From positions 1-44,884 of the forward strand of contig JALWKO010000047.1 of NCBI GenBank assembly GCA_027081405.1: a stretch of 44,884 nt of DNA. The letters are read 5' to 3'. The position numbers and the translations under genes were made by a program. Below the pieces are notes generated by a model, which saw only the letters and a program-made list of their open reading frames with translations, had not been told where the DNA came from and searched no databases. Shown piece after piece: positions 1 to 44,884 of this stretch. Origin of the DNA: Campylobacteraceae bacterium (GTDB lineage: Bacteria; Campylobacterota; Campylobacteria; Campylobacterales; Sulfurovaceae). The first letter of the stretch is position 1; every line of letters starts with the position of its first letter.

Positions 1-136
1 GGGCGGCGGCAGGCGCGGCTGCCGCGGGGGAAGATTTTTCCATCTCGATCTCGAAGTCTTTGTTTTTGATCTGCAGCCGATCGAGCTTGCTTTTTCCGAA
101 AAGTCGCATCAGTTCTTTGATTTCGTCCAGTTTCAT
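1..136 (-). CDS. accB: Biotin carboxyl carrier protein of acetyl-CoA carboxylase, N-terminal part
   Basis: The first 45 codons are in the window and the rest lies before position 1. The protein begins MKLDEIKELMRLFGKSKLD, then a basic-acidic stretch and the start of a Pro/Ala-rich linker, which is the usual BccP N-terminal layout. The missing part should hold the biotinyl domain with its MKM lysine. AccB carries biotin between biotin carboxylase and carboxyltransferase in the first step of fatty acid synthesis. It is divergent from dcd, a neighbour pair that I recall from Helicobacter. ATG is preceded by AGGAGAGAGA. AccB is recognised from its N-terminus alone, so the call is good but not certain. 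Confidence 0.8.
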   Translation of the reverse strand, partial: MKLDEIKELMRLFGKSKLDRLQIKNKDFEIEMEKSSPAAAAPAAA

Positions 137-182
137 TCTCTCTCCTGTGCGGATGCGGGGCATCCCGTCGTTAAATCGTATC

Positions 183-269
183 ATTATATCCTATGGTCGA
201 TAAAGCCCCGAAGTGCCGTTTCCCGGCGGCGTGTCGTATCCGGGATTTCGCGGTCCGTTTGGTTATAAT
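183..269. promoter_or_regulatory. Divergent -10 boxes for accB and dcd
   Basis: A minus-strand TATAAT lies at 188-183, about 50 bases before accB, and a plus-strand TATAAT at 264-269, 44 bases before dcd. Neither has a recognisable -35 box at 16-18 bases. This is inference from motif and position. Confidence 0.5.
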
Positions 270-312
270 CCTCGGAAACGAAACGGCGTTCGCCGTGAGA
301 CAGGGAGATCGA

Positions 313-879
313 ATGGGACTCAAATCGGACAGCTGGATCCGGAAAATGTCGCTCGAACACAAAATGATCGAACCGTTCTGCGAGGGGCTCGTCGCCGAAG
401 GGGTCGTCAGCTACGGGCTGAGCAGCTACGGCTACGACATCCGGGTCAGCGACGAATTCAAGATCTTCACCAACATCAACGCCGAAGTGGTCGACCCCAA
501 GGATTTCAGCGAAAACAACGTAGTCGATTTCAAAGGGGAGGTCTGCATCGTCCCCCCCAACTCCTTCGCCTTGGCCCGAACCGTGGAGTATTTCCGGATG
601 CCTCCGGATGTCCTGGCGATCTGCCTGGGCAAAAGCACCTACGCCCGCTGCGGGATCATCGTCAACGTCACCCCCTTCGAGCCGGGATTCGAGGGGCACA
701 TCACGATCGAGATCTCCAACACCACCCCCCTCCCGGCCAAAATCTACGCCAACGAAGGGATCGCGCAGGTCCTTTTCCTCCAGGGGGACGAACCCTGCGA
801 AACCACCTACGCCGACCGCAACGGCAAATACCAGCAGCAGCGGGGGATCACCCTCCCGCGAATCTTCAAATCTTCCTGA
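313..879 (+). CDS. dcd: dCTP deaminase
   Basis: 188-residue protein that deaminates dCTP to dUTP, feeding dTMP synthesis in the cytoplasm. The start at 313 gives [13 protein letters not shown], the usual family start, and the length expected for the bacterial trimeric enzyme; the open frame continues upstream to 193 but that part has no family resemblance. GGGAG at 303-307 is the ribosome-binding site. Visible family blocks are the [14 protein letters not shown] segment, the [17 protein letters not shown] segment, the [22 protein letters not shown] core that binds the nucleotide, and the C-terminal tail [19 protein letters not shown] that closes over the active site. The catalytic glutamate is expected in the [10 protein letters not shown] block. 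It stands alone, followed by a long non-coding stretch. Confidence 0.97.
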
Positions 880-1154
880 ATCTCATCCACGATCCATACC
901 CCCAAAAGAATCCCCGCCCGGATACCGGATCAGGTCCGGAAAGGTTGAACCCAAATTTTGATTTAGCGTTTGCGGCAGATAAACCGATGTTCGGATGCTA
1001 GGAGGAAACGATCCTGCGACACAAGCGGCTTTGTGTCGTTCACTTTGAGCCCGGAGTGATCCAAGCGTAGCAAGGCCGTGAAGGCTGAAACTGCCTCTAT
1101 GCCTAGGCTCATCGCGAACGCCCGTACAAGGTTTTGGACAAATCACTCATTCCG

Positions 1155-1199
1155 CCGAGCATCGACACATCTGGCGCTCTTTCTACTGCATGGTTTGGG
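1155..1199 (+). repeat. Partial copy of the palindromic element at 12159-12327
   Basis: These 45 bases match 12281-12325 at 42 positions, including the terminal CTACTGCATGGTTTGGG. Only the right third of the element is clearly present; the left complementary arm is missing, so this copy cannot fold like the full one. Weaker similarity may extend a further 40 bases to the left. Confidence 0.75.
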
Positions 1200-1433
1200 A
1201 TAATTCTCGCCATGAGTGGGCCCTTTCGCCAAGACGCCAGTCCCTTGCGTTTTCTTTTTCTTTGCTTCGTTTCGTTTTTCTTTGTCGCGCGAACAAAGAA
1301 AAACAAATGAAGAGAAAAAACTCAGCGAATCACACACTCGGCCCTATCGGGCCTCCCCTCGCAAGGGACTTCGCCATAATGGATACGTCGATACTCGGTT
1401 GAGATAGGGGGAGGAGCGCCAAGCAAACAAAAA

Positions 1434-1452
1434 TTGTTTGTAGTTTGTAGTT
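1434..1452 (+). repeat. Short 7-base tandem run
   Basis: TTGTTTG TAGTTTG TAGTTTC is a run with a 7-base period, and its left half also pairs with CAAACAA at 1424-1430. Period and base pattern recall the heptad arms at 5082, 5628, 13694 and 14091, but with three units the relation is uncertain. Confidence 0.35.
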
Positions 1453-1729
1453 TCGAAACCGGAACCGTTGGAATACACGAAGCGCGTAATACCGTGAAGG
1501 CTGGAACTACCTCTTTCCCTCACATATGGGTTCACGACTCAAAGTGACGGTTAATGAAGATTACTAGCGGATTGAATTTCAGCATGATCGGGAAACGTAC
1601 GCTTGATACACAAATGCGACACTTCCAAAAAAGTTTGCGCACCTACGGAAATCGGATAACAAATGCAAACGGCACGTTTGGGAATTTTGAGGATATTGTA
1701 GGAGAAATGAACTAGATCAAGAAAATGAG

Positions 1730-1760
1730 AAAAATAGGGTTGCCCCCGGAGGGACAATCC
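1730..1760 (-). terminator. Rho-independent terminator of the porin gene
   Basis: Read on the minus strand, GGATTGTCCC, loop TCCG, GGGGCAACCC forms a stem of ten with one mismatch and one G-T pair, followed by TATTTTT. It starts 17 bases after the porin stop codon. Confidence 0.8.
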
Positions 1761-1776
1761 CGATTACGCAGCGGGA

Positions 1777-2976
1777 TTAGAACTTGTAGTAAGCCTCGAC
1801 CCGTACGCGCTGGCGGGTATCGTCGCCGATACCGGGAGCGTTGCTGTAGTCGGCATAGCGATACTCGATGTTGGCATTCAGACCCATGACTTTGAAGCGA
1901 TATCCGATGCGTGCACCCCACTCATCGCCATATCCGCTATCGAAGTCAGCGTAGGCCAGTTCACCGTAGAGTTTGCCGGTTCCGAGCTTATAGCTGGCAA
2001 GACCACGGATGATGGTGGTGTTGGCAGCACCGTTGACGTTTCCGGTGTTTCCGAGGAATCCGCCGATCGCGCTACCCCAGAATCCGCTGGTGGTACCCAG
2101 AACCATGGTGTAGTCACCGTCGTTGATATATGCGGCAACCAGTTGAGCGCTGAAGTCACCCCAGCTCGAACCGATCTTACCGGCGATGCCGAAGGTCGAA
2201 TCTGCACCGGTTACGTCACCGTCGACATAAACACCCTGCAGACCCCATTTGATGCTGTCGACATTTCCTTCGGCAGCGGCCCAGATCGACCATACGTCTT
2301 TGTATGACAGAGTCGAAGGATCCCAGGACAGCTTAGGCGCATAGTAAGCAGAAGCGCTCAGAGTAGTGTTGGGGAGCGACTTGTTGATCGCCGCCAGCAT
2401 GAAGATACCCTGATGATCCTCACCAAGCTGAATGGTGTTGTCTTCGTTGACGGCGTTGGCAACCCATGCACCGACCAGAGTGGTATCGGGCAGATCGGTG
2501 TTTGCGATTACAACAGCGTCATAAGTGACGTCCAGTACGCCGGCGCTGCGATCCGACCACGCCCAGGGAGAAACAGCTTCAGGAAGCGCCTGGCGACCGG
2601 CTTTGATCGCGGTGTTTCCGAAGGTATAGGTCAGGTAAGCCTGAGAGATCTCGGCGTTGGTCTGATCAGCAGCGAATACTGCAGCATTGTCGGCGATGTC
2701 GAATCCGAAATCGGTCCAGCCTGCAACTTCAGCGCCGAAACCGAAGCCGTATCCGAGCTCTTTTTCGACACCCAGAACGACGACGGCAGAGAATGCGTTG
2801 TTAGCCTCATCACCCCAGTCGAGGTTGGCAGCATCGTAATCCTGCATCTGATAGCGGAACCCGATGGTTCCCCAGAAGTCGGCGGCTGCGGGGGCCGCGG
2901 GCTCGACGGGGGCGATGTCGCCACCGGCGAAGATCATGGTCGAAGCCACTACGGAGAGCAGAAGACCTTTTTTCAT
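1777..2976 (-). CDS. Major outer membrane porin
   Basis: 399-residue beta-barrel porin of the outer membrane, likely a general diffusion channel. ATG at 2976 follows AAGGAG and starts a clear signal peptide (MKKGLLLSVVASTMIFAGG, cleavage probably near residues 17-19); an in-frame extension to 3036 runs through the promoter and is rejected. After a short Pro/Ala linker come alternating hydrophobic strands rich in Tyr, Trp and Gly with acidic turns, and the last residues, VEAYYKF, end in Phe as outer membrane barrels do. Codon use is strongly biased and the promoter and terminator are both strong, which suggests high expression. I infer the Campylobacterota major porin family but cannot assign a specific substrate. 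Confidence 0.85.
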   Translation of the reverse strand: MKKGLLLSVVASTMIFAGGDIAPVEPAAPAAADFWGTIGFRYQMQDYDAANLDWGDEANNAFSAVVVLGVEKELGYGFGFGAEVAGWTDFGFDIADNAAVFAADQTNAEISQAYLTYTFGNTAIKAGRQALPEAVSPWAWSDRSAGVLDVTYDAVVIANTDLPDTTLVGAWVANAVNEDNTIQLGEDHQGIFMLAAINKSLPNTTLSASAYYAPKLSWDPSTLSYKDVWSIWAAAEGNVDSIKWGLQGVYVDGDVTGADSTFGIAGKIGSSWGDFSAQLVAAYINDGDYTMVLGTTSGFWGSAIGGFLGNTGNVNGAANTTIIRGLASYKLGTGKLYGELAYADFDSGYGDEWGARIGYRFKVMGLNANIEYRYADYSNAPGIGDDTRQRVRVEAYYKF

Positions 2977-3006
2977 TTTGAACTCCTTGATATTAATTGC
3001 ATCCGA

Positions 3007-3036
3007 AGTATAACACGATTTTCTGAAGCGTGTCAA
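3007..3036 (-). promoter_or_regulatory. Near-consensus sigma-70 promoter of the porin gene
   Basis: On the minus strand TTGACA (3036-3031), 18 bases, TATACT (3012-3007), about 31 bases before the porin start codon. It is the best -35 box in the window and fits an abundant protein. Upstream, 3060-3174 is very AT-rich and may act as an UP element. Confidence 0.8.
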
Positions 3037-3174
3037 TGAAATTAACCGGATTCCAACGCAAAATTAACAAAAAATAAACACCCTATCTACACCATGCCCA
3101 TTTTATGGGGATTCTTGAAGATATTAAAAAATATTTTTTTCGTGAAGCACGGGAATTGGTAAACGAAAATTACT

Positions 3175-3621
3175 TTATTTCCGTTTCTTTTTGAGCAGTT
3201 TTCGGTTTTCGGGGTTGCTCAACAGCGCCTCCATGGAGCGCTCGCTCTCAGGGGGAAGGGGCGGTTCGGGCTCGGCAACGTTGATGATGATGGGGTATTC
3301 CCCCACGATCACCTGCTTGATCGCCAGGAGCGGGATCGAGACCACCGAACCGAAATTCTCCTCTCCGAACCCCGCTTCGAAACGCAGCGCCTTCTCCTCG
3401 ACCACCGCGCTCTCGAAGGTGTATCCGCTCAGGACAAACAGCGAAGTGGGAGCGAAACGATCCCGGATATCGGAAGGGAGCTCGGGGGAGAAGGTGCAGT
3501 GCTCCACCTCCGCGGCGACAGCGAACTCGATCCCTTCGCCGAGCAGAAAGCCAAGCGTCCGGCGGATGTGTTCGGTGATGATCTCCCGGTATCGGGGGCT
3601 CTGGAAGGGATCGGTACCCAT
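3175..3621 (-). CDS. Conserved hypothetical protein, SspB-like
   Basis: 148 residues, soluble, no signal peptide. The middle (roughly residues 60-115) alternates strands and includes ALRFEAGFGEENFGSVVSIP followed by LLAIKQVIVGEYPIIINV; this resembles the SspB pattern of an 'ARFGG..' strand followed by 'vPl.Ail.I'. SspB proteins deliver tagged substrates to the ClpXP protease, so an adaptor role is possible, but this rests on pattern resemblance only. The tail is acidic-proline then Lys-rich (KKKRK). It lies three bases after the pabC-like gene and probably belongs to the same transcript. Confidence 0.6.
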   Translation of the reverse strand: MGTDPFQSPRYREIITEHIRRTLGFLLGEGIEFAVAAEVEHCTFSPELPSDIRDRFAPTSLFVLSGYTFESAVVEEKALRFEAGFGEENFGSVVSIPLLAIKQVIVGEYPIIINVAEPEPPLPPESERSMEALLSNPENRKLLKKKRK

Positions 3622-3624
3622 CGT

Positions 3625-4248
3625 CTACTCCTCGCGTTCTCGGGCGATCGTGATGGATTCACCCGGATCGCCTAGTTTCCGGAATCCTATCATAGCGTTC
3701 ATTAGGGCCAGCTCTTCGTACTCCCCCAGATCGTCCAGAGTGATCCTCCGCTCCCGCAACACCCCCTCCGCCAAAAGCCGGGCCCGCTGGGTCCCTTCCA
3801 GCAGCGGGCGTGCGGGGGTATACCACTGCTCCCCCTGCCGCAGCGCGATATTGGCGATGGTGGTGTCCCGCAGCTCCCCCCGGCGGCAAAGGAGCAGCTC
3901 GTCCCACCCCTCCCACCGCTCCCGCAACCGCTCGAACGGACTTCGGTCGGCGTATTTGTAGGGATACTCCCCCACGAACTCCACCGCCGCGATCCGTCGA
4001 GGGAGGCGGAGATCGTAGGGGAGAAACTCCACCTTTTTTATATTTAATGTATAGAGGACCCTACAGCGATAAACCCCGTCGGCCGGCGCGTCCCGCAGCA
4101 GATCCGACAGGTCGATCGGCTCTGCCGCGCCAAATAGCTCCCGGCGGGTCCTCTCGAAGCGCTCCTGGTGCCATCCCAGATGCAACGGCCGCCCCTCCTC
4201 GATCCGGATCGTCTCCAGACAGGGACCCGCGTTAGCACCCATCGTCAT
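3625..4248 (-). CDS. Class IV aminotransferase-like protein (PabC-like)
   Basis: 207 residues with the pattern of fold-type IV PLP enzymes: an N-terminal LETIRIEEG...HLGWHQERFERT block, a candidate PLP lysine at K98 in EYPYKYADR, then WDELLLCRRGELRDTTIANI and TPARPLLEGTQRARLL, which in the family line the cofactor pocket. It is shorter than branched-chain aminotransferases and closest to aminodeoxychorismate lyase, which releases pyruvate to make 4-aminobenzoate for folate. The start overlaps the end of the YihY gene by 17 bases (ATG at 4248, or the second ATG at 4242). Substrate not proven by sequence. Confidence 0.8.
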   Translation of the reverse strand: MTMGANAGPCLETIRIEEGRPLHLGWHQERFERTRRELFGAAEPIDLSDLLRDAPADGVYRCRVLYTLNIKKVEFLPYDLRLPRRIAAVEFVGEYPYKYADRSPFERLRERWEGWDELLLCRRGELRDTTIANIALRQGEQWYTPARPLLEGTQRARLLAEGVLRERRITLDDLGEYEELALMNAMIGFRKLGDPGESITIAREREE

Positions 4249-5059
4249 CTTCTTCCCGGTCGAGGATATAGCAAAAGCGCAGCCCGTGGAGGAAAATCGC
4301 CCAGGAGATGTAGATCCAAAGAAAGAAAAAGAGCAGCGTCGAAAGCCCCCCGTAGATCGTCGTGTAGGTTTTGTTGTAGGTGATGTAGAGGACGAAGCCG
4401 CTTTTGGCCAGGTACCAAATCAGCGAGGCGATGAAGGAGCTCAGAAGTACGGCCCGGGGAGAGACCCGGGTGCGGGGGGAGAACTGGTAGGCGATGTAAA
4501 ACAGAAGCCAGATGATCAAATAGGGCAGGACGAAATAGATATGCAGCGTCCCCGCCACCCCCATCGACTCAAGATAGCTTCGGATCCATCCCGAGAGCCA
4601 GAACGACCCCCCCAACATCGGAGGGAGGAGCAGAAGGAGGAAAAAATAGGTCCGAAACGCCTTGAGAGCGGACCGTTTGGGGGTCTCGAAGATGTCGTTG
4701 ACGATGAAGTCGTAGTCTTTGAAAAACAAAATCGCCGCGATCGTGACGTATCCGATGCCGATGTATCCCAGCTTGTCGGCATTGGCGACGAACTCGTCGA
4801 TGTAGCGCATCACCGTTTTGGTATCGGAGGTGACGAGGTTCTTTTCGATCAGCTCGTGAAGCTGGGCGTAGGCGGTGTCGAAGAGCGGCAGATGGGTGAA
4901 GAGCACCAGCAAAATCACCAGAAACGGCACGATGAAAAAGAGGGTACTCCAGCTCATGCTCGCCGCGTAGAACCCCAGCCGGTCGTCGAAGAGATCTTTG
5001 AAAAAATCCCGGATGAAGAGCCAGTATTCCTTGATCAGTGTCCGCTTGCCTCTCAGCAT
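4232..5059 (-). CDS. YihY/BrkB family inner membrane protein
   Basis: 275 residues with about six hydrophobic segments. The N-terminal GFYAASMSWSTLFFIVPFLV, the LFFKDYDFIVNDIFETPKR block and the C-terminal YGGLSTLLFFFLWIYISW are hallmarks of this family, once named ribonuclease BN by mistake. Role unknown; a transport role in the inner membrane has been suggested for relatives. The start at 5059 lies just beyond the left arm of the four-helix-bundle element, and a small open frame reading through that arm ends over its first codons (ATGCTGA). Confidence 0.88.
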   Translation of the reverse strand: MLRGKRTLIKEYWLFIRDFFKDLFDDRLGFYAASMSWSTLFFIVPFLVILLVLFTHLPLFDTAYAQLHELIEKNLVTSDTKTVMRYIDEFVANADKLGYIGIGYVTIAAILFFKDYDFIVNDIFETPKRSALKAFRTYFFLLLLLPPMLGGSFWLSGWIRSYLESMGVAGTLHIYFVLPYLIIWLLFYIAYQFSPRTRVSPRAVLLSSFIASLIWYLAKSGFVLYITYNKTYTTIYGGLSTLLFFFLWIYISWAIFLHGLRFCYILDREEDDDGC

Positions 5060-5277
5060 GGAGCACCCTTCGTATCGAACACAATGAGAAATGAGAAATG
5101 AGAAATGAGAAATTTCGGTACGCGTTGCTGCGCAACGCCGTTATCCAAAAAGAAATTTCCAGCACAATCTTCCGAAATTGCCCCGGGATCATCTATCCGA
5201 TCAGCAATCGGTACGTGAAATGATCGAATATCGGCAAAGCATTTCCCAAAACTTTTCTGATTTATTGCGCCGAACAT
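5053..5277 (-). CDS. Possible read-through ORF across the element arm into yihY
   Basis: A 74-codon frame starts at ATG 5277, overlaps the end of the four-helix gene by 16 bases, passes through the left arm (encoding FLISHFSFLI) and stops at 5053-5055, overlapping the yihY start. It resembles no family that I know. It is placed as tilS is in the second element: starting at the end of the four-helix gene and open through the arm. It may serve only to carry ribosomes to yihY. Confidence 0.25.
   Translation of the reverse strand: MFGAINQKSFGKCFADIRSFHVPIADRIDDPGAISEDCAGNFFLDNGVAQQRVPKFLISHFSFLIVFDTKGAPC
5082..5115. repeat. Left heptad arm of element A
   Basis: Four units of AATGAGA (5083-5110) then AATTT. 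It is the inverted partner of 5628-5661, with 32 of 34 bases complementary. On the coding (minus) strand of the element this arm reads CATTTCT and contains no stop codon in any frame. Confidence 0.9.
5122..5138. other. Perfect hairpin inside element A
   Basis: GCGTTGC, loop TGC, GCAACGC. GAAATTTC occurs on both sides (5109-5116 and 5152-5159). No T-run follows, so a terminator is unlikely. Confidence 0.5.
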
Positions 5278-5645
5278 GACTGCTTCACTGTTTTGGTGCT
5301 TGAAACAAGGAGTTTGATCAGTTCTTCGCAATCCGGGAGGATACTTTGCAGATACGAATCATTCAAATAGCCGGAACCATGTAGGAGCATCAACCAATAA
5401 CGCGTCTCGTTTGCCTCCTTGAGAGCTATCGTGAGTTTGGTGAGAAAATCGGCTTTGGACTGGGCAAAATGGGATTCCTGGATCATCGCTCCGATCGCGG
5501 TTCCACTGCGAAGTAACTGTTTACTGAGAATGAACTCTTTTTGGTTCTGATTGAGATATTTGCTCAGATCGACGATGCGGAGTGCAAACTCGTAGCTTTT
5601 GGAACTCAATGTATCCCGTCGAATTCCAAATTTCTCATTTCTCAT
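5262..5645 (-). CDS. Four-helix-bundle protein, 23S rRNA intervening-sequence protein family
   Basis: 127 residues from ATG 5645, which lies inside the right heptad arm; the first residues MRNEKF are encoded by the repeat. Core motifs are SKSYEFALRIVDLSKYL, ILSKQLLRSGTAIGAMIQES, SKADFLTKLTIALKEANETR and YWLMLL, as in the S23/IVP family (PF05635, TIGR02436). Relatives sit in intervening sequences of 23S rRNA or act as Avd accessory proteins of diversity-generating retroelements, forming pentamers; their exact role is unsettled. It is about 60% identical by hand alignment over 110 residues to the protein at 13712-14080. A start at 5675 upstream is possible but would lie in the topA coding region. 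Confidence 0.9.
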   Translation of the reverse strand: MRNEKFGIRRDTLSSKSYEFALRIVDLSKYLNQNQKEFILSKQLLRSGTAIGAMIQESHFAQSKADFLTKLTIALKEANETRYWLMLLHGSGYLNDSYLQSILPDCEELIKLLVSSTKTVKQSCSAQ

Positions 5646-5661
5646 TTCTATTTTCTCATTG
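5628..5661. repeat. Right heptad arm of element A
   Basis: On the minus strand: C, AATGAGA, AAATAGA, AATGAGA, AATGAGA, AATTT. The first unit holds the topA stop TGA (5658-5656), and a later unit holds the start of the four-helix gene. Confidence 0.9.
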
Positions 5662-7860
5662 CGAAGCTTCGGCAACCGCCTCCCTGTGCTTGCACTTGAA
5701 GCACTCGTAGACCTCTTTGCCCCGGTAGGTCTTTTGCCCCATCAGGTAGCCGCACTCCGGGCATTTTTTGTTCACCGGTTCGAAATTAGCGATGAACTTG
5801 CATTTGGGGTAGTTAGAGCAACCGAAAAAGGTCCCCCTCCTCCCCTGGCGCTCGATCAGCTTCCCGCCGCACTCCGGGCAGGGAACCTCCAGTTCTCTGG
5901 GGGGAGTGAGGGGTTTGGCGTTTTTGCATTTGGGGTAGGCGCTGCAGGCGAGGAATTTCCCCCGGCGGGAGTTTTTGATCACCATCGGAGCACCGCATTT
6001 GTCGCAGACCTCGTCGGTAGCCTCGGGCTTCTCTGATTCAGTGCCGTCGAGATTGCGGCTGTAACGGCATTTGGGGTAGGCGCTGCAGGCGATGAACTCC
6101 CCGTAGCGTCCTTTGCGCCGTACCAGCTCCGCGCCGCACTCGGGACACTGCTCCCCGATGGGTACCGCGGTTTTGAGCGATTTGATCGTCTTTTTCCCCT
6201 CCTCGATCTTGGCGATGAACGGTTCGTAGAACTCCCGGAGGATCTTTTGCCAGTCCTCTTCGCCGGCGGCGATCCGATCCAGGGTCTCCTCCATCCGGGC
6301 GGTGAAATTGCTGTCGACGATCTCGGGGAAATGCTTCTCGAGCATTTCGATCACCGTGAAGGCGATCTCGGTGGGGTGGATCCGCTTCTTTTCGATCTCG
6401 ATGTATTTGCGGTTCTGCAGGATCGTGATCGTCGGGGCGTAGGTGCTGGGGCGTCCGATCCCCAGGGATTCGAGTTTCTTGATCAGGCTCGCCTCGGTGT
6501 AGCGGGCCGGCGGTTCGGTGAAGTGCTGCTCGGCTTTGACGTCGCTGAGCTCCACCGGCTGACCCTCTTTGAGCTCGGGGAGGAGCTTGTCTTTTTCGTT
6601 GTAGCCGAGCACCCGGTAGTATCCGTCGAAGACCAGCTTCCGGCCGGTGGCTTTGAAGACCGACTTCTCCCCGGCAAAGAGGATCGTCTGGGTTTCGAAC
6701 TCCGCATCGGTCATCTGGCATGCCAGGAAGCGGTTGTAGATGAGCCGGTAGAGTTTGAGCTCGTCGGCCGCCAGATACTTGGCCGCCATTTCGGGGGTGA
6801 ATTCCACCATCGTGGGGCGGATCGCCTCGTGGGCCTCCTGGGCCCCTTTGGCCTTGGAGGCGTAGACTTTGGGTTTGGGGGGGAGATAGTCGGATCCGAA
6901 ATGTTCGGAGATGAATCCCCGTGCCGCCGCGACCGCCTCTTTGGCCAGGTTGAGGCTGTCGGTCCGCATGTAAGTGATCACCCCCATCGTCCCTTTGTGG
7001 GTCTTGACCCCTTCGTAGAGCTTTTGGGCGATCATCATCGTCCGCTTGGGGGAAAAGCCCAGCTGGGTCGACGCGGCCTGCTGGAGGGTCGAGGTCATAA
7101 ACGGAGGCGGCGTTTTGCTCTTGCGACGGGCGGTTTCGATCGACGCCACCGTGAAATGCTCCCCTTTGGCCGATTCGACGATCCGGCGGGCGTCGGCTTC
7201 GGTTTTGAGGGTCATTTTCTCGATCTTTTGCCCTTCGAAGCTGTAGATGTCGGCTTCGACGCTTTTTTGGAAGATCCCCCGGATGGTCCAGTACTCCTCG
7301 GGTTTGAAGGCTTTGATCTCCCGCTCCCGGTCGACGACGAGTTTGAGCGCGGCGCTCTGAACCCGTCCGGCTGAGAGTCCCTTCTGGATCTTGCTCGCCA
7401 GGAGGGGGGAGAGTTTGTATCCGACGATCCGGTCGAGCAGGCGGCGGGTCTGCTGGGCGTCGACGCTCTGCATGTCGATCCGCCGGGGATTCTCCAGCGC
7501 ATGACGGATGGCGCTCTCGGTGATCTCGTGAAATACGATCCGGGGAAGCTGTTCGGGATCCTTGCCGATCGCTTTGGCGATATGGTAGCCGATCGCCTCC
7601 CCCTCCCGGTCCTCGTCAGTCGCGATGTAGACGGTTTCGGCCTCTTTGGCCAGCTTTTTGAGCTCTTTGACGGTGGGGGAGGCCTCTTTGGGGATCGTGT
7701 ATTTGGGGATGAATTTCCCCTCCTCGATGGTGATGCCGAAACTGCTTTTGGGGAGATCGCGGATATGCCCTTTGGAGGCGACCACTTTGTAGTCTTTGCC
7801 CAGAAAGTTTCCGATGGTACGCGCCTTGGCCGGCGACTCGACGATGATGAGATTCTTCAT
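5656..7860 (-). CDS. topA: DNA topoisomerase I
   Basis: 734-residue type IA topoisomerase that relaxes negative supercoils by passing one strand through a break in the other. The TOPRIM domain opens the protein (MKNLIIVESPAKARTI, acidic motif ATDEDREGEA at 80-89); the catalytic tyrosine is Y297 in GVITYMRTDS. From about residue 595 come four C4 zinc ribbons: three end in a CS.YPKC pattern and the last, CPECGYLMGQKTY...CFKCKH, ends two residues apart from a plain tail. Length and domain order are as in E. coli and Campylobacter enzymes. The last codons, EASQ, are followed by a TGA that belongs to the heptad arm of element A, so the original 3' end may have been slightly changed. Confidence 0.97.
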   Translation of the reverse strand: MKNLIIVESPAKARTIGNFLGKDYKVVASKGHIRDLPKSSFGITIEEGKFIPKYTIPKEASPTVKELKKLAKEAETVYIATDEDREGEAIGYHIAKAIGKDPEQLPRIVFHEITESAIRHALENPRRIDMQSVDAQQTRRLLDRIVGYKLSPLLASKIQKGLSAGRVQSAALKLVVDREREIKAFKPEEYWTIRGIFQKSVEADIYSFEGQKIEKMTLKTEADARRIVESAKGEHFTVASIETARRKSKTPPPFMTSTLQQAASTQLGFSPKRTMMIAQKLYEGVKTHKGTMGVITYMRTDSLNLAKEAVAAARGFISEHFGSDYLPPKPKVYASKAKGAQEAHEAIRPTMVEFTPEMAAKYLAADELKLYRLIYNRFLACQMTDAEFETQTILFAGEKSVFKATGRKLVFDGYYRVLGYNEKDKLLPELKEGQPVELSDVKAEQHFTEPPARYTEASLIKKLESLGIGRPSTYAPTITILQNRKYIEIEKKRIHPTEIAFTVIEMLEKHFPEIVDSNFTARMEETLDRIAAGEEDWQKILREFYEPFIAKIEEGKKTIKSLKTAVPIGEQCPECGAELVRRKGRYGEFIACSAYPKCRYSRNLDGTESEKPEATDEVCDKCGAPMVIKNSRRGKFLACSAYPKCKNAKPLTPPRELEVPCPECGGKLIERQGRRGTFFGCSNYPKCKFIANFEPVNKKCPECGYLMGQKTYRGKEVYECFKCKHREAVAEASQ

Positions 7861-7901
7861 ATATTTAATGTAGCCCTAATCGAATTTTTTGCCATTGTAG
7901 C

Positions 7902-7934
7902 AAAACCCCCGCCCCTTGCCAACGCACAGGGGGC
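7902..7934 (-). terminator. Possible terminator after asnB
   Basis: Immediately after the asnB stop, the minus strand has GCCCCC, 13-18 bases, GGGGC/GGGGG, then TTTT. The loop is long and two pairings compete, so strength is uncertain. Confidence 0.4.
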
Positions 7935-9731
7935 TTACCAACCGGATCGCCGCTCGTCCCAGCGGGCGAGGGCATAGAGGGCGAAAAGCTGCCGTTTGAA
8001 ACGGCGGCGCTGTTTGCCGGGACGAAGATAGAACTCCAGCGCCTCGGGGCGGAACCATCCGCGCCGCTCCTGCAAAGCGAGGATCCGCCGCTCCAGTTCG
8101 CCCCCCTCGGAGAGCCATTCGATGAAGGGGTAGCTGAAGCCTTTCTTTTTCCGGGTGACGATCGCTTCGGGGAGCCATCGTGCGGCGACGGCGCGCAGGA
8201 GCTCTTTGGGGGTCCGGCCCATCCGGAGCGCTCCCGGGAGGGCAAAGGCCGTCCGGGCCAGATCGAGATCCAGAAACGGGCTGCGGGCTTCGATCCCCCG
8301 GGCCATGCTCACCCGGTCGAGCTTCTTGAGATAGAGTTCGGCCAGGAGGGTCTGGGTGTCGCAGTAGCTGTACCAGTCGGCGGGATGGAAACGCCCTGTC
8401 GATTCGAAGCGGGCCCGGTAAGAGGCGAGGGCTTCGAGGGAGGCGTTGTCCCGGACGTTTTGGCGCAGAAGCCGCGCCGATTGCAGATCGGTGAAGAGCT
8501 CCGCACTGGAGCGGAACAGGAGCGACCCTTCGAACACCCGCTTGTAGCGCTCCCACTCTTTGTTGTAGGAGAAATGGGCCCGGAAGTAGTTGCGCAGCCA
8601 GTTTTTGTGCTTGAGGGCCCGGGCCCGTTCGATGTCGAGATATTCCCGGTAGATCTTGTACCCGCCGAAAAGCTCGTCGCTTCCGTCTCCGGTGAGGATC
8701 GCCTTGATCCCCTCCGCACGGACCGCCCCCAGGAGATGCCACAAGGGGATCGCCGCCGGATCGGGCAGCGGTTCGTCCAGCACCGATTCGAGCTCCTCCA
8801 TCGCGGCGAAAAACGCCGTTTTTCCCATCACGACCTCGTGGTGCTCCGAACCGACGTGCTCGGCCACGATCCGGGCCCAGGGACGCTCGTCGTAACGGTC
8901 AAACCCTTCGTACCCGATCGAAAAGGTGACGATGGGAGCGTCATGGCTTTCGGCGGCGATCGCCGCCACCAGAGAGGAGTCCAGCCCTCCCGAGAGGAGC
9001 GCCCCCCAGGGGACCTCGACGGGGATGCGGCGCTTGACGGCCCCGCGCAGCCATTCGGCCACCGCTTCGCTCCCGCTCGTGCGATCGATCAGGCTTCGGC
9101 GATCGAAGGGAAGCAGCGTATGGAGCGTCTCGAGGCGGCCCCCGGCGTACCGGGCCACCGACCCCGGGGGGAGCTGGAAGATTTCGGGATCGAAGGTGTG
9201 GGGTGCCAGGGGGCTTTGGAAAAAGAGAAACTCCGGCAGGATCCGGGTATCGAATCGGGGCGCTTTGAGCCGCCACAGCGCCTTGATCTCGCTGGCGGCC
9301 AGAAGATACCCCTCCCCTTCGGCGTAGTACAGCGGCTTCTTGCCGAAGGGATCCCGGGCCAGGACGATCGTCTCCCCCTCGGCAATCACGAGGGCATACA
9401 TCCCCCGCAGGTGTTCGACGAAACGCTCTCCCCACCGCTTCCAGGCCGCGGCGAGGAGCGCCGTCTCCGCCGTTTCGTCGACCCCGAGGATGCGCCCCAG
9501 CTCGTCACGGTTGTAGATCTCCCCGTTGAGGAGGACCCGGATCGCTCCGCTGCACCCCTCCATCGGGCGGTCGATCCCGGTGATCGCCAGACGGTGACTC
9601 CCCAGTGTCAGGGTGCTTTCGTGGACGAAACACTCCCCGTCCGGTCCCCGGTGAGCCAGGGTATCGAAGGCTTCTTGCAGCTGCGTCCGCGAAAAGGGGT
9701 GCCTCCCCGCCGCGACGAAGATCGAACACAT
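7935..9731 (-). CDS. asnB: Asparagine synthase (glutamine-hydrolysing)
   Basis: 598 residues in two domains. The N-terminal glutaminase begins MCSIF with the nucleophile Cys2, then HRGPDG (27-32) and NGEIYN (69-74). The synthetase domain has the ATP pyrophosphatase loop SGGLDSS at 247-253 and LTGDGSDELFGGY further on, as in Asn synthetases that adenylate aspartate and attack it with ammonia. It makes asparagine, or modifies a cell-surface sugar or peptide if it is one of the paralogues; context does not decide. Three bases separate it from the DUF945-type gene upstream, so the two are co-transcribed. Confidence 0.9.
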   Translation of the reverse strand: MCSIFVAAGRHPFSRTQLQEAFDTLAHRGPDGECFVHESTLTLGSHRLAITGIDRPMEGCSGAIRVLLNGEIYNRDELGRILGVDETAETALLAAAWKRWGERFVEHLRGMYALVIAEGETIVLARDPFGKKPLYYAEGEGYLLAASEIKALWRLKAPRFDTRILPEFLFFQSPLAPHTFDPEIFQLPPGSVARYAGGRLETLHTLLPFDRRSLIDRTSGSEAVAEWLRGAVKRRIPVEVPWGALLSGGLDSSLVAAIAAESHDAPIVTFSIGYEGFDRYDERPWARIVAEHVGSEHHEVVMGKTAFFAAMEELESVLDEPLPDPAAIPLWHLLGAVRAEGIKAILTGDGSDELFGGYKIYREYLDIERARALKHKNWLRNYFRAHFSYNKEWERYKRVFEGSLLFRSSAELFTDLQSARLLRQNVRDNASLEALASYRARFESTGRFHPADWYSYCDTQTLLAELYLKKLDRVSMARGIEARSPFLDLDLARTAFALPGALRMGRTPKELLRAVAARWLPEAIVTRKKKGFSYPFIEWLSEGGELERRILALQERRGWFRPEALEFYLRPGKQRRRFKRQLFALYALARWDERRSGW

Positions 9732-9734
9732 CGG

Positions 9735-11153
9735 CTACATGAGGATCATCATGATCAGTTCCTGGGGAGCGTAGGCGGTACCGTTGATGACGATTTTGCC
9801 CCCTTTGATCTCCCCTTTGAGCCGGTAGACGCCGTTTTCGAGTTTGGCCAGGTTTTTGGCGGCCATCGAATTGAGGATCAGGACCGCGTTGGGGTAGAGT
9901 TTCTCGGCCAGCGATTTCTCGAGAGTGAGCGAAAAGCTCCCTTCCACCAGCCTGTCGGCGTGGGCACCCAGGGCGATGAGGGCCGACATGGGGTCCCCTT
10001 TGAGGGGAGTGCCGGTGTAGGTCAGATCGAGCACCAGGCGGTTGGTCCGGCCGCTCTCGAGATCGTTTTCGAGGTGGAGCGTCGTTTTGCCGGGAATGAG
10101 CAGACGGTTGTAAACCTTGAGCCAGTCCCCTTCGAGCGCCTGGAGCCCCAGGATCGCCTTTTGGAGCGCGATGTCGTCGTGGCGATCCATCGCTTCGGCC
10201 ATTTTTCGGGTGAGCTCCTCCCGCCGTTTCTGCATCTGCACCAACACTTCCAGCCCGGCGATACCCAGATGTTCCATACGGAGCTTCAGGGTATTGCGCC
10301 GTACCCCTTTGGCGGCCGCGACGGTGGCATCGTCCAGTGCCCGGGCCTCCAGATCGAACGCGAACGACGCTTCGGAGTCGCTCTGGCGATGGAGCCCCAG
10401 CCCCAACGATCCCGCGGTACGAAGGGGGCCTTTGCCCGCCAGCTCGGGGAGGCGGATCGTGATCCGGGATGCGCCGGCACGGTAGCTGCCAAAAACGATC
10501 CGATCCCCCACGAACTCCTCAATCGCCGCATCGAGATTCGGTTGGGTGATCTCCAGCGAATCGTTGCGCTCCCCGTGGGTGTCCATATAGATCCGGGGGG
10601 CCTCCGCGTGCCAGACGCCAGTGAGATCGGCCATCTTGTAGCGGTCACGGACGTGTATCGGACCGACCTCGAGACGGCTCTTGTCCTTGGAGACGCTTAC
10701 TATCGGCGCGACCCGGGTGTCCTCCCAGACCCGATCGGAAAAGTCGATCCGCCCCCGATAGGCGATCGTGACCGGTTTTTGCAGACTGCGGTAAAACTCG
10801 GAATCCTTCCCTTCGGCGGAGAGGAGCGCGTCGAGTCCGATCGTATAGCGCATCCCCATCCACCCCAGGCGCAGATCGGGGAAAATCACCGGGCCGAACG
10901 AGAGAGTTTCGTTGAGTTCGATCGGATCGACGAATCCATCCAGGGACTTGCGCGGATGGGCCAGCACCCGGGCGGCACCCCGGAACCAGCCCCCCTCGAA
11001 CGCGCTCAGATTGAAATCAAAGAGCTGCTGCTGGCGGTTCTCGGCATCAAGAAAGCGCATGAAGCGCTCTTTGGCGTGATGGGAGACGTAGTAGCGGGCT
11101 CCGCCGCACAGCACCACCAGGAGAACCAGAATCGTCACAAGCCGTTTTTTCAT
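9735..11153 (-). CDS. DUF945/YdgA-like envelope protein
   Basis: 472 residues from ATG 11153, which is preceded by AGGAG; upstream in-frame codons lack family likeness. MKKRLVTILVLLVVLCGGARYYVSHHAKER is a membrane anchor or signal sequence, followed by a long beta-rich region with repeated short strands and a helical stretch near 335-365 (MQKRREELTRKMAEAMDRHD). The C-terminus, GGKIVINGTAYAPQELIMMIL, has the form of YdgA-like proteins. These are periplasmic, of unknown function. The match is by general pattern and not by a diagnostic motif. It is first gene of a pair with asnB. Confidence 0.65.
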   Translation of the reverse strand: MKKRLVTILVLLVVLCGGARYYVSHHAKERFMRFLDAENRQQQLFDFNLSAFEGGWFRGAARVLAHPRKSLDGFVDPIELNETLSFGPVIFPDLRLGWMGMRYTIGLDALLSAEGKDSEFYRSLQKPVTIAYRGRIDFSDRVWEDTRVAPIVSVSKDKSRLEVGPIHVRDRYKMADLTGVWHAEAPRIYMDTHGERNDSLEITQPNLDAAIEEFVGDRIVFGSYRAGASRITIRLPELAGKGPLRTAGSLGLGLHRQSDSEASFAFDLEARALDDATVAAAKGVRRNTLKLRMEHLGIAGLEVLVQMQKRREELTRKMAEAMDRHDDIALQKAILGLQALEGDWLKVYNRLLIPGKTTLHLENDLESGRTNRLVLDLTYTGTPLKGDPMSALIALGAHADRLVEGSFSLTLEKSLAEKLYPNAVLILNSMAAKNLAKLENGVYRLKGEIKGGKIVINGTAYAPQELIMMILM

Positions 11154-11317
11154 CGTATCGCTCCTTCTGAATCGCGCACACACTCCGAATCGATCTCCGA
11201 CCGGGGGACACCTGGGGTCCATCGGCTGGGAATGTCGCACTGTCGTTTGGGATTATTGCACAGTTCGGAAGATGGAGTGCTGAAAGGGGTGCTATACTTC
11301 CACAAAAACGGAGCCCT

Positions 11318-12130
11318 ATGCAGACCGATTTTCTCAACACCCATTTCCTCGAAGATATCGAAAATCCCGAGCACCCTTCCGATTTCGAAACGACGGAGGA
11401 TTACGCCGTATTGATCCTCCGGCTCCCGGAGCTTCGCGACGGAAAACTGCGGATTATTTCCTACGCTTTCCTCACCCGCAGGGGGGAGTGCTACCGCTAC
11501 GACCGCGAACGGAAGGATTTTGTCCTCCTGGGGGATTTCGAGGATCTCCACCGGCTCCTGGACGGGAAGATGGACGACCTCATCCGGGACGTCCGGGCCT
11601 ATCATGTGGAGATCGACGCCCTGGAAGAGAGCCTCTACGACGAACCGACCCCCCGGGATTTCATGGAGCGGTGGCTCGTCTACAAAAAGGAAGTCTCCCT
11701 CATCAACCGCCTGATGTTTCACGCAACCCTCTCGTTTGAACTTTTTGTCCATTACGGCAAACGATCCGAAGCCTTCGACGAACTGGCCTACGCCGATATC
11801 CTGGAGCATATGGAACGGGTACGGGACCTGGCCAAGGCGGCGATGGACAAACTCGACAACCTCCACGATTTCTACCGGACCAAGGTGGACGAACGGATGA
11901 ACCGCAACATGTACGTCCTGACGGTCCTTTCGGCAGTGTTCCTCCCGCTGACCCTGGTGACCGGATTTTTCGGAATGAATACGGGGGGACTCCCGTTCAC
12001 CGACGACCCGAACGGCACAAGTAAAGTGACGGGGATCTCGTTGCTGCTGGAGTTTCTGTTTCTGCTCTATTTCTTCGCCGTCAGCCGCCCCGCGATCCGG
12101 CGTTTCCGGCGGGACCAAGCCGGAAAATGA
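11318..12130 (+). CDS. CorA family divalent cation transporter
   Basis: 270 residues: a cytoplasmic alpha/beta domain (1-90), long helices (90-195) and two membrane segments at the C-terminus. GMN at 219-221 in GFFGMNTGGLP is the signature that forms the selectivity ring of the pentameric Mg2+/Co2+ or Zn2+ channel. It is shorter than E. coli CorA (316) at the N-terminus, like the ZntB/CorA variants of this phylum. TATACT at 11293-11298 may be the -10 box. Ion specificity cannot be read from the sequence. Confidence 0.9.
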   Translation: MQTDFLNTHFLEDIENPEHPSDFETTEDYAVLILRLPELRDGKLRIISYAFLTRRGECYRYDRERKDFVLLGDFEDLHRLLDGKMDDLIRDVRAYHVEIDALEESLYDEPTPRDFMERWLVYKKEVSLINRLMFHATLSFELFVHYGKRSEAFDELAYADILEHMERVRDLAKAAMDKLDNLHDFYRTKVDERMNRNMYVLTVLSAVFLPLTLVTGFFGMNTGGLPFTDDPNGTSKVTGISLLLEFLFLLYFFAVSRPAIRRFRRDQAGK

Positions 12131-12141
12131 ACGCACCCCGA

Positions 12142-12150
12142 TGGTATAAT
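12142..12150 (+). promoter_or_regulatory. Extended -10 promoter before the palindromic element
   Basis: TGGTATAAT ends nine bases before the palindrome, so a transcript would begin almost exactly at its first base and run through it into rimO. No -35 box is seen. Confidence 0.6.
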
Positions 12151-12158
12151 CCCCATTA

Positions 12159-12327
12159 AACCCAAACCATGCAGTAGCCAGTACGCCATCTGTATCGATC
12201 ATCGGCGGCATGGGCAACACATCCAAAGCCTCGACGCACCCTCCGGGTGCGCCTACGTTTTGGCTGTGCACCCCTACACACCGAGCATCGACACATCTAA
12301 CGCACTTTCTACTGCATGGTTTGGGTT
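12159..12327 (+). repeat. 169-base imperfect palindrome (structured repeat element)
   Basis: Outer arms are perfect over 19 bases: AACCCAAACCATGCAGTAG (12159-12177) and its complement (12309-12327). Inside, TGTATCGATCATCGG (12191-12205) pairs with 12281-12295 at 12 of 15 positions; CACATCCAAA (12218-12227) pairs with 12259-12268 with one mismatch; and CGCACCC (12235-12241), loop TCC, GGGTGCG closes the tip. The whole would fold into one long stepped hairpin in RNA or single-stranded DNA. The right third has a copy at 1155-1199. It could be a MITE or REP-like element, or a structured leader of rimO. Confidence 0.8.
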
Positions 12328-12340
12328 AACAAATCAACCG

Positions 12341-12378
12341 AAATTTCTAATTGCCAGTTCCTAGTTACTCGTTCCTGG
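12341..12378. repeat. Degenerate single heptad arm before rimO
   Basis: AAA followed by TTTCTAA, TTGCCAG, TTCCTAG, TTACTCG, TTCCTGG: five 7-base units of the form TTNCTNG. The first bases AAATTTCT match the inner end of the element A arm, and TTCCT units match element B. Orientation is that of a downstream arm. No partner arm or four-helix gene is nearby, so it may be what is left of an older element. Confidence 0.55.
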
Positions 12379-12394
12379 CAAGAATGGAACAAGC

Positions 12395-13708
12395 ATGAAA
12401 AAAACCCTCCATCTGGTCAGCCTGGGCTGCACCAAAAACCTGGTCGACAGCGAAGTGATGCTGGGCAAACTGGCCGACTACGATCTCACCGACGACGCCT
12501 CTCGTGCCGATGTGATCATCGTCAACACCTGCGGCTTCATCGAAGCGGCCAAAGAAGAGTCGATCGCCACGGTACTCGAGCTCCATCAGCAACGCAAATC
12601 CGACTCCCTGCTGGTCATGAGCGGCTGTCTGAGCGAACGGTACAAAGAGGAGCTCTCGGAGCAAATGCCCGAGATCGACATTTTCACCGGGGTAGGCGAC
12701 TACGAGCGGATCGACGAGCTGATCCGCCAAAAGCGCAGCAGCTTCAGCCCCGAGGTCTACTTGGCCACCGAACGCTCCCCCCGCATGATCACCGGCTCCA
12801 ACTACCACGCCTACATCAAGAGCGCCGAGGGGTGCAACCAGAACTGCTCCTTTTGCGCCATCCCCGGTTTCAAGGGTCGTCTGCACTCCCGCACCCTCGA
12901 TTCGATCGTGGCGGAAGTGTCGGCCCTGACCCAGAAGGGATTCTACGACTTCAGCTTCATCTCCCAGGACAGCTCCAGCTACGGGCGGGATCTGGGGCTT
13001 CGAGACGGTCTGATCGATCTGATCCGCCACGTGGAGATGATCCCGGGGGTCCGCAGCGCCCGGATCCTCTACCTCTACCCCAGCACCACGAGTCTGGAAC
13101 TCATCGACGCCATCGCCGAGAGCCCCATCTTCCAGACCTACTACGACATGCCGATCCAGCATATCGACGATACGATGCTCAAGATCATGAAACGGGGCTT
13201 CGGCGAGCCCAAAACCCGCGAACTCCTGGAGGCGATGCGGGCCAAGGAGGGGGGCTTCGTGCGCACTTCGGTTATCGCCGGCCATCCGGGGGAGAGTGAG
13301 GAGAGTTTCCGAAAGCTCTGCGATTTTCTGCAGGGCTTCGGCTTCGACCGGATCAACGTCTTTGCCTACTCCCACGAGGAGGATACCGCCGCCTTCGACA
13401 TGCAACAGCTCCCGCCGGAAGTGATCGAGGAGCGCACCGCCGTCCTGGGGGAGATCGCCGCCCGCAGCCGCGAAGCGTCGCTGGAAAAGATGATCGGCCG
13501 GGAGTGTCGCCTGGCTATCGACGGCCCCAGCAGCGAGCACGAATACCTCCTCTCCGCCCGCCCGCTACTGTGGGCCCCCGAAATCGACGGAGAAGTCCTC
13601 GTCAACGACACCAACGACCTCGACGTGAAGATCGGCGGACTCTATCGGGGGAAGATCACGGAGAAAGCGGGGGAATACCTGCTCGCAACATTGTTGAATG
13701 AGGAATGA
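12395..13708 (+). CDS. rimO: Ribosomal protein S12 methylthiotransferase
   Basis: 437-residue radical SAM enzyme that puts a methylthio group on Asp88 of S12. The N-terminal cluster cysteines are C12, C46 and C78; the radical SAM cysteines are C147, C151 and C154 in GCNQNCSFC. A TRAM-type C-terminal domain follows from about 370. SLGCTKNLVDSE and the TYYDMPIQHI block are characteristic of RimO as opposed to MiaB. The last residues LLNEE and the stop TGA (13706-13708) are encoded by the heptad arm of element B, so the native end has been replaced or trimmed by a few residues. Confidence 0.96.
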   Translation: MKKTLHLVSLGCTKNLVDSEVMLGKLADYDLTDDASRADVIIVNTCGFIEAAKEESIATVLELHQQRKSDSLLVMSGCLSERYKEELSEQMPEIDIFTGVGDYERIDELIRQKRSSFSPEVYLATERSPRMITGSNYHAYIKSAEGCNQNCSFCAIPGFKGRLHSRTLDSIVAEVSALTQKGFYDFSFISQDSSSYGRDLGLRDGLIDLIRHVEMIPGVRSARILYLYPSTTSLELIDAIAESPIFQTYYDMPIQHIDDTMLKIMKRGFGEPKTRELLEAMRAKEGGFVRTSVIAGHPGESEESFRKLCDFLQGFGFDRINVFAYSHEEDTAAFDMQQLPPEVIEERTAVLGEIAARSREASLEKMIGRECRLAIDGPSSEHEYLLSARPLLWAPEIDGEVLVNDTNDLDVKIGGLYRGKITEKAGEYLLATLLNEE

Positions 13709-13730
13709 GGAATGAGGAACGAGGAACCGA
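13694..13730. repeat. Left heptad arm of element B
   Basis: TT, then GAATGAG three times, GAACGAG, GAACCGA. It is complementary to 14091-14127 at 35 of 37 bases. It contains the rimO stop (13706-13708) and the start of the four-helix gene (13712), with AGGA at 13701-13704 at good ribosome-binding distance from it. Confidence 0.92.
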
Positions 13731-14080
13731 AAAGGAGCGATCCTTTAGGCGAAAAAAGTTTTGCATTTGCACTGAGAATCGTCAGACTCGGGAAATTCCT
13801 GAAAGAAACCCATCGAGAATTCATCATTTCCAAACAGATTCTTCGCAGCGGTACTGCTATCGGGGCACTCGTTGCGGAAGGAAAATATGCCCAATCCAAA
13901 GCGGATTTTCTCCACAAATTGTCAATCGCCCTCAAAGAGGCAAGCGAAACGGAATACTGGCTACGGCTCCTCAAAGAATCACGATACATTGATGATACAA
14001 TGTTCCACAGCCTATATAAAGATTTGGACGAACTCCTCCGTCTACTCATCGCAAGCACAAAAACGATCAAGCAAGCATGA
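13712..14080 (+). CDS. Four-helix-bundle protein, 23S rRNA intervening-sequence protein family
   Basis: 122 residues. ATG 13712 lies in the array, three bases after the rimO stop, which suggests coupled translation; MRNEEP is encoded by the repeat. Family motifs are EKSFAFALRIVRLGKFL, ISKQILRSGTAIGALVAEG, SKADFLHKLSIALKEASETE and YWLRLL. Its stop TGA (14078-14080) overlaps the tilS ATG as ATGA. See the paralogue at 5262-5645 for what is known of the family. Confidence 0.92.
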   Translation: MRNEEPKRSDPLGEKSFAFALRIVRLGKFLKETHREFIISKQILRSGTAIGALVAEGKYAQSKADFLHKLSIALKEASETEYWLRLLKESRYIDDTMFHSLYKDLDELLRLLIASTKTIKQA

Positions 14081-15084
14081 ATACCATCCATCGGTTCCTC
14101 ATTCCTCATTCCTCGTTCCTCATTCAAGGAAAATGCCTTCTGGCTTTTTCCCACGGTCTGGATTCCACCGCCCTCTATCACCTCCTGCGTGAATCGGGGA
14201 TCGATTTCGACGTGGCGCTGGTCAACTACGGGATCCGGGAACAGGCCGACGAGGAGGAAGCGGCGGCCAGAGAGCTGGCGGAGCGGGACGGACGGCGGAT
14301 CTTCGTGGCGCATGCGCCCCGCATGACGAGCGATTTCGAAGCCAGGGCCCGGAAATTCCGCTACGATTTTTTCGAATCGCTCATCGAGAAGCACGGTTAC
14401 GACACCCTCCTGACCGCCCATCAACTGGACGATCAACTCGAATGGATGCTGATGCGTATGATCCGGGGGGCGGGAGCGGCCGAACTGGCGGGGATGGAGC
14501 CGGTCAGCCTCCGCCGCACCCCGTCAGGCCATGCGTACCGCATCGTACGGCCCCTCCTGGAGGTTCCCCGCGCACAGCTGCGCCGCTATCTGCAAGAGCG
14601 GCGGATCGGATGGTTCGACGACGTGGAGAATGTTGCGGGGACAAACGAGCGGAGCCGGATCCGGCCGCTGGCTGCGAAACTGATGAAAGGGAACGAAACG
14701 GGGATCGCCCGGAGCCTGGAGTATCTGCGCCGGGACCGGGAACGGCTCCGATCGGGGGGGCGGCTCCTTTACAGCCGTGACAAGCTGCGGATCGTGGAGA
14801 TTGACAGCCCCGACAACCTCGTCCGCATCGCCGATACACAGCTCAAAGAGCTGGGCTATCTCATGAGCCGTTTCGAGCGGGAGCGGATCGAGCGGGACCC
14901 CTCGACGGTTCTGGGGCGGCGCTGGGCGGTCGAACGGAGGGGGAATCGGCTCTTCATCGCCCCCTGGGTGCCGGGCCTCGTCCTCCCCAGGCGCTTCCGG
15001 GAAGCGTGCCGCAGGGCGGGAATCCCCCCCAAGATCCGCCCCTGGCTCTACCGGAAGGGGATCGACCCTCAGGAACTTTTGTGA
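14077..15084 (+). CDS. tilS: tRNA(Ile)-lysidine synthase
   Basis: 335 residues. TilS changes C34 of the CAU-anticodon tRNA-Ile to lysidine so that it reads AUA. The ATP pyrophosphatase motif is SHGLDS at 25-30 (usual SGGxDS), followed by VALVNYGIREQADEEE and the AHQLDDQLEWMLMRMIRGAG block. It is shorter than the E. coli enzyme, as in relatives. Between 14090 and the motif there is no in-frame ATG, GTG or TTG, so translation must start at 14077, inside element B, and the first 18 residues are element-derived. ATGA overlap with the four-helix gene points to translational coupling. It overlaps rdgB tail to tail by 16 bases. Confidence 0.93.
   Translation: MNTIHRFLIPHSSFLIQGKCLLAFSHGLDSTALYHLLRESGIDFDVALVNYGIREQADEEEAAARELAERDGRRIFVAHAPRMTSDFEARARKFRYDFFESLIEKHGYDTLLTAHQLDDQLEWMLMRMIRGAGAAELAGMEPVSLRRTPSGHAYRIVRPLLEVPRAQLRRYLQERRIGWFDDVENVAGTNERSRIRPLAAKLMKGNETGIARSLEYLRRDRERLRSGGRLLYSRDKLRIVEIDSPDNLVRIADTQLKELGYLMSRFERERIERDPSTVLGRRWAVERRGNRLFIAPWVPGLVLPRRFREACRRAGIPPKIRPWLYRKGIDPQELL
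14091..14127. repeat. Right heptad arm of element B
   Basis: TCGGTTC, CTCATTC, CTCATTC, CTCGTTC, CTCATTC, AA. In this orientation it has no stop codon in any frame, and it encodes residues RFLIPHSSFLIQ of TilS. Confidence 0.92.
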
Positions 15085-15686
15085 AGCGCGAGCGAGCGCT
15101 CGATCAGATCGAGCAGGGGCCGGGCCCGTTCGGCGGCCCGGTAACGGTGGGAGATACTTTGCTTGACGGAACTGTCAAGCTCCCCCAGGGTTTGGGTAAA
15201 CCCTTCGGGGATGAACATCGGATCGTAGCCGAAGCCCCCCTCTCCCCGGGCTTCGGGGATCACCTCCCCGTGCATCCACCCGTGGACCACGTACTCCCCC
15301 ACCGGAGAGACGATGGCGATCGCCGCGGTGTAGTAGGCGGGGGTCCGTTCGATCCCCCGCTTTTCGAGCTCCCCGATCAGCTTCCGCAGATTCTCCCGGT
15401 CGCTCGCCCCCTCCCCCGCATAACGGGCCGAATAGATCCCAGGGACGCCCCCCAGCGCGGGGACCGAAATCCCGCTGTCGTCCGCCAGGACGGCCATCCG
15501 GGGATTCTCCCCCAGTCGCTCGTAGACGGCCCGGGCCTTGAGCAGGGCATTCCCCGCAAACGTGGAAGCGCTCTCCTCCACCTCGAAGGGGGCGATCAGT
15601 TCGTCGTATCCCACGATACGATCGCCGAAAATCTCCCGGAACTCCCGAATTTTCCCTTTGTTGCCGCTGGCGAGTACCCACTGCAT
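15069..15686 (-). CDS. rdgB: XTP/dITP diphosphatase
   Basis: 205-residue house-cleaning pyrophosphatase that hydrolyses dITP, XTP and related purines to monophosphates. Signature blocks are LASGNKGKIREF at the N-terminus, LADDSGISV with metal-binding acids, PGIYSARYAG, GFGYDPMF and SHRYRA near the end, all in the usual order. The length is normal for the family. It is divergent from the MFS gene. Confidence 0.95.
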   Translation of the reverse strand: MQWVLASGNKGKIREFREIFGDRIVGYDELIAPFEVEESASTFAGNALLKARAVYERLGENPRMAVLADDSGISVPALGGVPGIYSARYAGEGASDRENLRKLIGELEKRGIERTPAYYTAAIAIVSPVGEYVVHGWMHGEVIPEARGEGGFGYDPMFIPEGFTQTLGELDSSVKQSISHRYRAAERARPLLDLIERSLALHKSS

Positions 15687-15714
15687 GTTAACCTTCCGTA
15701 AATCGCAATCTCAC

Positions 15715-15805
15715 TATAATCCCTTCGAAGGATGGCGGACAAATTTTCCTTTTGGAACGAATTTCCGCCACAACCCGGTTCGAAACGTTTTTGCGCACCA
15801 TTATA
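15715..15805. promoter_or_regulatory. Facing -10 boxes between rdgB and the MFS gene
   Basis: A plus-strand TATAAT at 15715-15720 points to the MFS gene, and a minus-strand TATAAT at 15805-15800 points to rdgB. They face each other, so the two 5' leaders would overlap by some 65 bases. Neither has a -35 box. Confidence 0.45.
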
Positions 15806-15825
15806 CCCGAGCAAAGGATAAAAGG

Positions 15826-17169
15826 ATGAAAGAGATCGTCGCCAAAACCTGGCATCTGAGCATGATCATCGGGCTCCGCTTTCTGGGCCTTTTCGTCGTC
15901 ATTTCGGTCCTTTCGGCCTACGCCAAGGACCTCCCCGGGGCCACCCCCACCCTTGTGGGTCTCGCGGTGGGGGGATACGCCTTCACCCAGGCGGCGTTTC
16001 AAGTCCCTTTCGGTTCGCTCAGCGACCGCATCGGACGCAAAAAAGCGATCCTCATCGGTCTGCTCATTTTCGCCGTCGGTTCGGTGATGGCGGGGATGGC
16101 CCAAAACATCTATACGCTCCTCATCGGCCGCTTCCTCCAGGGAGCCGGAGCGATCGGTGCGGTAATCATCGCCATGATCAGCGATCACGTCCGGGAAGAG
16201 GAGCGTGCCCACGCGATGGCGGTCATGGGGATGGTGATCGCCCTGGCCTTCACCGCCGCCATGATCATCGGGCCCATCGTCGGAGGGCTCCCCCACGGGG
16301 TGCCGCTGCTCTTCTATCTCACCGCCGCGATGGCGATCCTTTCGATCGTTCTGCTCTTTACAGTGGTTCCCGAACCCCCCAAAATCACCCACACCTTCGC
16401 CGAAGAGGAAGCCCAGGTCCGCCACGTCTTCAAAGACAGGGATCTGGTGCGAATGTATATTACGTTCCTCTTCCACTCTTCGACGATGGCGATCGCCTTT
16501 TTCCTGATCCCGCTGATGCTCAAAAGCCGTTTCGAACTCCCCCTCGGATCGTTTTGGAAGGTCTATCTCCCTGCGGTCTTCCTGGGAATTCTGGCGATGG
16601 GCCCCGCGGCGGTTTTCGGCGAAAAATACAACAAAGGCAAAGAGGTCTTCCTCGCCTCGATCGCTTTCATCGCCCTGGCCTTCGTCCTGATGGGATTCTC
16701 CTCGTCTTTGTGGCTTTTTGGCGTAGGGGTGAGCCTCTTTTTCATCGGCTTCAACATGTTCGAACCGCTGCTGCAGAGTTTCGTGAGCAAATTCGCCAAA
16801 GCCCACCAGAAAGGAGCCGCGCTGGGGGTCGCCAATACCTTCGCCTATGTGGGGATGGGGGTCGGCGCAACGCTTGCCGGGTGGATTTTCAGCCATTGGA
16901 GCGTCAAGGGGGTCGCCATCGCCGTCCTGATCGTCTCGGTCTTCTGGGCCCTGTGGATCGCCCGAATGCGCAACCCCGGACTGCGGGGAACCCTCTACCT
17001 CGACACCGAACACTTTGATCGGGACAAACTCCCCCAGCTCAAGCAAAAAGAGGGGATCAACGACATCTACGTCAACGAAACCGAAGGGGTGATGGTGATC
17101 AAATACGACAAAGAGCTCCTCGACGAAGACGAGATCCGGGGATTCATGCTCAAACGGGAAGAGGCCTAA
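15826..17169 (+). CDS. Major facilitator superfamily transporter
   Basis: 447 residues from ATG 15826, preceded by AAAGG; the longer open frame upstream covers the promoter area and lacks likeness. About twelve membrane segments. The loop between segments 2 and 3 has FGSLSDRIGRKKAI, the MFS motif A. It resembles drug efflux members (DHA1 type). After the last segment, a soluble tail of about 60 residues holds INDIYVNETEGVMVIKYDKE, which has the strand-helix rhythm of a small ferredoxin-like or HMA-like domain but no metal-binding CxxC. Substrate unknown. It meets the Nudix gene tail to tail with a 4-base overlap. Confidence 0.88.
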   Translation: MKEIVAKTWHLSMIIGLRFLGLFVVISVLSAYAKDLPGATPTLVGLAVGGYAFTQAAFQVPFGSLSDRIGRKKAILIGLLIFAVGSVMAGMAQNIYTLLIGRFLQGAGAIGAVIIAMISDHVREEERAHAMAVMGMVIALAFTAAMIIGPIVGGLPHGVPLLFYLTAAMAILSIVLLFTVVPEPPKITHTFAEEEAQVRHVFKDRDLVRMYITFLFHSSTMAIAFFLIPLMLKSRFELPLGSFWKVYLPAVFLGILAMGPAAVFGEKYNKGKEVFLASIAFIALAFVLMGFSSSLWLFGVGVSLFFIGFNMFEPLLQSFVSKFAKAHQKGAALGVANTFAYVGMGVGATLAGWIFSHWSVKGVAIAVLIVSVFWALWIARMRNPGLRGTLYLDTEHFDRDKLPQLKQKEGINDIYVNETEGVMVIKYDKELLDEDEIRGFMLKREEA

Positions 17170-17570
17170 CGCCGCAGATAATCTTCCAAAATGGCGGCGT
17201 GATCGAAACAGAGTCGCCCCCAGGGGATCTCCTCCAGCCGATAGACGAAGGCCTCTTTGGCATCGTCTCCCCCCACCGGCTCCCCCCGGGCTTCGCAGAC
17301 GAAAACGCAGCTGGCGGTATGGAAGCGGGGATCGCGTGCCGGATCGCTGTAGACCCCCAGCAGGCGGCGTATCGTCACCGTCAATCCCGTCTCCTCCCGC
17401 ATCTCCCGCACGCAGGCCTCTTCCACCCGCTCTCCGATCTCAACGAACCCTCCCGGGAGCGCCAGCCCCCGGGGTTCGTTTTTCCGTTCGATCAGGACGA
17501 TCCCCCGGAACTCCCGCCCGTCGTAGATCTCGATGATCCCGTCGGTGGCCAGATGGGGGGTGCGGATCAT
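17166..17570 (-). CDS. Nudix hydrolase
   Basis: 134 residues with a full Nudix box, GGFVEIGERVEEACVREMREETGL in parts: GG-x-VE-x-GE, seven residues, REMREETGL. The box binds the metal that activates water for cleaving nucleoside diphosphate-linked substrates. ALPGGFVE and the preceding VLIERKNEPRG suit the ADP-ribose or 8-oxo-dGTP type but do not decide it. Its start ATG overlaps the murE stop as ATGA, so it follows murE in one operon. Confidence 0.9.
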   Translation of the reverse strand: MIRTPHLATDGIIEIYDGREFRGIVLIERKNEPRGLALPGGFVEIGERVEEACVREMREETGLTVTIRRLLGVYSDPARDPRFHTASCVFVCEARGEPVGGDDAKEAFVYRLEEIPWGRLCFDHAAILEDYLRR

Positions 17571-18874
17571 GCGGGGGCCTTCCCTTTTTCGGCTAGAATC
17601 TGTCGCACCACCTCCCGGTCGTCGAAGGGGTATTTGACCCCGGCGATCTCCTGGTAGTCTTCGTCCCCTTTGCCCAGAATCAGCAGGATCTCCCCCTCTT
17701 CCAGCTCATCGATCGCCCGTTCGATCGCCTCCCGGCGGTCGACGATGGCCCGGACGTTCTCCTTGCCTTTGAGCCCTTCGAGGATCTCGTCGATGATCGC
17801 CCGGGGATCTTCGCTGCGGGGGTTGTCGCTGGTGACGTAGATCTTCTTGGCGAAGCGCCCGGCGACCGCCCCCATCCTGGGGCGTTTGCCCTGATCCCGG
17901 TCTCCGCCGGCACCGAATACCACCGCTAGTTCCTTGTCCTTGAGGCTGTCAAGAACCCGGTACATCCCGTCGTCGGTGTGGGCGAAATCGACGATGATCA
18001 TGGGATCCTTGCTCACCACCTCCATCCGTCCGCTCACCCCGCCGAAATACTCCACCTGTTCGCAGATCTCGGCTAGGGGGCGGTCGGTGAGGAGCTTCAC
18101 CGCGCTCATGGCGGCGGTGAGGTTGTAGAGGTTGAAAAGCCCCATCATGTTGGAAAAGAACGCCTCCTGCTCGTCGCGGTAGCGGAGCACCCCGCTGATC
18201 CCCCCCTGGAGCGAATAGGCCAGGATCTTGAAGGCGGCGGGCTCGTCGACCCCGTAGGTGGAGGCGTTGACCGGGCTGAAGGTGATGTTTTTGATTTCGT
18301 CTTTGTTGAGGAGCTTGGGGCTCTCGTCGGCGAAGAACCGGCTTTTGACCCTCCGGTACTCCTCGACGGTCCCGTGGTAGTCCAGATGGTCCCGGGTGAC
18401 GTTGGTGTGGACCTTGAGGGCGAAGTCGATCCCCTCGATCCGCTCCTGATCGATAGCGTGGGAGCTCACCTCCATCACGAAATGTTTCGCCCCCTCGTCC
18501 CGGGCCCGCTTCATGTTCCACAGGGTTTCGAGGATCGAAGGGGTGGTCATGTGTTTTCCGTCGACGAGACGGTCGTCGACAAACAGCCCCCGGGTCCCCT
18601 GCAGTGCAGCACTCTCCCCGAGATCGAGCAGAATCGAGTAGATCAGTGCGGTGGTGGTGGTTTTGCCGTTGGTTCCGGTTACGCCGGTCACCCGCAGCTC
18701 CTCCAGACCCCAGGCTGTGATGAGATCGGGGACCTCCATCACCGGCGTCCCCTCCGGGATCCGGTCGTAATAGGGGGAATTCTGGATCGTTTTGAGGAAA
18801 ACCGTCGAATCGTCGATCTCGGCGGTATTGTCGGTGATGAAGGGGCGGGCCGCCCCGGCGATCGGGATCCTCAC
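17567..18874 (-). CDS. murE: UDP-N-acetylmuramoyl-tripeptide synthetase (MurE)
   Basis: 435 residues. MurE adds the third amino acid to the peptidoglycan stem in the cytoplasm. GTNGKTTTT at 67-75 is the ATP loop; the central domain has HLDYHGTVEEY with the carbamoyl-lysine region close by; the C-terminal DNPRSEDP selects meso-diaminopimelate. It is shorter at the N-terminus than E. coli MurE (495), as in relatives. The start is GTG at 18874, overlapping the stop of the TPR gene as GTGA. The operon order is TPR protein, murE, Nudix. Confidence 0.95.
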   Translation of the reverse strand: MRIPIAGAARPFITDNTAEIDDSTVFLKTIQNSPYYDRIPEGTPVMEVPDLITAWGLEELRVTGVTGTNGKTTTTALIYSILLDLGESAALQGTRGLFVDDRLVDGKHMTTPSILETLWNMKRARDEGAKHFVMEVSSHAIDQERIEGIDFALKVHTNVTRDHLDYHGTVEEYRRVKSRFFADESPKLLNKDEIKNITFSPVNASTYGVDEPAAFKILAYSLQGGISGVLRYRDEQEAFFSNMMGLFNLYNLTAAMSAVKLLTDRPLAEICEQVEYFGGVSGRMEVVSKDPMIIVDFAHTDDGMYRVLDSLKDKELAVVFGAGGDRDQGKRPRMGAVAGRFAKKIYVTSDNPRSEDPRAIIDEILEGLKGKENVRAIVDRREAIERAIDELEEGEILLILGKGDEDYQEIAGVKYPFDDREVVRQILAEKGKAPA

Positions 18875-19443
18875 CGTTTCGTATCCTCGAGAAGGTGATA
18901 CAGGGCGTAGATCTCCTGGTCGTTTCCGAAGGTTTCGGCGTGGGCGTCGAGGTGTTTGGCGGCGATGTCGTGCAGGCCCGCTTCCGCCAGCCGCTTGATG
19001 AAGTCGATGAACTCGTCGCGGCTGCGGATATAGACCTTGGTCGAGAACATGATGTCCTCGAAGGCCTCCCGGAAATCCCCTTTTCCCTCGACGAGTTTCA
19101 GGAAATCCTTGTAGCGGATCCCCTCGGCCAGCGCCGCCTCCTCGAGACCTCCGATGAGCTGCTCGCGGATCACGACGCGGGTGGCGTAGATCGCCTCCAT
19201 CAGTTCGTCGATCACCTTCTCGGCGTTGGCATCGGAGTGTTTGATCGCCTGATAGTAGTCAAACAGCGCCTGGGCGTCTTCGTCGTTCTCCAGCCCCATG
19301 TCGCTGAGGATCACCCCGATACGGGCATCTCTCAATTGCGGATCTTCCTGCAAGACGAGGCTGTAGATTTTGAGCGCGTTGTCGTAATCACGGTTGAGAA
19401 ACTGTTCTTCGGCGCGCTTGAGCAAAACTCGTTTGTTCGTCAT
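18871..19443 (-). CDS. TPR-like helical protein
   Basis: 190 residues, all-helical by composition and without signal peptide. The first 45 residues (RAEEQFLNRDYDNALKIYSLVLQEDPQLRDARIG) form a tetratricopeptide-like pair of helices; the rest is less regular. It probably acts as a protein-binding scaffold. It is head of the operon with murE, as in relatives that I recall, which hints at a part in envelope growth, but this is inference. Confidence 0.75.
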   Translation of the reverse strand: MTNKRVLLKRAEEQFLNRDYDNALKIYSLVLQEDPQLRDARIGVILSDMGLENDEDAQALFDYYQAIKHSDANAEKVIDELMEAIYATRVVIREQLIGGLEEAALAEGIRYKDFLKLVEGKGDFREAFEDIMFSTKVYIRSRDEFIDFIKRLAEAGLHDIAAKHLDAHAETFGNDQEIYALYHLLEDTKR

Positions 19444-19571
19444 CGTATCCTCGCTTTGGTCGAAAATATTGTATCACATCCATTTTTCATATAACCAAAA
19501 AATGTCCGAAACGGAAGCTACCCAGGTTGCATTCGGTGAGGAAAAAAAGAGAGGAAACAGAGGGAAGAATG

Positions 19572-19648
19572 TGGTACGTCCAGGAGGATTCGAACCCCCG
19601 ACCTTCGGAACCGGAATCCGACGCTCTATCCAGCTGAGCTATGGACGC
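19572..19648 (-). tRNA. tRNA-Arg (anticodon CCG)
   Basis: On the minus strand GCGTCCA pairs with TGGACGT; D arm, anticodon loop TTCCGGT (CCG), T loop TTCGAAT and encoded ACCA are all present. It reads CGG. Downstream there is a run of seven T on the minus strand (about 19552-19546). Confidence 0.97.
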
Positions 19649-19679
19649 ATCGCTACGCCGCTCGGCGTATGCCGGCGGC

Positions 19680-19688
19680 ATTATAGCA
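19680..19688 (-). promoter_or_regulatory. Extended -10 promoter of tRNA-Arg
   Basis: TGCTATAAT on the minus strand, ending 32 bases before the tRNA, just after rplQ. A CGCCG-AG-CGGCG hairpin lies between it and the tRNA. Confidence 0.65.
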
Positions 19689-19693
19689 CAATT

Positions 19694-20044
19694 TCAGACC
19701 AGTTCGATGATCGCCATCTCGGCGGCGTCGCCCCGGCGGATCCGGGTCTTGATGATCCGGGTGTATCCACCGTTGCGATCGGCGTAGCGGGGGGCGATCT
19801 CCTCGACCAGCTTTTTGGTGCTCGCCTTGTCTTGGAGCTGGGCGAAGACCGCCCGGTGGGCATTGAAATCGCCGGGTGCGGCCTTGGTGATGAGCTTTTC
19901 GTAGTACTTGCGGAGCTCCTTGGCCTTGGGGAGCGTCGTCTCGATCCGCTCGTGCTCGGTCAGAGCGATCGCCAGGTTCTTGAGCAGGGCCGCGCGGTGC
20001 TGAGACTTGCGGCCCAGTTTGCGATATCCATGTCTATGTCTCAT
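19694..20044 (-). CDS. rplQ: 50S ribosomal protein L17
   Basis: 116 residues, standard bacterial length. [36 protein letters not shown] in two parts is the L17 signature (RHG.KLGR followed by HR.A...NL). It binds 23S rRNA near the exit tunnel. It is the last gene of the ribosomal superoperon, 14 bases after rpoA; no clear terminator stem follows before the tRNA-Arg promoter. Confidence 0.98.
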
Positions 20045-20058
20045 GGTGATCCTTTGGT

Positions 20059-21060
20059 TTACTGTTCTTTGGTTTGTGCGATTTTTTTCGTCAGTGCCGC
20101 GCGGGTCTCTTCGTCCAGTTCGAAATCGGGACCGAATCCGTGCTGGGTGAGGACCTCTTGGATCTCGTCGAAGGACTTTTTGCCCAGGTTTTTGATCGCC
20201 TTGATCTCCGATTCGTCCATGAGGACCAGTTCGCCCATATAGCGGATCCCCGCCCGGTCGAGCGAATTGAAGCTTCGTGCGCTCAGCCCGAGGGTATCGA
20301 CGGGGACCATGAAGGCCTTGAGTTCGTTGGCGGCCCCTTCCCCTTCCTGCGCCGAACCGAAATCGACATCCAGTACCGATCCGAAGACCGAAAGCTGTGA
20401 ATTCATCGTCTCGAGTGCGTTGACGAAGGCCTGGACCGGGGTGATCTGTCCGTCGGTCTCGATATCGAAGACGATCTTTTCGTAGTCGGGGTTGTCCTCG
20501 ACCAGAACGTTTTCGATCTTGTAGTTGGCCTTCCGCACGGGGGTGAAGAACGCATCCAGGGCGATCGCCTCGTGATCGACCTCTTCCCGGAGATCTTCGC
20601 TGGGGACGTATCCGATCCCCTTGGCGATCTCGAGGGTGAAATTGAGTTCACCGTCCTCGTTGAGGGTGGCCAGATGGGTCTCGGGATTGACCACGTCGAC
20701 CTGCTCGTTGACCAGATCGGCGGCGGTGACCTCCTTGGGCCCTTTGAAGCTGTAGTTCACCACGGCACGGTCGAGCTCGTCACGGATCCGGAAGCGGATG
20801 CTCTTGAGGTTGATGATGAATACGGCGATGTCCTCGTGCATCCCCCGGATCGAATCGAACTCGTGGGCCGCCCCTTCGATTTTGACCGAAATGGGGGCGT
20901 AGCCGATGGAGCTTCCCAGCAGAAGGCGTCTGAGGGGGTGGGCCAGCGTCACGGCGTATCCGCTCTCAAAAGGGTAGGCGATCACCTGCGCCTTGGTCTC
21001 GCTGATCTCGTTGACCTCCACTTCGCTGGGCAGAAAAGGCGCTGTTTTGATCTTTTTCAT
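20059..21060 (-). CDS. rpoA: RNA polymerase alpha subunit
   Basis: 333 residues with both domains. The N-terminal dimerisation domain includes [20 protein letters not shown]; the C-terminal domain, after a Glu/Ala linker near 230-245, holds [19 protein letters not shown] and [16 protein letters not shown], the helix-hairpin-helix that binds UP elements and activators. The length is normal. It lies between rpsD and rplQ as in most bacteria. Confidence 0.98.
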
Positions 21061-21085
21061 ATGGCTAGCCTTTCAACGGTTACTG

Positions 21086-21712
21086 TTACTTGGAGTAAAG
21101 CTCGACGATCAGACGCTCTTCTACGGGAATGGAAATCTCGTCTCTCTCGGGGATCCGGGTGAAGATCCCGAACAGCTTCTCCTTGTCCACGTCGACCCAT
21201 TCGACGAGTCCGGTCTGGTTGGTCAGCTCGATCGAGCGCAGGATCTGGGGGTTGTTTTTGCTCTTCTCCCGCACTTCGATCTTCTGTCCGGGCTTGACCC
21301 GATAGGAGGGGATGTCGACCCGCTTGCCGTCGACCAGGATGTGGCCGTGGTTGACCAGCTGCCGGGCGAAAGCCCGGGTGGTCGCGAAGCCCATCCGGTA
21401 GACCACGTTGTCCAGCCGCTGCTCGAGCAGCTGGATCAGCAGTTCCCCGGTGTTCCCCTCGCGGCGGTTGGCCTCCTTGAAGATCGAGCGGAACTGCTTC
21501 TCGCTCACGCCGTACATGAACTTGGCCTTCTGCTTCTCGCGCAGCTGCAGGCCGTATTCGCTGATTTTCGTGCGGCGCTGTCCGTGCTGTCCCGGAGGAT
21601 AGGGGCGCTTCTCGAGCGCGCTCTTACCGGCCAGCCGGCGCTCACCTTTCAATCCGAGATCGACTCCGAGTCTCCGTTCGAGTTTTTCTCTAGGACCTCT
21701 GTATCTTGCCAT
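21086..21712 (-). CDS. rpsD: 30S ribosomal protein S4
   Basis: 208 residues. The start [21 protein letters not shown] matches the non-zinc S4 form (no cysteines in the N-terminal region). The S4 RNA-binding domain at about 98-160 contains [20 protein letters not shown] and [16 protein letters not shown]4 starts assembly of the small subunit body; in enteric bacteria it also represses its own operon, which is untested here. Confidence 0.98.
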
Positions 21713-21761
21713 CGTACTTACCTTTTCTCGTTTTCTTCGCTCTTGCTACGCTGCGGCCCGA

Positions 21762-22136
21762 TTAGACGCGGCGCTTCTTGGGGGGACGGCAGCCGTTGTG
21801 GGGCAGCGGGGTGATGTCCTTGAACCACAGAACCCGGATCCCTTCGACCGCACCGACCGATTTGACGGCGGTTTCGCGGCCCGAACCGGGACCCTGGACT
21901 TTGATGCCGACCTCTTTGATGCCGTATTCCTTGGCTTTGTTCATCGCATCCTCGACCGCCTGCTGGGCGGCGTAGGGGGTCGACTTTTTGCTCCCTTTGA
22001 AGCCGAGCGCGCCGGCGCTGCTCCAGGTCAGGACGTTACCCATCTCGTCGGTAACGGTAATGACGGTGTTGTTGAAGGTAGCCGCGATGTAGACCACGCC
22101 GCGGGCGACACTCTTTTTGATTTTTTTCTTGGCCAT
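21762..22136 (-). CDS. rpsK: 30S ribosomal protein S11
   Basis: 124 residues. [16 protein letters not shown] and [16 protein letters not shown] are family blocks; the end [18 protein letters not shown] is the conserved platform-binding tail. 14 bases after rpsM. Confidence 0.98.
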
Positions 22137-22150
22137 CTTGCTTCTACTCC

Positions 22151-22513
22151 TTACGCTTTACCGACGGTTTTGCGCTTACCCTTCCGGGTGCGTGCGTTGG
22201 TCTTGGTCCGCTGTCCGCGCACGGGGAGCCCTTTTCGGTGGCGCAGTCCCCGATAGTTCCCCAGGTCCATCAGGAATTTGATGTCCATCATCACTTTTTT
22301 GCGCAGATCCCCTTCGACCACGTAGTGCTCCTGGATCTCCTTGCGGATCGCCGCGGCCTCCTGGTCGGTGAGCTCGTGGACCCGCTTGTCGTAGCTGATC
22401 CCGGTCGCGTCGAGGATTTTGCGCGAACTCGTCAGACCGATGCCGTAGATGTAGGTCAGCGCATATTCCATCCGCTTGTTTTTGGGCAAATCAACACCAG
22501 CGATACGTGCCAT
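22151..22513 (-). CDS. rpsM: 30S ribosomal protein S13
   Basis: 120 residues starting [20 protein letters not shown], the common start, with in-frame codons upstream rejected. [26 protein letters not shown] in parts is the C-terminal tail that touches tRNA and the bridge to the large subunit. Two bases separate it from rpmJ. Confidence 0.98.
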
Positions 22514-22515
22514 GG

Positions 22516-22629
22516 TTATCCTTGTCTCTGTTTGTGCTTGGGATTCTTGCAAATCACACGGACGACGCCTTTTCGTCGAATCACTTTGCAGTCGTCACAC
22601 ATTTTCTTTACCGAGGGTCTGACCTTCAT
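22516..22629 (-). CDS. rpmJ: 50S ribosomal protein L36
   Basis: 37 residues, [20 protein letters not shown] and onward. The zinc ligands C11, C14, C27 and H32 are all present, so this is the zinc-dependent form. It is the smallest gene of the operon; its start follows GAGTACCC, with a weak ribosome-binding site (AGGAGT just upstream). Confidence 0.97.
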
Positions 22630-22879
22630 AGGGTACTCCTGTATCGTTTTGCACCGTGGGATCCACAGCGCCGAACGTCGATCGAAACGCACCCCCCGAT
22701 CTTCGGGGGTCGCTTCGCGGTATCGTGCGGCGTATGGATCGAATGCGTGGAGCGGTGAGAAGTCTCCGCACCAACCCTTGACGATCCGGTGCGCGATCGG
22801 CAAAGGTTCTTCGCACAGTCGCCCTACTTCTCCGGATGGATTTTCGGGGCCGTGAGTATACCCGAAAAAGGCTGAAAAA
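22630..22879. other. Intergenic stretch between infA and rpmJ with a hairpin and a possible internal promoter
   Basis: 250 bases, the longest gap inside the superoperon. A minus-strand TATACT (22860-22855) lies just after infA and could start a second transcript. A strong hairpin, ACCCCC(C)GA / TCGGGGGT (22691-22710), lacks a T-run. No gene is seen. This may be where attenuation or an extra promoter tunes the S13-S11-S4-alpha-L17 part. Confidence 0.45.
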
Positions 22880-23098
22880 TCACTTATACCGGAAGGTGAT
22901 CCGCCCTTTGTCGAGGCTGTAGGGGGTCAGCTCCACTTTGACACGGTCCCCCGGGAGGATCTTGATGTAGTGCATCCGCATTTTGCCGGCGATGTGGCAG
23001 AGCACGACGTGCCCGTTGTCCAGCTCCACCCGGAACGTCGCGTTGGGGAGCGCCTCGATCACCTTGCCGTCGATTTCGATCACATCGTCTTTTGCCAA
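22880..23098 (-). CDS. infA: Translation initiation factor IF-1
   Basis: 72 residues, the usual length, with the OB-fold blocks [12 protein letters not shown] and [22 protein letters not shown] in parts and the end GRITFRYK. The start codon is TTG at 23098, preceded by AGGAAACAGAT; there is no in-frame ATG upstream, so this is a rare start for infA. IF-1 occupies the A site of the small subunit during initiation. Confidence 0.97.
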
Positions 23099-23174
23099 AT
23101 CTGTTTCCTTTCGGAGTGTTTTTCGTCCTGCGGACCGGTCCCAGCGGGCCGAGGCCCCCTCGGATCGGGCCGCG

Positions 23175-23930
23175 TCAAGGGAGCGTCAGGATCTGTGCCC
23201 TGCCGTCGACCACCGCCACCTGATGTTCGTAGTGGCTGCCGCGCAGTCCGTCTTCGCTCACCACCGACCATTCGTCTTCGAGAAGCACCGGTTCGCCGCT
23301 TCGCTGACAGACCATCGGTTCGATGCAGAAGACCATGCCGTTTTTGATCTTGGGACCCTGGTTGGGTTTCCCTTCGAGATAGTTGAGGATATTGGGTTCG
23401 TCGTGGGGTTTGGTCCCGATCCCGTGGCCGCAGTAGTTGCGTAACGGAACGAATCCTCTGGAGGTGATGCTCTCTTCGAGGATGGCGCTAAGCTCCTTGA
23501 AACGCATCCCGGGTCGGATCGCTTCGATCGCTTCGTAAAGAGCCTCTTTGGAGCATGCGATCAGCCGCCGGTCGGTCTCGCTCACCTCCCCCACGGGAAT
23601 CGTGATCGCCGCATCGCCGTAATACCCTTCGAGTTTCGATCCGATATCGAGCCCCAGGATGTCCCCCTCCTGCAGCGCATAATCGGTGGGGACGCCATGA
23701 ATGATCACCTCGTTGACCGAGGTACACACGCTTGCGGGAAAGCCGTAGAGCCCTTTGAATGCCGGTTCCGCCCCGAGGCTTCGGAGGTATTCTTCCCCCA
23801 TGGCGTCGATCTCACGGAGGGTCATACCGGGCCGGATCCGTTCACGGAGGTATTCGAGGGTCTGGCCGACGATTGCGCCGGCACGACGCAGTTTCTCGAT
23901 CTCGGCCGGTTTACGCAGAGGGATCGCCAT
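23175..23930 (-). CDS. map: Methionine aminopeptidase, type I
   Basis: 251 residues. It removes the initiator methionine from new proteins. The metal ligands lie in [19 protein letters not shown] (two Asp), [14 protein letters not shown] (His), and the Glu residues of FCIEPMV and SVVSEDG; the substrate histidine lies in [11 protein letters not shown]. No N-terminal extension. Its ATG overlaps the secY stop by one base. Confidence 0.97.
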
Positions 23931-25192
23931 CAGAGGCCTACGTTCCCCAGCACTTCGTACTGGGCCATGGTCCGTTGGGCTTCGATCTTGCGCATCGTAT
24001 CGAGCGCGACCTGTACGACGATCAGGACCGCGGTCCCTCCGAAGTAGAACGAAGCTCCCAGGCCATTGATCAGAATGAACGGTAGCGTCGAAACCAGCGC
24101 CAGATAGAGCGATCCCCAGACGGTGAGCTTGCTCGCCACGTCGTTGAGGAATTTCGCCGTCTGTTCACCGGGGCGTACGCCGGGGATGAATCCCCCCTGC
24201 CGCTTGAGGTTGTCGGCGATGTCTTTGGCGTTGAACGCGATCGACGCGTAGAAGAACGCGAAGAAGATGATCAGTACGAACATCAATACGTTGAACGCGA
24301 TCCCGCCGGGATGGAGAAAGTCGGCCACCATTTCGGCGTATTTGTTGGTCGAAGACTGCAGGAGCGTCAGGGGGAACATCAGCACCGCACTGGCGAAGAT
24401 GGGGGGAATCACCCCGGAGAGGTTGACCCGTACGGGGATGTAATTCATCACCCGGCGGTGCTGGTTTTGCAGGATCGTTTTTCGGGAGTAGCTGATGGGG
24501 ATGCGGCGTTCCCCCAGCTCCACGTAGATGATCGCGAGGATCGTGGCGATGACGATCGCCAGGATCGCCAGGACCACCAGGAAGTTCATCGTCCCGGAGT
24601 TGACCGCGGCGACGGTCGTTCCGATCGCGGCGGGGATCCGCGAAACGATCCCGGCGAAAATGATAAGCGAAATTCCGTTCCCGACCCCTTTTTGGGTAAT
24701 CTGCTCACCGAACCACATCAACAGCATCGTTCCGGTCAGCATCGAAAAGACCGTGATGATCATGAAGGTAGTATGGTCGATCGTGACCGCGCTTTGACCT
24801 CCGGCCCCTTTCATCGCCATCAGCCCCATCGAGACCCCGATCGCCTGGACGATGGTGACGAAGATCGTTCCGTAGCGGATGATCTGCATGTATTTCTGCA
24901 TCCCGTCACGCTCTTTTTTCATCTGTCCGAGTCCGGGGAAGGTGGCGGCGAGGAGTTCCATGACGATAGCCGCGGTGATGTAGGGCATCACCCCCAGGGA
25001 GATGATCGACATCCGCCGGATCGCGTTCCCGCTGAACATGTTGGCCAGCCCCAGGGCGTTGTTGGCGTTCTGGTCGAAGAAGTGTTTGATCACGTCCAGA
25101 TCGACGCCCGGGACCGGGATGTAGGCAAGAACCCGATAGGCAAACAGGAACCCGAGGGTGATCAGGATTTTCTTCGTCAAAGCGTTTCCCAT
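23930..25192 (-). CDS. secY: Preprotein translocase subunit SecY
   Basis: 420 residues with ten membrane segments. GVMPYITAAIVMELLAATFP and the cytoplasmic loop GERRIPISYSRKT are conserved, as is FNAKDIADNLKRQGGFIPGVRPG in parts. SecY forms the channel for protein export with SecE and SecG. Position after rplO and before map matches the spc operon of relatives. Confidence 0.98.
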   Translation of the reverse strand: MGNALTKKILITLGFLFAYRVLAYIPVPGVDLDVIKHFFDQNANNALGLANMFSGNAIRRMSIISLGVMPYITAAIVMELLAATFPGLGQMKKERDGMQKYMQIIRYGTIFVTIVQAIGVSMGLMAMKGAGGQSAVTIDHTTFMIITVFSMLTGTMLLMWFGEQITQKGVGNGISLIIFAGIVSRIPAAIGTTVAAVNSGTMNFLVVLAILAIVIATILAIIYVELGERRIPISYSRKTILQNQHRRVMNYIPVRVNLSGVIPPIFASAVLMFPLTLLQSSTNKYAEMVADFLHPGGIAFNVLMFVLIIFFAFFYASIAFNAKDIADNLKRQGGFIPGVRPGEQTAKFLNDVASKLTVWGSLYLALVSTLPFILINGLGASFYFGGTAVLIVVQVALDTMRKIEAQRTMAQYEVLGNVGL

Positions 25193-25194
25193 CG

Positions 25195-25593
25195 TTACTT
25201 CCTGCTGGTGGTTACGGCATCATCCTTGATCTTGGATGCGAGGTCTTTGGCCCCGGTTCCGATAAGTTTAACGCGCGTGACGTTTTTGCCCATCTTGTGG
25301 ACGGAGCGAATCGTCTCCAGGGTGATCTCCTCGAGTTCGGCGACCGCTTTGATCCGGTCGACGTTGATCACGTAGGGTTTTTCGACCCGGGAGCTGAATC
25401 CCACTTTGGGGAGCCGCTTGTACAGAGGCTGCTGCCCCCCTTCGAAGCCCCGCTTCCGGCTGTAACCGGTGCGGGCCTTCTGCCCTTTTTGTCCCCGACC
25501 GGCGGTTTTGCCGGTACCGGATCCCTGTCCGCGTCCGACGCGCTTGGTCTTATGGGTCGAGCCGGGTGCCGGCTGAAGATTGTGCAAACCCAT
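25195..25593 (-). CDS. rplO: 50S ribosomal protein L15
   Basis: 132 residues. MGLHNLQPAPGSTHKTKRVGRG, GSGTGKTAGRGQKGQKAR and FEGGQQPLYKRLPKVGF mark L15. It follows rpsE by only ten bases; rpmD (L30), which lies between them in many bacteria, is absent, as is usual for Campylobacterota. Confidence 0.98.
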   Translation of the reverse strand: MGLHNLQPAPGSTHKTKRVGRGQGSGTGKTAGRGQKGQKARTGYSRKRGFEGGQQPLYKRLPKVGFSSRVEKPYVINVDRIKAVAELEEITLETIRSVHKMGKNVTRVKLIGTGAKDLASKIKDDAVTTSRK

Positions 25594-25603
25594 CGTATGC
25601 TCC

Positions 25604-26050
25604 TTAGCCTTTGATTCTGGTCAGCGCTTCGACGGTGCAGCGGACCAGGTTGTTGGGGTTGTTGGACCCGATCGATTTGGCGATGATGTCCTTGATCCCC
25701 GCCAGTTCGATGACGGGACGGGCGGCACCACCGGCGATCGCACCGGTACCCTCGCTGGCGGGCCGGAGGATGATCCGGCTGGCGTTGTACTTGTGCTCGA
25801 TGTCGTGGGCGATCGTGGTCCCTTTGATCCCTTTGAGGGTCACCAGGTTCTTGAAGGCGTCATCGACCGCCTTCTTGATGGCGTCGGGAACCTCTTTGGC
25901 TTTGCCGTATCCGTATCCGATGGTCCCTTTGCGGTCCCCCACGACCACCAGGGCGGTGAAGCGGAACCGGCGACCACCTTTGACGACCTTGGTCACGCGA
26001 CCGATATTGACGACGACCTCTTCGAAATCTTCTCTGTTGATGTGTTCCAT
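25604..26050 (-). CDS. rpsE: 30S ribosomal protein S5
   Basis: 148 residues. The N-terminal double-stranded RNA-binding domain includes [21 protein letters not shown]; the C-terminal domain has [13 protein letters not shown]-like [20 protein letters not shown] and [10 protein letters not shown]. It lines the mRNA entry site and bears on decoding accuracy. Confidence 0.98.
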
Positions 26051-26060
26051 TCACGCTTCC

Positions 26061-26417
26061 TTAAAACTTGATCCCGGCTTCCCGGAGCGCATCGGCGAAC
26101 GATGCGACCACGCCGTGATAGAGATATCCGTTGCGATCGAAGACGATCCGCTCGATCTTGGCGGCCTTGAGCTTCTCGGCCAGGTCCGCCGCCACTTTTT
26201 TGACGTCCTCTTTGTTGGCGCGCAGCCCCAGCTTCCGGCCGTCGGCATACGCGATGGTGTGTCCCCGGTCGTCGTCGATCGCCTGGGCGTAGAAGTGTTT
26301 GTTGGAGCGGAAGACACTCACACGGGGAAGTTCGGCCGTCCCGTGGATCTTTCCGCGTACCCGCCGTTTGCGCTGAGCGCGGACGCGGTTTTTCTTGTCC
26401 TGAATACTTTTCAACAT
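26061..26417 (-). CDS. rplR: 50S ribosomal protein L18
   Basis: 118 residues. RKRRVRGKIHGTAELPRVSV and SNKHFYAQAIDDDRGHTIA in sequence, ending HGVVASFADALREAGIKF. L18 links 5S rRNA to the large subunit with L5. Confidence 0.98.
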   Translation of the reverse strand: MLKSIQDKKNRVRAQRKRRVRGKIHGTAELPRVSVFRSNKHFYAQAIDDDRGHTIAYADGRKLGLRANKEDVKKVAADLAEKLKAAKIERIVFDRNGYLYHGVVASFADALREAGIKF

Positions 26418-26428
26418 CTCGACGCTCC

Positions 26429-26965
26429 TTATTTACCGGCCGCTTTACCGGCTTTTCTGATGATCACTTCGTCCGTATATTTGATCCCCTTGCCTTTGTA
26501 GGGCTCGGGCGGACGGAATCCGCGGATCTCCGCAGCGACCTGACCGACCTGCTGTTTGTCGGTCCCGCTGACGGTGATGACGTTTTTGTCAACCTTGATG
26601 TCAATCCCTTCGGGGATGGGGTAGTTGACCGGATGGGAGAATCCCAGCTGGAGCTCCAGGGTCTTGCCGCTGACGTTGGCACGGTAACCGACCCCGTTGA
26701 TCTCCAGAGACTTGCTGAACCCTTTGTCCAGACCGATCAGGATGTTGTTGAACAACGACCGGTAGGTCCCCCAGTAGGCCGAAGACTGCTTGTCTTCGCC
26801 GTTGCGGGTGAAGACCACTTCGTTGTCCTTGATCTCGACGTTGACCCGGCCGTGGGTCTCGAGACGCTTTTCGAGATTCCCTTTTTTGGCTACCAGGACG
26901 GTTCCGTCGAGTTTCACTTCGATCCCGGAGGGGATCTGTACGGGTACTTTTCCGACTCGTGACAT
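26429..26965 (-). CDS. rplF: 50S ribosomal protein L6
   Basis: 178 residues from [14 protein letters not shown]; the longer frame upstream overlaps rpsH and is rejected. Two similar domains; the second ends [17 protein letters not shown], the conserved rRNA-binding loop near the factor-binding site. Confidence 0.98.
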
Positions 26966-26975
26966 CGCGACCCCC

Positions 26976-27374
26976 TTACCAAACGCTGCAGATGACTTCG
27001 CCACCTGCACCCTTTTTGTAGGCTTCGTCGTTGGGAAGCACGCCGTAGCTGGTCGAAACGATCAGCGTTCCGTATCCGTTCTTGAAGCGCTTGATCTCGT
27101 CCTTGCCCTTGTAGATCCTCCGGCCGGGCTTGGAGATCCGCTTGAGTTCGTTGATCACGCTGCGGCCGTCTTCGTCGTACTTGAGGACCACCTTGATCGT
27201 CTTTTTGTTGTTCCCGGCATCTTCCACCGTATAGCTTTCGAGATACCCTTTCTCCACCAGAATAGAAACGATCGCTTCGATCATCTTGGAATGGAGAAGC
27301 TCGGCGGTCTCCAGTCGTCGCAGCGCGGCATTTCTGATTCGAGTAAGAGAATCTGCAATTCTGTCTGTCATCAT
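26976..27374 (-). CDS. rpsH: 30S ribosomal protein S8
   Basis: 132 residues. [15 protein letters not shown] at the start (two ATG codons in a row) and [18 protein letters not shown] near the end, followed by [10 protein letters not shown]8 binds 16S rRNA helix 21 and in E. coli represses the spc operon. Confidence 0.98.
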
Positions 27375-27388
27375 CTTTTACTCCTTGC

Positions 27389-27574
27389 TTACCAGCTTGC
27401 TTTACGCATGCCGGGGATCTGACCTTCGGAGGCCATCTTTCTCAAACAAATCCGGCAGATCCCGAAATCACGATAGACGGAATGGGGACGGCCGCAGATG
27501 TTACAGCGGGTGTAGGCCCGAACGGCAAACTTGGGCTTGCGCTTCTGTTTGGCGATCATCGATTTCTTTGCCAT
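27389..27574 (-). CDS. rpsN: 30S ribosomal protein S14, zinc form
   Basis: 61 residues, the short type. The zinc ligands are C24, C27, C40 and C43 in [20 protein letters not shown]; the end is [11 protein letters not shown]. It abuts rplE without gap (rplE stop at 27575). Confidence 0.98.
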
Positions 27575-28120
27575 TTACTTTCTCCCTTTCGCGAACGGCA
27601 TACCCAGCTTCTCGAGCAGGGCATAGGCCTCTTTGTCGTCGTCGGTGCTGGTGACGATGGTGATGTTCATCCCGTGGGTTTTCATGATCTTGTCGTACTC
27701 CACCTCGGGGAACATCAGCTGCTCGTCCAGACCGAAGTTGTAGTTGCCCCGACCGTCGAATCCCTTGCGGGAGAGGCCCCGGAAGTCTTTTACCCGGGGA
27801 AGGGCGATCGAAATCAGTTTGTCGAGGAAGTTGTACATCCGCTCACCCCGCAGGGTCACTTTGATCCCGCTGGGGGAGCCTTCGCGGGCTTTGAAGCCGG
27901 CGACCGACTTTTTGGCCAGGGTGATGACGGCGTGCTGTCCGGCGATCAGGCTGATGGTGTCGGCCATGTTCTGGATCAGTTTGCTGTCCTTACCCTCTTC
28001 ACCGGCACCTACGCTGATGACCACCTTCTCGAGCTTGGGGGTCTGCATCACGTTTTCGATGCCGAGTTCCTCTCTGAGGGCGGGAACGATCGATACATAC
28101 TTCTCTTTGAGTCTGCTCAT
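27575..28120 (-). CDS. rplE: 50S ribosomal protein L5
   Basis: 181 residues. [37 protein letters not shown] and [17 protein letters not shown] mark L5, which joins 5S rRNA to the ribosome. It starts one base after the end of rplX. Confidence 0.98.
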
Positions 28121-28121
28121 C

Positions 28122-28355
28122 TCAGCCCTCCACTTTTTTGACGTTGGAAATATGGATGGGCATCTCTTTGTTGATGAAGCCCCCCTCTTTGTGTTGTTCG
28201 CTGGGCTTGACTGCTTTGCGCGCGACCTTGCACCCCGAGACGATCACCGCGTCTTTTTTGGTCAGGACCTTGAGGACCTCGCCGGTTTTCCCTTTGTCGT
28301 CCCCGGCGATGACCATGACCCGGTCGCCCTTTTTGATCTTGAATTTCTTTGCCAT
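28122..28355 (-). CDS. rplX: 50S ribosomal protein L24
   Basis: 77 residues from ATG 28355. [20 protein letters not shown] is the KOW motif; the end is [11 protein letters not shown]24 starts assembly of the large subunit. Its ATG overlaps the rplN TAA (TAATG). It is shorter than E. coli L24 (104), as in relatives. Confidence 0.97.
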
Positions 28356-28723
28356 TACCAAACCTCCGGCGCGAGGGATACGATCTTCATGAAACCGGCA
28401 TAGCGGGTCTCACGGCTTACGGGTCCGAAAATCCGGGTCCCGATGGGCTCTTTCTTGTCGTCGATGATCACCGCCGCGTTGTCGTCGAAGCGGATCAGGG
28501 ATCCGTTTTCGCGCTGGATTTCCTTTTTAGTCCGGACGACGACGGCCTTGACGACTTTTCCTTTTTTGACCTTTCCGTTGGGGAGGGCTTTTTTGACCGA
28601 GGCGACGATCACGTCACCCACGCTGGCGTAGCGCCGCTTGGAGCCCCCCAACACCTTGATGCACATGATCTCTTTGGCGCCGCTGTTGTCCGCGACGTTC
28701 AATCGGGTGAAACTCTGAATCAT
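28355..28723 (-). CDS. rplN: 50S ribosomal protein L14
   Basis: 122 residues. [34 protein letters not shown] and the final [10 protein letters not shown] match L14. One-base overlap with the rpsQ stop. Confidence 0.98.
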
Positions 28724-28971
28724 CAGCCCTCTCCTCTCTCTACGATCTCAAGCAGACGGAACGCCTTTTTCTTGGAGATGGGGCGGCACTCGATGGCGCT
28801 GATCACATCCCCCACATTGGCGTCGTTCTTCTCGTCGTGAACCAGATATTTTTTGAACCGTTTGACGGTTTTGTGGTACCGGGGGTGAAGCACTTTCCGC
28901 TCCACCAGCACCGTGGCGGTCTTGTCGCCCGCTTTTTTGACCACCCGTCCTGAAATGACACGTTTTGGCAT
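28723..28971 (-). CDS. rpsQ: 30S ribosomal protein S17
   Basis: 82 residues. [42 protein letters not shown] in parts, and [20 protein letters not shown] are the family blocks of this OB-fold protein. Confidence 0.98.
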
Positions 28972-28981
28972 GCTACACCCC

Positions 28982-29173
28982 TTACTTCGATCTCGCGGCG
29001 TTGATCGCCGTCATGATTCTGGCGACGTCTTTGCGCGCCTTTCGCAGTTCACTTGTGTTGGTCAGCTGCATGGTCTTGAGCTTCGCACGGAGGGTGAACA
29101 CCTCCAGTTTCTTCTCTTTGAGCATCGCTTCGAGTTCGGCGACGCTTTTTCCTTGCAGATCAGTATACTTCAT
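28982..29173 (-). CDS. rpmC: 50S ribosomal protein L29
   Basis: 63 residues, two helices: [20 protein letters not shown] and [15 protein letters not shown]. It overlaps the end of rplP by 14 bases, so the two are likely coupled. It sits at the tunnel exit. Confidence 0.97.
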
Positions 29174-29585
29174 TGCTGTCTTCCCTTGAAATGATTTTCG
29201 TCTTGAAAGGGAGCTTGTGGCATGCCAGGGTCAACGCTTCGCGCGCCAGATCTTCCTGGACCCCCGCCATCTCGAAAATGATCCGGCCGGGCTTGATGTT
29301 CATGACCCATTTCTCGACGGCGCCCTTACCTTTACCCATCCGGGTTTCCAGGGGCTTTTTGGTCAGCGGCTTGTCGGGGAAAACCCGGATCCAGGTCTTC
29401 CCGGTCCGGCTGACCCGGCGGGTCATGGCGATACGGGCCGCTTCGATCTGCCGCGAATCGATCCGTCCCGCTTCGACCGCCTTGATGGCGAACTCACCGA
29501 ACTCGATCCGGTTCCCCCGGAAGGACTTGCCGCGGTTGCGACCTTTCTGCTGCTTTCTCCATTTGGTTCGTTTGGGCATCAACAT
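29160..29585 (-). CDS. rplP: 50S ribosomal protein L16
   Basis: 141 residues from ATG 29585, giving [16 protein letters not shown]; an earlier ATG at 29591 would overlap rps[21 protein letters not shown] and [16 protein letters not shown]-like [20 protein letters not shown] are typical. L16 helps place the tRNA acceptor arm. Confidence 0.98.
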
Positions 29586-29587
29586 GG

Positions 29588-30280
29588 TCATTCACCTCTT
29601 CTTCTCGGTTTGCGGCTTTTGCGCTCTTCCTTGGGTTCGGGCTGGATCCCTTTTTGGAGAACCTCTCCCTTGAAGATCCAGACCTTGACGCCGATCACCC
29701 CGTAGGTAGTCAGCGCTTCGGCAAAGCCGTAGTCGATTTTGGCCCGGAGGGTGTGAAGGGGGACCCGCCCCTCCAGGTACCACTCGGTCCGTGCCATCTC
29801 GGCCCCGCCGAGGCGTCCGGCCACCTGGACCTTGATCCCCCGTGCACCCGACTTGAGGGCACCCTGGATCGCCTTTTTCATCGCCCGGCGGAACGCCACC
29901 CGGCGCTCGAGCTGGGTCGCGATGTTTTCGGCCACCAGTTGTGCGGAGGCCTGGGGGCGTTTCTCTTCGCGGATGTTGATCGCCACCTCTTTGCCCAGCA
30001 TTTTCTGCAGGCGGGTTTTGAGCTTCTCGATGTCGGCACCCCGTTTCCCGATGATGATCCCGGGGCGGGCGGTGACGATGGTGATCCGGATCTTCTTGAC
30101 GGTCCGCTCGATGATGATGTTGCTAATCCCGGCGTAGAAGAGCTCCTTTTTCAGGAACTTCCGGATCTTGTGGTCCTCGGCGAGGAAATGGGGAGCGCGA
30201 TCCTTGGCGGGAAACCAGCGAGACTCCCAGTTGCGGTTGATTCCCAGTCTGAGACCGATCGGATTGACTTTCTGACCCAT
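29588..30280 (-). CDS. rpsC: 30S ribosomal protein S3
   Basis: 230 residues. [20 protein letters not shown] start; KH domain with [19 protein letters not shown]-terminal domain with [20 protein letters not shown]. The tail after residue 205 is basic. It forms part of the mRNA entry gate. Directly adjacent to rplV. Confidence 0.98.
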
Positions 30281-30964
30281 TTACGCTTCCTTTTTGTTGA
30301 CGAAATTTTTGGCATCGGCTACCGACTCGCGGAAGTCCCCTTTGAACTTGTGCTTCTCTTCCATCATGGCGATCTGCTCGTCGCTCATGTTGGCGACGTC
30401 CTCGTAGGTGTAGATCCCCTTGTCATTGAGTTTCTGCTGGTAGACTTTGCCGATCCCTTTGATCTTGGTCAGATCGTCACCCTTTTTCGCCTCGCCTTTT
30501 TTCTCCGCCGCTTTGGCCGCCTCTTCGGCAGCGGTTTTGGCCGCTTTCTCGGCAGGGGTTTCTTTTTTCGCGGGAGCCTCTTTTTTGGCTGCCGGTTTTT
30601 TCGCCTTTTGTGCTTTGGGGGCTTTCTCGGGTGCCTTCTCTTCCGCGCCGATCTCGGCTACCTCCACGTAGATGTGGGAGGTGGGCTTGAGGATCCGGGT
30701 CGCGGTCCCCCGCGCCCGGGGGCGCCACCGCTTCAGATAGGTCGCCCGGTCCACCCGGCAGGAGGTGATCACCACCTCTTCGGGCTCGTAGTCGCCGTTG
30801 GCCACAGCCGACGCAATCACCTTGGAGATAATCCCGGCGGCCTTGTTGGGCATGAACTCCAGGGCGGCGATCGCCTGCTCGGCGTTCATCCCCTGCACTT
30901 CACGGGCGACGAGACGCGCTTTGGTGGGAGAAACCCGTACATATCTCAATACTGCTTTGCTCAT
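30281..30964 (-). CDS. rplV: 50S ribosomal protein L22 with a C-terminal extension
   Basis: 227 residues, about twice the usual 110. Residues 1-107 are a complete L22 ([20 protein letters not shown], then [14 protein letters not shown] and THIYVEV-like [10 protein letters not shown]). Residues 108-162 are a Lys/Ala/Glu-rich linker. Residues 163-227 begin [20 protein letters not shown], a helix-hairpin-helix-like motif, and continue [20 protein letters not shown]. Similar 'DDLTKIxGIG' tails are known to me on some other bacterial proteins. The gene is in frame throughout, with no sign of a lost stop. ATG at 30964 is preferred to a TTG two codons earlier that overlaps rpsS. Confidence 0.95.
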
Positions 30965-30966
30965 GA

Positions 30967-31245
30967 TCAACCTACCTTCTTCTGGACACTGCCCTTGTGC
31001 CCTTTGAATGTGCGGGTGGGAGCGAACTCTCCCAGTTTGTAGCCGACATGGTTCTCGGTGATGTAGACGGGAACGAACTGCCGGCCGTTGTGGACGTTGA
31101 TGGTCAGCCCGATCATCTCGGGGAAGATGACCGAACGGCGCGACCAGGTCTTGATGGGCTTGGTGGAGCCCTCTTCTTTGGCCTTGAGCACCTTTTTCAT
31201 CAGATGCTCGTCGATAAACGGACCTTTTTTGAGTGATCTAGCCAT
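30967..31245 (-). CDS. rpsS: 30S ribosomal protein S19
   Basis: 92 residues. [39 protein letters not shown] and [20 protein letters not shown] in order. It binds the head of the small subunit with S13. The usual position is between rplB and rplV. Confidence 0.98.
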
Positions 31246-31254
31246 GCTTATCCC

Positions 31255-32085
31255 TTACTTTTTCTTTCTTCTCGAGATGATCAGCTTGTCGCTGGCCTTC
31301 TTGCGGCGGGTTTTGTATCCCTTGGTGGGCATACCCCAGGGGGTCACCGGATGGCGTCCCGAGTTGGTCTTCCCTTCACCACCTCCGTGGGGATGGTCGA
31401 TGGGGTTCATCGCCGAACCGCGGGTCTGGGGACGGATCCCCCGATGGCGGTTGCGCCCCGCCTTTCCGATGACCATGTTGGCGAAATCTTCGTTGCCCAC
31501 GGTCCCGACGGTCGCCATGCACTCACCAAGGATGTAGCGCATCTCTCCGGAGGGGAGACGGAGCGAAACGTACTTGCCGTCCCGGCCCATGATCTGGGCG
31601 TATCCGCCGGCGCTCCGGGCGAGTTTGCCCCCCTGTCCGGGGTTCATTTCGATGTTGTGCACCAAGGTACCGACGGGGATGTTCTTGAGTTTCATGGCGT
31701 TGCCGGGCTTGATGTCCAGGCCCCCTTCGGCCGCCATGACGGTGTCGCCCACTTTCAGCCCCTTGGGCTGGAGAATGTAGCGCTTCTCCCCGTCGACGTA
31801 GGTCACCAGGCAGATGCGGCAGTTGCGGTAGGGGTCGTACTCGACCGTCGTGACCCGCCCCTCGATGCCGTATTTGTTCCGCTTGAAATCGATGATCCGA
31901 TAGAGCTTCTTGGCACCCCCCTCTTTGTGGCGGGAGGTAATCCGTCCGTTGTTGTTCCGTCCGGCGTGGCGGGGGAGCTTCTTGAGCAGGGAACGGACGG
32001 TCGGCTTGGAGGTGATGTCGCTGCTGTCCAGTACCGTCATGAACCGGCGCGACGGGGTGATCGGTTTGAATGATTTGATTGCCAT
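31255..32085 (-). CDS. rplB: 50S ribosomal protein L2
   Basis: 276 residues. The RNA-binding region has [20 protein letters not shown]; the C-terminal part has [19 protein letters not shown], whose histidine lies close to the peptidyl transferase centre, and [19 protein letters not shown]. Confidence 0.98.
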
Positions 32086-32094
32086 GCCTTATCC

Positions 32095-32376
32095 TTATAC
32101 CGCTAGACTTTCGATTTTCGCGTCTTCGGGGAGCTTGACATAGAACTTCTTGCTGTCAGGCCGTTTCCCTTCGACTCCCTTGAACCGCTTCACTTTCCCT
32201 TTGACCCGCATCGAGTTGACCCGCAGGGGCTTGATCCCGAAATATTCACGGAACACCTCTTTGAGGGCGTTTTTGGTCATCCGGGGAGTGGTCTGGACCA
32301 CGATGACCCCCTCTTCCTGGAGGCCGAGGGTCTTCTCGGTGTAGATGATCGCTTTGATATCGGTGATGTCTGCCAT
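32095..32376 (-). CDS. rplW: 50S ribosomal protein L23
   Basis: 93 residues. [20 protein letters not shown] is followed by [20 protein letters not shown] and [21 protein letters not shown]23 docks the signal recognition particle and trigger factor at the tunnel exit. Confidence 0.97.
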
Positions 32377-32379
32377 GGA

Positions 32380-32976
32380 TTAACCCTCTTTCGTCAATTT
32401 GTCCCAGACGGCTTTTTCGATCACGATGACGTGATAGGCAGCGGCCAGGTAACCGTTGAGTTCGTTCTCTTCGATCAGATAGCTGTTCTGGAGATTGCGG
32501 AAGGCCAGGAAGGTCTTGTCGTCGATCATCTCCTTGACCACCAGCAGATCCCGCTGACCGAAGCTGTCCACGAACGCCTTGGCGTCTTTGGTCTTGCCCG
32601 ATTCGATCGTGACACTGTCGACGACGAAGAGCTTCTCGTTTGCCGCCTTTTCGGCCAGGGCGTGCATCAGCGCCAGGCGCTTCTGCTTTTTGTTGATCTT
32701 CTGGGTGTAGTTCCGGTCGGTAGTGGGACCGAATACCGTCCCTCCGCCCCGGAACTGGGGTGCCCGGATCGAACCCTGCCGTGCCCGTCCGCCCCCTTTC
32801 TGGGAAAAGGGCTTTTTGCCGCCGCCGCTGACCGCGGAGCGGTTTTTGGTGTTGGCGGTGTTGGCCCGCAGGTTGGCCGCGTAGGCTTTGCAATACAGAT
32901 AGAGGTTGTGGGGATGCACCTCCAGAAAGCTCTGGGGCAGATCCGTCGTTTTGATTACCGTTGCGTTCGTACTCAT
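32380..32976 (-). CDS. rplD: 50S ribosomal protein L4
   Basis: 198 residues from ATG 32976, which overlaps the rplC stop as ATGA. The conserved loop [20 protein letters not shown] and [21 protein letters not shown] reaches the exit tunnel. In E. coli, L4 also represses the S10 operon through its leader; the leader here differs. Confidence 0.97.
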
Positions 32977-33554
32977 TTGACAATCCTTACTACTCCGCGG
33001 GCTCCACGGTGGCCGGGAACGGCCCCTTTGAGCACCAGAATGCCGTTTTCGGCATCGAAGGAGATCACTTCGTTTTTGACCGTGGTTTTGGCGTTGCCGT
33101 AATGGCCGGGCATTTTCTGTCCGGGCTGGACGCGACCGGGCCATTCGCACATACCGATCGAACCGGGCGCCCGGTGGAAGCGGCTACCGTGGGCACCGGG
33201 ACCCCCGGCGAAGTTGTGGCGCTTCATGACACCGCTGAATCCCCGCCCTTTGCTGTTGAAGGTGGTTTTGACCACCTGGGCGTTGGCCAGAGGCTCGGTG
33301 CTCAGGTCGCCGGGCTCGGTCCCTTCGGCCACCTTGAGGGTCATGAACTTGTTGAACTCTTTGGAAATGTTGTATTTCTTCTGCTGACCCTCGATCGCCT
33401 TGTTGATCTTCTTGCCGCTGTGGTAGGCCACCAGCGCCTTGCCGTCTTCGCGGACCTCGCAGACTTTGGCGTCCACGACTTTCAGCAAGGTTACGGGAAC
33501 GCTCGGTACGTCGATCGTGCGGCTCATGCCGATTTTTTCTACGATAAATTCCAT
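32973..33554 (-). CDS. rplC: 50S ribosomal protein L3
   Basis: 193 residues. [20 protein letters not shown] at the start; [20 protein letters not shown], then [20 protein letters not shown] and [10 protein letters not shown]. The glutamine in PGQKMPGH is the residue that is methylated in E. coli. Confidence 0.98.
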
Positions 33555-33564
33555 TCCCTACTCC

Positions 33565-33876
33565 TTACTTGTCCATCGACCGGATTTCGACTTCCACTTC
33601 GGGAGCCAGATCCAGTTTCATCAGCGAATCGATCGTTTCGGAAGTGGCCGAAACGATGTCGATCAGGCGCGAGTGGACGCGGATCTCGAACTGCTCCCGG
33701 CTGTCCTTGTTGATGTGGGGGGAGCGCAGTACCGTATAGCGCTTGATCTTCGTGGGCATCGGGATGGGGCCCCGAAGCTCCGCGCCGGTGCGGCGTACCG
33801 CGTCGACGATCGCGGCGACCGACCGATCCAGAACCCGGTGATCGTAAGCCTTCAGCTTCAATCGAATCTTTTCCAT
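33565..33876 (-). CDS. rpsJ: 30S ribosomal protein S10
   Basis: 103 residues. [39 protein letters not shown] and the final EVEIRSMDK match S10, which is also NusE in antitermination. It is the first gene of the superoperon that runs to rplQ without strand change. Confidence 0.98.
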
Positions 33877-33932
33877 TGTTTTCCTTCGTAAAGAACTCGT
33901 CGGAACGGCCCGACATGAAATTTGGGAGGGAG

Positions 33933-33965
33933 ATTATACTCAAGGAAAGCTTCTTCTTCCTTGAG
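33933..33965 (-). promoter_or_regulatory. Promoter of the ribosomal superoperon with an inverted repeat
   Basis: Minus-strand TATAAT (33938-33933) lies 57 bases before rpsJ. Directly upstream, CTCAAGGAA (33939-33947) and TTCCTTGAG (33957-33965) form a perfect 9-base inverted repeat with a 9-base centre, covering where a -35 box would be. No -35 consensus is seen. The repeat may be an operator; this is inference. Confidence 0.6.
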
Positions 33966-34042
33966 CGGAAACGAAAAATCGGTATCATTCCGGATAGAGT
34001 TTCCTTTTTGGAAGGAAATATTCCCTTTTTCAGGATCCCGTG

Positions 34043-35119
34043 ATGGAAATACTCGACGCGTTTTTGAGCCAACGTCCCGGAAACGACCGTTACTTCCCCC
34101 GCAAGCTCCGTCTCCCCGACGAGGGGAATTTCGCCCTCTCGGGACCCCGGGGCTGCGGAAAAACCGCCACGGTGCTCGACTGGCTCTCCCGGAGAGAGGA
34201 GCCTTCTCTCTATCTCGATGCCCAGGATCCCCTCTTCGCCCTAGAGGACATCGACGTGGAGGAGCTGGAAGGGTTTCTCGCCGAGGAGGAGATCGAAACG
34301 GTGGTGATCGACCACTGGTACGACGGATTTTTGGAGCGGCTTCCGCGGGGGGTCCGAGTGGTGCTGGTCGGACGCCTCCCCCCCGATCCGAAGCTGGGGC
34401 TTGAGCGGCTGAGGCTCCACCCCCTCGATTTCGAGGAGTTCCTCGCCTTCGACCGGAGCCACTCCCCCACCCAGAGCTTCGACCGCTTCCTTCGGCTAGG
34501 GACGCTTCCGGCGGTGAGCCGCTCGAGTATTCCGAGCGCCCCTTTGCGGCTAAGGGAGCTCTTTTTCGAGAAATTCGACGAAGCCGAAAGCCGGCTCCTC
34601 CTGATCCTGGCCCGTTTCCAGGGGAGGCGGGCGACGACCCATCAGCTCTATACCGTCGCACGGGACTATTTCCGGATCTCCAAGGACTGGACCTACCGCA
34701 CCATCGCCCGTTTCGAGGAGGAGGAGGTCCTGCTCCGGCTGGAGAACCTCGGCCCTGCTTCGGGGAAAAAGGTATATCTCTACGATTTCGTCCTCAGCCG
34801 CTACCTCAACAAGTTCCAACCCTTCGCCGTCACCTTCGACTCGATGGTGGTGCTGGCCCTGCACAAACACCGGATCCCCTTCGGAGCCTACGGCAACTTG
34901 GGGTACCGCCTCCTGGAAGAGGATACGCTGATCGTATCTATCCCTTTCGAAGGGGAGGAACAGTTTTGGAAACGGGCCCAGGGGCGCTACGGGGAGTTTC
35001 ACAAAAGCGGCGCGAAAAAAGTGGTGGCGGTCACCGTCTCCAACCGCTTCGATTTCACCGTCGGGGAGATCCGTTTCGAGGGGCTGCCGTTTTACGAATG
35101 GAGCGTACTGAATGAATGA
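34043..35119 (+). CDS. ATP-binding protein (AAA-type, conserved in Campylobacterota)
   Basis: 358 residues from ATG 34043 (a GTG one codon earlier is possible), preceded by AGGATC. The P-loop is GPRGCGKT at 34-41; the Walker B candidate is VVIDHW near 88-93; an arginine-containing RVVLVGRLPP follows. The C-terminal half has a winged-helix-like segment (TTHQLYTVARDYFRISKDWT) and a nuclease-like fold pattern (RLLEEDTLIVSIPFE). It resembles DUF4143-type ATPases. I recall a homologue beside rpsJ in Helicobacter. The end LNE and the TGA stop come from a heptad arm. Role unknown. Confidence 0.8.
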   Translation: MEILDAFLSQRPGNDRYFPRKLRLPDEGNFALSGPRGCGKTATVLDWLSRREEPSLYLDAQDPLFALEDIDVEELEGFLAEEEIETVVIDHWYDGFLERLPRGVRVVLVGRLPPDPKLGLERLRLHPLDFEEFLAFDRSHSPTQSFDRFLRLGTLPAVSRSSIPSAPLRLRELFFEKFDEAESRLLLILARFQGRRATTHQLYTVARDYFRISKDWTYRTIARFEEEEVLLRLENLGPASGKKVYLYDFVLSRYLNKFQPFAVTFDSMVVLALHKHRIPFGAYGNLGYRLLEEDTLIVSIPFEGEEQFWKRAQGRYGEFHKSGAKKVVAVTVSNRFDFTVGEIRFEGLPFYEWSVLNE

Positions 35120-35134
35120 GGAATGAGGAATTTT
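35110..35134. repeat. Single heptad arm at the end of the ATPase gene
   Basis: GAATGA, ATGAGGA, ATGAGGA, ATTTT. It is of the left-arm type and supplies the stop TGA of the ATPase gene (35117-35119). No partner arm or four-helix gene follows within the space before the SRP RNA gene. Confidence 0.75.
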
Positions 35135-35190
35135 GCTTGGATGTTCGGAGATGTCAAGAAAAAAGTGAGCGATCGATCATGAAAGCACCT

Positions 35191-35288
35191 TCCGCCAGAT
35201 GGCTGCGGCACCCGGAACGGAAGGGTGGGCTGCTATGTTCCCATCCTGACCCGGTGTCCTTCCGACCCGTTGCACAGGTCTGGCGAAA
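35191..35288 (-). ncRNA. ffs: Signal recognition particle RNA (4.5S type)
   Basis: About 98 bases on the minus strand. The ends CGCCAGA and TCTGGCGG pair. The core has GGTCAGG, GGAA and AGCAGCC in the right order for the Ffh-binding domain IV hairpin. It is a short bacterial form without Alu domain. SRP RNA with Ffh guides membrane proteins to FtsY and SecY. A T-run (35163-35158, minus strand) about 30 bases beyond may end it. Confidence 0.9.
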
Positions 35289-35297
35289 GGCGTAGGC

Positions 35298-35357
35298 ATT
35301 ATACCCGATTCCCCCCCCAAAGGCAATATTGCATTTTCAGAACCGATGGGCTATAAT
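35298..35357. promoter_or_regulatory. Divergent promoters of ffs and tRNA-Ser
   Basis: Minus strand: TTGCCT (35326-35321), 17 bases, TATAAT (35303-35298) for ffs. Plus strand: TTGCAT (35329-35334), 17 bases, TATAAT (35352-35357) for tRNA-Ser. The two -35 boxes are two bases apart. Eight cytosines lie in the ffs spacer. Confidence 0.8.
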
Positions 35358-35373
35358 TACGGCCCTCAAAAAT

Positions 35374-35461
35374 AGAGAGGTGGCCGAGTGGTCGAAGGCG
35401 CACGCCTGGAACGCGTGTAGGGCGCAAGCCCTCGTGGGTTCGAATCCCATCCTCTCTGCCA
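35374..35461 (+). tRNA. tRNA-Ser (anticodon GGA)
   Basis: AGAGAGG pairs with CCTCTCT; anticodon loop CTGGAAC; long variable arm; T loop TTCGAAT; discriminator G and encoded CCA. It reads TCC and TCT. Confidence 0.97.
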
Positions 35462-35529
35462 TTTTCCTTCACTGTTTCTCCGACTTTTTTCTTTTACATA
35501 CGCATCCAACAAAGATCTACGATCCACGC

Positions 35530-35712
35530 TTATCGGATCGATCCCGTACCGTTCGTTTCACGGACCACTTCCGGAGTCCCCAACATCGCCCCTTCGATCC
35601 TCTCAACCGAAGGCCCAAGCGCACGACTGCACCCGTCTCCCATAAAGGCACCGGCGACGATCCCGACGATCCATACGCTCCGTCCCAGAACCTTCCACAT
35701 CGTTTCCGACAC
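35530..35712 (-). CDS. Possible small membrane protein
   Basis: 60 codons from GTG 35712 (AAGGGGG just upstream) or 56 from ATG 35700. Residues 5-24 (MWKVLGRSVWIVGIVAGAFM) form a hydrophobic segment, followed by GDGCSRALGPSVERIEGAML. A cysteine follows the segment but the lipobox is poor. A minus-strand TATAAT lies 24-29 bases upstream. No family is recognised. Ribosome-binding site and promoter make it plausible, no more. Confidence 0.35.
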   Translation of the reverse strand: MSETMWKVLGRSVWIVGIVAGAFMGDGCSRALGPSVERIEGAMLGTPEVVRETNGTGSIR

Positions 35713-35752
35713 CCCCTTTGAAAAACTTTTTGACCATTATACCCCTCGCAAG

Positions 35753-35766
35753 GGGACCTAGGTCCC
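35753..35766. repeat. Perfect 14-base palindrome
   Basis: GGGACCTAGGTCCC lies between a minus-strand -10 box (35741-35736) and a plus-strand -10 box (35789-35794), next to CCCC-TCGCAA-GGGG. The place would suit an operator for both. Confidence 0.5.
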
Positions 35767-35785
35767 GTTTCACCGTTTCCGATGA

Positions 35786-35794
35786 TGTTATAAT
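35786..35794 (+). promoter_or_regulatory. Extended -10 promoter of the host-attachment gene
   Basis: TGTTATAAT, 29 bases before the start codon at 35824; no -35 box. GAAGGAG precedes the ATG. Confidence 0.65.
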
Positions 35795-35823
35795 CGATCA
35801 AAACAAGAAGAAGGAGCGAAACG

Positions 35824-36330
35824 ATGAAAAAAGAACGCCTGCTTGAAAGCCTCATCATCGTAGCCGACCTGGGAGAACTCAAAGCCTATCGGGTAAAGGA
35901 AGAAATGGCGATCGACCCCAAAGACGACGCCCAAACCAGCCACAAGCACCACAAAGGGACTCTGATCGACGCGTTGCGTCCCGAACTGGTGCTGGCGGTC
36001 GACTTCATCGACGCGCACAAGAAAATCACCGAAGAGGTAACCGACAAAGTGGGGCGCAACAAAGCCCCCTACGGAGCCGGCGAAAGCGGGGAGCCCCACA
36101 ATCTCAAACTGGAGATCGAACACCGCCTCCTCAAAGAAATCGCCGACGAGATCATGCGGCTGGTGCGAAACGAAAATCCCAAGCGGTGGCATCTGGCCTT
36201 CCCCGCCGAACACCACAAAGCGCTGATGGACCGGATCGATCCCGACGTCCGGGAAAAACTCGACGTCAAGATCCCCGAGGACCTGACCAAGGTCAAACCC
36301 GAAACGCTCCTGGAGCGCTTCGGCGCCTGA
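35824..36330 (+). CDS. Host attachment protein family (baeRF-like)
   Basis: 168 residues, soluble. IIVADLGELKAYRV at the start is the usual 'vaD...A..f' strand; LEIEHRLLKEIADEIMRLVR, RWHLAFPAEHHKALM and the end VKIPEDLTKVKPETLLERF match the host-attachment family, which relates to the release-factor-like eRF1 domain 2 fold. In plant-associated bacteria such proteins were linked to attachment, but the fold suggests an RNA or ribosome role. ATG follows GGAGCGAAACG. Followed closely by the zinc ribbon gene. Confidence 0.75.
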   Translation: MKKERLLESLIIVADLGELKAYRVKEEMAIDPKDDAQTSHKHHKGTLIDALRPELVLAVDFIDAHKKITEEVTDKVGRNKAPYGAGESGEPHNLKLEIEHRLLKEIADEIMRLVRNENPKRWHLAFPAEHHKALMDRIDPDVREKLDVKIPEDLTKVKPETLLERFGA

Positions 36331-36364
36331 GGAGGATTGGATCGATTTCTATCTGCTGGCCCTG

Positions 36365-36592
36365 TTGCTGATCGTCGGAGTCGGAGCAGCGATGGCGTAT
36401 GGCTACTACCTCCGGGAAAAAGGGGAGGATTTTTCCGCCGTGCGGCGGGGGGAATGTCCCCGCTGCCACAAACGGTGCATCGAAGTCGACGATGAACGGG
36501 GCGGAGGCTGCGGACCCCGGTGGGTGAGCTACCGTTGCGGATGTTGCGGATGGAGCGGAGCGTTCAGCATCGAAAAGGAATGCGGCGTCTGA
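36365..36592 (+). CDS. Small membrane-anchored zinc ribbon protein
   Basis: The frame is open from 36331 and encodes a hydrophobic segment (FYLLALLLIVGVGAAMAYGYY) followed by CPRCHKRC and, 26 residues on, CGCC, two cysteine pairs of a zinc ribbon. The start is unclear: TTG at 36365 keeps part of the membrane segment; ATG at 36392 has GGAG six bases upstream but loses it; GGAGG at 36331 stands before a stretch with no common start codon in this frame. Function unknown. It is co-transcribed with the host-attachment gene. Confidence 0.6.
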   Translation: MLIVGVGAAMAYGYYLREKGEDFSAVRRGECPRCHKRCIEVDDERGGGCGPRWVSYRCGCCGWSGAFSIEKECGV

Positions 36593-36602
36593 ATCCCGTT
36601 CC

Positions 36603-38474
36603 CTACCGGCTCCGATAGGCGAACTCCACCGCCAGATCGGCCTTCCCCCCGACGATCCTCCCCAGTCGCCGGATCAGAGATTCCTTCTGTTCCGTGGCGG
36701 TGCCGACAGGAACGCGCAACAGCACGTCGGCGACGATCCGATCTCCCTTCCGTCGGACGCCCCGGAGCTCTACGCCGGCCTCCCCTCCTCCCGGGAGGGG
36801 AAGGGTATGCACCGCCGCCAGATCCTGGGCCACCTGCTCGGAACGGACAAACAGCCGGGTCGAGACATAAAGGGGCACGGTGAGGAGGAGGACCATGGCG
36901 ACTTTGAGGAGAAAGGCGCTGCGCGCATACTTCCACGACGAAAAGCCCAGAAGATAAAAGACCGTTCCGGCGGCAAGGACGATCCCCACGATATTGGTCA
37001 GGAAAAGGAGAAACGCCCCCGAAAACATCGCCCATTCCCCCCATCCCAGACCGATCCCGGCGACGCTGAGGGGCGGGACGAGGGCCACGGCGATCGCCAC
37101 CCCCGCAAGGGACTTGCCCACCCTGGAGTCGGCATAACCGTAGGCCGCCGCCGCACCCGCCAGGATCGCCACCAGCAGATCGAGCAGCGTCGGGTGGGTC
37201 CGGCCCGCCATCTGGGCGGTCATGTGGACGTAGGGCATCGCCCACGCAAAAAGCGCCGAGATCCCCAGCGCCACAACCACCGAAATCCCGATCGTCTCCA
37301 GGCTCCGCAGCACCAGAGATCCGTCGAACCGGATCACCCCCATCGCCAGCGCGACGATCGGGGCCATCAGCGGAGCCAGAATCATCGCCCCGATGATGGT
37401 GGGGGAAGAATCCTGGAAGAGTCCGGTCGTCGCCATCGCTACGCTGATGACCAGAAGAACGCCGTAGGCCGCGTCGATCCGGGCACTCTCCCGGAGGGTG
37501 GTAAAGAGTTCCGCAAACGCCGATTCCAACGCCACTTTCACCAGGGGAAGGGGGCGCTTGGTGAAAAAGGCGATCGAGTCGGCGTCGACCGGCAGGTGCT
37601 GTACCCGCAGCGACTCCTTCTCTTCGAATGTGCCGCAGGGCTCCCCCCCGGCGACGATCCGAACGGAGAGTTTCCGGCATTCGATCCGGAGCTCCTGGGC
37701 ATACTGCCGTTCACCGTCGACACGGACCTCCACCGCCCCGTCGGGGCAGGAGAGTGTGAGTGCCGGACTCTGGATCGTCCCCACCCCCGCAGGAAGGCGC
37801 GTGGAGGAACGGGAGAAAAAACCCCGCAGTTTCAGCCCGATCGCCGAAACGATGCTCGGCGGAGCGTAAAAAATCCCCGCACATCGGCCACAGCGCTTCT
37901 CCGAGGGATCGAAAAACGCAGGATGAGAGCGCCGCATCAGTGATTCGGAGGCGACCGCGGCGGTGAGCACCGCCGTATCGAGACTCTGCCCTTTGGCCGT
38001 TTCGATCCGCAGACGGAAAAAGCGCAGACCGAAAGCCAGTCGGAAAAAGTGGACGATCCACCCGAAGAAGTGTTTCCCGCTCAGCCAGCGGATTTTGCCG
38101 AAGACCAGCTCTCCGAAAAACGGTTTCGAATCCACAAACGGCGCGTAGGGGAGGGTTTCGGCCTCCTCGTCGAAGGCAAGTTCCAGTGCCGCGTCGAGGC
38201 TCTCCGGAATCCCGTAGGCGCGGCACGCCAGGGGATTCTCCCCCGTGGGGAGGATCGCCACCCGTGCCCCCTCCCCTCGTACGTGGCCGATCCACCGTTT
38301 GAACCGGCCATCGTCCAGGAGCGAAAAGATCCGATCGTCAGACTGCAGCGCAACGGGCATCCCGTAGACCGTCCGCTCACACCCGCCGTAGCGTGTTTCG
38401 ATTTTTCCGGCAACCGCATCGACCGTTTCCGGATCCATCCCCTCGGGATAGAGAAGTATCGCCCGCCCTTTCAT
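36603..38474 (-). CDS. DUF389 family membrane protein
   Basis: 623 residues from ATG 38474 (CGGAGAG upstream); an earlier ATG at 38501 overlaps the -10 box and is rejected. The first 330 residues are soluble, with a lipid-kinase-like start (ILLYPEGMDPETVDAVAGKI) and a cysteine pair (CGRC). From about 360, eight or so membrane segments include SSPTIIGAMILAPLMAPIVA and a segment with ALVPPLSVAGIGLG, the DUF389 signature. The tail of about 70 residues is soluble. A function is not known; a transport role is supposed. It meets the zinc ribbon gene tail to tail. Confidence 0.85.
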   Translation of the reverse strand: MKGRAILLYPEGMDPETVDAVAGKIETRYGGCERTVYGMPVALQSDDRIFSLLDDGRFKRWIGHVRGEGARVAILPTGENPLACRAYGIPESLDAALELAFDEEAETLPYAPFVDSKPFFGELVFGKIRWLSGKHFFGWIVHFFRLAFGLRFFRLRIETAKGQSLDTAVLTAAVASESLMRRSHPAFFDPSEKRCGRCAGIFYAPPSIVSAIGLKLRGFFSRSSTRLPAGVGTIQSPALTLSCPDGAVEVRVDGERQYAQELRIECRKLSVRIVAGGEPCGTFEEKESLRVQHLPVDADSIAFFTKRPLPLVKVALESAFAELFTTLRESARIDAAYGVLLVISVAMATTGLFQDSSPTIIGAMILAPLMAPIVALAMGVIRFDGSLVLRSLETIGISVVVALGISALFAWAMPYVHMTAQMAGRTHPTLLDLLVAILAGAAAAYGYADSRVGKSLAGVAIAVALVPPLSVAGIGLGWGEWAMFSGAFLLFLTNIVGIVLAAGTVFYLLGFSSWKYARSAFLLKVAMVLLLTVPLYVSTRLFVRSEQVAQDLAAVHTLPLPGGGEAGVELRGVRRKGDRIVADVLLRVPVGTATEQKESLIRRLGRIVGGKADLAVEFAYRSR

Positions 38475-38499
38475 CGCTCTCCGTTTCGGTTTTTCAAAC

Positions 38500-38530
38500 A
38501 TTATACCATCGGCGGAAGAATTGCTATAAT
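38500..38530. promoter_or_regulatory. Divergent extended -10 boxes for the DUF389 and cytochrome b genes
   Basis: Minus strand: TGGTATAAT (38508-38500). Plus strand: TGCTATAAT (38522-38530). Thirteen bases lie between them. No -35 boxes. Confidence 0.65.
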
Positions 38531-38562
38531 CGCAGATTATGCACCAAATGGGAGGAATCGTG

Positions 38563-39139
38563 ATGGACAACACCGTCGACGGCTACAAACCGGCATCCCT
38601 ACGGATCTGGCACTGGCTCAACGCCTTCGTCATCAGCGGACTGATCGGAACCTAATTTCCTCCGATCCACCGTCTTCGACAAGCACGCCGTCGCCGCGAT
38701 CCTCCGGGACAAACTGGCGGCGGCGGGGATCCGCCTCGATCCCGATACGGCGGTGGCGATCGCCAAAGCGATCCGCGCTCCGATGTGGCAATGGCACATC
38801 TACCTGGGGTACGCTCTGGGGATCCTGCTCGTGTGGAGACTGGCGATGGCATGGAAAAACGGCGGACTTGGATACGTCGAGCCGGATTTGCATATGCGAC
38901 TGCTCCACTGGGGATACCGGATCCTCTATCTCCCGCTCGCCGTCATGGTCCTCACCGGGCTGATCGCCGCATTCTACAAAGACCTGGGAATCGCGAAGGA
39001 TTCCATCGCATGGGCCAAGGAGCTGCACGAGACCGTCGCGTGGGCGATCATCGCCTTCGTCCCTGTCCACATCGCCGTAGTGGTCATCGCCGACAATACC
39101 GATCAGAAGTGGATTGTCTCGAAGATGATTTCGGGATAG
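38563..39139 (+). pseudogene. Cytochrome b561/Ni-hydrogenase b-type subunit, frameshifted
   Basis: From ATG 38563 (GGAGGAATCGTG upstream) the frame encodes MDNTVDGYKPASLRIWHWLN and on to LIGT, then stops at TAA (38653-38655). If the T at 38653 is skipped, it continues NFLRSTVFDKHAVAAILRDK and stays open to 39139, giving 191 residues. The joined protein has about four membrane segments with histidines in the expected places (WHWLNA, WQWHIYLG, LLHWGYR, ELHETVAW) for two b hemes. It would pass electrons between quinone and a partner enzyme. A one-base insertion, a sequencing error or, less likely, programmed frameshifting could explain it. Confidence 0.8.
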
Positions 39140-39153
39140 GTTCGGAAATTTCG

Positions 39154-39241
39154 TGGCCGGGAGAGTGGGATTCGAACCCACGGTAGGTTGCCCTACGCCG
39201 GTTTTCAAGACCGGTGCCTTCAACCACTCGGCCATCTCCCG
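39154..39241 (-). tRNA. tRNA-Ser (anticodon TGA)
   Basis: CGGGAGA pairs with TCTCCCG; anticodon loop CTTGAAA; long variable arm; discriminator G, encoded CCA. Last of four tRNAs on this strand. Confidence 0.97.
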
Positions 39242-39271
39242 AATCGCGGCGGAAAAAATGAGGGGGAAATC

Positions 39272-39345
39272 TGGAGGCGCCACCCGGATTCGAACCGGGG
39301 ATCAGGGCTTTGCAGGCCCGTGCCTTACCACTTGGCTATGGCGCC
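39272..39345 (-). tRNA. tRNA-Cys (anticodon GCA)
   Basis: GGCGCCA pairs with TGGCGCC; anticodon loop CTGCAAA; discriminator T, as needed by cysteinyl-tRNA synthetase; encoded CCA. Confidence 0.97.
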
Positions 39346-39350
39346 GTCGT

Positions 39351-39434
39351 TGGTGCCCGGAGCCGGACTTGAACCGGCACGGCCGAAGCCTGGGGATTTT
39401 AAGTCCCCTGTGTCTACCATTCCACCATCCGGGC
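39351..39434 (-). tRNA. tRNA-Leu (anticodon TAA)
   Basis: GCCCGGA pairs with TCCGGGC; anticodon loop CTTAAAA; variable arm with a TTCG loop; T loop TTCAAGT; discriminator A, encoded CCA. Five bases separate it from tRNA-Cys. Confidence 0.97.
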
Positions 39435-39490
39435 TCCCCGGACACCCAAAAAATATGCAGTCTACGCAGTATCAGAGATCGTCATCATTC

Positions 39491-39565
39491 TGGAGCGGGA
39501 GACGGGATTCGAACCCGCGACCCCAACCTTGGCAAGGTTGTGCTCTACCCCTGAGCTACTCCCGC
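39491..39565 (-). tRNA. tRNA-Gly (anticodon GCC)
   Basis: GCGGGAG pairs with CTCCCGC; anticodon loop TTGCCAA; discriminator T; encoded CCA. First tRNA of the cluster Gly-Leu-Cys-Ser. Confidence 0.97.
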
Positions 39566-39584
39566 ACCGAAATTTTGGAGTGTG

Positions 39585-39593
39585 ATTATAGCA
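39585..39593 (-). promoter_or_regulatory. Extended -10 promoter of the tRNA cluster
   Basis: TGCTATAAT on the minus strand ends 20 bases before tRNA-Gly; AT-rich upstream, no -35 box. Confidence 0.65.
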
Positions 39594-39625
39594 AGTATTT
39601 CTGAAAAATTCCATCGACACGGCTG

Positions 39626-39634
39626 TGCTATAAT
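39626..39634 (+). promoter_or_regulatory. Extended -10 promoter of ilvD
   Basis: TGCTATAAT, 40 bases before the ilvD start. It is divergent from the tRNA promoter. No leader peptide or terminator stem is seen. Confidence 0.65.
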
Positions 39635-39673
39635 CCCCGCGTACCGCAGAAGTTTTGACAAAAGGATCGTACG

Positions 39674-41359
39674 ATGCGCAGCGACGAAATCAAAAAGGGG
39701 TACGACCGCGCACCCCACCGCAGCCTCCTCCGGGCCACCGGCCTCAAGGACGAGGACTTCGACAAACCCTTCATCGGGGTGGCCAACTCCTACACCGATC
39801 TGATCCCGGGGCACTTTTTCCTCAACAAAGTGGCCGAGATCATCAAAGAGGAGATCCGGGCCAACGGATGCGTCCCCTTCGAGTTCAACACCATCGGGGT
39901 CGACGACGGGATCGCCATGGGGCACGACGGGATGCTTTACTCTCTGCCGAGCCGGGAGATCATCGCCAACAGCGTCGAGACGATGATGAACGCCCACAAG
40001 CTCGACGCGATGATCGCCATCCCCAACTGCGACAAGATCGTCCCCGGGATGATCATGGGAGCCCTGCGGGTCAATGTCCCCACCGTCTTCGTCAGCGGGG
40101 GACCGATGGCCGCGGGGCACCTGAGCGACGGAACCCCCATCGACCTGGCGACGGTTTTCGAAGGGGTGGGGCAGTTCGAAGCAGGAGAGATCGACGAATC
40201 GAAACTGACCGAACTGGAGTGCAACGCTTGCCCGAGCGGGGGGAGCTGTTCGGGGATGTTCACCGCCAACTCCATGAACACCCTCATGGAGGCGATGGGG
40301 ATCGCCCTGCCGGGCAACGGAACGATCCCCGCGCTCACTCCTGAACGGGAAGAGCTCTACCGCAAAGCGGCCCGGAGGATCTGCGAGATCGCCAAAAGCG
40401 AAGAGCTCACGGAGCGGTTCCGGCTGCGCAACATCCTCAACGAAAACGCCGTTCACAACGCCTTCGTCGTCGACATGGCGATGGGGGGAAGCTCCAACAC
40501 CATCCTCCACATGCTGGCCATCGCCGACGAAGCGGGGGTCGATTTCGACATCGCCAAGATCAACGAAATCAGCAAACACGTCGCCCATATCGCCAAAATC
40601 TCCCCGTCGCTCACGACGGTCCACATGGAGGACATCAACCGTGCCGGCGGCGTCTCGGCAGTGATGCACGAGCTCACCCGACGGGCCGATACGACACTCC
40701 GGGACAACCCGACGATCACCGGGGAGAGCCTTTTTGAACGGATCGCCGACGCGAAGATCCTCGATCCCGAGATCATCCATCCGATCGAAACCCCCTACTC
40801 CGAAGTGGGAGGGCTGGCGATTCTTTTTGGGAACCTGGCCGAAGAGGGGGCGGTGATCAAAACCGCCGGCATCGTGGGGGATCGGGCCTTCACCGGCAAG
40901 GCGATCTGTTTCGATAGCCAGCAGGAGGCGATCGAGGGGATCACCTCCGGCAAGGTCAAGCCGGGCCACGTGGTGGTCATCCGCTACGAAGGGCCCAAAG
41001 GCGGACCCGGTATGCAGGAGATGCTGGCCCCTACGAGCCTCATCATGGGAATGGGACTCGGAGACAAGGTGGCGCTGATTACCGACGGCCGTTTCAGCGG
41101 TGCCACTCGGGGCGCGAGTATCGGCCACGTCTCCCCCGAAGCGGCCGAAGGGGGGATGATCGCTCTGCTCGAAGACGGAGACGAAATCCACATCGACGTG
41201 GACAACTACATCCTGGAGGTGCGCCTCAGCGACGAGGAGATCGCACGGCGCCGGGCCGCCTTCACCTCCAAGGTCAAGCCCCTCAAAAGCCGCTGGCTGC
41301 GCCAATACCGCAGTCTGGTCACCAACGCCAGCAAAGGCGCCGTCCTCAAAGCCGACTGA
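39674..41359 (+). CDS. ilvD: Dihydroxy-acid dehydratase
   Basis: 561 residues. It dehydrates the dihydroxy acids that precede valine and isoleucine, using an iron-sulfur cluster. [20 protein letters not shown], then a histidine-aspartate run [30 protein letters not shown] and [20 protein letters not shown] place the cluster cysteines (in NCDK and SCSGMF; the third in the N-terminal part is not obvious to me, since CVPFEFN occupies that area). [21 protein letters not shown] is the C-terminal signature. Normal length. Monocistronic, with AAAGGATCG upstream of ATG. Confidence 0.96.
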
Positions 41360-41372
41360 TTGTCTTGACATC

Positions 41373-41397
41373 GGAGCTTGACACTCTGTCAAGCTCC
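41373..41397. terminator. Perfect 11-base-pair hairpin after ilvD
   Basis: GGAGCTTGACA, loop CTC, TGTCAAGCTCC, starting 14 bases after the ilvD stop. There is no T-run, so it may instead be a binding site or an RNA stabiliser. CTTGACATC (41364-41372) just before it has an inverted partner GATGTCAAG at 41531-41539. Confidence 0.5.
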
Positions 41398-41540
41398 ACT
41401 CAACAAGCCGTCAACTGGCAGGCCGCCTCCCCCAATGCCGCGCAACCTACATGCAATGAAAAGCCGGGCTCTTCGCGACTGTGACAACATCAGAATCTTC
41501 GGAACAAACCGGTAAAACGGAGAAACTACGGATGTCAAGT

Positions 41541-41558
41541 CCGGGTCAGTTGACCCGG
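41541..41558 (-). terminator. Hairpin over the end of the NlpC/P60 gene
   Basis: CCGGGTCA, GT, TGACCCGG is a near-perfect inverted repeat containing the stop codon of the endopeptidase gene. No T-run follows on the minus strand, so termination is only possible. Confidence 0.4.
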
Positions 41559-43324
41559 CGGCCCCATTTGAAGCGGGCCCGGTAGAAGGGGTGGGTGATG
41601 AAGCTGGTGATCACGACCCGATGCCGGGCCGAGCTGGCATGGATGAATTTGTGGTTCCCGATGTAGATCCCAACGTGATTGACGTACCCCCGGCGACGGC
41701 GGGAGGTGTCAAAGAAGACTAGATCTCCCGGTTTGAGATTGCGATAACTCACATAGCGGCCGTAATACGCCTGCTTGCGGGATACCCGGGGAAGTGTGAT
41801 TCCCCGGCTCTTTTTCATGACGTATTGGGTAAACCCGGAACAATCAAAGGTATACGGACCTTCGGCTCCCCAGACGTAGCGTCGCCCCAGATAGCGCTTG
41901 GCGGTGCGGATGATCGCCATGGCCCGAGAGTCGTACCCGCCTCCGCCACCCCCGTTGAGGACCGCCATCGCATCGGTGATCCGGCGGTTTGCCCCTTTGC
42001 GTTCGTACCCTTTTCGGGCGATACGGGTTTTTTTCTTCTCTTTTTTCTTGGCCGTTTTAGCGATTTTTTTGGCTTTCTTTTTTGTCGTCTGGACGACTTT
42101 GGCGGTCAGCTTGGGGGATTCGTATCCGACGACCAGCTTCATCCCGCTACGTAGCGGCGTGTGTTTTTTCAGCCCGTTCATCTCCCGCAACTGCGCGATC
42201 GTCAGACCGTGGGCCTTGGCGATCTTCCAGAGCGAATCGCCGTGTTTGACCGTATAGTGTTTCGGGATTTTCCCTTTGCCTGCCACGGTCGGTTGTTTCG
42301 TTTTTTTAGCCCCCGTTTCGGTTTTGGCCTTTTTCTCCTCGGCTTTTGCGACGAGGATTTTCTCTCCCGTATGGATCACGTGTTTGCGGGAGAAGTGGTT
42401 CAGCTTGCGCAATTCTTTGAGGGTGAGGTGGTGGACTTTGGCGATCTTCCAAAGCGAGTCGCCGTGTTGGACGGTGTAGTAGCGCTCAGCCTGGGCTTTC
42501 GCTTCGGTCTTTTTGGAGGGCTTTTGGATCTTTTTTTCGCCCGGCTTGGTCGCTTTGGCAACGGTCGTCTCCCGGGACGCGCCGGGGATCGTCAGTTTCT
42601 GTCCCACCCGGATCACATCGGTCGGAGCGATATTGTTGGCGTCCATCAGCGCCTTGAGCCCCACGTGGAAACGACGGGCGATCGAAAAGAGGGTGTCCCC
42701 CGAGACGACGATATATTCACCGGATTGCTTCTTGTTTGATACGGATGGTGCGTGCGCCTGAGCCGTTTCCTGCTTGCGTTGCATTTTTTTCACCGATTTT
42801 TCGGCTTTTGCCCCATCGGCGGCCTTTTGGGGAGACGGGATCACCAGTTCCTGTCCCACCCGAATCAGAGAATCTTCCTGCAGATGGTTCGCCTCTAGCA
42901 ATGCCTGAAGGCTCACGCCGTGCTTGTGCGCAATATACAGCAGAGTATCTCCCGCAGCGACCGTATAGCGTTTGCCCTCATCAGTAGAAGCGCTGTGTTG
43001 TTTTGCCGATTGTTTAGATGTGTGAGCATTCGCCGTTTCGGCCTTTTTCTCCAAAGCACTTCTTACGATCGGGATCAGCAAGACCTGTCCGATTCGGATT
43101 GCGGTGGAATCTCCCAATTTGTTGAGTTCTTGGATCTTCCGAACTGTGGTATGGTATTTGAGCGCGAGGTATAGAAGCGAATCTCCGGTTTGAACCGTGT
43201 ATTCGATCTGTTTTTGTGAGGCGTTTTTAAGCTCATGCGCGCCAATCCCCGTGGCGGGAGTGCGGGCCCCCTGTATCTGCGAGGCATAGAGAATCGCCGC
43301 CAAAGTTATCGTCCGTACTTTCAT
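41546..43324 (-). CDS. LysM-repeat NlpC/P60 peptidoglycan endopeptidase
   Basis: 592 residues. A signal-like start (MKVRTITLAAILYASQIQGA) is followed by five LysM domains near 41-85, 119-163, 203-247, 282-326 and 356-399, each with 'YTV..GDSL..IA' and a closing 'G..L.IP' strand; LysM binds peptidoglycan sugar chains. Linkers are Lys/Ala-rich and very basic (410-445), then a Gly run (458-463). The NlpC/P60 domain (465-592) has C495 in FDCSGF, H550 in NHVGIYIG and H562 in FIHASS. It should cut stem-peptide bonds, most likely in daughter cell separation. Five LysM copies is a high number for this phylum. Confidence 0.93.
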   Translation of the reverse strand: MKVRTITLAAILYASQIQGARTPATGIGAHELKNASQKQIEYTVQTGDSLLYLALKYHTTVRKIQELNKLGDSTAIRIGQVLLIPIVRSALEKKAETANAHTSKQSAKQHSASTDEGKRYTVAAGDTLLYIAHKHGVSLQALLEANHLQEDSLIRVGQELVIPSPQKAADGAKAEKSVKKMQRKQETAQAHAPSVSNKKQSGEYIVVSGDTLFSIARRFHVGLKALMDANNIAPTDVIRVGQKLTIPGASRETTVAKATKPGEKKIQKPSKKTEAKAQAERYYTVQHGDSLWKIAKVHHLTLKELRKLNHFSRKHVIHTGEKILVAKAEEKKAKTETGAKKTKQPTVAGKGKIPKHYTVKHGDSLWKIAKAHGLTIAQLREMNGLKKHTPLRSGMKLVVGYESPKLTAKVVQTTKKKAKKIAKTAKKKEKKKTRIARKGYERKGANRRITDAMAVLNGGGGGGYDSRAMAIIRTAKRYLGRRYVWGAEGPYTFDCSGFTQYVMKKSRGITLPRVSRKQAYYGRYVSYRNLKPGDLVFFDTSRRRRGYVNHVGIYIGNHKFIHASSARHRVVITSFITHPFYRARFKWGRRVN

Positions 43325-43549
43325 CGATCTGTTCCTTTAAAACGTTTACGGCTCGAATTTTCAATACTAAATAATATCATACTTTTTCTGATCATCTCTT
43401 GTTGCAAGTATGTTTCCGTTACGGTCCACCGTAAGGGCTTCCAGGATGAAACGATAGCACCCAAAAGCAAATCACCTGTCAACCGAACATTAACCTTTTT
43501 TTACAGTCGGGAAAGTCGATATACTTGAAAAACAAAGGAGATCCAGGAG
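43325..43549. other. AT-rich intergenic region with divergent promoters
   Basis: 225 bases. TATACT at 43520-43525 lies 24 bases before the plus-strand gene; TATTAT near 43375-43370 may serve the minus-strand endopeptidase. TTACGG-TCCA-CCGTAA (43415-43430 area) is a short hairpin. Nothing coding is seen. Confidence 0.4.
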
Positions 43550-43939
43550 ATGCGAATAAGCGCTATGACACTCAGTCTCGTGACGGCAACGTTCCTGACG
43601 GCAGGAGAATATGCGGCATCCAACGCCACGAATCCTTCACCGCCTCCGCCGATTTTTCGGAAACTCGGCCTCGATGTCAACGGATCGATTATTACGATTG
43701 ACACCCAAAAAACGTCCCGCTTCCTCAATCACCTCGGTCGACGACTGGATGCGATAGGGCGTTCCATAGAAGCCAACGGAACGTTACCAAAAAGCGATGA
43801 GGATCTGGGGATCCGCGTGGAAGGGAAGCGGATCGAAATCGACCTCAACCGGACCGAAAAGGCATTGCGATACTGGGTGGACGTGCTGCGTATGCTCGGT
43901 GAAGCGATGCAGTCGGAACTGCAAGAGGAGGAGCCGTAA
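43550..43939 (+). CDS. Small secreted protein of unknown function
   Basis: 129 residues. ATG follows AGGAG with a 2-base gap to GATG; AAAGGAGATCC a little further up is the better ribosome-binding site. MRISAMTLSLVTATFLTAGEYA is a signal peptide. A Pro run (PSPPPPIFRKLG) follows; the rest is charged and helical (KTSRFLNHLGRRLDAIGRSI, TEKALRYWVDVLRMLGEAMQ). I know no family for it. Divergent from the LysM endopeptidase gene, which may hint at an envelope role. Confidence 0.6.
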   Translation: MRISAMTLSLVTATFLTAGEYAASNATNPSPPPPIFRKLGLDVNGSIITIDTQKTSRFLNHLGRRLDAIGRSIEANGTLPKSDEDLGIRVEGKRIEIDLNRTEKALRYWVDVLRMLGEAMQSELQEEEP

Positions 43940-43956
43940 AAAAATAAAGAGGTGGG

Positions 43957-43978
43957 GAAAACCCGGGGACGCCCCCGG
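43957..43978 (-). terminator. Terminator after rplT
   Basis: On the minus strand CCGGGG, loop GCGT, CCCCGG, then GGTTTT, ten bases after the rplT stop. Confidence 0.6.
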
Positions 43979-43988
43979 AAAGGATTAT

Positions 43989-44348
43989 TTATTTGGAAGC
44001 GAGGGCCGCTTTGGCCGCTTCGGCCACCTTGGTGAAGGCGGCGGGGTCGTTCATCGCCATATCGGCGAGGATTTTCCGGTCGAGTTCGATCCCGGCCAGC
44101 TTGAGGCCGTGGATGAAACGGGAATAGCTCATGTCGTTGAGCCGCGCCGCCGCGTTGATCCGGACGATCCAGAGCTTGCGGAAATCCCGCTTGCGCTGCT
44201 TTCTATCTCTATAGGCATAGACCAGCGAGCGTTCGAGCTGCTCTTTGGCTTTGCGGAAATGTTTGCGCCGTCCGCTGTAGAAGCCCCGGGCCTGTTTCAG
44301 AAGTTTTTTGTGCCGCCGATGGCGGGTCATACCGTTTTTTACTCTCAT
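43989..44348 (-). CDS. rplT: 50S ribosomal protein L20
   Basis: 119 residues. [20 protein letters not shown], then [20 protein letters not shown] and [20 protein letters not shown] match L20, which is needed to start large-subunit assembly and, in E. coli, represses its own operon. It follows rpmI by 105 bases, a longer gap than usual, in which no feature is evident. Confidence 0.98.
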
Positions 44349-44453
44349 CTGTGCGTTCCTTTACCTTGAATTTCTCGGTTGAAATTTCAGGTGTCGGGCA
44401 TTCTCTCTGCCCGAACTTGCCCCTGATCGGGGGTGCATTCCTCGGATCCGCCC

Positions 44454-44645
44454 TCAGGCGATCATCTCTTTGACGCGCTTGGCGTCGACCTTGTCCACAT
44501 ATTTGGGCTTGCGCATCTGGCGGTGATGCTTGCCGTCGACTTTGGTGAGGATGTGGCTGCGGAAAGCGGTCCCCCGCTTGATCTTGCCGCTTTTTTTCAC
44601 CTTGAACCGTTTGACGGCGCCCCGGACGCTTTTCATCTTGGGCAT
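44454..44645 (-). CDS. rpmI: 50S ribosomal protein L35
   Basis: 63 residues. [20 protein letters not shown] and [20 protein letters not shown] mark L35. GAAAGGAAG precedes the ATG. infC, which usually lies just upstream, is not there; a minus-strand TATAAT at 44704-44699 suggests a separate promoter. Confidence 0.97.
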
Positions 44646-44698
44646 CGGTCTTCCTTTCGTTCTCGGATTTTTTCCATAGAGATAGAAAATGGGAGGGC

Positions 44699-44704
44699 AT
44701 TATA
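44699..44704 (-). promoter_or_regulatory. -10 box of the rpmI-rplT operon
   Basis: TATAAT on the minus strand, 54 bases before rpmI and 34 bases after the stop of the gene upstream. No -35 box or TGn. Confidence 0.5.
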
Positions 44705-44737
44705 CCCGAAAATCCTTAAGCCTCTCACTTTAGCCCC

Positions 44738-44884
44738 TCAAAAGTCGGGGCGCCAGAGCAGAACGATCGACTCGATTTCGATCGCGCTCTTTTTCGGCCG
44801 GATCGAGAAGGACTCGATGGGGTAGTTTTCGATGTCGTAGCGGGTATCGAGTTCGTCGATCTTCTCTTCCAACTCCTCTTCGAG
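44738..44884 (-). CDS. C-terminal end of an unidentified protein
   Basis: The last 48 codons of a gene that continues beyond the window. The visible part begins LEEELEEKIDELDTRYDIEN, a charged helix, then ESFSIRPKKSAIEIESIVLL and ends WRPDF. It does not look like the end of IF-3 or ThrS, the usual neighbours of rpmI. Family not recognised. Confidence 0.75.
   Translation of the reverse strand, partial: LEEELEEKIDELDTRYDIENYPIESFSIRPKKSAIEIESIVLLWRPDF

Follow-up and report, generated by a model that had tools for sequence, protein, structure and literature searches.

The window, by which we mean the whole 44,884-nucleotide stretch analysed here (contig JALWKO010000047.1 of a Campylobacteraceae bacterium), contains five arrays of an AATGAGR heptad, two of which, at 5083–5110 on the plus strand and 14097–14124 on the minus strand, are right-hand inverted partners that face the starts of yihY and tilS. 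The first pair bounds Element 1, a 580 nt insertion (5082–5661, minus strand) between topA (5656–7860, minus strand; Pfam Topoisom_bac) and yihY. Its left arm (5628–5661, minus strand) consists of the units CAATGAG, AAAATAG, AAATGAG, AAATGAG and AAATTT and contains the topA stop codon, and the inverted copy that forms the right arm (5082–5115, plus strand) lies 23 nt ahead of the yihY start at 5059. The two arms match each other with a score of 58, compared with at most 32 for a match to any other locus. Between them lies an IVP gene (5262–5645, minus strand) encoding a four-helix bundle protein of family PF05635 (Pfam, 90.2 bits); its reading frame is open from 5675, and its start is likely the ATG at 5645, inside the arm.

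Element 2 (434 nt, 13694–14127, plus strand) lies between rimO (12395–13708, plus strand; Pfam UPF0004, Radical_SAM and TRAM_2) and tilS, and has an arm score of 64. Its left arm, TTGAATGAGGAATGAGGAATGAGGAACGAGGAACCGA (13694–13730, plus strand), contains both the rimO stop and the ATG of the IVP gene at 13712, which has GAGG 8 nt upstream. The IVP gene (13712–14080, plus strand; PF05635, 96.2 bits) ends with a TGA that overlaps the ATG of the tilS ORF, and the inverted right arm (14091–14127, plus strand) lies within the tilS reading frame. The tilS ORF (14077–15084) starts at this overlapping ATG and runs through the right arm, and the heptads may encode the N-terminus of TilS (IPHSSFLI).

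Both junctions are found empty in congeners. At topA–yihY the stop is followed directly by the ATG in G001 and overlaps the start in G010; at rimO–tilS an IVP gene is present in G000, G001, G002, G007, G009 and G011, absent from G003, G008, G010 and G012, and represented in G005 by an array remnant. The first-pass annotation had proposed that an element could enter at the end of a gene without blocking the operon, and these junctions bear this out, in that the arrays bound a true insertion. The heptads at rimO vary between species (AATGAGG, AACTAGT and CCGAGTAA). We considered pure in-place turnover of the heptads at this site and rejected it, because the IVP genes at rimO fall into two lineages that are not sisters in the IVP tree; part of the variation is therefore due to replacement or to movement of elements between the rimO and topA sites.

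Three of the window arrays coincide with a stop codon, as the first-pass annotation had observed with correct coordinates. The topA TGA (5658–5656) is inside the first unit of the minus-strand array 5660–5633 (AATGAGA, AAATAGA, AATGAGA, AATGAGA), the rimO stop (13706–13708) is inside the second unit of an array that runs from 13697 to at least 13717, and the stop of an ATPase ORF (35117–35119, plus strand) is inside the first unit of the array 35115–35128; each of the three genes runs in the same direction as the AATGAG strand of its array. We counted 8 occurrences of AATGAGRAATGAGR in the window, where none is expected (100 shuffles), and the 15-mer AATGAGRAATGAGRA occurs 112 times in the genome to which the window belongs, compared with 0 for the reversed control. 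A three-unit pattern was matched in 10 of 41 genomes, namely 8 of this genus (its own included) and 2 of other genera of the family. The coincidence at three places out of three holds for the window and is typical of arrays bounding an IVP gene, but it does not extend to the genome at large, where a same-strand gene stop lies inside only 9 of 63 AATGAGR arrays examined and within about 14 nt for 14. Most of these arrays are solo, with neither an IVP gene nor an inverted partner, and are mostly not at stops. Where an array is near a gene edge, the gene lies 5' of the AATGAG strand in 31 of 32 cases, as expected for the outer ends of inserts; 23 of these 31 are at gene 3' ends and 8 are upstream of a start.

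The ATPase array is one of the solo kind (35115–35131, plus strand; AATGAGG units), situated at the end of a gene (34040–35119, plus strand) with a weak AAA_14 match below cut-off and followed by a bacterial small SRP RNA gene on the opposite strand (35189–35286, minus strand) and a tRNA (35374–35458, plus strand). The conserved C-terminus of the ATPase, SILNE-stop, is encoded by AATGAATGA and is kept in most congeners with or without an array, so that the array must have begun at an unchanged native stop. In G010 (L132) the ATPase stop is TAG, accompanied by GAATAGG units, and sister species have AATGAGG and TGA at the same point.

The elements follow a general plan of a heptad arm, an IVP gene (S23/PF05635 four-helix bundle) and an inverted heptad arm, with a length of about 430–580 nt. 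Both window proteins belong to the family, exceeding the cut-offs for PF05635 (23S_rRNA_IVP; 33.8 bits) and for TIGR02436 (24 bits, with scores of 100.6 and 96.2). RNA folding of the window elements pairs the arms (z -7.1 for Element 2 and -5.5 for Element 1), and, as in rRNA intervening sequences (IVSs), the terminal inverted repeats can form one long stem around the ORF. The window copies lie between protein genes, outside the 23S rRNA gene, and we therefore class them as IVS-like and not as 23S IVSs.

Among 13 congeners we found 51 IVP loci, at few recurrent junctions: trpB, hldD–hldE, emrA–emrB, rho–murI, rimO–tilS, topA–yihY and priA–ispG (names beyond the Pfam matches were read from the sequences). 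Arms of the same locus match with a median score of 48, versus 18 for arms of different loci, and the best period is 7 in 37 of 41 arms. The heptads follow the IVP tree, though they differ between species at one junction, and between different loci IVP similarity correlates with arm similarity (coefficient 0.24, reached in 0 of 1000 permutations). The heptad thus tracks the IVP lineage even across loci, which indicates that it belongs to the element. At two junctions, rho and priA, the insertion lies behind an unchanged host stop. The Rho end EFLSIMNEGA-stop (with one G/D change) is present in all 12 congeners in which a Rho end was found, 8 of them occupied and 4 empty, and this identity places the insertion exactly after the stop.

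The means of movement is not apparent from resident genes. We found no target-site duplication such as DDE-type MITEs or insertion sequences leave, the outer flanks sharing no more direct repeats than mismatched flanks, and no RVT_1 domain, as expected of a diversity-generating retroelement (Avd-like), either in the genome that holds the window or among the array-rich congeners. The distribution of Y1 genes, the RAYT transposases on which REPINs depend, does not follow that of the arrays: they are absent from the array-rich G002, G006, G007 and G009 and present in the array-less G003 and G008. Mobilisation by a resident reverse transcriptase or Y1 transposase was rejected, since neither gene is consistently present.

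We then have a wider sample of 80 further loci, chosen as the best matches to one IVP subfamily and hence not an unbiased one, from Bacteroidota, Clostridia, Gammaproteobacteria, cyanobacteria, Acidobacteria, Campylobacterota and a CPR genome. The same architecture and inverted pairing recur across these phyla, with a median arm of about 32 nt, a median span of 462 nt and a best period of 7 in 72 of 74 measurable arms. The arm match exceeds the 99th percentile of mismatched pairs in only 29 of the 80 loci because many lineages share similar A-rich heptads, and in this set the period and the position beside an IVP gene are stronger evidence than the arm-match score. Host junctions that could be read directly include argC–argD, rsgA–dtd, glyA–nrdR and a diphosphomevalonate decarboxylase-like gene (named by sequence reading), and an Rfam scan of 16 wide loci lacking a close host stop placed none in rRNA.

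The left arm starts between -12 and +14 nt from a same-strand stop in 40 of 77 wide elements, compared with 10.5% of random intergenic or near-stop positions (p about 1e-19) and 1.5% of any position; this null leaves out selection against inserts in genes, and either tolerance or active targeting of stop codons may account for the figure. The gene calls rest on ORF length and codon score, the position of an arm edge may be off by a few bases, and some loci are homologous. With a left neighbour on the same strand (62 elements), the stop is inside the arm in 31, with a peak at +2 to +5, and where the right-hand gene runs towards the element, its end in most cases lies 2–7 nt inside the right arm. 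Placement is therefore not indifferent to host stops, and the proposed link between array starts and stops survives the wider survey; the coincidence is real and general for IVP elements.

Many host ends also carry a hairpin. In the 60 nt before the left arm, a hairpin scoring at least 9 is present in 18 of 46 genus elements (39%), compared with 3 of 187 other gene ends (2%) and 0 of 138 shuffles, and in most of these elements the host coding sequence forms its left half. At L035, L098, L080, L159, L092 and L161 an inverted copy of the last codons of the host lies directly after the stop and before the arm. The copy matches each species' own codons: at rho it is CCCTCGTTCAT where the gene end is ATGAACGAGGG plus one codon, and GCCGCTTCATTCAT where the gene end is ATGAATGAAGGGGC, and priA has further matched versions of gene end and copy. 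The empty sites at rho and priA have no inverted copy of the host end. Among the wide loci, L215 and L216 carry inverted host-end copies that form hairpins of 26 bp and 22 bp, and the threshold is reached in only 6 of 75 elements. Template switching between inverted copies makes such arms match (PMC8604942), and we infer that it is the source of the host-end copies.

We think it somewhat more probable than not that the arrays form the inverted ends of a small element of the IVS family, which, with or without its IVP gene, sits at operon junctions and starts at the upstream stop or no more than a few codons from it; that is, an IVS-like family with heptad arms that lives at gene ends and is probably mobile. 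The first-pass annotation offered a different reason for an array to begin at a stop, namely that it is a selected, frame-independent stop and restart on entry, with an open linker at the exit side. The frame arithmetic behind this proposal is sound, since every frame of (ATGAGGA)n contains a TGA and no frame of TCCTCAT contains a stop, and Element 2 fits it in every detail, with the rimO TGA, the IVP ATG and its GAGG, and tilS read through the right arm. More stop frames are found on the entry than on the exit strand in 57 wide elements, versus 5 with the reverse, and 50 of 74 wide arms have stops in all frames on entry. However, the entry (inward) strand of wide arms is A/G-rich and C-poor (C 6%), and heptads permuted by column to the same composition yield the same frequencies: 43.8 ± 3.6 for all-frame stops on entry, and 17.8 for the 18 of 41 observed in the genus. 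Likewise, the right arm has no stop in any frame in 34 of 74 wide elements (null 31.2 ± 3.4) and in 23 of 41 genus elements, equal to the null. Stop-codon enrichment as a selected property of the heptad was rejected on these grounds. Moreover, many arms, such as those of TATTGGT, ATTTTGG and GTCGTTT, lack all-frame stops, families without entry-side stops are found at emrAB, rho and hldD, and the palindromic ACTAGT arms place stops on the exit too. A Shine-Dalgarno sequence and start inside the arm are rare (10 of 123 elements), and the rho and priA genes end at their native stop before the arm begins, which leaves no need for a stop in the arm. The stop coincidence does not have the look of a translation switch built for the purpose. 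Element 2 does carry a real gate; as a general rule we regard the gate as unlikely.

The heptads might instead have grown by slippage from the local stop-codon sequence and been recruited later as element ends. Species that lack an array at the ATPase gene conserve the native AATGAATGA, the units follow the stop codon in use (GAGGAAT with TGA, AGGGAAT with the TAG of G010) and in G011 (L135) the array has expanded to about 20 AATGAGG units; likewise, rimO in G009 carries AATGAGGAAGG without AATGAGG arms. Slippage alone does not give arms that match as inverted repeats, however, and from locus to locus the heptad family tracks the IVP lineage, with the same period of 7 across phyla; we regard this origin as quite unlikely. 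We find it very improbable that the arrays are regulatory sites kept by the host, whether sites for an RNA- or DNA-binding protein or 3'-end or attenuator signals. Hairpins do lie at the host stop, TAACTGA heptads of Beggiatoaceae have been proposed as translational control sites (PMC4679880), and a solved PF05635-type protein is, to judge by a reference title (PMC3936711), an assembly of five four-helix bundles, making one subunit per heptad conceivable; against this, presence varies between congeners at the same junction, with heptads that are unrelated and hosts that have no function in common.

For an IVS-like element of this kind, the arms would pair in the transcript into a stem of about 30 bp that, by analogy with 23S rRNA IVSs, could be cut by an RNase III-type enzyme. 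Since the upstream ORF would already have ended and the gene downstream would have its own ribosome-binding site or an open arm, both neighbours would stay functional, and gene ends would thus be the places that tolerate insertions. A host frame hit a few codons early would be closed by the inward strand, poor in C and rich in stops, as a by-product of arm composition with no dedicated gate involved. Template switching (quasipalindrome correction) likely keeps the arms matched while the heptads change, and likely also makes the inverted copies of the last host codons beside the stop.

Much of this resembles described systems in part. The Coxiella burnetii 23S IVS (428 nt, with a 28-bp terminal stem, an S23p ORF, GACAGAT heptads and RNase III cleavage; PMC4990558) is similar in size, terminal inverted repeats and four-helix ORF and has tandem GACAGAT heptamers at its 5' end, whereas the loci described here lie between protein genes at stops and have heptads that form both arms and vary by lineage. 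TAACTGA heptamers in Beggiatoaceae, cyanobacteria and Bacteroidetes (MacGregor 2015; PMC4679880) are, like AATGAGR, intergenic 7-nt direct repeats with all-frame stops forward and none in reverse, some overlapping upstream stops, so that this property of heptads was already noted there; AATGAGR shares these features and not all arm families do. In the accessible sections of that paper the repeats are described as direct, with a single indirect one, and neither an IVP gene nor an inverted-arm element is mentioned. TIGR02436 four-helix bundle genes have been reported in operons, as in gmk–IVP–nadD of Flavobacterium columnare (PMC5524665) and in 18 cases in cas loci (PMC3936711), that is, the same family between unrelated genes, but described there as ordinary genes, with no arms or element boundaries. 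REP/REPIN and MITE-type elements (PMC3116915) are small, dispersed, intergenic and hairpin-forming, as are the IVP-less copies here (e.g. L038:3067-3319). Two inverted arms become identical through quasipalindrome template-switch mutation (PMC8604942, PMC7202029), as in the arms and host-end hairpins described above, although this is known as a mutation process and not as part of a mobile element. No description of an IVP gene with heptad arms was found in the open-access papers searched.

More speculatively, and with clearly less than even confidence, we suggest that IVP genes across bacteria could be the cargo of one ancient selfish family with period-7 inverted arms, which inserts at stops, moves with its own heptad 'dialect' and copies the last host codons in inverted form, so that once the element is excised from the mRNA the host transcript would finish with a hairpin of its own. 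A very common 'four helix bundle protein', whose role is unknown, would then stand at the centre of a mobile element that can be recognised by its fixed architecture, and the intervening sequences of 23S rRNA would be one particular form of elements found mostly at the ends of protein genes. Such a family would join the scattered reports of bacterial heptamer repeats and give a testable rule for where inserts are tolerated, with the inverted host-codon copies as a measurable footprint of element entry or evolution.

Other forms of the repeat occur in this genome and its relatives. Many of the stretches L037–L073 carry composite intergenic repeats in which an AATGAGA array is followed by AATTTCGG, a GCGTTGC/GCAACGC hairpin and further heptad families (GTGAGGA, GACTAGT, CCAAAAT and TGGATTT). 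The copy at L038:3067-3319 is a MITE-like form of 253 nt, with both AATGAGG arms and ACCGAA inner ends and no IVP gene, and is preceded by a 38-nt perfect palindrome. A single pure AATGAGG array of about 13 units is located at L064:3096-3186, and this array and that of about 20 units in L135 are candidates for slippage between strains.
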